From: an uncultured Erysipelotrichaceae bacterium
GTDB taxonomy: Bacteria > Bacillota_I > Bacilli_A > Erysipelotrichales > Erysipelotrichaceae
Length of the DNA stretch: 64,000 nt
NCBI GenBank assembly: GCA_945875435.1
Contig: CAMCKH010000005.1
Coordinates: 1 to 64,000, forward strand
Direction of reading: 5' to 3'
Shown here: in pieces, positions 1 to 64,000 of the stretch
How positions within the stretch are numbered: position 1 is the first letter of the stretch
Layout: each line of letters starts with the position of its first letter
Notes under the pieces: model-generated
What the model saw: only the letters and a program-made list of their open reading frames with translations
Told to the model about the DNA's origin: nothing
Databases searched by the model: none
Program-made: the position numbers and the translations under genes

Positions 1-3000
1 TCAACAGTTACTTTAGTAGGGTTTTCTTCTCCTGTCTTAGTATAAGTTATTTCAACACTTGTAGCATCACTTGGAATAGAAACTAAGATATTTCCATTAT
101 CTCCAATTGTTACAGTTGGATCTTGAGGAGCATTTGGATTAGTAGTATCTTTGCTTGGAACCACAACTGAACCAACATCACTAGATACAACATCCCCATT
201 CTTAGCAACTACCGTTACAACAGTTCCATCTTTAACTTCACTTTCAGGAATCACAATATTTCCATCAATTACTTGAATATTAGAGCCATCTGGAACAATC
301 CAAGTGCCATTTTCTTTAGTAACTTTTACAGTAATTGGATTAGCACTTCCTTCTGGTGTATAAGTTATATCAAGTTCTGTTACATTAATTCCTGGCGGAA
401 CAATCACAACATCGCCCTTATCATTAATTGAAACATCAGAATTTCCAGGAGCAACAGCTACAATCTTCTTAGTTGTTTCTTCTGGTTGCATATAGTCAAC
501 AGAATCATCTTGATAAGTTATAGTGGTTTTACCATTATCATCTACTGATACATATTTAATAATATTAGGATATTCAATAAGAATTCTATCAATAACTTCT
601 TGTTTTTCTAAATCTGTAAGTTTAGCAGTATCTTTAACTTCAACCAATTCAATTGAAGGATTAATTCTATCCGCAATCTTTTCACCATTAGGAACACTCG
701 CTGGATCATTTGGATTACTATTTGCATTTATTTCTTCTTTATCGGTAAAACCGTCTCCATCGGTGTCTTTTAATTCTACAGTATCGGTTGCTTCAATCAC
801 ATCATTTGATCCATCTGGATAAGTTATAGTAACCTTACCTTTTTCATCAACTTGAATATTAGTTCCTGACGGAAGAGGATTATTCACTCTAATAGCTTCT
901 GATACAGCTTCTTTTTCAAGTGGAGTTAAATTTTCAGTATCCACAACACTAACTTTAGGATTGATTACAGGATTAATTCTATCAGCAATCTTTTCACCAT
1001 TAGGAATGCTTGTAGGATCGTTTGGATCACTATTTTTTTCTTTTTCCTCTTTATCAGCAAAACCATCTCCATCAGTGTCTTTTAAAGCCACTACATTTCC
1101 TGAATCAATTAAACTTTCTGATCCATCTGGATAAGTGATAGTAACACTACTATCTCTTGCAACATCAATTACAGTTCCAATAGGGAAATTATTGTTTTCT
1201 TCAATAGATTTTTTAACAGCTTCAATTTCTTCATCTGTTAAGTTATTTACATCATCAACCATAACTACATCATAGTGTATATCTTGGATTCTATCTGCCG
1301 TAGTTAATCCTTGAGGAGTCTTAGTTGGATCGTTGATATCTGTTCCTGCTTCAGTTTCTTCTTTATCACTAAATCCATCTTTATCAGTATCTTTAGCAGT
1401 TATAGTTTGATTAGGTGTTAAGAAAGTAGCAGAATTATCTGGATAGGTAATTAAAGTTCTACCATTATCTGAAACTTCAATAATAGTACCATCAGGTAAA
1501 TTATTGTTGTTTCTAATGTTTGTTTCAACTTCAGCCTTCTCTGTTGGTGTTAAGTTATTTGTATCAATAACTTCAGTTAAAGGAACTTCAAGTAAAATAA
1601 CACCTGCGGTTGTTTTGCCATCTGGGGTACTTGCAGGGTTATTAACTTCGCTACCAGCTGTTGTTTCTTCTTTATCACTAAATCCATCTTTATCAGTATC
1701 TTTAGAGATAGTAACGAAAATATCTTCGCTAGTTCCATCTTCATAAGTAACTGTTACATTAACCCCTACTTCTCCTTGATCATTAGTAGTTATTGTAGGA
1801 TCTTTAATATCAAGTTCATAACTTGGAGCTTCATTTCCATTAATTCCTGGAACAAAGACATTATTAATAACTTTTATTTTATCTTCATCAGATAATGTTT
1901 CACCAACTTGATCCTTAGAAGTTATTATTGGATCGCTATCAATAAGAGATGGTGTATATTTTTCACTATCTGCATACTTAACAGGAACTTCCACCACATC
2001 ACTTGTGTCATCTTTGTAAGTAACTGTAACATCAACAACCTTAGTTCCGTTTAGTCCTTCTTTAATGTTAGAAGTTACTTCTTTATTTTTCACTTTATCA
2101 GCAAAATCAGAAACATTAACTTTGTCAGTGATTTTGGTTTTATCAGCTTCAGGAACTTCGCTACCTACATTTGTTTCAACACTGATAGGAGCCTCTCCTT
2201 GTTCAATAATTGGTTGATATTTAAGTTTATCTTTTTGTTTAACAGGAACATCAACTTCATCAAAAGTTCCATCATCATAAGTAACTTTAACTACTAAAAC
2301 AGGTCCATTATCTCTTTGTTCAATTACTTTATCTGCTTCAATTTCCTTAGTAACGTTTGGATTACCTGGAATAGTTACAGCATTTTTAATAGCTTCTTTT
2401 TCTTCGTTAGTAAGATTTCCTCCAACAGTATCATTTGAATCAATTAAAACAACAGTAGCAGCAGGATTATATTTAACTGAATCTTTTTGCTTAAATGTAA
2501 CAGGTACTGTTTCAGATGAACTATCTGGGTAAGTTATAGTAACCTCACCATTATCTGCAACAGTAAATTGGGTATCTGCAGGGAACTTAGAAGTATTATC
2601 ATTATTCTTATTAGCTTCTTTTAAAGCATTGATGATTAAGTTTTTATCTTCTGGAGTAGTTGGTGTTTCTCCATCTATTAAAACTCTATTAGGTTCAGTT
2701 ACATTTGTTTCATCAGCTAAAGTATTAAAGCTAACTTTAACACTAACTTGTTTTTCATGAGGGATAAATCCATCTTTAACATCTTGGCTAGCAGTATCTG
2801 GAGCCTTAGTTCTAACAGTTACCGCAACAATTTGATCTTTACCACTTGTAGCAGCAGTATCAGGAATTATAACATCATAATCCACCACATCATCACCAAT
2901 ATCTCCCTTAGCAAAATTCAATTTCGCTTTAACATCGTCAGCAGTTAAAGGTTCATTATATCCTTTTACGATTGGAGTATCTGGATCATTAACAGTTACA

Positions 3001-6000
3001 TCAACAACACGAACATTAAATGCATTAGATAAACTTTCTGCACCTAAAGTATCAGTCGCTTTAAATTTAGTAATGTAGTTTCCAACTGCTTTATTATTTG
3101 AAACACTACCACTTATATCTATGGTTTTATTTGTAGGATCAGTGAATTTTGGAGTTAAAACAAGACCTAAATTGCTGTCAGTTCCATCATTATTCACAAT
3201 CTTAATAGTATCAACACCATTAGTATCAGTTACCACAGATGAGGTTATAGCATTTGGAATTTCTACACCTTTAAATAATACTAAATCCTTAGGAGCAGTA
3301 AAGGTTGGAGCTTCGTTAGTAGGGTCTTGTCCGTTTAACGCACTTTTAGCTAATATCAAGTCATTTAAAGCCTTATTGACTTCATCTTGAGTAGCATCAT
3401 TCTTAGCAAGAATTTCTCTAGCTTTTTCTGCTGCATTATCATATGTTTGTCTAAGATCTTCTCTAGCACCAGTATATTTAGTTCCTTGTTTTACTCCATC
3501 AACTAAATCATATTCTTGTTGTAGATATTGTTTATTAACATTTTGAGTAGGAGCAGTGATAGTAGGATCTTGAAGTCCATCAATTGCTTTTAATAACTCA
3601 TCTGTAAGATTATCCACTTTAGATTTTTCAGCATTTTCTCCACTTTCTTTAGGAGTTACTCTTTCAGCGTTTGTTAAGGCATTGATTAAAGCATTTTTGC
3701 TTTCTTCTGTTTTACCGTTGAAATCAGGTCCATCTTTAACTCGTTTAGCAAATTCAACTAAATCTTTTAAATATTTCATTGAATCATCTAATTCTTGAGC
3801 TTCTGAAACAATAAGATTTAAGCTAGTTTCAGTTACTCCAGTTTCATCTGATGTACCTGCACCTGCACTATTTCCATCTATTGAATCTTTAATAGCTTGT
3901 TTTTGAGCGTTATTTAAATTTTCTAAAGCATCAATTTTCGCTTTAGCTTCGTTAACTTTCGCAGCACCTTTTGCTAATTCAATAATTAAATCAATTTCTT
4001 TAGTGCTAGTCGCATTATTAATTTGTTCTTTAAATTCTTGTTTTTTAGTTGAATCTAAACCACTAATCGCATCAATAACTTTTTTAGCTTCTTCTTTTTC
4101 ATTATTAGCTTCTTCTGCAGCTTGATTTTTCTCATTCGCTGCAATCGCATCTTTAACAAATTGTTCTACTTGAGCAGGAGTAGCAGCACCATTAATTTTA
4201 TTTGTGAAATCTTGTCTTTCTGCTTCAGTCAATTTATTTAAAGGTGTAATATCGGCAATTCCTTTTTCTTTAGCTTTTTGTAAATTAGTTGCGGTTGCAT
4301 TATCAACAATATTTTTAACTTCTTCTTTTGTGAATTTAGAGTCAATTTGTTGTTTTGCATTTTCTCTTTCTTCTGGTGTTAGATATTTTAATTTATCTAT
4401 TTGTGCTTTTGCTTCATCTTTAGCTTTTTGAGTATCGCTTGCTTTCTTCTTAGCTTCACCAACAATTCTTTCAATAGTTTCTTGACTGTCTACACCATTT
4501 ATTTGGTTTTTGTAAGTTTCTTTATCAGTTGGTGATAATTGTAGATTATTTATTTCATTTTGAGCATTTGTTTTTAAACTTTGCAATGGATTTACACGAT
4601 TAAACAACATATCCTCAGTTATCAAACCTACTTCTACTTGTGAATCTCCTTTTACTGAAGGTCCTTTTACTAAAATACCCTCAATACCATTAGTTCCACG
4701 TTTTAATTCCGTACCCCAATAGCTAGTTTTATCCATATCATATCTAGTATTATCTCCATTATATAGAGTACCATAGTTGTTAATAGCAGTTCCACGATGA
4801 AATTCTCTATTACCTGCATTTACATTCTTATTAGTCAATGCGTTCATTTGTTGTCTCCACTGTTCTTCTGTTGGAGTTCCCTCTACATCAATTTTATTAG
4901 GCAATTGAATACGAGTGTAATTTTTATTAAGAGAACCAATAGGATCGTTATTAGCATACTCATTATTATTTTCATTTAAAGAGAAATATTGCTTGTAATT
5001 ATCATTCCCTGCTACTGGAACTTTAGGGTTTCTTAATCTGTCATATGGATCTTCTGCCATCATATAATTAAGTGTTGTATCCACAACTGCTGGTTGTGAA
5101 GTTTGAGCAGTATTAACTCTCTTCGTTACAACATCTGTTATTGGAATTTCGCCATATGTTCCGTCAATATATTTAACTTTAACAACTCCACTATTTCCAT
5201 TATTTGGAATTATAAAACTATTGCTTTCATATAAAATAACAGGTTTTTTCAAACTGTTTGTGCTTCCAAATAAATCTGGGTTAGCGTCTTTTATTTTTTG
5301 AATAATTGAATTTTTATCTTGTTCTGTTAAAGTATCTAAATTATTTACAATAGTTTTTTCAGGTAAAGTTAATGGGAATCTTAAATTATAATTACGATTG
5401 TCAGGTGTTTCACCAAATACAGCTTCATAGTTATTCCATCCCCCTGCAGGTTGGTTATAACCTAAAATAAAGTTCATTGGAGCATTGTAATCTTTAACTC
5501 TTGCTCTAAATTTATAAACAGCAGTCTTTTTACTTCCACCTCTATCATCAATATAAATTGAACGAGATAATTTCTTTATTTGTTCTTCATAAATATTACT
5601 AGTATCAGGAGTTGTATCAGTTTGGTATCTCCAATCAATACGAGACCAGTCGTGAACCCATCTATCATGTTCCATCCCAACTCGGTCTACAATACCACTA
5701 TTTGGACCAGTAACTTTATTACCAACAGCGCCATTATCAGTTAAAACACTACCAACACCATCTGGATTAGGACGAACATACTTTTTATACGCAACCCAAG
5801 GCTCTGTGTTTGGTTCAGTAGGTTGTGCTGTCCAAGTAGTATATTTTCTTGTTACCGAAGGAGTATTAGTATCCCAAGGTTCATATTCATCACGAGTAAT
5901 AAATTCTGGTTCATAAAGTGAATTAGGAATATTAAACAATACATAATGACGATCAAATCTATCGTGTCTTTCATTGAAAGTCATTGTCACATTTACATAA

Positions 6001-6302
6001 TGTTCGTCTTTGCTAACTTCCTCAATATTATATAGAATATTAAACGTGTCAAAATTCGCATAACGATTTGGTCTATCACCTCTTGCATATTGGATAATAC
6101 CCACATTTGTCTGTGTAAGTGATCCATCGTTTGCTAAAATAGGATCTCCTTGTCTATTAAAGACATTTACTCCCGCATCTATTGCTGAAGTGTTAGCTAA
6201 AATAAAAGTACTCGATATAGCAAGAGAAACTACTCCGATAGTTAATTTTCTAATGCTAAACTGACTACGTTTATTAAAAAATAATTTTGTTGTTTTTTTC
6301 AT
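1..6302 (-). CDS. Giant YSIRK-type surface adhesin, C-terminus beyond left edge
   Basis: An open frame of 2,100 codons runs from ATG 6302 off the left edge with no stop, so the protein is longer than seen and any LPXTG anchor is out of view. AAGGAGG lies just upstream of the ATG. Residues 1-45 are a YSIRK-type signal peptide (FSIRKLTIGVVSLAI). Residues about 60-570 are an unrecognised N-terminal region. Residues about 575-835 hold five three-helix GA-like (albumin-binding type) modules, for example LKYLTPEERENAKQQID. Residues about 840-985 hold two FIVAR-like helical repeats. The rest is beta-rich stalk: Ig/Rib-like segments, then four DxDxDG calcium-type thrombospondin-3-like motifs (DTDKDGFSDKEE, DTDGDGFTDKEE) near residues 1535, 1636, 1742 and 1842, spaced about 105 residues apart. 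It is probably secreted, wall-anchored and adhesive. The binding partner is unknown; albumin binding is only inferred from the GA-like modules. Confidence 0.93.
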   Translation of the reverse strand, partial: MKKTTKLFFNKRSQFSIRKLTIGVVSLAISSTFILANTSAIDAGVNVFNRQGDPILANDGSLTQTNVGIIQYARGDRPNRYANFDTFNILYNIEEVSKDEHYVNVTMTFNERHDRFDRHYVLFNIPNSLYEPEFITRDEYEPWDTNTPSVTRKYTTWTAQPTEPNTEPWVAYKKYVRPNPDGVGSVLTDNGAVGNKVTGPNSGIVDRVGMEHDRWVHDWSRIDWRYQTDTTPDTSNIYEEQIKKLSRSIYIDDRGGSKKTAVYKFRARVKDYNAPMNFILGYNQPAGGWNNYEAVFGETPDNRNYNLRFPLTLPEKTIVNNLDTLTEQDKNSIIQKIKDANPDLFGSTNSLKKPVILYESNSFIIPNNGNSGVVKVKYIDGTYGEIPITDVVTKRVNTAQTSQPAVVDTTLNYMMAEDPYDRLRNPKVPVAGNDNYKQYFSLNENNNEYANNDPIGSLNKNYTRIQLPNKIDVEGTPTEEQWRQQMNALTNKNVNAGNREFHRGTAINNYGTLYNGDNTRYDMDKTSYWGTELKRGTNGIEGILVKGPSVKGDSQVEVGLITEDMLFNRVNPLQSLKTNAQNEINNLQLSPTDKETYKNQINGVDSQETIERIVGEAKKKASDTQKAKDEAKAQIDKLKYLTPEERENAKQQIDSKFTKEEVKNIVDNATATNLQKAKEKGIADITPLNKLTEAERQDFTNKINGAATPAQVEQFVKDAIAANEKNQAAEEANNEKEEAKKVIDAISGLDSTKKQEFKEQINNATSTKEIDLIIELAKGAAKVNEAKAKIDALENLNNAQKQAIKDSIDGNSAGAGTSDETGVTETSLNLIVSEAQELDDSMKYLKDLVEFAKRVKDGPDFNGKTEESKNALINALTNAERVTPKESGENAEKSKVDNLTDELLKAIDGLQDPTITAPTQNVNKQYLQQEYDLVDGVKQGTKYTGAREDLRQTYDNAAEKAREILAKNDATQDEVNKALNDLILAKSALNGQDPTNEAPTFTAPKDLVLFKGVEIPNAITSSVVTDTNGVDTIKIVNNDGTDSNLGLVLTPKFTDPTNKTIDISGSVSNNKAVGNYITKFKATDTLGAESLSNAFNVRVVDVTVNDPDTPIVKGYNEPLTADDVKAKLNFAKGDIGDDVVDYDVIIPDTAATSGKDQIVAVTVRTKAPDTASQDVKDGFIPHEKQVSVKVSFNTLADETNVTEPNRVLIDGETPTTPEDKNLIINALKEANKNNDNTSKFPADTQFTVADNGEVTITYPDSSSETVPVTFKQKDSVKYNPAATVVLIDSNDTVGGNLTNEEKEAIKNAVTIPGNPNVTKEIEADKVIEQRDNGPVLVVKVTYDDGTFDEVDVPVKQKDKLKYQPIIEQGEAPISVETNVGSEVPEADKTKITDKVNVSDFADKVKNKEVTSNIKEGLNGTKVVDVTVTYKDDTSDVVEVPVKYADSEKYTPSLIDSDPIITSKDQVGETLSDEDKIKVINNVFVPGINGNEAPSYELDIKDPTITTNDQGEVGVNVTVTYEDGTSEDIFVTISKDTDKDGFSDKEETTAGSEVNNPASTPDGKTTAGVILLEVPLTEVIDTNNLTPTEKAEVETNIRNNNNLPDGTIIEVSDNGRTLITYPDNSATFLTPNQTITAKDTDKDGFSDKEETEAGTDINDPTKTPQGLTTADRIQDIHYDVVMVDDVNNLTDEEIEAVKKSIEENNNFPIGTVIDVARDSSVTITYPDGSESLIDSGNVVALKDTDGDGFADKEEKEKNSDPNDPTSIPNGEKIADRINPVINPKVSVVDTENLTPLEKEAVSEAIRVNNPLPSGTNIQVDEKGKVTITYPDGSNDVIEATDTVELKDTDGDGFTDKEEINANSNPNDPASVPNGEKIADRINPSIELVEVKDTAKLTDLEKQEVIDRILIEYPNIIKYVSVDDNGKTTITYQDDSVDYMQPEETTKKIVAVAPGNSDVSINDKGDVVIVPPGINVTELDITYTPEGSANPITVKVTKENGTWIVPDGSNIQVIDGNIVIPESEVKDGTVVTVVAKNGDVVSSDVGSVVVPSKDTTNPNAPQDPTVTIGDNGNILVSIPSDATSVEITYTKTGEENPTKVTV

Positions 6303-6344
6303 AAAACCTCCTTTGATATCATCTATGTAATCACTATACAATTG

Positions 6345-6380
6345 ATATGAATGGGTGTTTCCCTTTACACCAATTCATAT
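6345..6380 (-). promoter_or_regulatory. Hairpin in adhesin 5' leader
   Basis: Arms 6345-6358 (ATATGAAT, one mismatch, GGTGT) and 6367-6380 (ACACC, mismatch, ATTCATAT) form a 13-bp stem with one mismatch and an 8-nt loop. It lies 43-78 nt upstream of the adhesin ATG and has no U-tract, so it is not an ordinary terminator. It could be an mRNA-stability or leader structure, or an operator palindrome. The upper arm runs into the (AT)12 repeat. Confidence 0.6.
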
Positions 6381-6400
6381 ATATATATATATATATATAT
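6377..6400. repeat. (AT)12 microsatellite in adhesin leader
   Basis: Twelve uninterrupted AT dinucleotides lie between the predicted -10 box (6414-6419) and the leader hairpin of the giant adhesin gene. Such a tract is prone to replication slippage. Its position suggests, but does not prove, that length changes could tune expression. Confidence 0.9.
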
Positions 6401-6413
6401 GATACTAAATTAA

Positions 6414-6442
6414 ATTATACAACTTTTTTAATAATTTTTCAA
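6414..6442 (-). promoter_or_regulatory. Predicted promoter of adhesin gene
   Basis: On the minus strand, TTGAAA (6442-6437), a 17-nt spacer and TATAAT (6419-6414) form a near-consensus vegetative promoter. Transcription would start near 6407, giving a leader of about 105 nt that contains the AT repeat and the hairpin. Confidence 0.7.
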
Positions 6443-6477
6443 TAAATACTATCTAAAAATAAATAAAAAAAAATATC

Positions 6478-6506
6478 TTGACAATTACATTTTTAAATAG
6501 TATTAT
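6478..6506 (+). promoter_or_regulatory. tRNA operon promoter
   Basis: TTGACA (6478-6483), a 17-nt spacer and TATTAT (6501-6506) lie directly upstream of tRNA-Gly, divergent from the adhesin promoter. The leuS promoter has the same two hexamers and the same spacing. Confidence 0.85.
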
Positions 6507-6517
6507 TATTAAGCAAT

Positions 6518-6591
6518 GCAGATGTAGTTCAATGGTAGAACTTCAGCCTTCCAAGCTGACTACGTGGGTTCGATTCCCATCATCTGCTCCA
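6518..6591 (+). tRNA. tRNA-Gly(UCC)
   Basis: The cloverleaf folds: acceptor GCAGATG/CATCTGC, anticodon stem TCAGC/GCTGA with loop CTTCCAA (anticodon TCC), and a T-loop with TTCGATT. The 3' CCA is encoded. Confidence 0.96.
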
Positions 6592-6602
6592 TTTTTGTTT
6601 AT

Positions 6603-6678
6603 GGACGATTAGCTCAGTTGGGAGAGCATTTGCTTGACGTGCAGAGGGTCAGCGGTTCGAGTCCGTTATCGTCCACCA
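6603..6678 (+). tRNA. tRNA-Val(GAC)
   Basis: The cloverleaf folds: acceptor GGACGAT/ATCGTCC, anticodon stem TTTGC/GCAGA with loop TTGACGT (anticodon GAC), and T-loop TTCGAGT. CCA is encoded. It lies 11 nt after tRNA-Gly and is co-transcribed with it. Confidence 0.96.
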
Positions 6679-6684
6679 TATATG

Positions 6685-6713
6685 AAAAAAGTCCTTATTT
6701 ATAAGGACTTTTT
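6685..6713 (+). terminator. Terminator of tRNA unit
   Basis: The hairpin AAGTCCTTAT/ATAAGGACTT is followed by a run of T immediately after tRNA-Val. It ends the two-tRNA transcript. Confidence 0.9.
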
Positions 6714-6797
6714 ATTGTTTAGCCACGAATTTTTTATTTTTATCACTCAATTTCTAACCCATCAATAACATTTATTAACCATTCTTTTTTGCTTTGT

Positions 6798-6857
6798 TTA
6801 GTTATTATGCTTTTTATCAAAAACTACACTTTCATCTGAATGTATGTAAAGATTCAT
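6798..6857 (-). pseudogene. Possible DUF3800-type gene remnant
   Basis: Within the 330-nt gap between tRNA-Val and the ABC exporter, ATG 6857 follows AGAGG and encodes 19 codons, MNLYIHSDESVVFDKKHNN, then TAA. From memory this resembles the N-terminus of DUF3800 proteins, which carry an early YxxSDESG-type motif. The motif glycine is V here and the frame stops at once. A separate short frame downstream (to about 6747, ending NVIDGLEIE) may be a C-terminal scrap of the same or another gene. I read this as a decayed gene; chance similarity is possible because the match is short. The rest of the gap holds only two terminators. Confidence 0.35.
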
Positions 6858-6908
6858 AAAACCTCTAACTAAAATAAACGCAAAGAATAAAATATATTCA
6901 TCATCTAC

Positions 6909-6938
6909 AAAAAGGAAGGCTCTTTATTCAAGAGCCTT
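6909..6938 (-). terminator. Terminator after ABC exporter operon
   Basis: The 9-bp stem AAGGCTCTT/AAGAGCCTT (6916-6938) is followed on the minus strand by CC and five T. It lies about 70 nt past the stop of the ABC exporter gene. Confidence 0.7.
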
Positions 6939-7009
6939 AAAAATGAAAAACTTTTATTTAAACTATCTAATACTATTAAATCATTTTATTGTGAAATTTA
7001 TGTGAAATT

Positions 7010-8827
7010 TTATTCCAAATTGAAATCACCAGTATATAATCTATAATACATGCCTCTATTTTCAATTAATTTTTGGTGATTTCCTCTTTCAACAATTTCA
7101 CCTTTATCAATAACCATAATAACATCACTATTTTTAATAGTGCTTAAACGATGAGCTATCACAAATACAGTTCTTTCATTCATTAAATTATCCATACCAT
7201 TTTGTACTAAAAGTTCTGTCTGAGTATCGATTGAAGAAGTAGCTTCATCCAAAATCATAACTAGTGGGTTAGACACTTTACATCTTGCGATTGAAAGTAA
7301 TTGTTTTTGACCTTGAGATAAATTAGAACCATTTTCTTTAATAATGGTTTGGTAACCCTGTGGTAATCTTTGAATAAAATCATCAGCACTGACACTTTTT
7401 GCGGCTTCAATACATTCTTCATCACTCGCATCTAACCTACCATAACGAATATTATCCATAACAGTGCCATTAAATAAATGTACATCTTGAAGCACAACAC
7501 CTATTAATTTTCTTAAATCTGATTTTTTAATTCTTCTAACATCTATACCATCAAACGTAATAGATCCACTCTTAACATCATAAAACCTATTTATTAAATT
7601 AATAATAGTGGTTTTACCAGAACCTGTTGCTCCCACAAGTGCTACTTTTTGTCCGTAATTTGCATAAATATTAATATTTTTAATTACATCTTTATTTTCG
7701 TCATAGCCAAAAGAAACATCTTTGAATTCAACATCCCCTTTTAATAAAACATAGTCATTACCAACTTTCCAAAATCTTTGGTTATCTTTAATCACAAGCG
7801 AAACATCACCGTCATCAATTTCACTTTTTTCATCTAATAACTTAAAGATTCTCTCCGCTCCAGCACTTGCCATCATAATGTAGTTTAACTGCCCTACAAT
7901 CGCATTCACGTTACCCGCAACTTGTCTGGTAACATTTAAAAACGGAATAGTGATACTAATTGAAAAAGCTAAATTTGAAAAGCTCACATTTTGAACTTTA
8001 TAATGAATAAATAACCATCCAAACAGTGCAATCGCAATATAAATGAAATTCACAACATTAAAAGCGATGGGTTGGATAATATTAGCTTTAATATTAGCAT
8101 TAACACTTGAATTTAATAAATCACTATTTAATTTTTCAAAATTTTTAAAAGCTCGATCTTCATAATTAAAAACCTTCACAACCTTTAAACCAGATAGATT
8201 TTCTTCAATATAACTTTCAAGTTTACCTATATGAGCTTGCTGTTGCTTGAAATATTGACCACTTTTAGCACCAACCTTTTTAACCACAAGCACAAGAATA
8301 AAAAGACCAACCAATACTACCAAAGCTAGATAAAAAGAATAATAAAGCATAATCACAAAATTAGTGGTTACCACTACTATTGATAAAAATAATTGAGGTA
8401 GTGATTGAGAAATTATCTGTCTTAAAGTATCAATATCATTAGTATAGACAGACATTATATCTCCTACTTGGTTTTTATCAAAATAAGCAACCTCGCTTCG
8501 TTGCATCGAATCAAACATCATTTGACGCAATTTATATAAAAATTCTTGAGTAATTAAAGCAGTTTTTCTTTTAGCATAAAAATTCATTGAATTATGAAGA
8601 ATGTAAATACAAATTATAATTATGATAATTTTTAAAACACTGCTACTTAATTTTTCCCATCCTGCATTTGTTTCAATTAAACTGTATAACTTCTGCATAA
8701 AAACACTAGGCATACCCACAACTATAGAACTTAAAGTAGTACAGATTAAAATTAAAGAAATTCTTTTTGGAAACATTTTAAAAAGCATTTTAAATAAACG
8801 AATTAAAGCATTTTTATTTTTCTTCAT
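7010..8827 (-). CDS. ABC exporter half-transporter (catalytically competent subunit)
   Basis: A 605-residue fused membrane-ATPase half transporter of the LmrCD/BmrCD/PatAB heterodimer type. It has six membrane helices in about the first 330 residues, then an ATPase with Walker A GATGSGKTT, Q-loop LQDVHLF, signature LSQGQKQLLSIA, Walker B with catalytic Glu (MILDEATSSID) and H-loop AHRLSTI. I chose ATG 8827 because AAGGAG sits 7 nt upstream; the longer frame from 8905 runs deep into the upstream gene. It overlaps the upstream half transporter by 14 nt, so the two are translationally coupled. The signature has Q in place of the second G (LSQGQ), a mild deviation. Likely role: ATP-driven export of a drug, lipid or peptide. 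The substrate cannot be told from sequence. Confidence 0.93.
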   Translation of the reverse strand: MKKNKNALIRLFKMLFKMFPKRISLILICTTLSSIVVGMPSVFMQKLYSLIETNAGWEKLSSSVLKIIIIIICIYILHNSMNFYAKRKTALITQEFLYKLRQMMFDSMQRSEVAYFDKNQVGDIMSVYTNDIDTLRQIISQSLPQLFLSIVVVTTNFVIMLYYSFYLALVVLVGLFILVLVVKKVGAKSGQYFKQQQAHIGKLESYIEENLSGLKVVKVFNYEDRAFKNFEKLNSDLLNSSVNANIKANIIQPIAFNVVNFIYIAIALFGWLFIHYKVQNVSFSNLAFSISITIPFLNVTRQVAGNVNAIVGQLNYIMMASAGAERIFKLLDEKSEIDDGDVSLVIKDNQRFWKVGNDYVLLKGDVEFKDVSFGYDENKDVIKNINIYANYGQKVALVGATGSGKTTIINLINRFYDVKSGSITFDGIDVRRIKKSDLRKLIGVVLQDVHLFNGTVMDNIRYGRLDASDEECIEAAKSVSADDFIQRLPQGYQTIIKENGSNLSQGQKQLLSIARCKVSNPLVMILDEATSSIDTQTELLVQNGMDNLMNERTVFVIAHRLSTIKNSDVIMVIDKGEIVERGNHQKLIENRGMYYRLYTGDFNLE

Positions 8828-10556
8828 AACTAGCTCCTTTTTGTTGGTTATCATAGGTACTACGATAAATATCGCTTCTTGATAAAAGCTCTTGGTGATT
8901 TCCAAAATCTATCACTTCTCCATTATTCATAATAATTATTTTATCTGAATCTTGAATTGATGAAATTCTTTGAGAAACTATTATTTTAGTTACTTCTGGT
9001 AAATAATTTTTAAGTGAATTTCTAAGAAGATTATCGGTTTTATTATCCAAAGCACTTGTAGAATCATCAAGAATTAAAATCTTGGGTTTTTTAAGTAAAG
9101 CTCTTGCGATACAAAGTCTTTGTTTTTGCCCACCACTTAAATTACTTCCTCCTTGATTTAATAAGGTATCGTATCCATTTGATGTGCTTTCAATAAATTG
9201 ATGAGCTTGAGCCAATCTACAAACCTCAATAATTTCTTCATCAGTTGCGTTTTCATTTCCAAATTTTAAATTTTCTTTAATACTGCCACTAAACAAAATA
9301 TTTTTTTGAAGAACTATGGCTACATTATCTCTAAGAATTTTTAAATTATAATCCCTAACATCAACACCACCCACCATAACACTTCCTGCACTTACATCAT
9401 AAAGCCTATTAATTAACTGAATAAGAGTGGTTTTAGAGCTACCAGTGCTTCCTAAAATACCTATAACTTCTCCACTTTTAATTTCTAAATTAATATTTTT
9501 AAGTGCATAATTTTGTGCTTTATCATTATATTTAAAACAAACATTTTTAAAACTAATATCGCCATTTTTAACTTCAGTTACTCCATCTAAGTTTTCATCT
9601 AAAGTAGATTTTTCTGATAAAATTTCTAAAATTCTTTTACTAGATTCATACGCAATCACAATCATAACATAAACCATTATAAGCATCATTATATTAAAAA
9701 CCATTTGAATTCCATAAAGAACTAAGGTGCTTAAAATACCTACATTTATTTGAGTTTGTGGATCATTTATCAATAAATAAGAACCAAAATAAAGAATTAA
9801 AACAATATTTATATTAATAACCAAAGTTGTGGTAGGGTCAACCGCCGACACTAAAGTTTCAGCTTTAGAAAATAATTTATAAATACTTTTTGAAGCTAAA
9901 TCAAATTTATTAATTTCATAATTTTCACGCACAAAACCCTTCACAACTCTGATCCCTCTAATATTCTCTTGAATACCAGCATTAAGATCGTCATATTTTT
10001 TAAATACCTTTTGAAATAAAGGCATTGCTTTTAAAGTTATAAAAGTAAATATCGCAACTAAAAAAGGCAGGGTAATAATAAAAGCCATTGATAGTTCTTT
10101 TGAAAGAATAAAAGACATTACTAAAGAAAAAATAACCATCAAAGGACTTTTAACTGCTGTTTTAATAATCATCATAAATGCCATTTGAACATTTGAAATA
10201 TCACTAGTCATCCTAGTAACTAGGGAAGATGTGTTAAATTTATCAATGTTTTGAAAAGAAAACTTTTGAATATTTTCAAACATTTCTTTTCTTAAATTGT
10301 AACTAAAACCAACCGATGCAATAGAAGAATGAATGCCTAAAGCACCACCAAAAATAAGTGCTAAAACACAACAAATAAACAAAATTGTTGAATAATTTAA
10401 AAGTTTATCTAAACCTTCACCATTTTGAATAGATTTAATCATTGAAGCTGTTACAAAAGGTATAAAACATTGAGCTAATGTTTCTAATACTGCATAGATT
10501 ATTGTTAAGTAAGTATCTTTACGATATTTTTTTAAATATTTCAATAACTTTTTCAT
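8814..10556 (-). CDS. ABC exporter half-transporter (degenerate ATPase subunit)
   Basis: A 580-residue partner of the downstream half transporter. N-terminal membrane helices lie in residues about 15-300. The ATPase has Walker A GSTGSSKTT, signature NLSGGQKQRLCIA, Walker B ILDDSTSALD and switch VSQRISS. The catalytic Glu after Walker B is Asp and the switch His is Gln. That is the known hallmark of the degenerate site in asymmetric heterodimeric exporters, so the pair should work as a heterodimer with one active ATP site. The ATG at 10556 has no Shine-Dalgarno; a TATAAT ends 8 nt upstream (see the promoter entry). The N-terminus MKKLLKYLKKYRKDT fits the family, so I keep this start. Confidence 0.93.
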   Translation of the reverse strand: MKKLLKYLKKYRKDTYLTIIYAVLETLAQCFIPFVTASMIKSIQNGEGLDKLLNYSTILFICCVLALIFGGALGIHSSIASVGFSYNLRKEMFENIQKFSFQNIDKFNTSSLVTRMTSDISNVQMAFMMIIKTAVKSPLMVIFSLVMSFILSKELSMAFIITLPFLVAIFTFITLKAMPLFQKVFKKYDDLNAGIQENIRGIRVVKGFVRENYEINKFDLASKSIYKLFSKAETLVSAVDPTTTLVININIVLILYFGSYLLINDPQTQINVGILSTLVLYGIQMVFNIMMLIMVYVMIVIAYESSKRILEILSEKSTLDENLDGVTEVKNGDISFKNVCFKYNDKAQNYALKNINLEIKSGEVIGILGSTGSSKTTLIQLINRLYDVSAGSVMVGGVDVRDYNLKILRDNVAIVLQKNILFSGSIKENLKFGNENATDEEIIEVCRLAQAHQFIESTSNGYDTLLNQGGSNLSGGQKQRLCIARALLKKPKILILDDSTSALDNKTDNLLRNSLKNYLPEVTKIIVSQRISSIQDSDKIIIMNNGEVIDFGNHQELLSRSDIYRSTYDNQQKGASYEEK

Positions 10557-10564
10557 AATTAATG

Positions 10565-10593
10565 ATTATATTACTATCGCTTAAAAAAGTAAA
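10565..10593 (-). promoter_or_regulatory. Promoter giving a probable leaderless ABC exporter mRNA
   Basis: TTTACT (10593-10588), a 17-nt spacer and TATAAT (10570-10565) lie on the minus strand. The -10 box ends only 8 nt before the ATG at 10556, so transcription would begin at or within a couple of bases of the start codon. No ribosome binding site is visible. Confidence 0.6.
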
Positions 10594-10666
10594 TACATTA
10601 AGTTATATGTTTTAATTTTTCAAATATATAAAAAAATCAGGAGGATTTCCACTTTTTTATTTCGAG

Positions 10667-10753
10667 TTATATGATTTCATTAAAACACGAAGATATGTAT
10701 AAACACTTGAAATAAGTTAAAATATTCCATAATGGTTTATACGGTATGTTCAT
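10667..10753 (-). pseudogene. Possible remnant of an XRE-family regulator
   Basis: ATG 10753 follows AGAGG at a good distance and opens 28 codons, beginning MNIPYKPLWNIL, before TAA. From memory this start resembles small Cro/CI-type regulators that begin with a YKPLW motif. After about 12 residues the resemblance is lost and the frame stops, so it looks like a decayed gene. It lies in the 270-nt gap between tex and the ABC exporter genes. Chance similarity cannot be excluded on so short a match. Nothing else is evident in the gap besides the tex terminator and the exporter promoter. Confidence 0.33.
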
Positions 10754-10788
10754 ACTATCCTCTCTTGATTTTTATACTTACTTAGTTA

Positions 10789-10818
10789 CAACAAAAAACT
10801 TGAGTTATCTCAAGTTTT
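10789..10818 (-). terminator. Terminator after tex
   Basis: The perfect 10-bp stem AAAACTTGAG/CTCAAGTTTT (10795-10804/10809-10818) has a 4-nt loop and a T-rich tail on the minus strand. It ends the long Nudix-to-tex operon. Confidence 0.85.
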
Positions 10819-10826
10819 GTTATAAA

Positions 10827-12977
10827 TCATATGTTTTTCATTGTGAGTTGAAGTTTATTTTTAGCTATATCAATCTCAATAATCTTAACTTTAACTCTAT
10901 CACCGACACTTAAAACATCGGATACATTTTTAATAAAATTATTTGATATTTCAGAAATATGCAGCAATCCTGAATGATGAATTCCAAGGTCTATAAAAGC
11001 TCCAAAGTTAGTAATATTTCTAACAGTACCCTCTAAAATATCACCTATTTTTAAATCCTTTACATCTTTAATATCAAAACTTAGAGTTGGAGAAGCAAAA
11101 TCCTCCCTAACATCTCTTTTCGCTTTACAAATCGCATTGTTAATATCAAGTAAAGTTTCATATCCTAAATTATTTTTTGAAGCATATTCTTTAATTTCTT
11201 CATTACTTAAATTAGTATTACTATTTAGTTTTAAATTAAAATCACTAATAAATTTTTTTGCGATATTATAACTTTCAGGATGAATAGCACTATTATCTAA
11301 AGGTTCATTAATATTTTCAACCCTTAAAAAACCAACGCATTGTTCAAAAGTTTTACTGCCCATCTTAGCTACTTTTAAAAGCTCTTGACGCGAATTAAAA
11401 CCACCATTTATTTCACGATACTTCACAATATTATCGACTAAAGTTTTATTTAACCCCGAAATATAACTCAAAAGTGAAGCTGAAGCACTATTAACATCAA
11501 CCCCAACTAAATTTACACAATTTTCCACTACTCCATCTAATTCTTTTTGTAATAATTTTTGATTTAAATCGTGTTGATATTGACCAAGACCAATAGCTTT
11601 GGGATCAATTTTTACAAGTTCAGCTAAAGGATCTAAAATTCTTCTTGCGAGCGATACTGCACTTCTGTTGTTAAGGTCTACATTTGGAAGTTCTTTTGCT
11701 GCAAGTTCAGTAGCACTATATACCGAAGCTCCACTTTCATCAACCAATACATATGGTATCTTTAAATCGTTTTCTTTATTTAACGCAACATAAAATTCTT
11801 CAGTTTCTCTACAAGCCGTACCATTCCCTATTGCTACTAAATTAATATTTTTATTTTTAATTTCTGTTAATAAAATCTCTTTTGCTTCTGTTATTTTAAG
11901 ATTTGGTTTAGTGATATAAACTACACCACTGCTTAGATATTTTCCAAACTCATCCACTGTCGCGTATTTACATCCGTTTTTATAACCAGGGTCTAAAGCT
12001 AAAATTCGTTTATTTTTAATAGGAGGTGTTAATAAAAGTTGTTTGAGATTTTTTGAAAATAGCACAAAAGATTCTTCACTAGCTCTTGTTGTAAGCATTG
12101 TTCTAATCTCATTTTCAATACTTGGATAAAGAAGTCTTTTAAAACAATCCTTAACAGTTTCCTTTAAAATACCAGCCACAAATTCATTACTATTTTTAAC
12201 ATTAAGCTCTTGATTTAAAACTAATAAAGCAAATTCCTCATCCATTTCTAAATCAACCTTTAAATAATCATTAACTTCACCTCTATTTAGTGCTAAAACT
12301 TGATGAGCTTTAATCTTATTTATCATTGCTGTAAAATTATAATAATTACGATAAACACTATCTTCATCTTTTTTATTAACCGATTTTATTAAACCATTTT
12401 TAAGCAAATGTCTTTTTATTCTACTTCTAACTTTTTCTGAATCACTAAGTTCCTGTGCGATAATATCGCTAGCTCCTTGAAAGCAGTCTTTTAAATCTTT
12501 TAATTCATCATTTGAATTAAGAATTGAAGTTGCAAGAATATTTAATTCATTTTCACTTTTATTTTCTTTTATTGATTTTGAAAGGGGTAAAAGTCCTTTA
12601 CGGATAGCTTCACTTGCTTTAGTTTTCTTTTTAGGTTTATAAGGACGATATAAATCTTCTAATCTATTTAAACTATCAGCTTTTAAAATATCTTCAAAAA
12701 GTTGTTTATCATCTATATTTAATTCATTTAAAGTATTAAAAATAGTAACTCTTCTTTCATCTAAAGATAACTCTTCTTCGTATTTTTTAACAATTTTTCG
12801 TAAAAATTCATCATCTAAATTACCACTAACTTCTTTACGATATCTAGCAATAAAAGGAATAGTGCTTCCTGAATTTAACAATTTTAAAACTTCAAATATA
12901 TTTTTACTGTTTAAATTATAAAATTGTGCAATAACTTTAGAAAGTGATAAATCATCTCTTATCTCATATTTATACAT
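10827..12977 (-). CDS. tex: Tex-family S1 RNA-binding protein
   Basis: A 716-residue protein with the full Tex architecture: an N-terminal HTH-like helical region, an RNase H-like/YqgF-fold domain beginning near residue 327 (LALDPGYKNGCKYATVD), a helix-hairpin-helix region near 495-560 (SYISGLNKTLVDNIVKYREI) and a C-terminal S1 domain (about 642-716, GTVRNITNFGAFIDLG). Tex proteins bind nucleic acid and act in transcription and RNA processing; the exact reaction is unsettled. The length is normal. AGAGG precedes the ATG, which overlaps the stop of the YfhO-like gene by 8 nt. It is the last gene of a nine-gene operon and is followed by a strong terminator. Confidence 0.96.
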   Translation of the reverse strand: MYKYEIRDDLSLSKVIAQFYNLNSKNIFEVLKLLNSGSTIPFIARYRKEVSGNLDDEFLRKIVKKYEEELSLDERRVTIFNTLNELNIDDKQLFEDILKADSLNRLEDLYRPYKPKKKTKASEAIRKGLLPLSKSIKENKSENELNILATSILNSNDELKDLKDCFQGASDIIAQELSDSEKVRSRIKRHLLKNGLIKSVNKKDEDSVYRNYYNFTAMINKIKAHQVLALNRGEVNDYLKVDLEMDEEFALLVLNQELNVKNSNEFVAGILKETVKDCFKRLLYPSIENEIRTMLTTRASEESFVLFSKNLKQLLLTPPIKNKRILALDPGYKNGCKYATVDEFGKYLSSGVVYITKPNLKITEAKEILLTEIKNKNINLVAIGNGTACRETEEFYVALNKENDLKIPYVLVDESGASVYSATELAAKELPNVDLNNRSAVSLARRILDPLAELVKIDPKAIGLGQYQHDLNQKLLQKELDGVVENCVNLVGVDVNSASASLLSYISGLNKTLVDNIVKYREINGGFNSRQELLKVAKMGSKTFEQCVGFLRVENINEPLDNSAIHPESYNIAKKFISDFNLKLNSNTNLSNEEIKEYASKNNLGYETLLDINNAICKAKRDVREDFASPTLSFDIKDVKDLKIGDILEGTVRNITNFGAFIDLGIHHSGLLHISEISNNFIKNVSDVLSVGDRVKVKIIEIDIAKNKLQLTMKNI

Positions 12978-15273
12978 AAAACCTCTTTTTTATTTTTTTA
13001 AAAATATAAATTATAAACTTAATCAATAACAATACTGCTCCGACAACCATCATTTTAAAAGCCTTATTCAAGTGAGTGTAATTGTGAATAAATACAATGT
13101 TATGACTACCTTCACTTAAACCCAATAAATAAAAACTTCCATAAGCCTTATAACCTTCAATTTCTTTATCGTTATCTAAAATTGTAAAGCCCTCATCATA
13201 AGGAATCGCAAAAGTTACTAAAGAATTTTTAGTTAAATCAATATTAAAAGACATTGAATTAACTGTTTCGTAACCGTCAAAGTATTGAATATCATCATTA
13301 TTATAATCTTTAAATTTCTGATAAATTTTTTCATCAACCCCAACTTCATCTCTCATCTTTTTAATTACTTCGTGTTTAGGCATAGAAAAATTATCCTTGT
13401 TTAACTCTTTAAATTGATTTTCAATTAAAGTTACTTTTTTAATAGTTTTTGCCATAGCTCCTGGATCTTTAAATTTATAAATACGATAAGGAGGAGTTTC
13501 AAGTTCTTTAATCTCTATTCCATACCAATCATAAGTTTCGAACTTACTTTCATCTTTAACTATCGCATATTTTATTCCTAAAAAAGGATTACCCAAAGTA
13601 TAACCAAAATCATTAAAACTAAATCTCCAATCTACATTTGGATACATTCTCATAGTTTCTAAAAAAGGATACATACTATATTGATAAGTAGAATCATAAG
13701 TAAAGGCTGACGGTATTTGATAATATACATTTTGATTTACACCAATAACCTCAGTATCAATACGATAAAAACTATTATCGTATTGCTTTAATTTTTGATA
13801 AGCAGCTAAAAACTTATCATCTATCACTATTTTATTTTTAAGCATTTGTGTATTAAAAGGTGAAATGTTAAAATTTATTAATTCAAATGTTAAAATTGTT
13901 AATAAAATTAATAAAAAAATCGATTTAAATTTAAAATCAAAAGATAATACCGAGATAATCAAAGCATATCCAATTAAAAAATAAGGTATTAGTTTAAAAA
14001 CTTTTTCCTCTAAATAAAAATCTTGAACGATATTAATTTTAATAAAATAATAAACGCCTAAAAGCACCACTAAAAAGCCTATAATATAAACAATATTTCT
14101 TTTTAAATTAATAGTTAAAAATTCATTAAAAACTAAACTTGAAATAATCAATAATATTAAAGTAATATTTATGGTATATCTTAAAGTGTAGGTAAATAAA
14201 AGCATTTTTCCAACAATTGGACTTATTAAAGATAGACAGCTAATTAATACCAAAATAAGATAAAGTAATTTATTTTTTAAATTTTTTAAAGTAAAAATCA
14301 AACCCAATCCACTCAAACCAATCAAACTAAAATAAATACCAATTTGATTAAAAAAGTACCAATAATTTGAAAATACACTATCCAAAGAATAATTTAAAGG
14401 CATTAAAAAATTACTCAATATTCTTAAACTATCATTTATAGTCCAAAAGTTAAATTCCATAAGTGGTTTAACTGATAGTCTTGGTGAATTTAATAGAAAA
14501 AGAAGCGAAGGAAGCCAAATAAAAGATGATAAAAATAATGATATTATAAAATTAAATAGAGTTAAAAATCCTGTTTTAATAAAATCAAAAAAATTATTTT
14601 TAACTATAAAAAATCTAAAAATATAATAAATTAAAATAAAGACAAAACTTGTGAAGGAAAGATAGTAATTGGTTATCAATAATAAAAACGATCCGATTAT
14701 AAAATTATTGAATTTTTTATGATTGATAATATCCTCAATCCCTATAAATATTAAAGGCACAAAACTGTAATAAGAAATAAATATTGGAACTTCAACAAAC
14801 ATAGAGTTAAACCCGCAAAAAACATAAGCTAAACTATAAATAACTCTAAGATAATGATTTATTTTTAATTTTGAAAATAAAAAATATGAAGTTATAGCTG
14901 ATATTGTCAATTTAAAAATATACAATTTAAATAAAATTGTGGTGATAGCTTCTTTATTTTGAAAAAATAAATATCCTATCCAAGCATAAATATCTCCGAT
15001 TAAATAATATGATTTTGATGCAAAAAAATTATTACCAAAAAACAAATTCCAAGACCAAGATAAATTACCTTTTTGTATTAAGCTATAAAACTCTTGATAA
15101 AAAGGTACAAATTGATAAAAATAATCTCCATCACTAATATAATTTCCACTATTAAATAATGAAATAATGTTTTCTTTACTAACGTTATAAAAAATAAAAT
15201 TTAAAATTATAAAAACAAGTACTAAATTAATTAAAAGAAATAAATAATCTTTAATTTTGGTGATATTTTTCAT
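12970..15273 (-). CDS. YfhO-family membrane glycosyltransferase-like protein
   Basis: A 767-residue polytopic membrane protein with an N-terminal helix, an acidic loop (ISDGDYFYQFVPF), more than ten membrane helices to about residue 470, a large extracellular domain (about 475-735) and a C-terminal membrane helix with a Lys/Arg-rich tail. This is the YfhO layout. In Bacillus and Listeria, YfhO-type proteins use undecaprenyl-phosphate sugars made by a GtrB/CsbB-type enzyme to glycosylate lipoteichoic acid. A GtrB-like gene exists at 51631-52575 but is not adjacent. I use ATG 15273, with AAAGGAA about 10 nt upstream; a TTG three codons earlier sits too close to that site. The start overlaps the upstream gene by 23 nt. 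Confidence 0.85.
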   Translation of the reverse strand: MKNITKIKDYLFLLINLVLVFIILNFIFYNVSKENIISLFNSGNYISDGDYFYQFVPFYQEFYSLIQKGNLSWSWNLFFGNNFFASKSYYLIGDIYAWIGYLFFQNKEAITTILFKLYIFKLTISAITSYFLFSKLKINHYLRVIYSLAYVFCGFNSMFVEVPIFISYYSFVPLIFIGIEDIINHKKFNNFIIGSFLLLITNYYLSFTSFVFILIYYIFRFFIVKNNFFDFIKTGFLTLFNFIISLFLSSFIWLPSLLFLLNSPRLSVKPLMEFNFWTINDSLRILSNFLMPLNYSLDSVFSNYWYFFNQIGIYFSLIGLSGLGLIFTLKNLKNKLLYLILVLISCLSLISPIVGKMLLFTYTLRYTINITLILLIISSLVFNEFLTINLKRNIVYIIGFLVVLLGVYYFIKINIVQDFYLEEKVFKLIPYFLIGYALIISVLSFDFKFKSIFLLILLTILTFELINFNISPFNTQMLKNKIVIDDKFLAAYQKLKQYDNSFYRIDTEVIGVNQNVYYQIPSAFTYDSTYQYSMYPFLETMRMYPNVDWRFSFNDFGYTLGNPFLGIKYAIVKDESKFETYDWYGIEIKELETPPYRIYKFKDPGAMAKTIKKVTLIENQFKELNKDNFSMPKHEVIKKMRDEVGVDEKIYQKFKDYNNDDIQYFDGYETVNSMSFNIDLTKNSLVTFAIPYDEGFTILDNDKEIEGYKAYGSFYLLGLSEGSHNIVFIHNYTHLNKAFKMMVVGAVLLLIKFIIYIFKKIKKRFYV

Positions 15274-15955
15274 ATAAACCAAGTTCCTTTAAAATATAGT
15301 TTCCGGTATTTGTTTTTGAAAAAGAAGGCATTTCTTCATCTGAAACTTCTTGATTAAAATAAATTAAAATCGTTGTCGCAATTTTTTTAAAAAGACCAAT
15401 CAAATGTTTATCATAAAGATAAGAATCATAATCCCCTTCTAAAAATCTGTGATAAAAACTAAAATCACTTCCTCCTTTAAAATTTTCAATCATTGATTTA
15501 GCCATATCGCTATATAAAAATAATGAAAAATAATCACTATCATTGATAATGAAGTTTAATTTATCAAGTATATCATTATCATTTCTACCATTCACAATCG
15601 CCATTAAAAGCCAAAAATAGCTGTCACTATTTAAAAATGATTTTTGTTTATCAAGTTTATTATTAGTAGTTAAAAGATAATCAATTTTAATTTTATCAAA
15701 ATATTCAAATGTTTGTTTTAAACGAATTTTACCTGCCATTAAACAAATCATTGCTTTTTGATTAAACTCTTCATCTTTGTTTGTGTTTAAATAATTTGAA
15801 ATTGATTCAAAATGTTTTTCTTGATCATTAAAAGATTCAGAAACTACCACATTATACTCTTTAATCTTTCTAGTTCTAATAATAAGTTTTATCATTCTGA
15901 TTGTCATTATTAATGCTGGAACTAATAATATAATACTTAAAATATAATTTTGCAT
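15251..15955 (-). CDS. Membrane-anchored protein of unknown function
   Basis: I do not recognise this 234-residue protein. Residues 1-26 are a single hydrophobic helix (ILSIILLVPALIMTI) followed by Lys/Arg, which predicts a membrane anchor with a cytoplasmic C-terminal domain. The rest is mostly helical, charged and rich in Phe, Tyr and Asp, possibly TPR-like, but no clear repeat is visible. The start at 15955 is fixed by AGGAGG 5 nt upstream; an upstream in-frame ATG at 15973 lies inside rsmI and has no such site. It sits between rsmI and the YfhO-like gene with tight overlaps, so a role in envelope work with YfhO is possible but unproven. Confidence 0.8.
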   Translation of the reverse strand: MQNYILSIILLVPALIMTIRMIKLIIRTRKIKEYNVVVSESFNDQEKHFESISNYLNTNKDEEFNQKAMICLMAGKIRLKQTFEYFDKIKIDYLLTTNNKLDKQKSFLNSDSYFWLLMAIVNGRNDNDILDKLNFIINDSDYFSLFLYSDMAKSMIENFKGGSDFSFYHRFLEGDYDSYLYDKHLIGLFKKIATTILIYFNQEVSDEEMPSFSKTNTGNYILKELGLYEKYHQN

Positions 15956-15963
15956 TTTACCTC

Positions 15964-16809
15964 CTACGAACATTTATGGTAATTGTTATATACTACCTTT
16001 TTTGCGATATTGCATTTTTTCGCAACTTCACTAATCGCATCTTTAACGCTCATTCCACTTTTAACATAATTATCAACTAAAAACATAGCCTCATTAATCG
16101 ATACGGTTTGAGGAAGGTTTTTATATCCTTCTACCACCACAACCATCTCTCCCTTTAAATCTTCTAAATCTTTAAGTTCAAAAATACTTCCCCTAATATA
16201 CTCTTCGTGTTTTTTAGTAAGCTCTCTTGCGATACATATATATCTATCACCAAAAATATTAGCCATTAAATTCAAATTTTTATTAATTCTATGAACAGAT
16301 TCATAAAAAATAATGGTGTAAGGGAATGTTTTTAAACTTTCAATTTCTCTAACAGCTTCCTTTTCTTTATTTGATAAAAATCCGAAAAATAAATATCTAC
16401 TAGTGTCTAAACCTGAAGCAACTAAAGCATTTAAAGCTGCACTAGCACCAGAAATTGCTACTACATTAAAATCATATTTAATACATAAAGTTACTATATT
16501 ATATCCAGGATCACTAATTAAAGGGTATCCAGCATCACTAATAAGTGCCACATTTTTATTTTCTTGAAGTAATTTAATAATACCTTCACTACTATCTTTT
16601 TCATTATAATTATGATAGGAAATTAAAGGTTTTTTAATTTTTAAATGATTTAATAAATTAATAGAAACCCTAGTATCTTCACAGGCAATCACATCAACTC
16701 TATTTAAAATTTCAATGCACCTATTACTAATTTCACTTAAATTCCCAATAGGAGTTGCGACTATAAAAAGAGTTGGTCTATCATTTTCAAAACTTTTTAT
16801 TCTTTGCAT
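15964..16809 (-). CDS. rsmI: 16S rRNA 2'-O-methyltransferase RsmI
   Basis: A 281-residue tetrapyrrole-methylase-fold enzyme that 2'-O-methylates C1402 of 16S rRNA using S-adenosylmethionine. Visible family motifs: FIVATPIGNLSEIS near the N-terminus, VIACEDTR, LISDAGYPLISDPGY and the GASAALNALVASG loop. The length is normal. GGGAG precedes the ATG by 8 nt, and the start overlaps holB by 13 nt. The tmk-holB-rsmI order is a common Bacillota replication/translation neighbourhood. Confidence 0.96.
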   Translation of the reverse strand: MQRIKSFENDRPTLFIVATPIGNLSEISNRCIEILNRVDVIACEDTRVSINLLNHLKIKKPLISYHNYNEKDSSEGIIKLLQENKNVALISDAGYPLISDPGYNIVTLCIKYDFNVVAISGASAALNALVASGLDTSRYLFFGFLSNKEKEAVREIESLKTFPYTIIFYESVHRINKNLNLMANIFGDRYICIARELTKKHEEYIRGSIFELKDLEDLKGEMVVVVEGYKNLPQTVSINEAMFLVDNYVKSGMSVKDAISEVAKKCNIAKKVVYNNYHKCS

Positions 16810-17756
16810 AATACTTCTCCCTTTAAATTGTAAAACATCTCATCCAAAAGCAATTTATAATCATAATAGCTATTTATTTTATTTTTAGTATGGATAATTA
16901 TGGATAAAAATTTTAATTTATCAATATTAATAATTTTATTTTTTAATTGAGAAAATTCATCATTAAGATAACTATTATCGTTAAAAATTAATAAAATCAA
17001 ATCTAAAAAAATCAAAATATTTTTAATAACATCATCTTTTTCATACTTTTTAATATTTTCTAAATAATTAAAATGATAATAAGCCACCACCTTATCAATA
17101 TTAGCTAAATTATAAATAAATTCTTTAAAAAAAGCGTATGTTGTTTTAAAAAGTTCAAAATTAAATTCTTCGCTATAAGGAATATTTAGTCTTGTTAGGA
17201 CTAGACCTTCACTTATGTTTAATTCGCGGTATTTTTCTAAAAGTAATTGTTCATTATCTTTTTTAAATAAAATTCTTAAACTTCTGCTTTTAATAGTTTC
17301 TAAAAGATTATTAACATCATCCGTAATGAAAATACCGTAAATATCTTTAGAAGTAGGCTCTTCACTATATTTTAAAAGCATATTTAAAACTTTACTAGAA
17401 GCATTATTGATATTATTTATAATATATACTTTTTTATTGTTGAGTTCAAAACCGGTATTTTTAAATCTTTCAAACATCATTAAAATATCTTCTTTTTTAA
17501 TAATTTCTTTACTTCCATCAATAAAAAAAATATCAAGATATTCATTTTTCAAAATACGATCGTATAAATTAATATCTCTAATTTTTAAATCTTTACTTTT
17601 AGTTACAATCGCATAACTAAGCATAAAAGCTAAATCTAATTTAAAATTACTCTTATACCCCTCAAACAAAATACAGTGGCTCAATCTATCATATTTTAAA
17701 ATATTACTAATGCTTTTATATGCAATATTTTGATTATTTTCTATTTGATTAATCAT
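16797..17756 (-). CDS. holB: DNA polymerase III delta' subunit
   Basis: About 319 residues matching the clamp-loader delta' fold: LFEGYKSNFKLDLAFMLSYAI in the P-loop position, KVYIINNINNASSKVLNMLLKYSEEPTS (the family NxASxALLKxLEEP region) and IKSRSLRI (the SRC-like motif). The Walker A lysine motif and zinc cysteines are absent; delta' does not bind ATP, and the loss of cysteines is tolerated in divergent forms. The sequence is more diverged and Asn/Lys-rich than average. I use ATG 17756; an in-frame TTG at 17771 gives five more residues, and neither has a clear ribosome site. Translation is probably coupled to tmk, which it overlaps by 8 nt. Confidence 0.9.
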   Translation of the reverse strand: MINQIENNQNIAYKSISNILKYDRLSHCILFEGYKSNFKLDLAFMLSYAIVTKSKDLKIRDINLYDRILKNEYLDIFFIDGSKEIIKKEDILMMFERFKNTGFELNNKKVYIINNINNASSKVLNMLLKYSEEPTSKDIYGIFITDDVNNLLETIKSRSLRILFKKDNEQLLLEKYRELNISEGLVLTRLNIPYSEEFNFELFKTTYAFFKEFIYNLANIDKVVAYYHFNYLENIKKYEKDDVIKNILIFLDLILLIFNDNSYLNDEFSQLKNKIINIDKLKFLSIIIHTKNKINSYYDYKLLLDEMFYNLKGEVLCKE

Positions 17757-18378
17757 AAATTTTTTTAACAATAATAGCTAAAATTTCATCAACTACATCA
17801 TTTAACGGTTTAGATGCATCTACCTTTACTATTCTATCTTTAAACATTTCATTCACAATATCATAGCCTTTTTTAACTTTGCTGTGAAAATTAATGCTTT
17901 CTAAATCTAATCTGTCTTTATTGACCCTATTACTAATTCTGTCAAGACCGACTTTTTCATCAACATCTAAAAAAATAGTAAAATCTGGCATAATATCATT
18001 TATAGCAAAATCGTTAATTTTTAAAACCTCTTCAATGCCAATTCCCCTAGCATATCCTTGGTAAGCTAATGAAGAATCTAAAAATCTTTCACACAAAACA
18101 ATTTTATTTTCCAATAATGCTGGTATAACTTTTTGAACTAAGTGTTGACGACGACTTGCAGCATACAATAAAGCCTCTGTTCTCTGATCCATAGCTACAT
18201 TTTTAGGATTTAAAATAATTTCTCTAATACTTTCCGCGATCTCAATGCCACCAGGTTCTCTAGTGTGTAATATTTTAAAATTTAATTTTTCTAACTCTTC
18301 TTTAATTCTTAAAGCAACACTGCTCTTACCACTACCGTCAACACCTTCAAAAGTAATGAAATAACCCTTATGATTCAT
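17749..18378 (-). CDS. tmk: Thymidylate kinase
   Basis: A 209-residue kinase converting dTMP to dTDP. It has P-loop FEGVDGSGKSS at residues about 8-18, TREPGG just after, the DR-type motif CERFLDSSLAYQG, and the LID region around DRISNRVNKDRLD. The length is normal. I chose ATG 18378 (MNHKGYFITFEG) because family members start here and AAAGG lies about 12 nt upstream; the frame extends 14 codons further into the upstream gene. It is followed at once by holB. Confidence 0.96.
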   Translation of the reverse strand: MNHKGYFITFEGVDGSGKSSVALRIKEELEKLNFKILHTREPGGIEIAESIREIILNPKNVAMDQRTEALLYAASRRQHLVQKVIPALLENKIVLCERFLDSSLAYQGYARGIGIEEVLKINDFAINDIMPDFTIFLDVDEKVGLDRISNRVNKDRLDLESINFHSKVKKGYDIVNEMFKDRIVKVDASKPLNDVVDEILAIIVKKIYD

Positions 18379-18700
18379 TCTTGTTGAAACCTTTCTTACT
18401 TGGACGAAGTTGTTTTTCAAGCATTTCTACAAATTTGTCTTTTAAAATATCAAACTCATCGTCGCTCATTTCTTTTACTTGACCAACAACCCTAACCTCT
18501 ACATTGCTAAGATCTACATCCTCAAAACTCATAACATCATTTTTAGGTCTTATAAGCTCCTTAATATCTTCAAAAATATCGATATGAACTATCGCATATC
18601 TATCTTGTCCATCTTCACTAATTACAATAGCTTGGGCAGTTTCTAACTCATTAAGATAGGGGTTTAAACAACTAAGATCATCTCTTTCAATTTTTTTCAT
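18368..18700 (-). CDS. Small acidic protein of unknown function
   Basis: I do not recognise this 110-residue acidic protein (starts MKKIERDDLSCLNPYLNEL). It has no membrane segment and no signal peptide. The middle, QDRYAIVHIDIFEDIKELI, looks like a small alpha/beta domain, and the tail is basic (KQLRPSKKGFNKNES). GGAG sits 7 nt before ATG 18700; a TTG directly before it was not used. It overlaps queT by 14 nt and tmk by 11 nt, so it is translated with them. In many Bacilli this slot beside tmk holds YaaQ/DarA, a cyclic-di-AMP-binding protein of similar size, but I see no convincing resemblance. Confidence 0.8.
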   Translation of the reverse strand: MKKIERDDLSCLNPYLNELETAQAIVISEDGQDRYAIVHIDIFEDIKELIRPKNDVMSFEDVDLSNVEVRVVGQVKEMSDDEFDILKDKFVEMLEKQLRPSKKGFNKNES

Positions 18701-19205
18701 CAAAGTTCTCCAAAATTTTGAATAGTCTATCTTTAACTATTAAACCAAAAATAAGTACAATCACAAATTCACTCGCAAAAACTGTTGAGAAATTATAAAT
18801 AAATAACGCAAAGAAATTATCTCTACCAAAAACATAAGCAAGTTCAGCACCTATAATAAGACCGTTGATTAAAGCAGGCATTGTTAAAGCTAAAAGTGGT
18901 TGATTAAATGTTTTAACATCCTTAAATTTATTTATTAAAGTAGCCGCAATAAAGGTTGCGAAAGTTCCTAAAAACACATCTAAAAAACCAATAGGATTAA
19001 TTCCGATAATTACTCCTATTAAATTAGTAATAAAACAAGCAACTGTTAAGGCGTAAATATATTTTTTATCTTTTAATGCTAAAACATTTAAAACTTCTGC
19101 GTATCTAAATTGAATAATGCCAAAAGAAAAATCACCTAGCACTAAAGAGCTCACAATGTAAATTATTGCGATGGCAGTATATAATAATTTTTTTCTTAAA
19201 TTCAT
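18687..19205 (-). CDS. queT: QueT-family queuosine-precursor transporter (ECF S component)
   Basis: A 172-residue membrane protein with about five to six helices and the QueT signature: GIIQFRYAEVLNVLAL after the first helix and NPIGFLDVFLGTFATFIAA in the middle. QueT proteins are substrate-binding S components of energy-coupling-factor importers for queuosine precursors, and work with a shared EcfA/EcfA'/EcfT module that is not in this window. No queuosine synthesis gene is present here. GAGGGG precedes the ATG. The gene starts 2 nt after the Nudix gene, and I see no preQ1 riboswitch before it. Confidence 0.85.
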   Translation of the reverse strand: MNLRKKLLYTAIAIIYIVSSLVLGDFSFGIIQFRYAEVLNVLALKDKKYIYALTVACFITNLIGVIIGINPIGFLDVFLGTFATFIAATLINKFKDVKTFNQPLLALTMPALINGLIIGAELAYVFGRDNFFALFIYNFSTVFASEFVIVLIFGLIVKDRLFKILENFDEKN

Positions 19206-19207
19206 TT

Positions 19208-19732
19208 TTATCCCCTCATTCTTTCAATATGGTAAGCTAGACATATGCTTTTAGCATCTACTATCTTACCTTCTTTTATCATTTGATGTATTTCATCTAA
19301 GGTGAAACGATGAAGTTCTATTCTTTCATCTTTATCTAATTCCTGACCAAGAAATTTATCTAATTTCGCATAATATAAATAAATTAACTCACTACAATAA
19401 CCGCAAGTCGGAACCATATAACCAAAATCTATTACATCTTTAACACTATAACCAGTTTCTTCAACCGCTTCTCTAATTGCGGTATTTTTAGGATCTTCGT
19501 TAGGTTCTAATTTCCCTGCACAAAACTCATACATTTCTCTTTCAACCGCATAACGATATTGTTTAACCATTAAAAATTTACCTTCGTTATCTTCAATCGC
19601 AATACAAGCACCTCCATTATGCTTTACGACTTCACGATAACTAATACTTCCATCATCTAAAATAACTTCATCTTTTACCAGCTTTACTATATAGCCGTTA
19701 TATATATCTTGTCTTTTATTAAATTTTTCCAT
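19208..19732 (-). CDS. Nudix hydrolase, probable ADP-ribose pyrophosphatase
   Basis: A 174-residue protein with a complete Nudix box, GKLEPNEDPKNTAIREAVEE then TG, matching GX5EX7REUXEEXGU. The preceding residues (EMYEFCAG) are typical of ADP-ribose pyrophosphatases, which split ADP-ribose to AMP and ribose 5-phosphate. The length is normal for the NudF group. It is the first gene of the nine-gene operon running to tex. The ATG has no Shine-Dalgarno; a TATAAT ends 6 nt upstream, suggesting a leaderless message. Confidence 0.9.
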   Translation of the reverse strand: MEKFNKRQDIYNGYIVKLVKDEVILDDGSISYREVVKHNGGACIAIEDNEGKFLMVKQYRYAVEREMYEFCAGKLEPNEDPKNTAIREAVEETGYSVKDVIDFGYMVPTCGYCSELIYLYYAKLDKFLGQELDKDERIELHRFTLDEIHQMIKEGKIVDAKSICLAYHIERMRG

Positions 19733-19738
19733 AATATA

Positions 19739-19744
19739 ATTATA
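19739..19744 (-). promoter_or_regulatory. -10 box 6 nt before Nudix start (leaderless candidate)
   Basis: TATAAT on the minus strand, then six bases, then ATG 19732. No AGGAGG-like site lies between. No good -35 hexamer is visible because the region upstream is the T-rich tail of the kinase-gene terminator. Confidence 0.5.
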
Positions 19745-19750
19745 TAAAAT

Positions 19751-19779
19751 TTTAAAAATAAAAGCAGTAAAAACTGCTT
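19751..19779 (-). terminator. Terminator after PASTA kinase gene
   Basis: Stem AAGCAGT/ACTGCTT (19762-19779) with a 4-nt loop and a T-rich tail on the minus strand, just past the kinase stop. Confidence 0.8.
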
Positions 19780-19782
19780 AAA

Positions 19783-21387
19783 TTATTCTTCAAAATATTT
19801 AATAATGATTTTATTATTATCTTCTTGGGTATAAATAGTACCTTCTGACGGATTAATTTCAATAATATCACCATTAATATATTTTTTACTGTCTTCTTCA
19901 CTTAATTGACTTCTATCAACTTTAATAAGTTCTACCTTTAAACCTTTTTCTTCAAAAAAGAATTTTGCATCATTATACTTACTATTTTTAATATTGTGAG
20001 GAATCATTATACTAGGATAAGGAACATAGGTAAATTTAATTTCTTTAATTTCATTGGGATTAAACTTATCATTAGGTAGTAATAATTCTTGTTTTAAAAT
20101 AGTTCCACTTTCCTTAGCAGAAGTATTATCAACTTCTGTTTTAATAGTTACATATTTGTAAACATTTTCTATTTCTTGTCTAACTTCTTTAATATTTTTA
20201 CCTACATAATCTTTCATCACAGCATATTTTCCTTCAGAAACCGTGATTACAACCTTGCTTCCCTTTTCAACTTCGCTTCCTGCTTCCGGAACAAAACTAA
20301 TTATTTTTCCCTGATCTATATTATCGGTAAGTTCTCTTTTAATATTATTCAAATCAATACTTAATCCTTCTAATTGTAATAATTCTTGAGCTTCTAAGAC
20401 ATCATAGTTTTGAATATCGGGAACAGCAACATACTTAGTTCCAAAACGCAAAACCCCACTTAATATTAAAGTAAAAATAATCAATACAATACTAATGATT
20501 GTGATAACTGTTATGTATATGAATATATAAGCACTACTTCTATCTACTTTTTTCTTTTTACTGTTTTTCTTACTATTTTTTTTATTCATTTCTAAATCAC
20601 CTAAAAGTTCAGATAAATCTTTATATCTATTAATTTTTTCTTTGGCACAACATTTTAAAATAACATCTTCAAGTTCTTTGGGAATTGTTTTATCAATATC
20701 TCTAATTTTTGGAAAAGGTTCGTTTAAATGTTTAATCGCCACATCAATTGGAGTTTGTGCTTTATAAGGAACAGTTCCGCTAAGCAATTCATAAAATACA
20801 ACACCCAAGGCATAAATATCAGACTGTATACTAGCATAAGATCCTTTTGACAGCTCTGGTGCTAAATAATGGACACTTCCAAGAACTGTATTATTGGCGG
20901 TTAGTTGCATCGCATCGCTTGCGAGTGCTATTCCAAAATCTAATATTTTAACTGTACCATCATCTTTAACAATCACATTTTGAGGTTTAATATCTCTATG
21001 AATAATGTTTTCACTATGGGCATGACACAAAGCACTACTTAATTGTTTCATAATAAATATTGCTTCTTTTTTATCTAACTTACCTCTTTTTTGAATTAAT
21101 TTTTTTAAGGTAGAGCCAGAAACATATTCCATTACGATGAAATAATGGTTGTCTTGTTCACCCACATCATAGATTTCTACAATATTAGGATGCATTAATT
21201 TACTAACTGCAAAAGCCTCTCTTTTAAATCTTTCTACAGAATATAAATCACCAGTAAGATCTGATTTTAAAATTTTAATCGCAACTTCTCTATTTAAAAT
21301 TGTATCTAAAGCAAGGTAAACATCAGCCATGCCGCCTTTACCTATTAATTTTAATAATTTATATCTATTCATCAACAAATTATTCAC
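19783..21387 (-). CDS. prkC: PASTA-domain Ser/Thr protein kinase
   Basis: A 534-residue membrane kinase of the PrkC/StkP/PknB type. The cytoplasmic kinase domain (1 to about 265) shows GKGGMADVYLA, the ATP lysine in REVAIKIL (K38), HRDIKPQN, DFGIAL and GSVHYLAPE. A Lys-rich linker leads to one membrane helix (about 282-308), then three PASTA-like extracellular repeats to the C-terminus. These kinases sense muropeptides or lipid II and control wall growth and division. The start is GTG 21387 with GAGG 6 nt upstream; the internal ATG 21372 is too far from any ribosome site. It overlaps the phosphatase stop by 8 nt, the usual phosphatase-kinase pairing. Confidence 0.95.
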   Translation of the reverse strand: MNNLLMNRYKLLKLIGKGGMADVYLALDTILNREVAIKILKSDLTGDLYSVERFKREAFAVSKLMHPNIVEIYDVGEQDNHYFIVMEYVSGSTLKKLIQKRGKLDKKEAIFIMKQLSSALCHAHSENIIHRDIKPQNVIVKDDGTVKILDFGIALASDAMQLTANNTVLGSVHYLAPELSKGSYASIQSDIYALGVVFYELLSGTVPYKAQTPIDVAIKHLNEPFPKIRDIDKTIPKELEDVILKCCAKEKINRYKDLSELLGDLEMNKKNSKKNSKKKKVDRSSAYIFIYITVITIISIVLIIFTLILSGVLRFGTKYVAVPDIQNYDVLEAQELLQLEGLSIDLNNIKRELTDNIDQGKIISFVPEAGSEVEKGSKVVITVSEGKYAVMKDYVGKNIKEVRQEIENVYKYVTIKTEVDNTSAKESGTILKQELLLPNDKFNPNEIKEIKFTYVPYPSIMIPHNIKNSKYNDAKFFFEEKGLKVELIKVDRSQLSEEDSKKYINGDIIEINPSEGTIYTQEDNNKIIIKYFEE

Positions 21388-22120
21388 TGTCTACCTCATC
21401 ATTTTTTATTAAAATAATTGAAATATTATCATAACCACCGCTTTTAAGTGCTAAATTTAATAATTGTTTAGTTTTGGTGGTGATATTTTGATTGGTTTTT
21501 AATACTTTTTCAATATCTTCTTCTTCAACATAACCGTGAAGTCCATCGCTACACAGTAAGAAATAACTTCCTTTGTCATTAACTTTTTCAAAATCAAAAT
21601 CAATTTCATCACTAACTCCAATAGCTTTTAAAATATGATTTTTCTTGTTATGGCTTTTAGCTTTTTCTTTGGTTAATAATTTCGATTTAATAAGTTCATT
21701 TACAAAACTATGATCATCACTTAATTGAATAAGTTTTTCATTAAAAAGATAAACCCTACTATCTCCAGCATTAAACCAATAATTTCCAACATCGGTAATT
21801 AAAATTCCAACTAAAGTACTACACATTCCTCTAAATTCATAATTATTTTTAGAAATATCATAAATTTCTTTATTAATTCTACTAATGATGTTAGATACAA
21901 AAATTTTAATTTCTTTCTCGTTTTTAAAACCTGTATTTTCACTAAAATATGATGAAAAATCACTAATTATTTTTTGTGAAGCTACATCTCCACCACGATT
22001 ACCACCAACACCATCCGCAACTAGTGCTAAAAAATCATTATTCTTATTATAACAACAAATTAAACTGTCTTGATTACTTTTTCTTACTTTACCAATATCA
22101 TTTACAGTAAAAAATTCCAT
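21380..22120 (-). CDS. prpC: PP2C-type Ser/Thr phosphatase
   Basis: A 246-residue PPM/PP2C phosphatase, the partner that reverses PrkC phosphorylation. Metal-binding motifs are present: KVRKSNQDS near the N-terminus, LVADGVGGNRGGDVAS, FLLCSDGLHGYV and SGGYDNISIILI. The length is standard and no membrane segment is seen. The ATG has no Shine-Dalgarno but has TATAAT ending 6 nt upstream. In many Bacilli this pair follows rlmN/rsmB/fmt; here it stands alone between the pflB and kinase terminators. Confidence 0.95.
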   Translation of the reverse strand: MEFFTVNDIGKVRKSNQDSLICCYNKNNDFLALVADGVGGNRGGDVASQKIISDFSSYFSENTGFKNEKEIKIFVSNIISRINKEIYDISKNNYEFRGMCSTLVGILITDVGNYWFNAGDSRVYLFNEKLIQLSDDHSFVNELIKSKLLTKEKAKSHNKKNHILKAIGVSDEIDFDFEKVNDKGSYFLLCSDGLHGYVEEEDIEKVLKTNQNITTKTKQLLNLALKSGGYDNISIILIKNDEVDSE

Positions 22121-22126
22121 ATCTTT

Positions 22127-22132
22127 ATTATA
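22127..22132 (-). promoter_or_regulatory. -10 box 6 nt before prpC start (leaderless candidate)
   Basis: TATAAT on the minus strand, then AAAGAT, then ATG 22120. It lies after the pflB terminator, so prpC-prkC must have its own promoter. No convincing -35 box is seen at 16-18 nt. Confidence 0.5.
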
Positions 22133-22141
22133 TTAATAAAC

Positions 22142-22174
22142 TAATAAAAAAGCTACAATTTTTCATTGTAGCTT
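22142..22174 (-). terminator. Terminator after pflB
   Basis: The 10-bp stem AAGCTACAAT/ATTGTAGCTT is followed by TTTTATT on the minus strand, directly past the pflB stop. Confidence 0.9.
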
Positions 22175-22183
22175 AATTTTTTA

Positions 22184-24481
22184 TTAGAATTGATTGTGGA
22201 TAACTCGTTTTAAGATATCATCAATTTGTGCTTTAGTAGCTTTATTTAAGTATAAAGCATATCCTGAAACACGAAGCACAGCATGAGGGTTTTCACTAGG
22301 GTTTTGTAAGATGTGAATTAATTTTTCACGATTCAATACGTTAACATTTAAGTGGTGTCCACCCTTCTTGAAGTAACCATCTAACATTGAAGCTAAGTTA
22401 GCTTTTCTATCATTATCATCTCTTCCAAGTGCTTTAGGATGAATAGCGAATGTATATGAACTACCATCTTTAGCATCGTCAAATGGAATTTTAGCAACTG
22501 ACGCAAGAGCCGCAAGAGCACCAGATTTAACTGAGTTATATTGAGGGTTAGCACCTGGAGCAATTGGAGTCCAAGGTTCACGGTAACCTACAATTTCAGG
22601 GTTTGATCCAGTAAATACATTACCTAATGATTTACCATAAACAATATTAGAAGTAATTGTTAAGATTGAAGTTGTAACTTCTGCATTACGATATGTAGGT
22701 AATTTGCGTAATCTTTCCATAAAGTCATGTAAGAATCCTGTTACAAGTGAATCTACACGGTCATCATTGTTACCAAATGTAGGGAATTGTTCACCCTCAA
22801 CCACATAGTCTACTGGGAAGCCAGTTTCATCACGAACAATACGAACTTTTGAATACTTAACAGCTGATAACATATCACCAACTAAAGCTAATCCTGCGAT
22901 ACCAGTCGCAAAATAACGATGTGGGTGTGTGTCTAATAAAGCCATTTGACTTGATTCATAAGCATATCTATCATGAGATCTATGAATGATATTTAAAGCA
23001 CGCATGTAAGTTTTTGCAGTCCAATCTAATACTACATCTAACTTCTTAACTAATTCATCGTAATCTAAATAATCAGAAGTAATTGGTTCTAAACCATCAA
23101 TAACTTTATCACGAGTTTTTTCATCAATACCACCAGATACTGCATATAATAATGCTTTTGGACCAGAGAATCTAGCACCGAAGTATTGGTGTTCAAGACC
23201 CATAATTGATGGCGATACACAACAAGCAATCGCAGCATCAGTAGATCCTAATTTTAAGCTCATAACTTCATCATTTTCGTATTGAATAGCTGAAGTGTCG
23301 ATTGAAACCTTAGCACAGTATTGACGATATGCTAGAGGTAATTTTTCATTATAGAAAATAGTTAAGTTAGGTTCTGGTGATTCACCCATTGTATATAATG
23401 TGTGTAAGCAACGGAATGCTGTTTTAGTAACTAATGAACGACCATCATTGTTCATACCAGCGATTGACAATGTAACCCAAGTAGGCATACCAGAGAATAC
23501 ATCGTTAAAGTCAGGAGTACGAGCGAAACGAATCATTCTTAATTTCATTACAAAATGATCAATGAATTCTTGAGCTTCTGATTCAGTAATTAAACCAGCT
23601 TTTAAATCACGTTCAATATAAATATCGAAGAAAGCATCCATACGACCTAAAGAAGTCGCAGCACCATTTGTTTGTTTAGCAGCAGCTAAGAATGCTAAAT
23701 AAGTCCATTGAATAGCTTCTTGAGCAGTTCCTGCAGGTCTTCTTAAATCAAATCCGTGTAAATCACCTAATTTAATTAATTCACCTAAAGCACGGTATTG
23801 TTTAGAAACTTCTTCACGAAGTTGCATATCTGCATCAGTATAAATATCTTTTTCTAACGCTTTCCAGTCTTTATATTTTTCTTTCATTAAGAAATCAACA
23901 CCATATAAAGCTACACGGCGATAATCTCCTATAATACGACCACGACCATAAGCATCTGGAAGACCAGTAATTATTTTGTTACGACGCGCAACACGGATTT
24001 CATCATCATAAACATCAAATACACCTTGGTTGTGTGTTTGAACCCAATCGCTAAATTTAGCTTCTACTTCTGGATCTAATTTATATCCATAAGCCTCTAA
24101 AGCTTGTTTAGCCATACGAACACCACCAAATGGATTTAAACCTTGTTTTAATGGTTTATCTGTTTGTAGACCGATAATTTTTTCATAATCTTTTAATTCT
24201 TCTTTGATATATGCTTTATCATAAGCAAGAATAGTTGCGACAACTTTTTCTTCCATATCAGCTACGCCATGTTCAACTTCGTAAGCTAATAAATCTTGGA
24301 ATACTGCATTTAGTTTCTTAGTACCTTCAGTAGCTTCTGCTAAGAAAGATTCATCTCCTGTATATTCAGTGTAGTTATCACGGATAAATTGAGCTACATC
24401 AATGTTTTGTTTCCAAGAATCACCTTTAAAACCAAGCCATTGATTTTTTTCTAATTCAGCTAATGCTTCATTTTTTGACAT
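22184..24481 (-). CDS. pflB: Pyruvate formate-lyase (formate C-acetyltransferase)
   Basis: A 765-residue glycyl-radical enzyme that splits pyruvate with CoA into acetyl-CoA and formate during anaerobic fermentation. The adjacent active cysteines are in AIACCVSP and the C-terminal radical glycine is in RVSGYA. The length matches the family. GGGAGG lies 7 nt before the ATG. It is a single-gene unit with its own terminator. The activating enzyme pflA is not in the window. Codon use is more GC-tolerant than in neighbouring genes, as expected for a highly expressed gene. An inverted repeat (TTACAA, five bases, TTGTAA) lies about 50-65 nt upstream and may be an operator. Confidence 0.98.
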   Translation of the reverse strand: MSKNEALAELEKNQWLGFKGDSWKQNIDVAQFIRDNYTEYTGDESFLAEATEGTKKLNAVFQDLLAYEVEHGVADMEEKVVATILAYDKAYIKEELKDYEKIIGLQTDKPLKQGLNPFGGVRMAKQALEAYGYKLDPEVEAKFSDWVQTHNQGVFDVYDDEIRVARRNKIITGLPDAYGRGRIIGDYRRVALYGVDFLMKEKYKDWKALEKDIYTDADMQLREEVSKQYRALGELIKLGDLHGFDLRRPAGTAQEAIQWTYLAFLAAAKQTNGAATSLGRMDAFFDIYIERDLKAGLITESEAQEFIDHFVMKLRMIRFARTPDFNDVFSGMPTWVTLSIAGMNNDGRSLVTKTAFRCLHTLYTMGESPEPNLTIFYNEKLPLAYRQYCAKVSIDTSAIQYENDEVMSLKLGSTDAAIACCVSPSIMGLEHQYFGARFSGPKALLYAVSGGIDEKTRDKVIDGLEPITSDYLDYDELVKKLDVVLDWTAKTYMRALNIIHRSHDRYAYESSQMALLDTHPHRYFATGIAGLALVGDMLSAVKYSKVRIVRDETGFPVDYVVEGEQFPTFGNNDDRVDSLVTGFLHDFMERLRKLPTYRNAEVTTSILTITSNIVYGKSLGNVFTGSNPEIVGYREPWTPIAPGANPQYNSVKSGALAALASVAKIPFDDAKDGSSYTFAIHPKALGRDDNDRKANLASMLDGYFKKGGHHLNVNVLNREKLIHILQNPSENPHAVLRVSGYALYLNKATKAQIDDILKRVIHNQF

Positions 24482-24591
24482 CTTTTTTCCCTCCCAATCA
24501 ATATGTTAAAAAATAAACAAATGTCTACAATCTTTTACAAGCTAATTGTAACATATCATTTTTTCTAATGCTATTAAAACGCACTATTTTT

Positions 24592-24625
24592 TAAAAAAAT
24601 AAAAAACCATTTCAAAATGGTTTTT
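24592..24625 (-). terminator. Terminator after small DNA-binding-like gene
   Basis: Stem AAAAACCATT/AATGGTTTTT with a long T-rich tail on the minus strand. The gene's stop codon lies in the upstream arm. Confidence 0.85.
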
Positions 24626-24833
24626 ATTTATTTTCTTCTGCTTTAGTTTTTTTAACAGCAGCTTTTTTAATTACATCTGACATCGCTTTTCTAAAAACTT
24701 GTGATTGTGATACTTCTAAAATCTTACAAGCTTCTTTAAATTCATCTACAAAACTTTTTTTGTAAATAGCATTAATGGTACGCATGTTTTCTTTACGCCA
24801 TTTTGCTATGTAATCAGTTTGATTAAAACCCAT
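24624..24833 (-). CDS. Small basic protein, possible DNA-binding
   Basis: A 69-residue Lys-rich protein, starting MGFNQTDYIAKWRKENMRT. The middle (FKEACKILEVSQSQVFRKAM) reads like a short helix-turn-helix or ribbon-helix-helix segment, and the tail is KKAAVKKTKAEENK. Similar small proteins are common in low-GC Bacilli and mobile elements; I do not know a named function. It looks real because GAGAGG precedes the ATG at a good distance, a TATAAT lies further upstream, and a strong terminator follows. It is a single-gene unit between pflB and the BI-1 gene. Confidence 0.75.
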   Translation of the reverse strand: MGFNQTDYIAKWRKENMRTINAIYKKSFVDEFKEACKILEVSQSQVFRKAMSDVIKKAAVKKTKAEENK

Positions 24834-24898
24834 TTTTTTCCTCTCTATATTTTTTAAATATTATATAAAATATCTCACAAAATTAATAATAAGTCAAA

Positions 24899-25588
24899 TT
24901 ATTTACGACCTCTTCCACCTCTACCAAAAATCCTTAGTATTCTAATAAATAGATTCACAAAATCTAAATAGAGAATAAAAGCACCATAAATCATTATTTT
25001 ATCTCTAGATTCAACATTGCTTTCTAAATAATAAAATTCTTTAATTTTATTGACATCATAAGCTATAAAACCCAAAAATAAAATCACACCACCATAGAGT
25101 AAAAATGTACTAATACCATTACTTTTAATGAAAATATTCAAAATGGTTATTATTACCATTCCGAAAATTCCTGCATATAAATAAGGTCCAAAACTTAAAA
25201 AATTAGCCCCTAAACGATATCCGATAATTGCCATTGAAATAAACACTGATGCAGTAATTAAAAAGCAATAAGCAAGTGTGGTAATATCAAATGAAACCAG
25301 TAAAGTACTAAATGTAATGCCTGTTAAAATACTATATAGGGCAAAACAAATTTTTGCAGTAATAACTTTCATTTTATTAAGTCTAAATGAAAAGAAAAGT
25401 GTAATTCCTATTTGTAAAATTACAGCAAAAGGAACTAGTGAAAACAACATAGGGTCTTTAATTAAAAAACTGAAAGTCGCAAAACTAGTAATGGCTGTTA
25501 TAAAAAGACCTAAACTTAAAGTTATAAAAACTTTTGAAATGAAATTATTAAAAGTTAAATCTACATAATCGTATGTTTTATTAATCAT
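24899..25588 (-). CDS. Bax inhibitor-1 (YccA/YetJ-like) membrane protein
   Basis: A 229-residue protein with seven predicted membrane helices and family landmarks: YVDLTFNNFISKVFITLSLGL at the start (hydrophobic first helix after a short cytoplasmic end), GITFSTLL, FIAYDVNKIK and the C-terminal ILYLDFVNLFIRILRIFG. BI-1 proteins of this group (YetJ in B. subtilis) are pH-sensitive calcium-leak channels. It ends with a basic GRGGRGRK tail. TAGGAGG precedes the ATG. It follows the fusion gene by 9 nt and closes the ugd operon. Confidence 0.9.
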   Translation of the reverse strand: MINKTYDYVDLTFNNFISKVFITLSLGLFITAITSFATFSFLIKDPMLFSLVPFAVILQIGITLFFSFRLNKMKVITAKICFALYSILTGITFSTLLVSFDITTLAYCFLITASVFISMAIIGYRLGANFLSFGPYLYAGIFGMVIITILNIFIKSNGISTFLLYGGVILFLGFIAYDVNKIKEFYYLESNVESRDKIMIYGAFILYLDFVNLFIRILRIFGRGGRGRK

Positions 25589-25597
25589 TTTATCCTC

Positions 25598-27994
25598 CTA
25601 AAATTTAGTAACATCATATTTTTCTAATCGATTTTTAATTTCGCTAATAACCTCTTTAATTGTACCATATTCAAATGGCGATTTAATATTAACATCTTTG
25701 ATGTTTTCAAGGAAGGTTTTAGTTCCACCATTTCTACATAATTTTAAATAGTCATTCCAAGTATTTTCTTTATCTTTCAAACTTCTAATATAGAATTGGA
25801 AGGCACAGATTTGAGCAATACAGTAATCAATATAATAGAATGGAGAGCTAAAAATATGTCCTTGACGATACCAATAAGTTCCTTTGTTTAAAAATTCTAT
25901 TTCACCATTACTAACTTCTTTTAAATAAATAGCTTCTAATTTTTTCCAAACAAGTTTACGCTCTTCCTTACTTAAATTTGGATTGTTATAGATTTCATGT
26001 TGGAAATGATCAACTAAGCTACCGTATGGTAAAAACTTAATGCTTTCAGCGATATGAGAATAATAATATTTATCGCTATCTTCCTTAAAGAAATTCTCTA
26101 TCCAAGGATAAGCGAAAAATTCCATTGACATTGAGTGAATTTCTGCAGTTTCCATTGTTGGAAAAGCACATTCTGGTATATCATTTTCAAGTGAAGTTAA
26201 ATACGCTTGAAAGGCATGTCCTGCCTCATGAGTCAAAACATCCACATCATCTTTTGTACCTTTAAAATTCGCAAAGATAAAAGGTGCTTTGTATAAAGGA
26301 AGGGTGCTGCAATAACCTCCAGCCATTTTATTATCTTTACTTTCTAAATCAAACAATTGTTTATCTAACATCATTTTAAAGAAATCATTAGTTTCTTTAG
26401 ACATTTCTTGATACATCTTATCAGCTTTAGCAATCAATTCTTCAACATTTCCTTTAGGAATTGGATTTCCTGTTTTAAAAGTATAATTTTTATCGTAAAT
26501 TCTTAATTCATCAAGACCTAATCTTTCTTTTTGTTTAATTAACAATTCTGCTGAAAAAGGCACAACTTCATCTATAATTTGTTGTCTAAATTTTTTAACA
26601 TCTTCCTGATTATAATCTAAACGAGCCAAGTTTTTATAAGCTAATTCGGTATAGTTTTGATAACCAAGTTTTGTGGCGATTTGGTGTCTTACCTTTACTA
26701 ATTCATCATAAATTCTATCAAATTCAGCTTCATTTTCTTCAAAAAATTTACTCAAAGCAAGATAGGCATTTTTTCTAACTTCTCTATCTTGATCATTTAT
26801 TTTTTTACCAATGCTTGAAATGTTATAAACTTCACCTTCAAATTCAATTTTAGCACTCGCAATCAACTTAGAGTATTCACTGCTTAATTTATTTTCAATT
26901 TGTGATTCTGTTATTATTTTTTCATCAAAAGTTTCAAGTGATACCTTAGCTAAATCAAAAAATATTTTAGGAATATAATCATTATCTTTAAATTTTGAAT
27001 TTAAACAAATTTTATAAAATTTAGTAATTAAATTAAAAATATAAGGTCCAGTATTATCCCAATAAGTATTTTCTTCATCATAAAAAACATCTGACGTGTC
27101 AATACTATTTCTGATTGATGAAAGATTACTCATCGTATATACATAATTTCTAAATTCATTTACTTCTTTAAAGTATTTAATAAATTCTGCTTCACTTTCT
27201 GCATTTTCTAATTTTTCAAAAATTTCATTAAATCTTTTTTCAATAACTTCTAAGCTAATTCTTTCATATTTAAAATCTTTAAAATTCATTTTACCTCCAA
27301 TAATTTTTTTTATTACCACATAGGCAATTTTTAAACCAACACTACCTACAACCATTATACTACTTCCGAGGGGAAATTGTTGTTTCCTGGTTTTTCCTTC
27401 TTTATTTAAAACATTAACTTCACTAGGAAGTGAATCTATATAAACAACTCTGATTTTTCTAACATAATTTTCTTTTTTAACTAATTTTCTAAAATTTTTA
27501 GCTAAAGGGTCGTTTTTAGTTTTATCCAAAGTTGTATAAATAATATTTTCAGGATTAAGTCTTCTGGCAGATCCTAAGGCTGAAACGCAGGGTATTCTTT
27601 TTTTATGTGCTTTTTTTACCAACTCAAATTTACTTACCAAAATATCAATACAATCCACTACATAATCAACTTTTTCAAATTCAAACTCAGCATTCACATA
27701 CTCTTCCCTAGCTTCAACTACACAATCACTGATAGCTTCAATTCTTTTAGCCATTTCTTTTACTTTACTTTGTCCAATGTTTGAATTAGTAGTCTCTAAT
27801 TGTCTATTAAGATTAGAAATTTCAATTTTATCATAATCTACTAAAATTAATTTACCAACACCGCTTCTTGCAAGAGCTTCGGCTACAAAACTTCCAACAC
27901 CACCAACACCAGCTATTAAAACGGTTGAATTTCTTAATTTTTTCAAACCTTCTTCTTCGATAAGATACTGCATTCTTAAAAATCTATCACTCAT
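25598..27994 (-). CDS. TcdA-like E1 enzyme fused in frame to M3 oligoendopeptidase F
   Basis: One open frame of 798 residues joins two normally separate proteins. Residues 1-235 are a ThiF/HesA/MoeB-fold enzyme of the TcdA (t6A dehydratase) type: ATP loop LIAGVGGVGSFVAEALARSG, LVDYDKIEISNLNRQ and CVSALGSARRLNPENI. Residues 236-798 are a full M3 oligoendopeptidase beginning MNFKDFKYERISLE, with zinc motif HEAGHAF and downstream AEIHSMSMEFF. At the join, GGAGGT (coding Gly-Gly) and ATG 27289 form a perfect internal start, so free peptidase can also be made. The join is preceded by eight A (27304-27311). One A fewer would end TcdA with VIKKLLEVK and a TGA overlapping that ATG. It is therefore either a real stop-loss fusion, a slippage site or a homopolymer read error. 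Confidence 0.85.
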   Translation of the reverse strand: MSDRFLRMQYLIEEEGLKKLRNSTVLIAGVGGVGSFVAEALARSGVGKLILVDYDKIEISNLNRQLETTNSNIGQSKVKEMAKRIEAISDCVVEAREEYVNAEFEFEKVDYVVDCIDILVSKFELVKKAHKKRIPCVSALGSARRLNPENIIYTTLDKTKNDPLAKNFRKLVKKENYVRKIRVVYIDSLPSEVNVLNKEGKTRKQQFPLGSSIMVVGSVGLKIAYVVIKKIIGGKMNFKDFKYERISLEVIEKRFNEIFEKLENAESEAEFIKYFKEVNEFRNYVYTMSNLSSIRNSIDTSDVFYDEENTYWDNTGPYIFNLITKFYKICLNSKFKDNDYIPKIFFDLAKVSLETFDEKIITESQIENKLSSEYSKLIASAKIEFEGEVYNISSIGKKINDQDREVRKNAYLALSKFFEENEAEFDRIYDELVKVRHQIATKLGYQNYTELAYKNLARLDYNQEDVKKFRQQIIDEVVPFSAELLIKQKERLGLDELRIYDKNYTFKTGNPIPKGNVEELIAKADKMYQEMSKETNDFFKMMLDKQLFDLESKDNKMAGGYCSTLPLYKAPFIFANFKGTKDDVDVLTHEAGHAFQAYLTSLENDIPECAFPTMETAEIHSMSMEFFAYPWIENFFKEDSDKYYYSHIAESIKFLPYGSLVDHFQHEIYNNPNLSKEERKLVWKKLEAIYLKEVSNGEIEFLNKGTYWYRQGHIFSSPFYYIDYCIAQICAFQFYIRSLKDKENTWNDYLKLCRNGGTKTFLENIKDVNIKSPFEYGTIKEVISEIKNRLEKYDVTKF
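27287..27311 (-). other. Internal start and A8 slippery tract at TcdA/PepF junction
   Basis: The minus strand reads a run of eight A, then TTATTGGAGGTAAAATG. The GGAGGT ribosome site and ATG 27289 match a normal peptidase start. The A8 run lies one to two codons before the ribosome site, where a 1-nt change switches between fused and separate reading frames. Confidence 0.8.
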
Positions 27995-28874
27995 TTAACC
28001 ATTCCTTAACTCTCTTTTTTATATTTAAAATATCATCAAATTCATACCACTCAACTTGTTCCTGATTTTTAAACCAAGTTTCCTGTCTTTTCGCAAATCT
28101 TTTGCTATTTCTAATTATTAAATTTCTAACTTCATTTAGACTGATGGTATTTTCAAAATATTCTTTAAATTCCTTATAACCTATTCCCTTTAATGATTGA
28201 TAACTAAAATCTAGTCCTTGTTTTAATAAATTTTCAACTTCTTGAAGCAATCCTTGTTCAAACATTTTATCAATTCTTTTTTCAATATTTTGATAAAGAA
28301 TTTCTCTATCTTTTTTAATCCCTATCATTAAAACATCATATATTTTCTCTTTTTTTTGTTTAGATTCTAATTCGCTTTTTTTGACACCTTCCAAAGCGAT
28401 ATTAATAGCTCTAAGCACTCTTACCCTATTATTTGGATGAATTTTATCAGCACTTAAAGGGTCTAATTCTTTTAATCTTAACCACAATGATTCATTATCT
28501 AAATCACTTTCAAAACTATGATTTTCTTTAGTTGAAAATTCATAATCATAAATAGTGGCTTTAATATAAAGTCCAGTTCCTCCAGCTATGATTGGTAATT
28601 TATTTTTTAAACTTATTTCTTTTATTTTATCCCTAGCATTTTTTTGAAAATCATAGACACTGTATGAATCAAAAGGACTTAAAATATCAATTAAATGATG
28701 AGGATATTTTAAAAGATAATCTTTGCTTATTTTTGCAGAACCAATATCTAAACCTTGGTAGATTTGAATACTATCTCCAGAAATTATTTCACCATTAAAT
28801 TCCTTTAAAAGCTCAATAGCTAAATCGCTTTTACCAGTGGCAGTAGATCCTACTATAACTAATACCTTTTTCAT
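27987..28874 (-). CDS. miaA: tRNA dimethylallyltransferase MiaA
   Basis: A 295-residue enzyme adding a dimethylallyl group to A37 of tRNAs that read UNN codons. It has P-loop VGSTATGKSDLAIEL at residues 8-22, then GEIISGDSIQIYQGLDIGSAK, IIAGGTGLYIKA, NNRVRVLRAI and TWFKNQEQVEW near the C-terminus. The length is typical. The start codon shares one base with the ugd stop, and the gene overlaps tcdA by 8 nt. Its place beside tcdA groups two tRNA position-37 modification enzymes. Confidence 0.97.
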   Translation of the reverse strand: MKKVLVIVGSTATGKSDLAIELLKEFNGEIISGDSIQIYQGLDIGSAKISKDYLLKYPHHLIDILSPFDSYSVYDFQKNARDKIKEISLKNKLPIIAGGTGLYIKATIYDYEFSTKENHSFESDLDNESLWLRLKELDPLSADKIHPNNRVRVLRAINIALEGVKKSELESKQKKEKIYDVLMIGIKKDREILYQNIEKRIDKMFEQGLLQEVENLLKQGLDFSYQSLKGIGYKEFKEYFENTISLNEVRNLIIRNSKRFAKRQETWFKNQEQVEWYEFDDILNIKKRVKEWLNE

Positions 28875-30037
28875 TAATCGTTATTAAAAATATCCCTTGT
28901 ATAAACTTTATCCATAACATCTGATAAATCTGAATACTTACGATTACTGATAATAATATCACTCATCTTTTTAAACTCACTTAAATCTTTGATAACTTTG
29001 CTGTTAAAGAAAGTTTCCTCTTTAAGTACTGGCTCATACACCACAACCTCAATCCCTTTAGCTTTAATTCTTTTCATTACTCCTTGAATAGAGCTTGATC
29101 TAAAATTATCGCTGTTATATTTCATCACCAAACGGTAAATACCCACAACTTTTGGGTTTTTTGCGATTATTTGATCCGCAATAAAATCTTTACGAGTGCT
29201 ATTAGCCTCTACTATTGCACTAATTATATTATTAGGAATATTTTCAAAATTAGCACGAAGTTGTTTAGTATCTTTAGGCAGACAATAACCACCATAACCA
29301 AAAGATGGGTTGTTGTAATAATTCCCTATCCTGCTGTCAAAACAAACTCCTTCAATAATTGCTTTAGTGTCTAAATTTCTAAGTTCTGCATAAGTATCTA
29401 ATTCATTAAAAAATGCAATTCTTAAAGCTAAATAAGTATTCGCAAAAAGTTTAATAGCTTCAGCTTCGCTGTTGTTACAAAATAAAACAGGAGGATTATT
29501 TAAAGCTGCATTTTTAAGTAATAAAGCAAATTTTTGTGCCTTAACGCTACTTGATCCTAAAACTATTCTGCTAGGATATAAATTATCGTATAATGCATTT
29601 CCTTCTCTTAAAAATTCAGGACTAAATACAATTTCAAAATCAGGATATTTTTGTTGGATGCTATCGCTATAACCAACAGGTATAGTAGATTTAATCACAA
29701 TAAAGGCACTATCCAATCTTTGTTTTATATCATTTAAAACAACTTCAATACTACTGGTATCAAAATAATTTTTAACAGGATCATAATTTGTAGGAACCGC
29801 AAGCACTATTATTTCACTCCCATAATAAGCCTCATCCTTATCTATGGTAGCTTTTAAATTCAATTTCTTAGTAGTTAAATAATTTTGAATTTCATTATCA
29901 TGAATTGGAGATTTCTTTTGGTTTATTAAATTTACTTTCGCTTCATTTACATCTAAAGCGATGACTTCATTATCCAAAGATAATAAGGTAGCTAAACTAA
30001 GTCCTACATAACCTGTACCCACAACTGTAATTTTCAT
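28874..30037 (-). CDS. ugd: UDP-glucose 6-dehydrogenase
   Basis: A 387-residue NAD-dependent dehydrogenase that oxidises UDP-glucose to UDP-glucuronate in two steps. It has Rossmann motif [15 protein letters not shown] at the N-terminus, the [10 protein letters not shown] and [12 protein letters not shown] motifs, [19 protein letters not shown], and the catalytic cysteine in [14 protein letters not shown]. The length fits the short UGD group. GGAGT precedes the ATG. It heads an operon with miaA, the fusion gene and the BI-1 gene rather than sitting with other sugar genes. Its product is the natural substrate of the epimerase at 41443-42432. Confidence 0.95.
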
Positions 30038-30058
30038 AAATACTCCTTTTATAACTAT

Positions 30059-30067
30059 ATTATAACA
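30059..30067 (-). promoter_or_regulatory. Extended -10 promoter of ugd operon
   Basis: TGTTATAAT on the minus strand is an extended -10 element (TGN plus TATAAT). It lies between the pepP terminator and ugd. No strong -35 is seen, which an extended -10 can do without. Confidence 0.6.
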
Positions 30068-30069
30068 GT

Positions 30070-30092
30070 AAAAGCTGATTTAATCAGCTTTT
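30070..30092 (-). terminator. Terminator overlapping pepP stop codon
   Basis: Perfect palindromic stem AAAAGCTGATT/AATCAGCTTTT; its 5' arm contains the TGA stop of pepP. The T-tail is short (TTTTACTG), so it may be leaky. Confidence 0.65.
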
Positions 30093-31343
30093 AATATATC
30101 TATTGTTTTTTGCAAAAAATTCTTCAATCTCATCAATTTCTTTAATTATATCTTTTGATAAATTAATACAACCTTCTTCTGTTATTAATAAATCATCTTC
30201 AATTCTAATTCCAATACCTTCGTCAACAATATACAGACCAGGTTCGTTTGTAATTACCATTCCAGCTTCCAATTTTTTATCAGCACCAAAACTTAAATCG
30301 TGAGTATCTAAACCCAATTGATGTCCAATAGAATGGAAATAATAGTCAAAAACATTATTATTAAGATTTATTTTCGGAAGGTTTTCACTATAATAATCCA
30401 CAACTAATTGATTAAGTTCTTTCAAACTAATCCCAGCCTTCGCATTAGCTTCAACTATTTTCATAGCATTTAAAACTAAATTATAAATCTCTTTCTGTCT
30501 AGCTGAAAATTTACCATTCACAGGGTAAGTTCTTGAAATATCAGCTTTATAATTTTGGTAAGTAGCACCCAAATCACATAAAAATAATTCACCTTCTTTA
30601 GTAATGGTATTATTATCAACATAATGTAAAATAGTAGCATTTTTTCCAGTAGCTAAAATTGGATTAAAAGAAAAACTGCTGTTATGTTTACATAGATTAA
30701 GATTAAAAATACCCTCCACAACTTTTTCGCTAATATTTTCCTTAATAGTAGCCATTATTGATTTAAGTCCATCATTTGTGATTTTGATAGCTTCTTTAAT
30801 ATTTTCAATTTCAACCTCATCCTTAATAATTCTTAAAGTTGTATTAAATTTTAATAAATCTAAGATTTTAAGATTTGGATATAGTTTGTTTATAGTGTTA
30901 ATAAATTTAATACCGGCTTTTTCATCTTGAATATGATGATAACGATATAAGTCGATATAAACCTTAAAATCTTCACTCAATCTAATATAATTGCGATAAA
31001 TAGCTGAAAAATCTTCATAAATATTGGTAACATCACTAACTCTATCAACTGCAGAAATTGATTTGATTTCTTCAAAAGTAAGTCTAGCACCTTCCCATTT
31101 AGCTAAAATTTCATCATAAGGAAGAGCATAAATCATTTCACTTAAAGTGTCATTAATCTTAACCAACCTTAAAACCATACCCTCTCTATCAATACCGGTA
31201 TAATAATAGAAATTTTTATCAACTTTAAAAGGATAGCTTTCATCTTGAGAAACCATAACCTTATCTCCTGAAAAAATATAGGCAATGCTGTTATTTTCCA
31301 TTAAATTTCCAAGATTAATTCTTCTTTGTTTAAATATATTCAT
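30084..31343 (-). CDS. pepP: Xaa-Pro aminopeptidase (M24B)
   Basis: A 419-residue dimetal peptidase that removes an N-terminal residue before proline. Creatinase-fold N-terminal domain to about residue 175, then a pita-bread catalytic domain with metal ligands in LCDLGATYQNYKADISRTY (two Asp), HSIGHQLGLDTHD (His), NEPGLY (Glu) and GIRIEDD (Glu). The length is normal for the AMP_N-containing group. GAGGAG precedes the ATG, which touches the thiI stop. It is the last gene of the ezrA-nifS-thiI-pepP operon. Confidence 0.95.
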   Translation of the reverse strand: MNIFKQRRINLGNLMENNSIAYIFSGDKVMVSQDESYPFKVDKNFYYYTGIDREGMVLRLVKINDTLSEMIYALPYDEILAKWEGARLTFEEIKSISAVDRVSDVTNIYEDFSAIYRNYIRLSEDFKVYIDLYRYHHIQDEKAGIKFINTINKLYPNLKILDLLKFNTTLRIIKDEVEIENIKEAIKITNDGLKSIMATIKENISEKVVEGIFNLNLCKHNSSFSFNPILATGKNATILHYVDNNTITKEGELFLCDLGATYQNYKADISRTYPVNGKFSARQKEIYNLVLNAMKIVEANAKAGISLKELNQLVVDYYSENLPKINLNNNVFDYYFHSIGHQLGLDTHDLSFGADKKLEAGMVITNEPGLYIVDEGIGIRIEDDLLITEEGCINLSKDIIKEIDEIEEFFAKNNRYIKS

Positions 31344-32533
31344 TAAAATATCTCCTCTTCTTTATCAAAATAACTAATTCTTTCAATTTTATCATTTAAA
31401 ATTGCTTCATTGATTAAACTTTCATAATCAAATTTACTTTCAAAATATTCACATTTATCAATTTTAGGTTTAGTAGTAGGTGATTTTGGTTCAAATATTG
31501 TACAACAATCTTCAAAAGGAAGAATACTGGTATCAAAAGTTTTAATTTTTCTAGCCAAATCAATAATTTCAACTTTATCCATTGTTGAAAGTGGTCTATA
31601 AATAACCCTATCTGTAACCATCCCTATCGCATAAGAACTTTCAACTGTTTGAGAAGCAACTTGCCCAATAGATTCACCATTGCTTAAAGCAAGTATTTTT
31701 TTATTTTTAGCAATAATATCAGAAATACGATACATCATTCTTCTCATAATAGTAATCGCATAATCTTCACTGCAATTCTTATAAATTTCTAATTGAAGTT
31801 TAGTGAAAGGAATTATGTGCAAAACAATTTCACTTTGGTATTTAGTTAAAATTTTAACCAATTCTTTTACCTTATTTATAGCTTCAAACGAAGTATAAGG
31901 ACTTGATTCAAAATGAATACACTCTATTCTAAGACCTCTTTTCATAGTATAAAAAGCAGCCACAGGAGAATCAATACCACCACTCATCATAACTAGTGCC
32001 TTACCGTTAATACCTACTGGAAAACCACCTAAACCTTTATATTTATCTGCCATTAAATAAACATAATCACTTCTAACTTCAACTTTTAATAAGGCATCAG
32101 GAGTTTTAACATCTACCTTTAAATTGCTATTTCTTAAAATATGACCCGCAATCTTACGATTTAATTCATCACTGGTTAAAAAGAAAGTCTTATCTTGTCT
32201 TTTAGTTTCTATTTTAAAAGTTTTATAACCCTTATCATTTAAGATATAAAGAGATTTAGTTAAAATATCATCAAGATCTCTTTCGGTCTTTAAAGCTATA
32301 CTATAACTTGAAATTCCAAAAATGTTATCTAAAATAAGAGAAACACTTTTAGGATCGGTTCCGTTTAACTTAATAAATAATCTATCGTGGTTTTTTTCAT
32401 AAGTTAATTCCTTAATTTCTTTTAATTTCTCTTTAATGTTATTTAAAAGAAGAGAAATAAAATCTTTTCTATTTTTACCCTTAGTGCTAAGTTCTCCAAA
32501 CCTAACCACAATATGACTATAATTTAATTCCAT
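31343..32533 (-). CDS. thiI: tRNA 4-thiouridine synthase ThiI
   Basis: 396 residues: ferredoxin-like and THUMP domains at the N-terminus (to about 170), then a PP-loop adenylation domain with LVMMSGGIDSPVAAFYTMKRG. The C-terminal rhodanese domain found in E. coli is absent, as usual in Bacillota, so sulfur should come straight from the neighbouring NifS-type desulfurase. It makes s4U8 in tRNA and may supply sulfur for thiamine. I use ATG 32533; a TTG nine bases upstream sits almost on the GGAGG site and is less likely. EDCCTIFEPKSPTTKP near the end matches the family. Confidence 0.95.
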   Translation of the reverse strand: MELNYSHIVVRFGELSTKGKNRKDFISLLLNNIKEKLKEIKELTYEKNHDRLFIKLNGTDPKSVSLILDNIFGISSYSIALKTERDLDDILTKSLYILNDKGYKTFKIETKRQDKTFFLTSDELNRKIAGHILRNSNLKVDVKTPDALLKVEVRSDYVYLMADKYKGLGGFPVGINGKALVMMSGGIDSPVAAFYTMKRGLRIECIHFESSPYTSFEAINKVKELVKILTKYQSEIVLHIIPFTKLQLEIYKNCSEDYAITIMRRMMYRISDIIAKNKKILALSNGESIGQVASQTVESSYAIGMVTDRVIYRPLSTMDKVEIIDLARKIKTFDTSILPFEDCCTIFEPKSPTTKPKIDKCEYFESKFDYESLINEAILNDKIERISYFDKEEEIF

Positions 32534-33623
32534 AATTATCAATTACCTCCTTGATTTTATTAACTAAAAACTCAATATCTTCTTTATTTGTTTCAATAAA
32601 AGAAATTCTAATGCAATAAGAAGCATCATAATTCATAACCTTACCAGTATTACTATTATCTTTGTTTTTATTGCTGCAAGTTGATTTTGAACCTACATAA
32701 ATATTATATTTTGAAAGAGCATTTTGCATAACTTCGCTTTTAATAGGTGTTTTAATCAAAATAATATTATCAATATGTTTTTGAGAAACAACTTCTATTC
32801 CAGCTTGAAATAACAAGTTTTTCAAATATTCCATATTTGAATTATTATGACGATTATTATTTAAAGTTAATGCCTTAGCACCACAAATATGAGCTATATA
32901 ATTGACAGTTCCAGCTCTTAAACCATTTTCTTGCAGCCCTCCATTAATTAAAGGGACTAAATTAACTCTATTTTTTTTAATTAAACATCCACTTCCTTTT
33001 AAACCTCCGAATTTATGAAAGGAAAAGCTAGCCATATCAACATCATCAAGATTAACTTCAATTTTATTAACTGCTTGAGTAATATCACTATGAAAATAAG
33101 CACTAGAATGTTTTTTTATATAATTTGAAATAATTTTTAAATCATTATAACTTCCTATCTCGTTATTTACTTGCATAACACTTACTAATAAAGTGTCTTT
33201 TCTTAGATATTTTTTAAGCTCTTCAAGTTCAATAACTCCATCCTGATTCGGTTTTAAATAATCTACTTCAAAACCAAATAATTCTTCCATTTGTTTAAAG
33301 GTATTTAAAACAGATGGATGTTCATAACTTGTGGTTATTAAATGACCTTTATTTTTTAAATGATTAAAACAAAAACCCTTAATCGCAAGATTATTAGCTT
33401 CACTAGCTCCTGATGTAAAAATAATTTCAGAATTTTTAACACCAAAAAAATCCGCTACTTTTTGTCTAGCTTTTTCATATAATTTAGAAATTTCAATACC
33501 TAAACTATGAATAGCTTCGCTATTAGCATAATATTTTTCTAATAATTTATTGTTTAAATCAATAATTTCAGGATAAGGTTTGGTGCTTGATGCAACATCA
33601 AAATAATAAATTTTATTGTTCAC
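32517..33623 (-). CDS. nifS: Cysteine desulfurase (NifS/IscS type, ThiI partner)
   Basis: A 368-residue PLP enzyme that releases sulfur from cysteine. The PLP lysine lies in SFSFHKFGGLKGSG, the PLP-contact HSDITQAVNK motif is present, and the sulfur-carrying cysteine is in GSKSTCSNKNKDNS. Its place between ezrA and thiI matches B. subtilis NifZ, which feeds ThiI, so tRNA thiolation is its likely job; Fe-S assembly is covered by SufS elsewhere in the window. The start is GTG 33623, overlapping the end of ezrA by 11 nt, with only a weak ribosome site. Confidence 0.93.
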   Translation of the reverse strand: MNNKIYYFDVASSTKPYPEIIDLNNKLLEKYYANSEAIHSLGIEISKLYEKARQKVADFFGVKNSEIIFTSGASEANNLAIKGFCFNHLKNKGHLITTSYEHPSVLNTFKQMEELFGFEVDYLKPNQDGVIELEELKKYLRKDTLLVSVMQVNNEIGSYNDLKIISNYIKKHSSAYFHSDITQAVNKIEVNLDDVDMASFSFHKFGGLKGSGCLIKKNRVNLVPLINGGLQENGLRAGTVNYIAHICGAKALTLNNNRHNNSNMEYLKNLLFQAGIEVVSQKHIDNIILIKTPIKSEVMQNALSKYNIYVGSKSTCSNKNKDNSNTGKVMNYDASYCIRISFIETNKEDIEFLVNKIKEVIDNYGIKL

Positions 33624-35340
33624 TTTGTTTCTTCTTTAATAAATCTGTTCTAATAGCTTCAGGGAAAAATCTTTCTAAAGAACTTAAAACAATAGTTAAG
33701 GCAGTAGTGTATTTTCCATTATGATAATTAAGTTCAGCTCTGGTTAATTCGCTATCAATTTCAGGATAAGATGAACGATATTTATTTGCGAAAATAATAG
33801 TATCTTCAGCATTTGCTGCCATTGAAACCACATTATCTACATTATTGTGTAAAGTATAGATAAAATTCAAAGCCTCATCTACCTTTTCTTTTAATTGTGT
33901 TTGATTTAAAGGTATTTCTTGTAGTTTATTGCTGATGTCATTGATGAATTTATAGCTTTTTTCTAAATCGCTACGATACATATCAGAAATTGAAGGTAAT
34001 TTTCTCATTGATATTTTAGTATTCATATCATTTAAAAGAATTTGAAACTTCACAAGAAGAGATCTTGCGTTATCCTCAACTGCTTTAGCACTATCCAATC
34101 TATTTTTAATTTCTTTTAATTCATTTTGTTTTGCGTCGATTTCTTTCGCAAAATCTATCGCAAGTTTAGTGATATTTGTAGGAGCATCTTTATTTTCAAT
34201 AGTATTTTCTTTAATATCCAATAAATTATTATGATAGTAATTTAGATATTTTTCTTTAGTTGAAATAACATCTTTAATATCAGCTAATTCAAATTTATCC
34301 TTTTCTACCTCATAACACTTTTCAATATAGATATAACAATCACTGATAGTTTTGATTTCTTTATCTAAAACATCTATTAAGGTTCTAATATCATTGTAGG
34401 CAATATTTTCTTTATTAAAATCTTGTAATAACTGTCTTAATTTGACAGCAATACCATCTAATTCTTTTCTGGTATTTAATATATTTCCGACTTGAATATC
34501 TAATCTGATATCTGTCAAATCTTTCGCAATTTTATTCAACTTTTCTTCAACATCTAAATGAGTTAAATAAATTCCTTTTTGTTTAGTATTTTGATACTGT
34601 CTGTTAGTTTCATCAAAAAGAACTGGAATAGCTCCTTCAGTAAGTTCTAAAAGTTCAGGAGTTTGATTAATTAGATTATAGATTTTTGTAATATTTAATT
34701 CTACAAATTCTAAAGATTCTTTAGCCTTTAAAAATTCTGACGCAAACATCCATTCTTCAAATTCGCTAAATTTATCACTGCATTCTTGAATTTGAGCTTC
34801 AATATTTTTTCTAGCATAGCCTAAATAATTAATTTTTTCATTAAATAAATTTTTAAGTTGACGATACTTGTCTTTAACAACATTAGATTTTGCGCGTTCG
34901 TGATTTTCTCTTTCTAAAATAGTATCTAAGAAAGAGTTCATATTTAAAACTTTACCTTCATTGTTAAAGATTTTATTTTCAATTTCAGAAAATTTTGATT
35001 TTAAAGTATTATATTTTTTGGCAGCAATTAAATCTTGACACTGTTCTATTAAATTAGTTATATTTTCAATTTCTAAATTTAATTTTTCAAAATCTTCTTT
35101 AGCCTCATTTACTTTATCTAAAATATTATTATCTATTTTCGCAATAGAGGTTGCTTTGTTTAATTTAAAAGCCAGTGGTATTGAATTGATATTATTAAAT
35201 TTTACATTAATTTCTTGAAACTTATTTTTAATTTTTTTGGTTTGATTTTTACTATAAAAATAAAGTGCCAATAATAAAACTAAGATAACACCTAAAACCA
35301 CTATAATAATCAAATTTCTATCAATATTAATATTTCCCAT
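33613..35340 (-). CDS. ezrA: Septation ring formation regulator EzrA
   Basis: 575 residues: a short outside end, one membrane helix (residues about 8-30, LIIIVVLGVILVLLLALYFY), then a long coiled-coil spectrin-like cytoplasmic region made almost wholly of charged heptads. This is the EzrA layout and normal length. EzrA restrains and organises FtsZ ring assembly at the division site. The neighbourhood ezrA-nifS-thiI is conserved in Bacilli. There is no Shine-Dalgarno before ATG 35340, but TTTACA-17-TAGAAT ends 9 nt upstream, another leaderless candidate. Confidence 0.92.
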   Translation of the reverse strand: MGNINIDRNLIIIVVLGVILVLLLALYFYSKNQTKKIKNKFQEINVKFNNINSIPLAFKLNKATSIAKIDNNILDKVNEAKEDFEKLNLEIENITNLIEQCQDLIAAKKYNTLKSKFSEIENKIFNNEGKVLNMNSFLDTILERENHERAKSNVVKDKYRQLKNLFNEKINYLGYARKNIEAQIQECSDKFSEFEEWMFASEFLKAKESLEFVELNITKIYNLINQTPELLELTEGAIPVLFDETNRQYQNTKQKGIYLTHLDVEEKLNKIAKDLTDIRLDIQVGNILNTRKELDGIAVKLRQLLQDFNKENIAYNDIRTLIDVLDKEIKTISDCYIYIEKCYEVEKDKFELADIKDVISTKEKYLNYYHNNLLDIKENTIENKDAPTNITKLAIDFAKEIDAKQNELKEIKNRLDSAKAVEDNARSLLVKFQILLNDMNTKISMRKLPSISDMYRSDLEKSYKFINDISNKLQEIPLNQTQLKEKVDEALNFIYTLHNNVDNVVSMAANAEDTIIFANKYRSSYPEIDSELTRAELNYHNGKYTTALTIVLSSLERFFPEAIRTDLLKKKQSEQ

Positions 35341-35349
35341 ATATTAATA

Positions 35350-35378
35350 ATTCTACAATATCCTAAAGTTTTTGTAAA
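35350..35378 (-). promoter_or_regulatory. Promoter of ezrA operon, near-leaderless
   Basis: TTTACA (35378-35373), a 17-nt spacer and TAGAAT (35355-35350) on the minus strand. The -10 box ends 9 nt before the ATG, predicting a leader of only two or three bases. Confidence 0.6.
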
Positions 35379-35379
35379 A

Positions 35380-35409
35380 TAAGAAAAACCTCAATAATTG
35401 AGGTTTTTT
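35380..35409 (-). terminator. Terminator after CPBP protease gene
   Basis: Stem AAAAACCTCAA/TTGAGGTTTTT with a T-rich tail on the minus strand, between the CPBP gene and the ezrA promoter. Confidence 0.85.
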
Positions 35410-35423
35410 ACAAAAATATTATT

Positions 35424-36143
35424 TTATAATTTAGGTGCGATAAATAATAAAATAACCACAAATAAATTATTTAATAAATGTATAAACATTGGCGATAATA
35501 TTGTTTCGTCTTTTTTAAGAAAGAAACCAAAAGCACCACCTAATAATGAATATTGAACAATATAAATTAAAGCTAAGAAATTACCTTGAGATATACTAGG
35601 TAAAAGGTGCATAAAACCAAAAATTAAACTTGAAACAATTAAGGCAAAATAATAACCTTTACCACTTAATTTTTTCATAATTATTTCACGATAAACAATT
35701 TCTTCAATAATAGGTGCAAAAAACACTATCATAAAAAACAACGGTATAGGAAATCTTTTAAATTGTGCAATAATAATTTCTTGATTATCTGCGGTTACTT
35801 TAAATACAATTTGAATTATTGCACCTATAAGCATATTACCTAAAAGTATAAAAACAAATCTAATAAGGTTCTTCTTAAAAAAATCACCTAAATTATCTTT
35901 AATTTTATTGTATCCCGAAACAAATACATCTTTTGAAAGTAAAACTACCACAATGAAAAAAGGAATCGAAACAGTCATTGTGCTAAAAATATTTAAAAGT
36001 TCTAGATCGTTTAAAGGGAAATTAATAATACCAAAGATAAAACCTAAAACATAGACAGATAAAATCGGAAAAATTAATTGTGTTCCTAAAAAATAACCCA
36101 ACAATATTCCATTTTCTTTTTTTCGTGTAAAAATTTTTTCCAT
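35424..36143 (-). CDS. CPBP-family intramembrane glutamic endopeptidase
   Basis: A 239-residue protein with six to eight membrane helices and the CPBP (Abi/Rce1-like) motifs: EEIVYREIIM (EExxxR), FGFMHLL (FxxxH) and HLLNNLF (HxxxN). Family members act as membrane proteases; in Gram-positives many are linked to bacteriocin maturation or self-immunity, but no bacteriocin gene is seen nearby. AAGGAGG precedes the ATG. A run of 26 T on the coding strand sits 33-58 nt before the ATG, where the promoter spacer should be, so expression may vary with tract length. Confidence 0.9.
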   Translation of the reverse strand: MEKIFTRKKENGILLGYFLGTQLIFPILSVYVLGFIFGIINFPLNDLELLNIFSTMTVSIPFFIVVVLLSKDVFVSGYNKIKDNLGDFFKKNLIRFVFILLGNMLIGAIIQIVFKVTADNQEIIIAQFKRFPIPLFFMIVFFAPIIEEIVYREIIMKKLSGKGYYFALIVSSLIFGFMHLLPSISQGNFLALIYIVQYSLLGGAFGFFLKKDETILSPMFIHLLNNLFVVILLFIAPKL

Positions 36144-36175
36144 ATTTCCTCCTTCACACTTTATTAGTATATATC

Positions 36176-36201
36176 AAAAAAAAAAAAAAAAAAAAAAAAA
36201 A
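36176..36201. repeat. A26 homopolymer in CPBP gene promoter
   Basis: Twenty-six consecutive A on the plus strand (T on the coding strand). It lies immediately before a TATACT -10-like box (about 36166-36171) of the CPBP gene, so it fills the -35 and spacer region. By far the longest homopolymer in the window. Confidence 0.9.
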
Positions 36202-36204
36202 CAA

Positions 36205-36237
36205 ATAAATAAAAAAGTAAAGTTTTTAAACTTTACT
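36205..36237 (-). terminator. Terminator overlapping AI-2E gene stop
   Basis: Stem AGTAAAGTT/AACTTTACT then TTTTTTATTT on the minus strand. The TAA stop of the AI-2E gene lies inside the 5' arm. Confidence 0.85.
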
Positions 36238-37342
36238 CATTTTTATTTTCCAGTGTTCTATAAGTCCATTTCGCAATTAATGAATATATAACCGCAAAGA
36301 TAGGTATTCCAATAAACATCCCTACAAATCCAAGCATACCCCCACCAATTAAAATCGCAAAGATAACCCAAAAACTAGGTAAACCAAGTTTATCACCCAA
36401 AATATAAGGTCCTAAAACATTACCATCAAATTGTTGAATGATTAGAATTAATATCGCAAAAATAATTGATTGACTAGGATTTATTACAAATAAAATAATA
36501 ATTCCAGGAATAGCACCAACTGTAGCTCCAAATACCGGAATTACATTAGTTATACCTACAATAGTTGAAATCAATAAAGCATATTCTAATTTTAAAAGGC
36601 TCATCGAAACAAAACAAATAATTCCAACTAAGATAGAATCGATAATTTTACCCACCACAAAGTTGTTAAAAGTTTGGAGCGAAAAAACCGCAATATTAAA
36701 TACTTCTTCTACAATTTTTTTATTTAAAATAGCACTGAAGAATGATTTAAACTGCCTTACAATTCTTTCTTTGTCCAACAAAGCATAAACCATTATCGCA
36801 AAACCAATCACAAAACCAAAGAATTTATTCACAAAAATTAATGAATAGTTCAATATTGACGGAGTAAACGCCTTTAATCCATCCAAAAATTGATTAATAA
36901 TATTTTCTGAATTAGTTTCAATAAAATCAAAAATTGTTTTAGTAAATTCTTTATTAATAATTACGATATTATGACTGTTTTCTCTTTGAGAAATGCTGCC
37001 AAAAGATGAATTTAAGTTAGTAACACTATCAATAATTGAAGGTATGATTAAATAAGACAGGAATAAAATTAATAGAACCACTATTAAAATTGAGATTGTT
37101 ACACCAATACCTCTAGTTTTTTTAATTTTTGTATATTTTTTTAATAATTTTTCAACATTATCTAAGAGTGGAAGAACTAAAATCATTAATGAAAAACCCA
37201 CAATAAAAGGGAAAAGAATATCGGTAAGTTTGCTTAAAAAACCTAACCAAATACTCATATTCTTTAAAAAGAAATAAAATGATATTAATATTATTCCACT
37301 AAAAAGTAGAGAATTATTTTTATTTTCAAAATTTAATTTCAT
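36233..37342 (-). CDS. AI-2E family transporter
   Basis: A 369-residue membrane protein of the AI-2E (YueF/YtvI/PerM-like) family: two N-terminal helix pairs, an extracellular segment around 110-155 and a C-terminal group of helices with GKIIDSILVG, ITNVIPVFGATVGAIPGIII and DGNVLGPYILGDKLGLPSFWV. Family members export small molecules or ions (some are sodium/proton antiporters). The substrate cannot be told. It starts 3 nt after asnA with no ribosome site, so it probably relies on coupling. Last gene of the phosphoesterase-asnA operon. Confidence 0.9.
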   Translation of the reverse strand: MKLNFENKNNSLLFSGIILISFYFFLKNMSIWLGFLSKLTDILFPFIVGFSLMILVLPLLDNVEKLLKKYTKIKKTRGIGVTISILIVVLLILFLSYLIIPSIIDSVTNLNSSFGSISQRENSHNIVIINKEFTKTIFDFIETNSENIINQFLDGLKAFTPSILNYSLIFVNKFFGFVIGFAIMVYALLDKERIVRQFKSFFSAILNKKIVEEVFNIAVFSLQTFNNFVVGKIIDSILVGIICFVSMSLLKLEYALLISTIVGITNVIPVFGATVGAIPGIIILFVINPSQSIIFAILILIIQQFDGNVLGPYILGDKLGLPSFWVIFAILIGGGMLGFVGMFIGIPIFAVIYSLIAKWTYRTLENKNE

Positions 37343-37345
37343 AAA

Positions 37346-38362
37346 TTAAAGTAAATAAATACCCTTTTCTTTTAAAAATTCTATCATTTCACTTGGCCAA
37401 ATTGATGCTTGAACTTCTCCAATATGTGCTTTATTAAGCATTAATAAACAAATTCTTGATTGACCAATACCACCACCCATAGTTAATGGAAGCTCATCAT
37501 TCAAAAGCATTTTATGGAAAGGAAGCTCTAATCTTTCTAAACAATTTTCTTTTTCACTTTGTTTAATTAAAGATTCTTTATTAACCCTAATTCCCATTGA
37601 AGAAACTTCTACTGAACGATTTAACAACGGATAATAAACAATTAAATCACCATTTAAAGCCCAATCATCATAATCACTAGCTCTACCATCGTGTTTAATT
37701 CCAGATTTTAATTTATCACCAATTTGAGTAATAAATACTATTCCTTTTTCTTTCGCAATTTCATGTTCACGCTCTTTTGGACTTAAATTCGGATATTTAT
37801 CTTCTAATTCCTGTGATGAAACAAAATAAACATCACCTTTAAATATTACATCTAAATTAGGATAATTATACGCTAAAACTTCATTTGTTTTTACCAAAGC
37901 CTTAACTATTCTTTCTACTGTTCCTTTTAAAAATTCAATAGTTCTATCTTCCTCAAAAATTACTTTTTCCCAGTCCCATTGATCCACGTAAATTGAATGT
38001 AAATTATCTAAATCCTCATCTCTTCTAATCGCATTCATATCGGTATATAAACCTTTGAATCGTTTTAAATCATATTTTTTAAGTGCTAATCTTTTCCATT
38101 TCGCAAGAGATTGTACAACTTCAACTTCTCTGCTACCAATTTCTTTAATATCAAAATTAACTGGTCTTTCTACTCCATTTAAATTATCATTCAAACCGCT
38201 ATCTTTAAATACAAATAAAGGAGCACTTACTCTGGTAAGATTTAAAACTTCAGCTAATTCTTTTTGAAAAGTATCCTTTACTATTTTAATAGCTTTTTGA
38301 GTTTCCAATAAATCTAAACTTGTATGATAAGACTTTGGAATAATTAATTTTTCAATTGACAT
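37346..38362 (-). CDS. asnA: Aspartate-ammonia ligase (asparagine synthetase A)
   Basis: A 338-residue class II aminoacyl-tRNA-synthetase-like enzyme making asparagine from aspartate, ammonia and ATP. Family sequences are clear: FQKELAEVLNLTRVSAPLFV, LKRFKGLYTDMNAIRRDEDLDNLHSIYVDQWDWEK (in part) and TMGGGIGQSRICLLMLNKAHIGEVQ at the C-terminus. The length matches E. coli AsnA. AGAGGAAG precedes the ATG. It starts right after the phosphoesterase stop. Confidence 0.97.
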   Translation of the reverse strand: MSIEKLIIPKSYHTSLDLLETQKAIKIVKDTFQKELAEVLNLTRVSAPLFVFKDSGLNDNLNGVERPVNFDIKEIGSREVEVVQSLAKWKRLALKKYDLKRFKGLYTDMNAIRRDEDLDNLHSIYVDQWDWEKVIFEEDRTIEFLKGTVERIVKALVKTNEVLAYNYPNLDVIFKGDVYFVSSQELEDKYPNLSPKEREHEIAKEKGIVFITQIGDKLKSGIKHDGRASDYDDWALNGDLIVYYPLLNRSVEVSSMGIRVNKESLIKQSEKENCLERLELPFHKMLLNDELPLTMGGGIGQSRICLLMLNKAHIGEVQASIWPSEMIEFLKEKGIYLL

Positions 38363-38363
38363 A

Positions 38364-39203
38364 TTACTTCCTCTCTATTGTATATACAACTATCTCGCTA
38401 GGTGCATTAAATCTAATATCATATCTAGTAGTACCTACACCGTTGCTGACATCTAAGATTATATCATAGATTTTATAAATTCCTTTATAATATTTTTCAG
38501 CTCCATAAGGTTTATAAATTGGGAAAATAAAGTTAATTTGCCCACCATGTGAATGCCCTGCTAAAAATAAATCTGTCTTATTAGGATTTACTTTTTCTAC
38601 AATATCCGGTGTATGACAAAATACTAAATTAAAATCTTTATCCTGAATCAATTCGTAAGCTGAATTTATATTAGGACTTCCAAGAAGCATTGAATCTATT
38701 CCAATTAAATTAAAATAACTATTTTTCTTATTATGGATTTTAACATTTTCATTATTTAAAATTTCAAAGCCACTAGATTTCATTATCTGATTATATAATT
38801 CTTTAACATTTGAATTTTCTAAATCGTGATTACCATAAACTGCATACTTATTTAATTTAGCTTCTATTTTAGAAAAATAGCTAATAACCATATTCTTAGT
38901 TTCTTCACTGACATTATTACTTCCTGGATGATCAAATAAATCACCACCAAACAAGACAATGTCCGCATCTATTTTATTAATTTTATCTACCAACTGTTTC
39001 AATCTTTTTTCATTAAAAAATTTATTCAAATGAGTATCACTAAAAAATACAACTTTCATTCCATTGAATTCTTCGCTAATTTTATTAGTGTAATAAACTT
39101 CTTTTCTAATTCTAATAAAATTAGTAGCTAGGTAAAAAGAATCTAAACAAACCAAAAAGATAAACAAAGTTATCCCAATTACTATAAAAAATTTATTTTT
39201 CAC
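38364..39203 (-). CDS. Membrane-anchored metallophosphoesterase
   Basis: 279 residues: an N-terminal hydrophobic anchor (about 4-28) and a calcineurin-like phosphoesterase domain with all five metal motifs: FFSDTHLN, GGDLFDHPG, YGNHDLEN, FCHTPDI and AGHSHGGQ. It resembles the YkuE/YaeI group, which act on membrane or wall substrates; the actual substrate is unknown. The start is GTG 39203 with no Shine-Dalgarno. A TAGAAT ends 6 nt upstream, fitting the leaderless pattern. Confidence 0.88.
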   Translation of the reverse strand: MKNKFFIVIGITLFIFLVCLDSFYLATNFIRIRKEVYYTNKISEEFNGMKVVFFSDTHLNKFFNEKRLKQLVDKINKIDADIVLFGGDLFDHPGSNNVSEETKNMVISYFSKIEAKLNKYAVYGNHDLENSNVKELYNQIMKSSGFEILNNENVKIHNKKNSYFNLIGIDSMLLGSPNINSAYELIQDKDFNLVFCHTPDIVEKVNPNKTDLFLAGHSHGGQINFIFPIYKPYGAEKYYKGIYKIYDIILDVSNGVGTTRYDIRFNAPSEIVVYTIERK

Positions 39204-39209
39204 ATCACT

Positions 39210-39215
39210 ATTCTA
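39210..39215 (-). promoter_or_regulatory. -10 box 6 nt before phosphoesterase start (leaderless candidate)
   Basis: TAGAAT on the minus strand, then AGTGAT, then the GTG start. The -35 region falls in the terminator of the upstream gene and is poor (TTAGTT at 17 nt). Confidence 0.4.
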
Positions 39216-39218
39216 ACA

Positions 39219-39246
39219 TAAAAACATAACTAAACTAAGTTATGTT
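39219..39246 (-). terminator. Terminator overlapping glycosyltransferase stop
   Basis: Stem AACATAACT/AGTTATGTT with TTTTT on the minus strand; the TAA stop of the upstream glycosyltransferase lies in the 5' arm. Confidence 0.8.
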
Positions 39247-41456
39247 TCAATTATTTTACTTAAATCAATTTCTACTATTCTACGTTTAGAATTATATACG
39301 GTATCAATAGTAATTTTTTTATCGTTGTGGTTAAAACGAGGGTGAAGATCACATCTGTAACTATTTTGATATTTATAATAAGAATAAAATTTTCCAATTT
39401 CAATCACTTTATTTAATTTTAAATCAATCAGATACAAAACGCTTAAACATTGATGATTAGGATAACTATCAACCACAATATATCTTTCATTATAAATTGT
39501 AGGATGTCCATCGTCCACTAAAAAAGGATTAGAGAATTTTTTAAAATTACCATTAAAATCTAAAAAATAGTAACCTTCTTCTCCTTGGTGTCTTAAATAC
39601 CCAAATAATACATCATTTTTATAATAAGACATATGTGAAACCATGTGGTCATCACTTAAAACTTTAAGTTTTTTACTATCAATATCTAAAAGCATAAGTC
39701 TGGTATATTTATTATTTTTATCATACCAGCGATGTAAAAAAATCGCAGTTTTACTATCAAATGAAATATCAAGATGATTTACTTTATGATACGCTTCATT
39801 CATGCTTTCTTTGGTTTCAAAATTTTTAATTTCATTTAAACTCACTAAAAGTTTAGTTTTATTTTCAATAAGATCTACATAATAAATTCCTTCATTATCG
39901 CTGGTCTTACTTATTTTATTTTTAATGTTAAAATATCCATAATCTTTTCTTAAAACTCTTAAACGATTAAAATCCAAACTTAAAGCAAATTTACCATTTT
40001 TAGCTACACTATAGATTGGAAAGTCGATAACTCTAACTTCTCTGGTTAATAAATTTATTATTTTCGATTTATATTTACCATCATAAAAATTATGAATTAT
40101 TTCATTATCGTTTAAAAAACTAAGCATACTTCCTTGTTGAAAATTAAAAGTATTGCTGCTACTGATTTTTTCTAAATTTAAATAAATATCAATTTCTTTT
40201 TGTAAATTAAAATCATCTTTATGGCTAAAATGATAAATAGTATGATTATTTCTAACCGCAGGTTTATCGTAATAACCAAAAAAATTTACCCCTGTATCAT
40301 TAATTATTTTCATCTCAACATTTTTATTAAGCCATATTTTTTCATTATTTCTAGTAATTAAGTATTTAATATTGTGGTGATATATTTCATAAATTTTATT
40401 TAAAAATTTATTTTGACAAATTTTTAAACGAAGTCTATGTTTGAAACTTAACCCTTTATATTTAATACGATTAAAATACAATTTTTGATAATTGATATAA
40501 TTTTTTAGAATTGCGGTTTTTTCTTTAATAATCCTGTTTGTATCATTAAAATATTTCTTGTTGTAAATAAGGATAATATCTTGATAGCTACTTAATTTAT
40601 TTAAAAAAGTATATAATTTTTCATACAAATCCTTTTTAATATCATCATCTTTAATCAAATCAATACGATAAAAAATACTATAAAAAGCTATAAACATTCT
40701 GAAATAAAAAATATTATTCGCATTTTCAACAATATCAAAAATCCAATTAAAAACTAAAATAAAATCTTCAACACTTTTCGGTTTAATATCAGTTCTGGTA
40801 TTACCAACTCTATTAATTAAATAATTCGCAAGAGGCATATCGCTATAAATAACTTTGTTTGATAAATTTAAACTATAAAAATAAAGAAGATTATCGCTAT
40901 AACTTACTTTGTGAGGGAATTTTAAATTTTTAACCAATTCAACCCTATATAACTTAGAATGTGGGCTGGGTTCTATAAAGTAAAATAATTCATACTCTTT
41001 TCTATCTTTATTGATTAAAATTTCGTTGGGAATAATACCAAAATCATCATTATAACTCTTATCGTAACTTCTATCTTCACTATCTTCATAAAATAAATTT
41101 TTAGCACCTATAGTAATATCAGCACCTGTTTTACTCGCAAGATTATAAAGATAACTCAAAGCATTTTTTTCTAAATAATCATCTGGATCACAAACAATAA
41201 AATATTCACTCTCGCAAATTTTAATACCAAGTTCTAAAACAGATCCATAACCACCATTTTCTTTAGTAATTCCTTTAAAAATATGAGGGTATTTTAAAAC
41301 ATATTCATCAATGATTTCTTGTTCGTTAAAAGGACTACCATCATTTATCAATAAAACTTCAAAATCTTTAAAATCTTGAACTAAAAATGAATCAAGACAT
41401 TTTCTTAAATATTTATATACATTATAAATAGGTACTATAACACTAATTTTTTTCAT
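39240..41456 (-). CDS. GT2 glycosyltransferase fused to a probable beta-propeller domain
   Basis: A 738-residue two-part protein. Residues 1 to about 330 are a family-2 glycosyltransferase (ISVIVPIYNVYKYLRKCLDS, LLINDGS, GGYGSVLELG, CDPDDYLEKNALSYLY). Residues about 365-738 contain no membrane helix and read as repeated beta blades, with NFFGYYDKPAVR at the start and RCDLHPRFNHNDKKITIDT near the end. From memory, similar GYYDK/CDLHPR propeller-like domains occur alone or with glycan genes, with unknown function. It is the last gene of the glycan cluster and overlaps the epimerase by 14 nt. It probably transfers a sugar in the cytoplasm, with the second domain binding or modifying the glycan; the latter is inference. 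Confidence 0.85.
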   Translation of the reverse strand: MKKISVIVPIYNVYKYLRKCLDSFLVQDFKDFEVLLINDGSPFNEQEIIDEYVLKYPHIFKGITKENGGYGSVLELGIKICESEYFIVCDPDDYLEKNALSYLYNLASKTGADITIGAKNLFYEDSEDRSYDKSYNDDFGIIPNEILINKDRKEYELFYFIEPSPHSKLYRVELVKNLKFPHKVSYSDNLLYFYSLNLSNKVIYSDMPLANYLINRVGNTRTDIKPKSVEDFILVFNWIFDIVENANNIFYFRMFIAFYSIFYRIDLIKDDDIKKDLYEKLYTFLNKLSSYQDIILIYNKKYFNDTNRIIKEKTAILKNYINYQKLYFNRIKYKGLSFKHRLRLKICQNKFLNKIYEIYHHNIKYLITRNNEKIWLNKNVEMKIINDTGVNFFGYYDKPAVRNNHTIYHFSHKDDFNLQKEIDIYLNLEKISSSNTFNFQQGSMLSFLNDNEIIHNFYDGKYKSKIINLLTREVRVIDFPIYSVAKNGKFALSLDFNRLRVLRKDYGYFNIKNKISKTSDNEGIYYVDLIENKTKLLVSLNEIKNFETKESMNEAYHKVNHLDISFDSKTAIFLHRWYDKNNKYTRLMLLDIDSKKLKVLSDDHMVSHMSYYKNDVLFGYLRHQGEEGYYFLDFNGNFKKFSNPFLVDDGHPTIYNERYIVVDSYPNHQCLSVLYLIDLKLNKVIEIGKFYSYYKYQNSYRCDLHPRFNHNDKKITIDTVYNSKRRIVEIDLSKIIET

Positions 41457-42432
41457 ACTTTTTCTTATACCAATTCACAAAATTTTTAATACCTTCTTCA
41501 ATCTTAACTTTCGGATTATAACCCAAAACCTCTTGAGCGTGAGAATAGTCGCTATAAGTAATATCAACATCCCCCTTTTGCATAGGTAAAACTTTTATTT
41601 TAGGTTTTTTATTCAAGGTTAAAGCAATAATATCGATAAGTTCTTTTAGCTTAATTGGATTAGAACCTCCTAAGTTGAAAACATCAAAAACATCACTGTT
41701 TTTAAGTAAATATTTAAAAGAAAGAATTGTACCTTCCACAATATCATCCACATAGGTATAATCTCTGGCACTACTGCCATCTCCATACATTTCAATCTCT
41801 TTATCTTGAATCATTAATCTGGTAAATTTATTTATCGCAAGATCTGGTCTTTGACAAGGACCATAAACCGTAAAATATCTTAAACAATGAATATCAAATT
41901 TGTATAAAGAATGATAAGTGCTCGCAAAAAGTTCGCAAGATTTTTTAGTTGCTGCATAAGGGCTGATAGGATTATCTACAAAATCAGTTTCTTTAAAAGG
42001 AATTTTTTTATTATTTCCATAAATTGAAGAACTAGAAATGAAAACCATTTTTTTCAAATCGTATTCTTTCATAACTTCTAAAATATTAACCATTCCATTG
42101 ATATTAACATCAATATAATGAAGTGGTTTTTCAATTGAAGGTCTTACCCCTGCATTTTGAGCAAGGTGAATAACAGCTATAGGTTTATAAGTTTTAATTA
42201 TTTCTTCAATAATAGCTTTATTTCTAACATCATCACGATACATTATCGCTTGTCTATTGAGTTTTTTTGCTAGATTTAATACACTATCAAAATTTTCTTC
42301 TTTCAATGAAACATCATAATAGTCGTTGAAATTATCTAAAGAAACTATATCATAACCTTCATCTAGAAGTCTTTTACATACATTATGTCCGATAAATCCG
42401 GCACCACCTGTTACAAATACAAAATTCATCAT
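41443..42432 (-). CDS. NAD-dependent epimerase, probable UDP-glucuronate 4-epimerase
   Basis: A 329-residue short-chain dehydrogenase-fold epimerase: FVTGGAGFIGHNVCKRL at the N-terminus, DNFNDYYD, NAGVRPSIEKPLHYIDVN, SSSSIYG, the YAATKK catalytic Tyr/Lys motif and RYFTVYGPCQRPDLAI. The DNFNDYYD and AGVR motifs are typical of UDP-glucuronate 4-epimerases, making UDP-galacturonate. The upstream enzyme (ugd) is 11 kb away in this window, so the pathway is complete. The tandem ATG ATG start at 42432/42429 leaves the first residue uncertain; the second ATG has better spacing from GAGG. Confidence 0.85.
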   Translation of the reverse strand: MMNFVFVTGGAGFIGHNVCKRLLDEGYDIVSLDNFNDYYDVSLKEENFDSVLNLAKKLNRQAIMYRDDVRNKAIIEEIIKTYKPIAVIHLAQNAGVRPSIEKPLHYIDVNINGMVNILEVMKEYDLKKMVFISSSSIYGNNKKIPFKETDFVDNPISPYAATKKSCELFASTYHSLYKFDIHCLRYFTVYGPCQRPDLAINKFTRLMIQDKEIEMYGDGSSARDYTYVDDIVEGTILSFKYLLKNSDVFDVFNLGGSNPIKLKELIDIIALTLNKKPKIKVLPMQKGDVDITYSDYSHAQEVLGYNPKVKIEEGIKNFVNWYKKKYEKN

Positions 42433-43409
42433 CTACCTCTAATACTATGATAATATATATAATACAATTTTAATAATATTTTATTCAAATAAATGCTACT
42501 TGAAACTTCTTGTTTAATACCGTAATTATCTTTAACATTCTTAAAATTATTTTGATAAATATTGAAAATATCATCAATAAAATTAAATACAAACTTTCTA
42601 TCATTCATTTTAATAGCTTTTTTTAATGATTGACTGCAATTTATTTTAATTAAAAAATTCAATTCATTTATACAGGTATTAAAAATATCATTTTGTTTAT
42701 AAAAATCCAAGATGTTATTAGCTATCTTAATAATATCAGTAACTTTTGTATCAACCTTACTAGTGATATTATCACTTCTGTCAATTATATAATTGTACAA
42801 AGGTATGTTTAAATACCCAACTCTACCAGCAAAAAAAGACAATTTAGTAGCTACATCTAAATCTTGATGTCTTAAACCATATGGATATTTTAAGTTATTT
42901 TTTAAAAATAGATCTGATTTATACATTTTATTCCAAGCACTATTAGGCATATAGGCTAAAAGTTCTTTATCCTTAACAAGACTATAAATCTTATTTTCAC
43001 TAAACTTAAAATTAATAATTTCTTTATGTGAATCTTTTAAATAATATTGATAATATGAAAAAACCACAAAATCAAGATCATCTTTTGTCATTTTATCGTA
43101 ACATTTTAAAAGTAAATCAGGTTCTAAAAAATCATCTCCATCCACAAATATTAAATATTTACCACTTATTTTAGTTAAACCAAAATTTCTAGCATCAGAA
43201 AGACCACCATTTTCTTTAATGTATCCTTTAAATTTTTCAGGATTTTTTAAGACAAATTGATCAATAATACTTTGACTTTTATCACTACTTCCGTCATTTA
43301 CTAAAATAACTTCATAATTAGAATACGTTTGATTATCAATGCTCGTTAAACATTTTTCTAAATAACTTTCAACATTATAAATCGCTACTATTACACTAAT
43401 TTTTTCCAC
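42429..43409 (-). CDS. GT2 family glycosyltransferase
   Basis: A 326-residue family-2 glycosyltransferase. The N-terminal GT-A domain has ISVIVAIYNVESYLEKCL, ILVNDGSSDKS, NGGLSDARN and the metal-binding FVDGDDFLEPD. The C-terminal half is helical, diverged and has no clear membrane helix. It resembles capsule and teichoic-acid glycosyltransferases; donor and acceptor cannot be read from sequence. It overlaps both neighbours by a few bases, so the four genes from 44358 to 39240 form one operon. Confidence 0.92.
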   Translation of the reverse strand: MEKISVIVAIYNVESYLEKCLTSIDNQTYSNYEVILVNDGSSDKSQSIIDQFVLKNPEKFKGYIKENGGLSDARNFGLTKISGKYLIFVDGDDFLEPDLLLKCYDKMTKDDLDFVVFSYYQYYLKDSHKEIINFKFSENKIYSLVKDKELLAYMPNSAWNKMYKSDLFLKNNLKYPYGLRHQDLDVATKLSFFAGRVGYLNIPLYNYIIDRSDNITSKVDTKVTDIIKIANNILDFYKQNDIFNTCINELNFLIKINCSQSLKKAIKMNDRKFVFNFIDDIFNIYQNNFKNVKDNYGIKQEVSSSIYLNKILLKLYYIYYHSIRGR

Positions 43410-44358
43410 TTATTATTACTCTCCAAAACTCTAAACTATATTTATTTAGGGTATAGACAAATACCCTGTTTTTAAAACTTAATTGTTTTAAATATTTATT
43501 TTTTAAATGGTTAGGAAATTTAGCTTTAAGATAGTCAAAAGATTTTGTTAAAAGTTGTTTATAACCACTGCTTCTAAGAAATCTAAAAGCACCATAATAA
43601 AGCATATTTTCAATAGCTAAATATTCAAGTTCTTCAAAATATAAATCATAGATATTATATTTTTTAAATTCAGCTATCACTAAATCAAAAATAGTAAAAA
43701 TATCAAACATTTTTGGATTAAATTTACTATTCATAATAGATCCTTCTCGTTGTACATAATTAAGTGAAACCTTATCGTAATAATAAACTTTTTCTGCAAA
43801 AACAAAAACTAGTAACGATACAATGGTATCTTCATCGTTTAAACCTAAAGGAAATCTAAAATTATATTCTTTAAAAAATTTTTTATGATAAATCTTATTA
43901 TGAGCAAATAAAGGGGATAAGAAAAGGCTTTTTTTAAAATCATCACTTGAATTTTGATTTAAACCTTTTGAAACAAAGTTCTTATTAGGATCAGAATATA
44001 CATATCTAATATCGCCAATAATTAAATCGTATCCCTCTTTAAGTTTAGAAATATTATTTTGATAAAAACCTTTTTCCAAATAATCATCGCTATCAATAAA
44101 AGTTATATAATCTCCCTTAGCATAATTTAAACCAAAATTTCTGGCATCAGAAAGACCACCGTTGTTTTTTTGATACACTTTGATTTTATTAGGATATTTC
44201 AATTCAAATTCTTTCGCAATTTTAAAACTATTGTCGGTGCTACCATCATCCACAACAATAATTTCAACATCAAAAATTTCTTCATCAACTAAAGATTGTA
44301 GACACTTAAAAATATAATTTTCAACATTATATACAGGAACTATTACGCTTAATAACAT
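43396..44358 (-). CDS. GT2 family glycosyltransferase
   Basis: A 320-residue paralogue of the next gene, with LSVIVPVYNVENYIFKCL, IVVDDGSTDNS, NGGLSDARNFGL and FIDSDDYLEKGF. The C-terminal part is helical and ends in a basic segment. It is the first gene of the surface-glycan operon and starts 15 nt after the sufB stop with no terminator between. The ATG has no Shine-Dalgarno; TATAAT ends exactly 6 nt upstream, so the operon may start as a leaderless message even though read-through from suf is also possible. Confidence 0.92.
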   Translation of the reverse strand: MLLSVIVPVYNVENYIFKCLQSLVDEEIFDVEIIVVDDGSTDNSFKIAKEFELKYPNKIKVYQKNNGGLSDARNFGLNYAKGDYITFIDSDDYLEKGFYQNNISKLKEGYDLIIGDIRYVYSDPNKNFVSKGLNQNSSDDFKKSLFLSPLFAHNKIYHKKFFKEYNFRFPLGLNDEDTIVSLLVFVFAEKVYYYDKVSLNYVQREGSIMNSKFNPKMFDIFTIFDLVIAEFKKYNIYDLYFEELEYLAIENMLYYGAFRFLRSSGYKQLLTKSFDYLKAKFPNHLKNKYLKQLSFKNRVFVYTLNKYSLEFWRVIISGKN

Positions 44359-44364
44359 ATTAAA

Positions 44365-44370
44365 ATTATA
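44365..44370 (-). promoter_or_regulatory. -10 box 6 nt before glycan operon start (leaderless candidate)
   Basis: TATAAT on the minus strand, then TTTAAT, then ATG 44358, in the 15-nt gap after sufB. The -35 would lie inside the end of sufB and is not strong (TGGAAG at 17 nt). Confidence 0.5.
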
Positions 44371-44373
44371 CTA

Positions 44374-45783
44374 CTATCCTACTGATCCTTCCATATTTAT
44401 TTTTAATATCTGGTTAAGCTCTACAGCATATTCCATCGGAAGTTCTCTGGTAAAGGGCTTAATAAAACCTAAAATAATCATTTCAATCGCCTCTTCTTCA
44501 CTAAGACCTCTAGACATCAAATAATAGATTTGTTCTTCAGAAATTTTAGAAACAGTAGCTTCATGTTCTATAACACTGTGTTCATTTTCAACTATATTCT
44601 TTGGCATAGTATCGCTGGCACTTTGTTTATCTAAAATCAAGGTATCACACTCCACTCTACTCTTAGAGTTAATTGCGGATTTTGAATGATGAATAAGACC
44701 TCGATAGTTAACTTGTCCTCCAAGTCTACTCAATGATTTTGAAATAATTGTAGATTGAGTATTTTTTCCAAGATGTATCATTTTTGAACCTGCATCTTGA
44801 ATTTGATTTCTAGCAGCTAAAGCGATTGAAATACATAAACCTCTACTGTTATCTCCTTTTAAAATACAAGAAGGATACTTCATAGTTATTTTAGCACCTA
44901 TATTTCCATCAACCCATTCCATCACTGCATTTTTATGAACTAAAGCTCTTTTAGTAACTAAATTCACAACATTATCAGACCAATTTTGAACAGTGGTATA
45001 TCGACATTTGGCATTATCTTTGACAATAATTTCTACCACAGCAGCATGAAGTGAATTTTTAGAATATCTAGGTGCAGTACATCCTTCAACATAATGAATA
45101 TCCGCCCCTTCATCAACGATAATTAAAGTTCTTTCAAATTGACCCATAAGCTCTGAGTTAATTCTAAAATATGATTGTAGTGGCTTATCTAACTTAACTC
45201 CTTTCGGAATATAAATAAAAGAACCTCCAGACCAAACAGCTGTATTTAAAGCTGCGAATTTATTATCGGCATAGTCTACCACGGTAGTAAAATATTCTTT
45301 AAAATATTCAGGATATAATTTTAAGGCAGTGTCAGTATCATAAAACAAGACCCCCTTATCACTAACTTCTTTTAAAATGCTATGGTATACAGCTTCAGAT
45401 TCATATTGAGTTGTGATTCCTGCTAAAAATTTTTGTTCAGATTCTGGAATTTTTAATTTTTGAAAAGTATTTTTAATAACTTCAGGAACATCATCCCAAT
45501 CATTTGAAACCTTACTATCACTTCTAATAAAATAGGTTAAATCATCAAAATTAATTTCACTAAGATCAGCTCCCCAGTTAGGCATAGGCATACTCAAATA
45601 TTTTTCATAACTTTTAAGTCTTAATTCAAGCATCCATTCAGGTTCATTTTTCATTTTAGAAATAGTTATAACCGTATCTCTAGTGAGTCCTTTGCCAGTA
45701 TTAAAGATACTTACATCCTCATCTTTATAGTCGTATTTATAATTATCGGTTAATTTTATTATTTCTTCATTTTGTTTTTCCAT
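44374..45783 (-). CDS. sufB: Fe-S cluster assembly scaffold SufB
   Basis: 469 residues with typical SufB sequence: [53 protein letters not shown] and the C-terminal [20 protein letters not shown]. SufB is the main scaffold of the SufBC2D complex, where Fe-S clusters are built in the cytoplasm. The length is normal. AAAGGAAG lies about 12 nt before the ATG, and it overlaps sufU by 17 nt. It is last in a sufC-sufD-sufS-sufU-sufB operon, the usual Bacillota order. Confidence 0.98.
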
Positions 45784-46201
45784 ATTTTTTTAACTCTTCC
45801 TTTAAACCATTTGCTCCTAATGAAGCACAAGAAATTCTAGCAATTTGATTTTTAACTCCATCAAAAGCCACTAGCTCTTCTAATTTTTTTTCATCATATT
45901 CATTACCTTGAATCATTTTTAAATAATTTTCAATTATTTCTAAAGCAACTTCAACTTTTTGATCAATAAGCATTTTACTTAAAATTGAAATGCTGGCGGT
46001 ACTTATTGCACATCCTTTGCCTTGAAATTTAAAATCTTTAATAACTTCTTCATCAATATCTAAATAAATTTTAAAAGAATCTACACAAGATTTTGCCTGA
46101 AGATCAACAACCTTATAATTTTCAGCTAAAATTTCTTTAAAATTTCTAGGAGTTGAATAATGATCGATAATTATCTGTCTTTTAATTTCTTTATCTATCA
46201 T
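45767..46201 (-). CDS. sufU: Sulfur-relay protein SufU
   Basis: A 144-residue zinc-dependent partner of SufS that accepts its persulfide. The three zinc/active cysteines are in [15 protein letters not shown] and RISCASL, and the N-terminus has [12 protein letters not shown] use ATG 46201, which has AGAGG 8 nt upstream; a start six codons earlier would lie inside sufS. Length and gene order fit SufU rather than IscU. Confidence 0.96.
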
Positions 46202-47406
46202 AAAATATCCTCTAAACATTTATCTAAAGTTACATTTTTCAACACTTCAATAAATCTATCAATTTCACTTTTTTCATTATAAAAGCTGATTGATGCTCTA
46301 ATAGTGCCTTCTGTTTCTAAAACCTTAGCTAAAATCTTAGCACAATGAAGTCCAGATCTTACACAAATATTATGTCTATTCAAATACACACACACATCCT
46401 GAGCAAAAATTCCCTTGATATTAAAAGTAATAATTGAAGAATCAGTTTTGGGATTGTATAAAATCACATTGTCAAGTTTACTGATTTCTTGAATAAAATA
46501 TCTTGTTAATTCTTTTTCTTTTAAAATTAATTTTTCAAAATCATTTTCATTTAAAAACTCGATAGCTCTACCTAATCCTAAAACACCTTCAATATTGCTG
46601 GTTCCACTTTCAAACTTATAAGGACTGTTTTTTAATTTTAAATTACCACAATTATCATAGGTAATATTTGAACCACCACCATAAAAATAAGGATTGCTAC
46701 TTTCTAATAAATGATATTTACCATAAAGAACACCTACCCCACTAGGTCCATATAATTTATGAGCACTAAAAGATAAAAAATCCACATCCATATCTTTTAC
46801 ATCTATTTTGATATGCCCAATGCTTTGAGCAGCATCAATAGATACAATAGCACCATAACTATGAGCAATACTACTTATTTGTTTAATATCTATAATATAT
46901 CCTAAAACATTAGAAATATGTGCTAAAGCAACTACCTTAACCTTATCACTCATTGATTTTTTAAAGTTTTCAATGCTAAAACTACCATCTTTTTCTAAAG
47001 GTATATATTTAATAATGGCACCTGTGCTATCCGCAACCCTAAACCAAGGTAAAATACTTGAAGAATGTTCTGATTCGCTAGTTAATATAATATCTCCTTT
47101 TTTTAAATTAGTTAAACCATAGCCATAAGCTACTGTATTTAAAGAAGCACTAGCACCAGATGTAAAAACTATTTCATTAACACTTGTAGCATTAATAAAA
47201 GTTCTTACTATTTCTCTTACATTTTCAAATTCATTGGAAATCTTATAACTCAAATCATAATCACCACGATTAATATTAGTGGTAGAATTAGTATAAAATT
47301 CGTTTATTTTTGCGATAACTTCTTGAGGTTTAAAAGTTGTGGCAGCATTATCAAAATAAATCAGTGAGGGATTATTTTTAAGCATTGGAAACTTATCTCT
47401 AATCAT
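46198..47406 (-). CDS. sufS: Cysteine desulfurase SufS
   Basis: A 402-residue group-II cysteine desulfurase. The PLP lysine is in SFSAHKLYGPSGVG, the pocket motif is VSIDAAQSIGH, and the active cysteine is in RSGLHCAKIL near the C-terminus. It takes sulfur from cysteine and hands it to SufU. AAGGTG lies 5 nt before the ATG, and it overlaps sufD by 8 nt. Confidence 0.97.
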   Translation of the reverse strand: MIRDKFPMLKNNPSLIYFDNAATTFKPQEVIAKINEFYTNSTTNINRGDYDLSYKISNEFENVREIVRTFINATSVNEIVFTSGASASLNTVAYGYGLTNLKKGDIILTSESEHSSSILPWFRVADSTGAIIKYIPLEKDGSFSIENFKKSMSDKVKVVALAHISNVLGYIIDIKQISSIAHSYGAIVSIDAAQSIGHIKIDVKDMDVDFLSFSAHKLYGPSGVGVLYGKYHLLESSNPYFYGGGSNITYDNCGNLKLKNSPYKFESGTSNIEGVLGLGRAIEFLNENDFEKLILKEKELTRYFIQEISKLDNVILYNPKTDSSIITFNIKGIFAQDVCVYLNRHNICVRSGLHCAKILAKVLETEGTIRASISFYNEKSEIDRFIEVLKNVTLDKCLEDIL

Positions 47407-48106
47407 TAAGCACCTTCTTCATTATTTTTTCAATAATTCTTTCTTTAAATTGATTATCGCTTATTGATTCTAAATTAGGTATCAAATATGATCTGCAAAG
47501 AAGTGAAATGCTTTGCATATAACTAAGACCTCTTGATTTTAAATAATATAATTGTTCTTTATCAATAGTTCCTAAAGCTAAAGCGTGGCTAGCCTCTACA
47601 TCATTTTCTTCAATTAAAAGCAATGGATTAACTTCTGCCTGTTTAATGTTTCCAATTGTAAGACATCTGCTTTTTTGATGACTAGAGCTTTTACTAGCAT
47701 TTTTTTCAATCTTACCAATAACTTCCATTTTCAACTTACCATCTATGCTTATAACAGTTGAAACATCAATATCAACATGACTATTTTTTTCTTTATTTAC
47801 ACAATTTAAAATTATTTTCTTATTATTTTTTACAAAAAAACTACCATTAACTTTAACACTAGAACCTTTAAGCGCAAAAATATTGCTTTGGTGTTTTAGG
47901 TTATTAAAACTATACGCTAAATAAATGATATTAACATTTGCATTTAAAACACTGATATTTTCAACCACTTCATAATCATTTTCACCGTCATATTCTAAAA
48001 TTAAATTAAAAGAAGCATCTTTAAAAAATAAATTAAGTTCAGAGTCGTTATCAATTTTTAAATAAACATCTTGAGAAGTATCATAAATTTCATTAATTAT
48101 CTTCAC
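47399..48106 (-). CDS. sufD: Short SufD-like Fe-S assembly protein
   Basis: Only 235 residues, against roughly 420-440 for usual SufD. The C-terminal half aligns by eye with the SufB/SufD core: HQKSRCLTIGNIKQAEVNP, EENDVEASHALALGTIDKEQ and YYLKSRGLSYMQSISLL, and the middle is the beta-helix. The N-terminal half is missing, with no stop or frame break to suggest recent decay. The start is GTG 48106 with AGAGG about 8 nt upstream; the frame extends nine codons further into sufC. It should pair with SufB and SufC despite its size. Confidence 0.9.
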   Translation of the reverse strand: MKIINEIYDTSQDVYLKIDNDSELNLFFKDASFNLILEYDGENDYEVVENISVLNANVNIIYLAYSFNNLKHQSNIFALKGSSVKVNGSFFVKNNKKIILNCVNKEKNSHVDIDVSTVISIDGKLKMEVIGKIEKNASKSSSHQKSRCLTIGNIKQAEVNPLLLIEENDVEASHALALGTIDKEQLYYLKSRGLSYMQSISLLCRSYLIPNLESISDNQFKERIIEKIMKKVLND

Positions 48107-48110
48107 AATT

Positions 48111-48926
48111 TTAACCTCTTTTACTAATAGCACAACTACCTAAAGAATAAGTTAAAACCTCTTCTTGTTTTACAGGTTTAATTTCCAATTCTTTATAAAG
48201 CCAATCATAACCTTCTTCATCTATTTTTTTACATAAAGAATAATCGCCTTGCATTACAATTTTACCATCAATAATAATATGAGCATGGGTTGGTTGAATT
48301 AAACTGAAAAATCTTTCGTAATGAGAAACTATTAATAAACTCATTTGATTTTCTTTAAAAAGTTCATTAATTGTTTCGCTTACATATTTTAAAGCATCAA
48401 CATCTAAACCAGAATCTATCTCATCAAGCATCGCTAGGGTTGGTTTAAGCATCATCATTTGTAGGATTTCATTTCTTTTCTTTTCACCACCACTAAAACC
48501 GTCATTAACATAACGATGAGCTAAATCATCTTTCATTTTTAACTTATCAATTGCTTTATCAATATTTCTGATAAATTCAAACAAACCAATAGGTTCTTCG
48601 TTTCTAGCATTGATAGCTGCCTTTAAAAAATCACTATTAGTAACACCACTTATCTCATTTGGATACTGCATAGCTAAAAATATACCCGCAATACTTCTTT
48701 CATTAACTTCCATTTCTAAAATGTTATCTTCACCATAATATATACTTCCGCCAGTAATTTCATATTTAGGATGTCCCATAATAGCTTGCAGTAAAGTACT
48801 TTTACCATTACCATTAGGACCCATAATTGCGTGAATTTCACCAGGATTAATCTGTAAATTTAAACCTTTTAATATTTCTTTTCCTTCAATAGATACATAC
48901 AAATCTTTTATAACTAATTTTTTCAT
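48111..48926 (-). CDS. sufC: Fe-S cluster assembly ATPase SufC
   Basis: A 271-residue ABC-type ATPase of the SufBC2D complex: Walker A GPNGNGKSTLLQAI, FLAMQYPNEISGV, signature FSGGEKKRNEI, Walker B LAMLDEIDSGLD and H-loop VSHYERF. The C-terminal tail is about 20 residues longer than usual. It is first in the suf operon. No Shine-Dalgarno precedes ATG 48926; TAAAAT ends 6 nt upstream. Confidence 0.98.
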   Translation of the reverse strand: MKKLVIKDLYVSIEGKEILKGLNLQINPGEIHAIMGPNGNGKSTLLQAIMGHPKYEITGGSIYYGEDNILEMEVNERSIAGIFLAMQYPNEISGVTNSDFLKAAINARNEEPIGLFEFIRNIDKAIDKLKMKDDLAHRYVNDGFSGGEKKRNEILQMMMLKPTLAMLDEIDSGLDVDALKYVSETINELFKENQMSLLIVSHYERFFSLIQPTHAHIIIDGKIVMQGDYSLCKKIDEEGYDWLYKELEIKPVKQEEVLTYSLGSCAISKRG

Positions 48927-48932
48927 AGTTTA

Positions 48933-48976
48933 ATTTTATCATAGTATATTTTAATTTCCTAAAACAATGATATACT
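48933..48976. promoter_or_regulatory. Divergent promoters of suf operon and acyl-CoA dehydrogenase gene
   Basis: On the minus strand TAAAAT (48938-48933) ends 6 nt before the sufC ATG, a leaderless candidate; TATGAT (48943-48938) is an overlapping alternative. On the plus strand TGATATACT (about 48968-48976) is an extended -10 for the gene at 48994, which has a normal AGGAGG site. Confidence 0.45.
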
Positions 48977-48993
48977 AAATTTTAGGAGGAGTT

Positions 48994-50112
48994 ATGTTTC
49001 AAGAAAATATACTAAAACAAATAAAAGAAAAAGCTGCTTATTACGATAAAAATAATTTATTTCCAATAGAGGATTACCAACTACTTAAAGATAGTGGTTA
49101 TTACAAAGCGATGGTTCCAAAAAGTCTAGGTGGTTTAGGTTTGAGCTTAAAAGAAATTTGTGCTTATCAAACAATACTTTCAAAAAATGCTCCCGCAACT
49201 GCACTTGGTATAAATATGCATCAAATAATTGTGGGTGTTGGAAAGCATTTGTTGAAATTTAATAACCAAAAAGGTGAAAAAATCTTAAAAGATGCCGCAG
49301 ATAATAAATTAATAGCTTTCGCGATTAGTGAACCTTCAAACGATAAAGTATTATTTGGATCTAACACCAAAGTTACCAAAGTAGAAAAAGGCTATCTTTT
49401 CAATGGTAAAAAGGTATTCTTATCTATGGCTAATGAAGCTGACTATTTAATAACTTATGGCGATTTTGAAGGTAATTCAATTTTTGCTTATATCAAAAAT
49501 AATACTCCTGGAATTGAAATCATTAATGACTGGGATACTTTAGGAATGAGAGCTACTCAATCTTGTAGTGTTAATTTCAATAATCTTTTTGTATCAGAAG
49601 AAGATATTATTCAAATACTACCAAAAGGACCTAGTTTAGATCCGATAGTATTTGGCATATTCGCATACTTTGAAATTCTACTTGCTGCAACATATCTTGG
49701 TATCGGTAAAAGAGCTGTTGAAATAGGAGTTGAAAAAGTTAAAAATAGACATTCATACATCAACGATACTACCTATGATAAAGACAAAAATATCAGATGG
49801 AGAATAGCTGAAGCTGCATTAAGTATTGAAGGAATAGATGTTTTAATCAATAATATGGCCGATCTTATAGAAAATGAAAATCAATTTAATTTCTCATACT
49901 TCCCTAAACTTTCTGCTTTAAAAAATAAAGCAGTGGAAAGTAGTAAAAGAGCTGTTGAAGAAATTGTGAGAGCTTGTGGCGGAGCTAGTTATTATAACAG
50001 TGAAGAGTTAAGCAGACTTTTAAGAGATGTTTATGCAGGACTATTCCAACCTTCCGATCAAGAATCTTTACACGACGCTTGGGCGAATATGCTTCTTGGA
50101 CCAATTAAATAA
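48994..50112 (+). CDS. Acyl-CoA dehydrogenase family protein
   Basis: A 372-residue flavoprotein of the acyl-CoA dehydrogenase fold: MVPKSLGGLGLSLKEIC, FAISEPSNDK, the beta-domain WDTLGMRATQSCSVNFNN and the C-terminal helical domain ending in VRACGGASYYNSEELSRLLRDVYAG (in part). No other fatty-acid oxidation gene is near, so a role in beta-oxidation is unsupported; relatives act on branched acyl-CoAs, sulfur compounds or amines. AGGAGG precedes the ATG. It is one of only two protein genes on the plus strand, divergent from suf and ending in a terminator shared with the gene at 50124. Confidence 0.85.
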   Translation: MFQENILKQIKEKAAYYDKNNLFPIEDYQLLKDSGYYKAMVPKSLGGLGLSLKEICAYQTILSKNAPATALGINMHQIIVGVGKHLLKFNNQKGEKILKDAADNKLIAFAISEPSNDKVLFGSNTKVTKVEKGYLFNGKKVFLSMANEADYLITYGDFEGNSIFAYIKNNTPGIEIINDWDTLGMRATQSCSVNFNNLFVSEEDIIQILPKGPSLDPIVFGIFAYFEILLAATYLGIGKRAVEIGVEKVKNRHSYINDTTYDKDKNIRWRIAEAALSIEGIDVLINNMADLIENENQFNFSYFPKLSALKNKAVESSKRAVEEIVRACGGASYYNSEELSRLLRDVYAGLFQPSDQESLHDAWANMLLGPIK

Positions 50113-50141
50113 AAAACACAAAATTAAATTTTGTGTTTTTT
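50111..50141. terminator. Bidirectional terminator
   Basis: Perfect stem AAAAAACACAAAATT/AATTTTGTGTTTTTT between convergent genes. T-runs follow in both directions, and both stop codons lie in or at the stem. Confidence 0.92.
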
Positions 50142-51638
50142 ATTTCTAAAATACAACATTTTAAGTTCAAAAAACCCATAACTCGCTAGAATGATAAAAA
50201 TAGGCAAAGCGATAAAAATATAATGAGGGCTGGTTTCTAATATCAAGTAAAAAGCCATTATTCCTAAAATAATCAAACTAAATAAAGTTATAATCTTATC
50301 TTTATTTTTAATTAAAGCAAAAATAACACTAATAAGAATTATATGCCAAAAAGCTCTTGAATAATTATTGATATTTTCATAAATTATTGAATTATTTGTG
50401 ATTAATTTATGAATATCGTTTTCATAGTAATAAGACATCGCACTATCCTTTTTATTAGGTAATAAGTTTAAAAATAAACTTCCTTCAAAAGTTCCATCGC
50501 TATAAGTTAAAATGAATTTAGCAAAATAATGTTTAATAAATCCGCTAAAACCTAATTCATTAATCCTGCTTTTAATATATTTTATAAGCATATGATTAAA
50601 CTCATCAATTCTTACCGTATAATCATCATTCAAATAATCTAAAAGATAGCTATCAAATGGGTAAAAATAACCAGGAGCTTCATTGTCTACCCCTCTTGAA
50701 ATTCCAATCGCAATATAATTTAAAATACTAGCATGACTTGCTCCACTCGCATTATAAACTCCTAGTTTATCATATACTTTATCATAAAATTTAGTATTAT
50801 TAAAAGTTAAAATTATCATTAAAGAGATTAAAATTAGAACAATAGATTTTTTAAAATTATTTATAATAAGATAAAAAATACTAGCTAATAAGAAGATACT
50901 ACTTACATTTCTAAAAATAATGGCAATCGTTATTAAAACGAAATAAATTATAATATGTTTAATTTGAGTATATTTTAAATATTTCACAAAATAATATAAG
51001 GCAAAAACACAAAGACTAGTACCTATTACATCGTTATACACAATTGGTAAAAAAGCATAAAAAGGAGTAAAGCATAAAGATAATTTTAAAGCAAACTCAG
51101 CAATTTCTTCATTAAATACCAATTTACTAATCTTATAAATATTAACTTCAATCATTATTAAAGCGATAATATTAACTGCATAACCTAAAAAATAAGCATT
51201 TTTAAGACCCATTATCTTAATATATAAGGTGTATAGATAGACCAAAGGGATATTGTAATAATAATGGGTTAGAATATTAAAACCGTAATTTAAACTAAAA
51301 CTATCCACCATTTTAGCAGCAACATCTTTCAAATAAAAACCCATATCATAGTAATAATTTACTGGAAAAATAAACACTACTATTATTTTTAAAATTAAAG
51401 ATGTCAAAAAAATTAATTTTAAATTTCTAATTTTATTTTTAGATAAAATAAAAAATAAAACTATGATTATAAATAAACTACATAAATATAAAAAGTGGTT
51501 TTGATGAAAAACTATCCTAATACTATCAATACCATTTATAAAAATCGGTTTTGAATAGATAAAAAATAAACCTGTCGCAATAATTAAAAGTCCTATTACT
51601 AATAAAAATTTAATACTGTTATTTAAAAACTTATTCAT
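50124..51638 (-). CDS. GT-C type membrane glycosyltransferase-like protein
   Basis: A 504-residue polytopic membrane protein with about 11-12 helices. After the second helix comes a loop with NYYYDMGFYLKD, which resembles the acidic first-loop motif of GT-C enzymes using polyprenyl-phosphate sugars. A large loop (about 295-410) faces outside. It overlaps the GtrB-like gene by 8 nt. The pair suggests that GtrB charges undecaprenyl phosphate with a sugar and this protein transfers it to a wall or lipoteichoic polymer outside. The family assignment is by topology and context, not a strong motif. Confidence 0.75.
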   Translation of the reverse strand: MNKFLNNSIKFLLVIGLLIIATGLFFIYSKPIFINGIDSIRIVFHQNHFLYLCSLFIIIVLFFILSKNKIRNLKLIFLTSLILKIIVVFIFPVNYYYDMGFYLKDVAAKMVDSFSLNYGFNILTHYYYNIPLVYLYTLYIKIMGLKNAYFLGYAVNIIALIMIEVNIYKISKLVFNEEIAEFALKLSLCFTPFYAFLPIVYNDVIGTSLCVFALYYFVKYLKYTQIKHIIIYFVLITIAIIFRNVSSIFLLASIFYLIINNFKKSIVLILISLMIILTFNNTKFYDKVYDKLGVYNASGASHASILNYIAIGISRGVDNEAPGYFYPFDSYLLDYLNDDYTVRIDEFNHMLIKYIKSRINELGFSGFIKHYFAKFILTYSDGTFEGSLFLNLLPNKKDSAMSYYYENDIHKLITNNSIIYENINNYSRAFWHIILISVIFALIKNKDKIITLFSLIILGIMAFYLILETSPHYIFIALPIFIILASYGFFELKMLYFRNKKHKI

Positions 51639-52575
51639 TTCTTAAAATACTTTCTATTACAAAACGAGGTCTGGCTTTACTTTCAAGATAAATTTTTCCA
51701 ATATATTCGCCAATAACCCCAATACTTAAAAGTTGTAGTCCACCAATTCCCCAGATTGAAATTATAATTGATGCCCAACCAGAAACAGTTTGATTATCTA
51801 AATATCTAACTAAAGAATAGATAAGCATTAAAATAGATACAATAAAAATCATAAAACCGAGTGAACCAATTAATCTAATAGGTTTAATACTAAAAGATGT
51901 AATACCTTCAAACGCAAAGCTAAGCATCTTTTTAAGTGGGTATTTAGATTCGCCCGCAAAACGTTCAAAACGATCATAATAAACAGATGTAGAATTAAAT
52001 CCAATCAAAGGAATAATGCCTCTTAAAAATAAATTTACCTCTTTATAATCTTTTAAAACTTGAATTACCCTTTTTGAAAGCAAGCGATAATCCGCATGAT
52101 TATAAACAATATCCACACCTAAAACACTCATTAATTTATAAAAAGCAAGGGCAGTATTTTTTTTAAAAAAAGTATCAGTTTCTCTTTTTTTTCTAACCCC
52201 ATAAACCACATCATAACCAGCTTGATATTTTAAAACCATCTGATCAATAATATCAATATCATCTTGTAGATCCGCATCTATTGAAATTAAAATATCGGCG
52301 TCATCATTATTTAAAAGCCCAGCCAATAAAGCGTTTTGGTGTCCCTTGTTGCGAGCTAAATTAATGACCTCAACTAACTTATTTTCACTATGTATTTGTT
52401 TTAATAAATTTAAAGTATTGTCTTTTGAACCATCATTCACATACACTATTTTAGAACTTGCAGCAATCAAACCATTTTCAATCATTGAATTTATTTTAGC
52501 ACTAAGTCTTTTAGTGGTTTCAAAAATTACTTCTTGTTCATTAAAACAAGGTACAATTATTTTTAATTTTTCCAT
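51631..52575 (-). CDS. GtrB/DPM1-like polyprenyl-phosphate glycosyltransferase
   Basis: A 314-residue family-2 glycosyltransferase with two C-terminal membrane helices (about 232-255 and 268-292), the GtrB/CsbB/YkcC layout. The N-terminal domain shows IIVPCFNEQEVIFETTKRL, VYVNDGSKDNT, ARNKGHQNALLAG and the metal site SIDADLQDD; the YRLLSKRVIQVL segment is typical. It loads a sugar onto undecaprenyl phosphate on the inner membrane face. GGAG precedes the ATG. It may serve the adjacent GT-C protein and also the YfhO-like protein at 12970-15273. Confidence 0.92.
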   Translation of the reverse strand: MEKLKIIVPCFNEQEVIFETTKRLSAKINSMIENGLIAASSKIVYVNDGSKDNTLNLLKQIHSENKLVEVINLARNKGHQNALLAGLLNNDDADILISIDADLQDDIDIIDQMVLKYQAGYDVVYGVRKKRETDTFFKKNTALAFYKLMSVLGVDIVYNHADYRLLSKRVIQVLKDYKEVNLFLRGIIPLIGFNSTSVYYDRFERFAGESKYPLKKMLSFAFEGITSFSIKPIRLIGSLGFMIFIVSILMLIYSLVRYLDNQTVSGWASIIISIWGIGGLQLLSIGVIGEYIGKIYLESKARPRFVIESILRNE

Positions 52576-52582
52576 AATTCTC

Positions 52583-52849
52583 CTATTTTAATAGATTTTG
52601 ATATTCTGCATTTTTTTCAAAAAATCTGGTAACATAACTACAAGAACTCTTAATTTTAAAATCATTTTCTTTAGCGTGTTCTATAACTTTTAATACTAAT
52701 TTTTCACCTAATTTTTGACCCTGAAATTCACTATGAACTACGGTGCTGTAAATATCAATAACATTATCTTTTACATTAAATTTGATAATACCAGCTTCTT
52801 TGTCAAAAATAATTATCTTAACAAAATCTTTTTCAACAATAAAATGCAT
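52583..52849 (-). CDS. Small GNAT-like acetyltransferase (YjdJ type)
   Basis: An 88-residue protein of the short GNAT class (PF14542-like): STVVHSEFQGQKLGEKLVLKVIEHAK is the acetyl-CoA-binding segment and FKIKSSCSYVTRFFEKN closes the domain. The substrate is unknown. CGGAGG precedes the ATG and a TATAAT lies further upstream, so it can be expressed on its own. It ends 8 nt before the GtrB-like gene. Confidence 0.88.
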   Translation of the reverse strand: MHFIVEKDFVKIIIFDKEAGIIKFNVKDNVIDIYSTVVHSEFQGQKLGEKLVLKVIEHAKENDFKIKSSCSYVTRFFEKNAEYQNLLK

Positions 52850-52895
52850 AAATCCTCCGTTAATTTATATTAATTATATAATAGTTTAAACTTTA

Positions 52896-52928
52896 AAAAA
52901 AGAGAATTTAATCAAACAAACTCTCTTC
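52896..52928 (-). terminator. Weak terminator at end of scpB
   Basis: Stem AAGAGA/TCTCTT with a long loop and a run of seven T on the minus strand, overlapping the scpB stop. Stem strength is modest. Confidence 0.5.
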
Positions 52929-53441
52929 TTGGTTATTTTCATAAGATGGAAGTTTTGGAAGTTCATCAATATCCACCAACTTAAACTTATCTAAAAATTC
53001 ATCAGTAATTCCATAAAGAATAGCTCTTCCAGCTTCATTGCTTCTACCTAGTTCTTTAATCATATTTTTATGCATTAATTTCCTAAGCATCATTTCACAA
53101 GAAACACCTCTAAGCTCTTCAATCTCCATTCTGGTGATAGGTTGTTTATAAGCGATAATCGCAAGAGTTTCTAAAGCACTTTGGCTAAGTGAATTTTTAA
53201 TACCGCTATTAAATAATTTTTCTACATAATTGCTGTTGACAATATTGGTTACAAATTTATAGTTATGGGCATATTCTACTAAATTAATTCCACTATCTTG
53301 ATATTTTGTTTTTAAATTTTCTATGATATTTAGAATAAAATCATTATCTTTTTCAATAATCCTTGAAATCTCATTTAAAGATATTCCTTCTTCTCCTACC
53401 ACATACAGTAAAGATTCAATTATAGATGTGTAATTATTCAT
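52908..53441 (-). CDS. scpB: Segregation and condensation protein B
   Basis: A 177-residue kite-type protein with two winged-helix domains: SIIESLLYVVGEEGISLNEI, then LSQSALETLAIIAYKQPITRMEIEELRGV (in part), the family hallmark, and LGRSNEAGRAILYGIT. It binds ScpA and the SMC ATPase to compact and separate chromosomes. AGGAGG precedes the ATG, overlapping scpA by 8 nt. SMC is not in the window. Confidence 0.97.
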   Translation of the reverse strand: MNNYTSIIESLLYVVGEEGISLNEISRIIEKDNDFILNIIENLKTKYQDSGINLVEYAHNYKFVTNIVNSNYVEKLFNSGIKNSLSQSALETLAIIAYKQPITRMEIEELRGVSCEMMLRKLMHKNMIKELGRSNEAGRAILYGITDEFLDKFKLVDIDELPKLPSYENNQEESLFD

Positions 53442-54147
53442 ATTCCCTCCTGTTAAAGATTACTTCTTCATCTACCAATTCAAAAACGATGTATTGTGCT
53501 TTAATTAAATCTAAAATAGCTAAGAAAGTAACCACAAAACTTGTTTTGTCTTTGCAATCTTCAATTAATGAATTTAATCTAAATTTACTTGGTAATTTTT
53601 CAATTTTTTGATAAAGATAACTGATTCGCTCCTCAATAGAAACTTCTTTTTCCGCAACTCTTTCTGAAAGCACGGTTTTAACATCATTTCTTTTCAAAAT
53701 TCTATTCATCGCTTTATAAAGGTCATAAACATCAGCATTAAAATCATTATTTTCTTCAATTTCAATACTTGATACAAATTTTGCGTATTCTTGTCTTCGC
53801 AAATCATAAAGCTGTCTTAAATTTTCAGAAACATCTTTAAATTTTTGGTATTCTAATAGCCTTTTAACCAATCTTTCTTTAAGATCTATGCCATAATCTT
53901 CTTCAATTTCTTCCTTATTGTTAGGTAGTAATTTTTTAGATTTATATTCAATAAGGGTAGAAAGTTCTAATAAATATTCACTTTCAATTTCTAATTTCAA
54001 TTCTTTTAAATTACTTAAATATTTCAGATATTGTTCAATCAAAACTTTAATATCCAAATCAAAAATATCTAATTTATGGTTTTTAATGAGATGAAGCATT
54101 AAGTCTAATGGTCCATCAAATTTTTCAATTTCTACTTTGAAATTCAT
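53434..54147 (-). CDS. scpA: Segregation and condensation protein A (kleisin)
   Basis: A 237-residue kleisin: the N-terminal [19 protein letters not shown] is diagnostic, followed by [18 protein letters not shown] and a C-terminal winged helix ending in [16 protein letters not shown]. It bridges SMC heads and binds ScpB. The ATG overlaps the leuS stop as ATGA. leuS-scpA-scpB is thus one T-box-controlled transcript, an uncommon link between leucine-tRNA charging and chromosome segregation. Confidence 0.97.
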
Positions 54148-56537
54148 TTTACTACAATATTAACCATCTTTGATTTAATACAGATGATTTTAACTATTTC
54201 TTTACCTTCTAAATGTTTAATAACATTTTCTTGTTTTAAGGCTTGGTTTTTCAATTCTTCATCGCTAAGATTAACTTTGCCATTAAATTTAGCTCTAAGT
54301 TTACCATTTATTTGTACTACGATTTCAATTTCTTCAAGTAATAATTTTGATTCATCATAACTTGGCCAAGGTTGATAATCCACAATTTCATTAGTAAGAT
54401 TATAATATATTTCACTACCTAAATGTGGAGCAAAACAACTAAAAATCTTTAAGAAATTTAAAGCGTATGGTTTATATACAGTGTTAGCTTTAAAACAATC
54501 GTTAATAAATATCATCATTTGAGAGATACAAGTGTTTAAATTTAAAGTATCAATATCTTCACTGACTTTTTTAACCATAAAATTATAGCTATAATCTAGT
54601 TCTCCACTATTTTCTAAAGATAATTTTGATTGATTAGTGAATAAATTATATACACGTTCTAACCATTTACGACTTCCTTTAATATTATCTTGACTCCAAG
54701 GTTTTGCGGCTTCAATAGGACCCATAAACATTTCATAAACTCTTAAAGTATCGGCTCCATACTCCTTACAAACATCATCAGGATTTACTACATTGCCTTT
54801 AGATTTACTCATTTTTTCACCATTTTCACCCAAAATCATTCCTTGGTGTAATAGTTTTTTAAATGGCTCGTTATTAAAAATGTAGCCTTTTTCTTGTAGA
54901 TAGTAATTCCACATTCTTGAGTACAATAAGTGTCCTGTAGCATGTTCCACACCACCCACATACAAATCAACAGGTAACCAGTGTTTTGCTAGGACAGGAT
55001 CGATTATTTGTTTATCATTTTGAGGATCAATATAACGAATGTAATACCATGAACTTCCTGCAGATCCTGGCATAGTGTTAGTTTCTCTTTTAGCTTTAAC
55101 ACCATTAAATTCAGTATTTAACCATTCTTTTGCTTTATTTAACGGAGCACTTCCGTCTTTATTTGGTGAATAATCATCTAATTTAGGTAAAATTAACGGT
55201 AAATCTTTTAAAGGAATAACTTCCATATTTCCGTTTTCTAAATGCAGAATTGGTATAGGTTCTCCCCAATATCTTTGCCTTGAGAATATCCATTCTCTTA
55301 AACGATAATTAACTTTAGCCTCTCCTATCCCTTCTTTTAAAAGCCATTCGTTCATAATTTTTAAAGATTCTTCTTTATTAAGACCGTTTAAAAAATCAGA
55401 ATTGATATGAACACCATCTCCGCTATATGCAGAAATTTCAATATCACCACCTTCAATAACAGGAATAATATCTAGATTAAACTTTTTAGCAAATTCATAA
55501 TCACGTTCATCATGTGCTGGAACTGCCATAATTGCACCTTCACCATAACTCAACAAGACATAATCGCTGATATAAATTGGAATTTCTTTATTATTAACAG
55601 GATTGATCGCATAAGCACCAGTAAAAACTCCAGTTTTATCTTTATTTAATTCAGCTCTTTCTAGTTCACTTTTTTTACTTGAAAGTTCAATGTAAGATAA
55701 AACTTCTTCTTCCTTATCTTTAGTAGTTATTATTTTTACTAAAGGATGTTCAGGAGCTAAAACACAATATGTAGCACCAAATAAAGTATCGGCTCTGGTT
55801 GTGAATACCTTGAATGTTTCATCATGTCCTTTAACTTTAAAATTAATAATAGCTCCGTTGCTTTTACCTATCCAATTTCTTTGAATTTCTTTAGTACTTT
55901 CTGGCCAATCAATTTCATCTAAACCACTTAATAATTTTTCAGCATAAGCTACAATATCAATAACCCATTGTTTCATCATTTTTCTAACAACAGGATGTCC
56001 ACCTCTAGCCGAAACACCGTTTTCTATTTCATCATTCGCAAGTACAGTTCCAAGAGCTTCGCACCAATTTACAGGAATATCAACATATTTAACTAAACCA
56101 TCTTTATACAGTTCACCAAAAATCCATTGTGTCCATTTATAATAGGCAGGGTCAGAGGTGCTTAAAACCTTAGACCAGTCAAATGAAAAACCTAGCATTT
56201 TTAATTGTTTAGTAAAGGTTTTAATATTTTCATTAGTAAAACCATCAGGATGATTTCCAGTTAAAATAGCATATTGTTCTGCAGGTAAACCAAAAGAATC
56301 AAAACCCATAGGATGAAGAACATTATAACCTTGCATTCGCTTTTTGCGACAAACAATATCACTAGCGGTATAACCTTCAGGATGACCTACATGTAGTCCA
56401 CTAGCACTAGGGTAAGGAAACATATCTAAAGCATAGAATTTTGGTTTTGAAAAATCATAAACATCACATTTATACAATTGACTTTCTTGCCAATAATCTT
56501 GCCATTTCTTTTCTATCTCTAAATGATTAAAACTCAT
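54144..56537 (-). CDS. leuS: Leucyl-tRNA synthetase
   Basis: A 797-residue class Ia synthetase: HIGH-like motif [18 protein letters not shown] near residue 45, the editing domain in the middle ([20 protein letters not shown]) and the KMSKS motif [19 protein letters not shown] sits just before ATG 56537 ([13 protein letters not shown]); the frame is open further upstream, but that part is the T-box leader. A T-box with a leucine specifier controls it. Confidence 0.98.
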
Positions 56538-56551
56538 ACAAACTCCTTCAA

Positions 56552-56748
56552 TATAAAAAAGTCCAGCTAAGGACGAATTTCTCCGCGTTACCACCTTATT
56601 TTATGCAAGCATACACTCAAATCTTTTAACGCAAGAATACGATAAATCATTTTACAGAACAAGTTCATTATTTAATTTAACTTTTTTTCATCAACCAAAA
56701 GCTTTCTGCCATAAACTAAATAATTACTACTTTCTATGATTTTTTTAT
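56552..56748 (-). promoter_or_regulatory. T-box riboswitch, leucine specific
   Basis: The leader shows stem I with base AGAA/TTCT and, one purine before the 3' side, CTT (56663-56661), a leucine codon in the specifier position. The T-box AAGGTGGTAACGCGG lies at 56597-56583; the antiterminator is AAGG/CCTT; the terminator is GTCC/GGAC then six T (56574-56555). Uncharged tRNA-Leu would permit read-through into leuS-scpA-scpB. Confidence 0.92.
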
Positions 56749-56777
56749 ATAATAAAACATAAATAAAACAATGTCAA
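56749..56777 (-). promoter_or_regulatory. Promoter of leuS T-box transcript
   Basis: TTGACA (56777-56772), a 17-nt spacer and TATTAT (56754-56749) on the minus strand. Confidence 0.85.
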
Positions 56778-56814
56778 TATAAATAAAAAGACACTTCAAA
56801 ATGAAGTGTCTTTT
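56778..56814 (-). terminator. Terminator after sugar-binding lipoprotein gene
   Basis: Stem AAAAGACACTTCA/TGAAGTGTCTTTT with a T-rich tail on the minus strand, directly upstream of the leuS promoter. Confidence 0.92.
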
Positions 56815-56833
56815 AACCTTTTAAAATTTTATT

Positions 56834-58114
56834 TTATCTTGAATAAGCACTTGAAATTGCTTCATCAGCTTCAGCAGCTACATCTTTAACAGCAGTTGCA
56901 GCATCTTTTTCGCCACTCGCAACAGCTTTCATAGCTCCTTCTAAACCAGTTCTTAAAGTCATAGTTCCAGCAAGAGGTGCGTATGTTGATGCGATTTCTG
57001 CATTTAATTGTTGTAAGCCAACATTTGAAGATATAAATGCTTGGTAATCAGCATCAGCTTGAGTTGTACTAAGTGGTGAAGTATAGTTACAAGCAATTGA
57101 GAATTGAGCATTTTCATAAGCAGAAGCAAAGTGTTTTACAAATAAGAATGCAGCAAGTTGTCTATTTTCATCGCTAGTAAATACTATAGCACTACGGTTC
57201 CAAGCAGGTGTCCAAGCTGTTCCGTTAACTGTTTGAGGTAATGGTGCAACCCCTACATTTTCAACTGTAATATATGGAAGACCAGCAACGCTACCTATGT
57301 ATGAAGCTAAAATTCCACTATTGAAATCTTCAGAGAAGTATTGACCGGTAGGTGCTAACATAAAGTTACCATTTTTAACATTATCACCAAACCATTGGAA
57401 TCTTGCATGTACTTTTTCGTTATCAAAATTAGTTTTTAGATTTTCAGCATCTAAAATAACACCGTCATTAATTTGAGCAATTAATGTTTGAGCACCATCT
57501 GCTAAAGAATCAAAAGCAAAACCATATTTATCAGGATATGCTTTTTTAACAGCAGCAGCATTTGCTTCAAGTTCTTCCCAAGTAGTTGGTACATTTAGTT
57601 TTAATTCTTCATAAATATCTTTGTTGTAGAAGAAAATTGGTCCTGATTGCACTAATGGGAAAACATACATTCCACCGTCAGAAAAACCTGTAACTTCTTT
57701 AAGAGTACCTTTTGAAACTGTATCTCTAAATCCTGGAATTCCATATTCCGCATCGTCAATATATTTATTGAAATCAACAACTAATCCATCTTTTGCATAA
57801 TCTGCAGCAGTAGTAGCATAATCAATAATGATATCTGGTCCTACTCCGTTTCTAACAGCTTGCATAACTTTGCTTGCAAAGTCATTTCTTTCTTGTTGTT
57901 CTAAAACAACTTTAATACCCAAGGTATTTAAACTATTGAATCTTTCTGCACTAGCTTTTAAAGCTTCTTCTTGAGCTTTAGTATAAGTATGCCAGATTGT
58001 AACTGTTTGATTAGATGGGTCTACTTTTTTACTTTCTGTAGTTGTTGTTTCTTGTTTTGTAGCACAACCTACAGTAAGCAATAAAGTTAAGATAATTGCA
58101 AATATTTTTTTCAT
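56834..58114 (-). CDS. ABC transporter substrate-binding lipoprotein (sugar/glycerol-phosphate type)
   Basis: A 426-residue lipoprotein: signal peptide MKKIFAIILTLLLTVGC with lipobox LTVGC, then a family-1 extracellular solute-binding domain (VTIWHTYTKAQEEALKASAERFN in part, similar to UgpB/MalE types; YPDKYGFAFDSLADGAQTL). ATG 58114 has GGAG 7 nt upstream. It is a single-gene unit with its own promoter and terminator. No permease or ATPase gene lies next to it, so its partners are elsewhere. Codon use is richer in strong codons, hinting at high expression. The ligand is not known. Confidence 0.9.
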   Translation of the reverse strand: MKKIFAIILTLLLTVGCATKQETTTTESKKVDPSNQTVTIWHTYTKAQEEALKASAERFNSLNTLGIKVVLEQQERNDFASKVMQAVRNGVGPDIIIDYATTAADYAKDGLVVDFNKYIDDAEYGIPGFRDTVSKGTLKEVTGFSDGGMYVFPLVQSGPIFFYNKDIYEELKLNVPTTWEELEANAAAVKKAYPDKYGFAFDSLADGAQTLIAQINDGVILDAENLKTNFDNEKVHARFQWFGDNVKNGNFMLAPTGQYFSEDFNSGILASYIGSVAGLPYITVENVGVAPLPQTVNGTAWTPAWNRSAIVFTSDENRQLAAFLFVKHFASAYENAQFSIACNYTSPLSTTQADADYQAFISSNVGLQQLNAEIASTYAPLAGTMTLRTGLEGAMKAVASGEKDAATAVKDVAAEADEAISSAYSR

Positions 58115-58136
58115 TTCATTTCTCCTTAACAAAAAT

Positions 58137-58165
58137 ATTATATAAAAATATCACAAGTATATCAA
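58137..58165 (-). promoter_or_regulatory. Promoter of substrate-binding lipoprotein gene
   Basis: TTGATA (58165-58160), a 17-nt spacer and TATAAT (58142-58137) on the minus strand, with a normal AAGGAG downstream. Confidence 0.8.
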
Positions 58166-58340
58166 TGAAATTTAGAAAAAAACTAAAATTATAAATATTT
58201 TTAATGTTCTAAATTAAATTATAACATTTTAAAAATAAAAATATAAGACTTTTTTTTCATCAAACCAACACTTATAATTTAGGTAGATGGCTTTAAAAAC
58301 GGGATAATTACTAATATATTTTAAAATAAAAGGAGGTTAT

Positions 58341-58613
58341 ATGTGGTTGTTTTTTGGACTAGGAGCTGTTATATCTACTTTACTGAATATTCTTTGGTTT
58401 TTCAGAAATAAAAATTCATTTCTATTCAGCTTTATTAGTTTAGCTTTCACAAGTTTAACTGTATGTAGCTTTTATCATTTAGAAGCTACTAGGGTTATTC
58501 AAGAGGATTGGGCAAGTTTATTAGATACAATGCCTGCAATAAGTAAAATGCTTTGGTTTTGTGTTATAACTTCAATACTTTTAAACGCAATAACTTTTAT
58601 CAAAAAAAAATAA
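58341..58613 (+). CDS. Small membrane protein of unknown function
   Basis: A 90-residue protein with three predicted membrane helices (about 1-20, 28-46 and 67-86), ending KKK. The segment SFYHLEATRVIQEDWASLLDTMP lies between helices two and three. I do not recognise a named family. The gene looks real: AAGGAGG precedes the ATG, TATAAT lies at 58273-58278, and a strong terminator follows. It is divergent from the sugar-binding lipoprotein and convergent with ileS. Confidence 0.8.
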   Translation: MWLFFGLGAVISTLLNILWFFRNKNSFLFSFISLAFTSLTVCSFYHLEATRVIQEDWASLLDTMPAISKMLWFCVITSILLNAITFIKKK

Positions 58614-58619
58614 ATAATA

Positions 58620-58650
58620 ATAAACCCCACTAATTATAAGTGGGGTTTTC
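58620..58650. terminator. Bidirectional terminator
   Basis: Stem AAACCCCACT/AGTGGGGTTT between the small membrane protein gene and ileS, with T-rich tails on both sides. Confidence 0.9.
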
Positions 58651-58656
58651 TTATTT

Positions 58657-61401
58657 TTAAATGATACCGTCTTCCTTTAATGCTTTATCACATCTATGAC
58701 AAATATTATTAACGCTATAAGCAGAAACAACGTTCCAACATCTAGGGCATTTATAGCCATCTAAATATTCCACTTTAATCAAACAATTTTCGTATTGATT
58801 AAGATCTTTTGTTTCGGTAAAGGTTACTTTTGAAACAATTAACCATTGAGCTATATTTTCCCCTATAACATCTTTTAATAATTTTTCATCTTCTTCTTTT
58901 AAATTTATTAAAACATGTGCTTCTAAAGGTTTTCCAATTATTTTTTGATTTCTAGCTTCTTCTAAGGCTTTAAAAATATCACTTCTAATTTCAAATAATC
59001 TATCAAATTCTTTTTGAATTTTTAAAGCATCTTCATAATCCTTAACTTCTGGGAAAGAAGTATAGTGAACAGATTTAGCTTCATTATTTCCAAAATGTTT
59101 CCAAACTTCATAAGTTGTGAATGCTAGAATAGGGGCCCAAAGTTTAACTAATGAATTACATAAATTATAAATAACACTTTGAACTTGTCTTCTTCTAAAG
59201 CTGTTTTTAGCTTCAATGTATAAAATATCCTTGGTGAAATCAAGATAATATGCACTCACTAAGTTAGTCATAAAATTCGTTAAGGCAAAACTTGCAGCTA
59301 AGAAATTATAGTTTTCATAGTGTTTTCTTACTTCTTTTACCACTTCATTAAGTTTGATTAACATAAATTTATCAACTTTTTCAAGTTTATCATAAGCAAC
59401 TAAATCATCTATTTTAAAATCTTCAGGATTAATATTTCCAAGCATAAATCTAAAAGTATTTCTAATTTTACGATATTGTTCAGAAACTTGTTTTAAATTC
59501 GCATCACCTATTCTCATATCGCTGGTAAAATCTACCGTAGCCGCCCAAAGTCTAAAAATATCAGCACCGTATTTTTCAATAATATCAATCGGGTTAATAA
59601 CATTTCCAACCGATTTACTCATCTTTTCACCTTTTGAATCAACTACATAACCGTGAGATAAAACTGCTTTATAAGGTGCTACATTGTTAGAAGCTAAAGA
59701 TACAATCAGTGATGAATTAAACCAACCACGATACTGATCGCTACCCTCGAAATATAAATCACAAGGTCTATTATATCCTCTTTCAACTAATTCGTTATGC
59801 GAAGATCCAGAATCAAACCAAACATCCATAATATCTGTTTCTTTTCTAAATAATGAATTAGGAGATTTTATATTTTTATAACCTTTTGGAAGAAGCTCTA
59901 AAGCATCTTTTTCAAACCAACTATTTGATCCTTCTTTTTCAAAAATAGTTGCGATATGTTCAAATACTTCTTCTTCCATAATCGGACTATCATCTTCATT
60001 GTAAATAATAGGAATAGGAACTCCCCATAATCTTTGTCTACTGATACACCAATCACTACGATCTTTAATCATATTGTAAAGACGGACTTCGCCCCATTGA
60101 TTTAACCACTTAACATTCTTTATTTCTTTAATTAAATCTTCTCTAATCTTATCAATAGAAGCAAACCATTGAACAGTAGCTCTAAAAATAACTGGCATTT
60201 TTAATCTATCATCGTGCGGATATGGGTGGTTAATCCATTCCATTTTTAATAATTTTTGGTTTTCATCTAATTTAATACATACATCTTTATTAGCATCTAA
60301 AACAAATTTACCTACTAAACCCAATCCTACATCTTCTGTATATTTACCTTTTGAATCAACAGGACAATAAGCCTTTATACCATATTTTAAACAAACATTA
60401 AAATCATCTGGACCGTGTCCTGGAGCAGTATGAACACAACCTGTACCATCACTATCACTAACATGTGATCCTGTTATAACAAGGCTAGTCTTATCTTGAT
60501 ATAAAGGGTGAGTACAAGTTATAAATTCTAATTCTTTACCCTTAAATTCTTTGATTATACCTAAGTTTTCTAATTCAAATTTAGAAATCAATTCATCTAC
60601 TTTGTTTTTTAAAAGAATTAAATTACCTTTGTTTGTTTTAACTAAAGCGTAATTAAATGTTTCATTTAAACAAATCGCAAGATTACTTACAATAGTCCAA
60701 GGAGTAGTAGTCCAAATAACAAATTTATCGTTTTCATTTAAAATACCCTTACCATCTTTTACATCAAAAGCTACAAAAATCGCAGGATCTTTTTTGTCTT
60801 TATAAATAATTTCACTATCAGCAATTGCGGTTTCTTGATAAGGAGACCAATAAATTGGTTTTAAGCCTTGGTAAATCAATCCTTTTAATGCCATTTTCGC
60901 AAAAGATCTTATTTGTCTAGCTTCAAAACCTTTATTTAAAGTAATATACGGATTATTATAATCAGCAACCTGACCTAATCTTTCCATAGTATTTTTTTGA
61001 ATTTCTATTTGTTTTTTCGCATATTTTTCAGCCTCTTGTCTAAATTCTCTAGGGCTTACTTCTTTAGGATTTATACCTAATTTTTGAATAGCATTTTCAA
61101 TTGGTAAACCATGAGTATCCCACCCTGGAAAAAAAGGTGTATAATAATTAGCCATTGCTTTTGACCTAACAATTATATCTTTAATAACTCTATTTGTAGC
61201 AGTTCCAGCGTGTAAATTCCCATTCGCATAAGGTGGACCATCATGTAATACAAAATGAGGTTGTCCTTGATGAGCTGCTAAAATCTTTTCATAATGATTA
61301 TCTTCTTGCCATTCTGCTAAAATAAGCGGTTCTTTCGCAGCTAAATTAGCTCTCATTTCAAAATCTGTTTTCGGCATTAATAAAGTATCTTTAAATTCCA
61401 T
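58657..61401 (-). CDS. ileS: Isoleucyl-tRNA synthetase
   Basis: A 914-residue class Ia synthetase: HIGH-like motif HDGPPYANGNLHAGTATN, editing domain (WTTTPWTIVSNLAI), DVWFDSGSSH, the KMSKS motif SKGEKMSKSVGN, and a C-terminal zinc finger CPRCW plus CHRC. ATG 61401 has AGGAGG upstream; the ten extra codons in frame are leader sequence. A T-box with an isoleucine specifier controls it. The length matches the bacterial type I enzyme. Confidence 0.98.
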   Translation of the reverse strand: MEFKDTLLMPKTDFEMRANLAAKEPLILAEWQEDNHYEKILAAHQGQPHFVLHDGPPYANGNLHAGTATNRVIKDIIVRSKAMANYYTPFFPGWDTHGLPIENAIQKLGINPKEVSPREFRQEAEKYAKKQIEIQKNTMERLGQVADYNNPYITLNKGFEARQIRSFAKMALKGLIYQGLKPIYWSPYQETAIADSEIIYKDKKDPAIFVAFDVKDGKGILNENDKFVIWTTTPWTIVSNLAICLNETFNYALVKTNKGNLILLKNKVDELISKFELENLGIIKEFKGKELEFITCTHPLYQDKTSLVITGSHVSDSDGTGCVHTAPGHGPDDFNVCLKYGIKAYCPVDSKGKYTEDVGLGLVGKFVLDANKDVCIKLDENQKLLKMEWINHPYPHDDRLKMPVIFRATVQWFASIDKIREDLIKEIKNVKWLNQWGEVRLYNMIKDRSDWCISRQRLWGVPIPIIYNEDDSPIMEEEVFEHIATIFEKEGSNSWFEKDALELLPKGYKNIKSPNSLFRKETDIMDVWFDSGSSHNELVERGYNRPCDLYFEGSDQYRGWFNSSLIVSLASNNVAPYKAVLSHGYVVDSKGEKMSKSVGNVINPIDIIEKYGADIFRLWAATVDFTSDMRIGDANLKQVSEQYRKIRNTFRFMLGNINPEDFKIDDLVAYDKLEKVDKFMLIKLNEVVKEVRKHYENYNFLAASFALTNFMTNLVSAYYLDFTKDILYIEAKNSFRRRQVQSVIYNLCNSLVKLWAPILAFTTYEVWKHFGNNEAKSVHYTSFPEVKDYEDALKIQKEFDRLFEIRSDIFKALEEARNQKIIGKPLEAHVLINLKEEDEKLLKDVIGENIAQWLIVSKVTFTETKDLNQYENCLIKVEYLDGYKCPRCWNVVSAYSVNNICHRCDKALKEDGII

Positions 61402-61410
61402 TCTTCCTCC

Positions 61411-61612
61411 TAAAAATAAAAGGTGATACAAAGGGCGAATAATCGCGGTACCACCTTAATTTATTACTATTACTCTTAACGCGAGTTACGATAATATCTA
61501 CTGTTTTCAATATTATAGCTCATAAGTGATATTTTAAAAATCTCTGTATTGGTTTTCATCAACCACCAACTTTCTTAAACATTAATTTTTAAAATTTGTC
61601 TTATTCATTGCG
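61411..61612 (-). promoter_or_regulatory. T-box riboswitch, isoleucine specific
   Basis: Stem I with base TAAG/CTTA has ATC (61530-61528), an isoleucine codon, one purine before the 3' side. The T-box AAGGTGGTACCGCG lies at 61457-61444, and the antiterminator pairs AAGGG-type bases with CGCCCTT. The probable terminator is unusual: AAGGTGGTAC of the T-box pairs with GTATCACCTT (61429-61420), followed by TTATTTTTA. Confidence 0.92.
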
Positions 61613-61620
61613 ATATTAAT

Positions 61621-61649
61621 ATTATAATAATGATTTAATTATTTATCAA
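61621..61649 (-). promoter_or_regulatory. Promoter of ileS T-box transcript
   Basis: TTGATA (61649-61644), a 17-nt spacer and TATAAT (61626-61621) on the minus strand. The -35 box lies within the last codons of oppF; no terminator separates the two. Confidence 0.85.
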
Positions 61650-62574
61650 TTATTTTTTTATATTCTATAAGCTCTTTATTGTTTGCCCAAATGAAATGAC
61701 CTTCTTTAATTTCACTCCAAAATGGTTTATCTTCACTATAATCGTGAATACTTTCATCGTAAACAATTAAATTCTTATTTTTCTCAATCTTTGGATCAGG
61801 TTGAGGTACTGCACTTAATAATGATTTTGTGTATGGGTGTAAAGGGTTGTTGAAAAGTTCTTCAGTTTTTGCGAGTTCTACAATTCTACCTTTGTTAATA
61901 ACAGCTATTCTATCAGAGAAAAATCTAACTACTGATAAATCATGAGCAACAAACATAATAGTTAAGCCCTTATTCTTTTTAAATTCATCTAATAAATTTA
62001 AAACTTGAGCTCTTATTGAAACATCAAGTGCCGAAATAGGTTCATCAGCCACTAATAATTTTGGTTCCATTATCATCGCTCTTGCGATTCCAATTCTTTG
62101 TCTTTGTCCACCTGAAAACTCATGTGGATAACGACTTGCGTGTTCCTCTAATAAACCTACTGATTTTAAAGCATCCAATACTTTTTGTTTACGATCAGCT
62201 TCATCTTTATATAATTTAAAATTTTGTATACCTTCAGAAATAATATAATCAATAGTTGCGCGTTCATTTAATGAAGCTGCAGGGTCTTGAAATATCATTT
62301 GAATATTTTTAATTACCCATTTATCTAATTCTTTACTGATTTTACCATTAATTTTTTGACCTTGATAAATGATATCACCTTTACTTGTTGGGTTAATTCT
62401 AACAATAGCACGACCTATGGTAGTTTTACCACTACCACTTTCACCAACCAATGCAAAGGTTTCTCCTTTATAGATATCGAAATTCGCATCTTTTACAGCT
62501 ACAAAATTACGATTACCTACCTTAAAAGTAATTTCTAAATCTTTTACTTGTAATAATACTTCTTGATTACTCAT
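61639..62574 (-). CDS. oppF: Oligopeptide ABC transporter ATPase OppF
   Basis: A 311-residue importer ATPase: Walker [19 protein letters not shown]-loop [14 protein letters not shown], signature [15 protein letters not shown], Walker [14 protein letters not shown]-loop [10 protein letters not shown], and the C-terminal oligo_HPY region [17 protein letters not shown]. Together with OppD it powers uptake of short peptides. AAAGGAG precedes the ATG, and it overlaps oppD by 8 nt. Confidence 0.96.
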
Positions 62575-63631
62575 TAGTTTCTCCTTTAACGCTTGGCATC
62601 TTTGATAAACGTTCGTGCAATTGCCTAATTTCTACCGGTGGTTCTACAAAAGGTGCTCTTTCATCTAAAAGCCAAGTTTTAGCATAGTGAGTTTCACTAA
62701 CTTTAAACATAGGCGGTTCTTCTTCATAATCTATTTGCATTGCGTAAGGGTTTCTAGGTGCAAAAGCATCTCCTTTAATTTCTTCAAAAAGTGAAGGAGG
62801 AGTTCCGCTAATCGCATATAATTTCTTACCTTTTTCTCCTAATTGAGGAAGTGAAGAAAGTAGTCCCCAAGTATAAGGGTGTTTAGGATTATAGAAAACT
62901 TCTTCTACTGTACCTTGTTCAATTATTTGCCCAGCATACATTACTGCAACTTTATCCGCAACATTCGCAACTACCCCAAGATCGTGAGTAATATAAATGG
63001 TTGTGAAGCCATATTCTTTTTGTAGATTCTTAATTAAATCGATAATTTGTGCTTGAATAGTAACATCTAAAGCAGTTGTAGGTTCATCACAAATTAAAAT
63101 TTCAGGCTTACAAGCTAAAGTTATTGCGATTACTATTCTTTGACGCATACCGCCAGAATACATAAATGGATATTCATTAAATCTAACTGCAGCATTTTGA
63201 ATACCTACTTTTTCCATAAGTTCAATCGCAAGTTCTTTTGCTTCTTCTTTACTTTTACCTTGGTGTTTAATAATAACTTCACTAATTTGTGAACCAATAG
63301 TTTTAACTGGATTTAATGAAGTCATAGGATCTTGGAAAACCGTAGCTATTTTTTTACCTCTTATTTTTTCCCAATCCTTATCTTTTTTATTTTCCAATAA
63401 ATTTTTGCCTTCAAAAATAATTTCACCGTTGGTAACTTCACCATTGGTTTCAAGCATACCTGTAAAAGTTTTAGTAAATACAGATTTACCACTACCACTT
63501 TCACCTACTATTGCTAGGGTTTCTTTTTCATATAAATCTAAAGAAACGTTTCTAATAGCTGTTAAAACTCTATTTCTAACTTTAAATTTAACTATGATAT
63601 TTTTAGCTGATAATATAATTTTATTTTCCAT
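62567..63631 (-). CDS. oppD: Oligopeptide ABC transporter ATPase OppD
   Basis: A 354-residue importer ATPase: Walker [20 protein letters not shown]-loop [15 protein letters not shown], signature [16 protein letters not shown], Walker [18 protein letters not shown] and the oligo_HPY tail [20 protein letters not shown]. The C-terminus is about 20-30 residues longer than usual and contains FAPRNPYAM, where OppD proteins normally carry an FxxRCxxA/C segment; the Fe-S-type cysteines are missing. AGGAGG precedes the ATG. Confidence 0.96.
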
Positions 63632-63639
63632 AAAGCCTC

Positions 63640-64000
63640 CTATATCATATGTGTTCTAGGGTCAGATGCATCCGCAAGTGTTTGACCCACTATATATAAA
63701 CTGATTGAAATAATTGCCGAGATAGTTACAGGTATCCAGAAAAGATAACCAGCTGATTCCATATATTGTGCATATTGTTGAATAATGCTACCTAATGAAG
63801 CAGTTTTGTTTGTTAAACCTACACCAATGAATGATAAGAATACTTCAAAAGAAATAAACATCGGAATATATCTAGATACTAAAGTTACAATTACACTAAT
63901 TAAGTATGGCAAAATATTGTTTAAAATAACTTTGTAAGTAGGTGTTCCTAAACATCTACTAGCTAAATTATATTCCCTATCTCTAATAATCATTACTTGT
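63640..64000 (-). CDS. oppC: Oligopeptide ABC transporter permease OppC, N-terminus beyond right edge
   Basis: The C-terminal 120 codons of an inner-membrane permease. The frame stays open to the right edge, so the internal ATG 63993 is not the true start. It contains the ATPase-coupling loop REYNLASRCLGTPTYKVILN, then three membrane helices and the typical end VGQTLADASDPRTHMI. It lies 8 nt before oppD, the normal oppC-oppD-oppF order; oppA and oppB would be off the window. Confidence 0.93.
   Translation of the reverse strand, partial: QVMIIRDREYNLASRCLGTPTYKVILNNILPYLISVIVTLVSRYIPMFISFEVFLSFIGVGLTNKTASLGSIIQQYAQYMESAGYLFWIPVTISAIISISLYIVGQTLADASDPRTHMI

Follow-up and report, generated by a model that had tools for sequence, protein, structure and literature searches.

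The poly-A promoters of the Mycoplasma hyorhinis vlp genes are phase variable and belong to the spacer type. For the fimbriae of Haemophilus influenzae, a phase-variable promoter of this type, with a repeat between the -35 and -10 elements, is cited in work on Bifidobacterium breve (PMC9187656). In B. breve itself, G-tract slippage controls sortase pili through intragenic tracts of G10 to G11 and frame control (PMC9187656). In Helicobacter pylori, an intergenic T tract at the sabA promoter changes in length by slipped-strand mispairing, and transcription is affected (PMC4081817), while the length of a poly-A tract adjoining the -10 box of nspA sets the mRNA level in Neisseria meningitidis (PMC6389960). 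Promoter control by slippage is already known in other bacteria, but for the Bacillota lineage studied here we found no report of a repertoire of the kind described below, and literature on phase variation in Erysipelotrichaceae or Erysipelothrix yielded nothing on such repeats.

We analyzed a window of 64,000 nucleotides from an uncultured Erysipelotrichaceae bacterium (GCA_945875435.1, contig CAMCKH010000005.1, positions 1 to 64,000) in the context of its draft genome, the only one in its genus, which consists of 20 contigs and 1.17 Mb at 96% completeness. Our reading, which we consider somewhat more likely than not, is that a T26 homopolymer in this window is a hypermutable promoter repeat of a monocistronic CPBP protease gene and one locus in a genome-wide slippage repertoire of a bacterium with no detectable MutS1 or MutL. 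The tract is an A26 run on the plus strand (36176 to 36201) and hence T26 in the coding direction of the CPBP gene (35424 to 36143, minus strand), its exact length being uncertain in a draft assembly. Read along the minus strand, the region runs ...TTTATTTG-T26-GATATATACTAATAAAGTGTGAAGGAGGAAAT-ATG. As an earlier note on this DNA had stated, the tract lies just before a -10-like box, TATACT (36166 to 36171, minus strand), from which it is separated by 4 nt (GATA), and it does take the place of the whole -35/spacer region, since, with a spacer of 17 nt, the -35 hexamer would fall at 36189 to 36194, where all letters are T. The only candidate -35 is TTGTTT, which spans the 5' edge of the tract (36199 to 36204, minus strand) and matches TTGACA at three of six positions. 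Transcription would start near 36159 to 36160, and a Shine-Dalgarno-like GAAGGAGG (36148 to 36155, minus strand) follows, with AGGAGG just upstream of the ATG at 36143. The intergenic gap between the upstream AI-2E family transporter gene and the CPBP gene is 89 nt and holds the tract with no room for another promoter; thus, if the CPBP gene has its own promoter, T26 is part of it. The tract has the placement of a promoter repeat, adjoining a -10-like box that is a candidate for use and covering the -35 position. Translational switching was considered and rejected, since, however long the tract is, its final T and the GA behind it give a TGA that precedes the ATG in the same frame.

In having a homopolymer directly upstream of the -10 box, this locus resembles nspA, but the nspA tract comprises 5 to 6 A, and phase variation was not detected there, whereas 26 T are found here. 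Because the nspA tract sets expression without observed switching, it cautions against assuming that T26 is unstable. In its genome, T26 is of a slippage-prone length, far beyond what is expected by chance. Run spectra from 464 kb of the genome include 626 A/T runs of 7 nt, 104 of 8 nt, 4 of 9 nt, and none of 10 to 13 nt, followed by three outliers, one each of 14, 26, and 40 nt; apart from these, A/T runs longer than 8 nt are avoided. Under a first-order Markov model, about 1.6e-4 runs of at least 26 nt are expected per genome of 1.17 Mb. The earlier note had also put the length far above any other run in the window, and the next longest there is indeed 9 nt. A genome-wide pattern search found only four A/T runs of at least 10 nt.

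The shortest of these, T14 (C6:17026-17039), begins immediately behind a perfect TTGACA and is followed by TATAAT. The gene downstream encodes a secreted coiled-coil protein of 1126 aa with a weak match to PgrA-type surface exclusion proteins. T40 (C15:16-55) lies upstream of TTGACA-16-TAAAAT in front of a sortase pilus operon encoding, in order, a signal peptidase, an InlB-repeat/SpaA tip protein, a SpaA-type major pilin, a sortase, a minor pilin, and a sortase. The tip-protein gene (L135:958-6297) has an in-frame stop at 1438-1440, and its assembled copy is broken. T37 (C16:92-128) is found at another contig end, and the 35-nt leader behind it occurs elsewhere only at C15 (L018:1-150, L019:1-130); what sets the C16 copy apart is mainly that isolated G and C are missing, a pattern of reads that degrade past a long homopolymer. 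Because this leader is found at no other place and its C16 version resembles a degraded form of the C15 one, we did not retain T37 and T40 as separate loci, and we infer that C15 and C16 are neighboring contigs carrying the two sides of one tract of about 40 T. T14, T26, and the tract of about 40 T each precede a gene whose coding strand carries the T run, and for T14 and the tract of about 40 T the targets are surface genes.

These contig ends also bear on whether T26 could be an assembly or sequencing artefact, with a true tract much shorter or with misjoined flanks. A draft genome in 20 contigs, two of which end at T37 and T40 with a degraded copy of one leader, gives some reason to consider this. 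However, T26 has clean flanks on both sides and lies within a contig of 79.6 kb, the breaking of contigs at a different T tract points to long tracts as genuine obstacles, and repeats of the G and AT classes are placed alike in this genome. We therefore regard an artefact as highly improbable.

Genome-wide searches for G runs of at least 7 nt and for (AT)8 or longer repeats found 13 further places. Two of these have exactly the geometry of the spacer-type promoters: a G11 between TTGACA and TATTAT with a spacer of 20 (C4:68266-68276, L161:2067-2077), upstream of a gene for a secreted coiled-coil protein, and a (TA)8 that takes up the spacer from TTGAAT to TATAAT (C7:11779, L153:1779-1794), upstream of a gene whose secreted product has at least 555 aa and no Pfam match. 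The reading frame of the coiled-coil protein is interrupted further down. Within the window, an (AT)12 (6377 to 6400, minus strand) lies upstream of a giant gene for a YSIRK-signal surface protein (1 to 6302, minus strand, start at 6302), which is open for 2100 codons up to the contig start; AT repeats of this length are expected about 4e-6 times per genome, and we consider it a candidate second contingency repeat in the window. A (TA)10 (C11, about 890-909) is upstream of another surface protein gene, a family 2 glycosyltransferase gene has a G11 at its 5' end (C4:3513-3523), and a G9 (C17, about 4221-4229) is about 200 nt upstream of another glycosyltransferase gene. Three (AT)9 repeats lie in the 5' coding ends of genes for an LtaS-like sulfatase (C3:69245, L157), a Big_3 surface protein (C9:653, L154), and a 428-aa membrane protein (C14:21249, L156), where a gain or loss of one unit would shift the reading frame. 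One G8 is within the gene of a GH101 surface enzyme, and another (C1:120548-120555, L164:2049-2056) marks the point where the frame of a type I restriction specificity gene (hsdS) breaks into two halves; this gene likely encodes a switchable specificity subunit. The last two places, an (AT)10 (C3:94520) and a G7 (C13), lie between genes, and neither has an obvious target. The first-order model expects 0.003 G runs of at least 11 nt and 0.03 AT repeats of at least 16 nt per genome; it expects about five G runs of at least 7 nt, so that chance may account for the G7 and perhaps for one G8. Repeats of these other classes occupy the spacers of promoters, or the first part of the coding sequence, in genes for surface proteins, glycosyltransferases, the LtaS-like enzyme, and hsdS.

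With the T tracts included, about fifteen repeats, falling into three classes (T, G, and AT), are contingency candidates in this Gram-positive, low-GC lineage without detectable mismatch repair. No match to MutL was found in the genome, nor one to MutS1; the sole MutS-like match scores far below the MutS1 cutoff and, by our reading of its sequence, is MutS2. At 96% completeness, MutS1 and MutL are unlikely to have both been merely missed. We rejected the idea that loss of mismatch repair predicts which members of the family carry long T tracts, since tracts of at least 20 T are found in 5 of 67 genomes without a MutL match over the cutoff and in 15 of 206 others, showing no association. The absence of MutL is thus permissive at most. 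Since T26 belongs to a set of about fifteen long repeats that mostly accompany surface-related genes, in a genome with no detectable mismatch repair, sister cells probably come to differ in CPBP expression by random switching or tuning.

The change in expression could come about in the following way. Replication slippage would alter the length of T26, and the alteration should act at the level of transcription, since the tract is outside the CPBP reading frame. Upstream of TATACT, the only recognizable sigma anchor is the TTG at the tract's 5' border; if it serves as the -35 element, tract length would set the -35/-10 spacer. To score tract lengths, we used a promoter matrix trained on 98 upstream regions of the genome, which is characterized by a TTG-led -35, TATAAT, and a spacer of 17 in two thirds. 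At T26 the CPBP promoter scores 3.2 (as TTTTTT-17-TATACT), about the lower quartile of real regions, and the score peaks at 6.4 for T16, which places TTG 17 nt from TATACT. This peak and the repeat-filled spacers of the G11 and (TA)8 promoters lead us to propose a spacing switch, in which T15 to T17 (spacers of 16 to 18) would be on, with T16 (spacer 17) best, and the assembled T26 (spacer 27) would be weak or off. Compared with established spacer-type promoters, the CPBP promoter has only TTG at the tract edge as its -35, and its assembled spacer is 27 nt; that T26 is 10 nt off the predicted optimum counts against a contingency role, as does the lack of length variants in the one draft genome of the genus. 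The tract with its outlier length and position, the intact gene, the other repeats, and the missing repair genes are observations; that the tract is unstable, that this promoter is used, which way the effect goes, and what part the protease plays are inferences.

The main alternative to a spacing switch is graded tuning as in sabA, with the T tract acting as a curved or UP-like element beside a -10-only promoter, so that its length would phase upstream DNA with RNA polymerase and expression would not be on or off. T26 lacks a consensus -35, and sabA itself is a precedent (PMC4081817): both loci have a T tract at the promoter, with slippage-driven length change found in sabA and proposed for T26. 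The tract of about 40 T in front of the pilus operon, which is upstream of a complete TTGACA-16-TAAAAT, is even placed as in sabA. In contrast, the sabA tract, with stepwise effects around T9 to T18, lies upstream of the -35, a position that T26 does not have, since it occupies the -35 and spacer itself, and other repeats of this genome fill spacers. The two also differ in target, a surface adhesin in sabA and a membrane protease here. We therefore consider graded tuning of the CPBP gene unlikely and keep the spacing switch as the preferred mechanism.

The product of the gene is a CPBP (Rce1-like) intramembrane protease of 239 aa (Pfam PF02517, E 9e-18), in which the EExxxR, FxxxH, and HxxxN motifs are intact and the motif columns are invariant among relatives, so that both the family match and all three motifs assign it to this family. 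A terminator-like hairpin found by the terminator scan downstream of the gene, before ezrA (35384 to 35408, minus strand), suggests a monocistronic unit. Among Gram-positive CPBP proteins, MroQ processes a peptide pheromone and Abx1 acts on a sensor kinase (reviewed in PMC10482373). The protein described here is a membrane protease that may or may not act at the cell surface or in host or phage interactions; at the other repeats of the genome, surface genes prevail. By analogy with staphylococcal MroQ, the protease could be the contingency target, with slippage of T26 setting its level and thereby a wider surface or signaling state, a speculative idea to which we give little weight. If it were true, the CPBP protease would vary alongside pili, adhesins, glycosyltransferases, an LtaS-like enzyme, and hsdS that are switched directly. 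On the main reading, too, a possible regulatory protease is added to the genes that may vary via promoter slippage. B. breve is a comparable system, a Gram-positive gut commensal with sortase pili and several tracts in its genome, with slippage control demonstrated there and proposed here. However, its tracts are intragenic, whereas here an intergenic tract of about 40 T precedes the pilus operon and T26 precedes the CPBP gene. Each repeat locus of the present genome gives rise to length-specific predictions.

The view in the earlier note, that the tract is likely unstable and lies where slippage is known to switch promoters in other bacteria, finds partial support in the anatomy of the tract and its genomic company, but a terminator-like hairpin 13 nt upstream of the tract had been overlooked. 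This AT-rich hairpin spans the stop codon of the AI-2E gene (36215 to 36238, minus strand; fold -9.2 kcal/mol, z -1.9), is absent from the terminator-scan list, and counts against a contingency role. In addition, about a third of the long T tracts in relatives are at terminators, with 8 of 23 tracts of at least 20 T beginning directly at a terminator stem by our reading. T26 might therefore be inert, an overgrown T-rich tail of the hairpin, with the CPBP gene transcribed by read-through or from TATACT whatever the tract length. However, the hairpin has its own T-rich tail, the 13 nt between its stem and T26 separate the tract from the place of an intrinsic-terminator U-tract, and the two other long T tracts of the genome are not directly behind a hairpin. 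T26 may have originated from terminator-like sequence, but where it now stands is a promoter position, and we consider an inert tract improbable. The slippage interpretation is plausible from the sequence of the locus and is strengthened by the genome-wide pattern. Conservation of the locus gives it no such help: in a comparison with 30 CPBP relatives of the family, where identity does not exceed about 36%, no A/T run of at least 9 nt was found nearby, which we also count against contingency, and no ezrA or AI-2E gene within 1.5 kb of the CPBP gene. The locus is therefore not positionally conserved in these relatives, and searches for same-species copies gave none in viral contigs and only remote relatives in genome contigs. 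Overgrown U-tracts are themselves a recurrent oddity of the family, found for example after rpsT-like and guanylate kinase-like genes (L092, L097, L102, L105, L110-L113).
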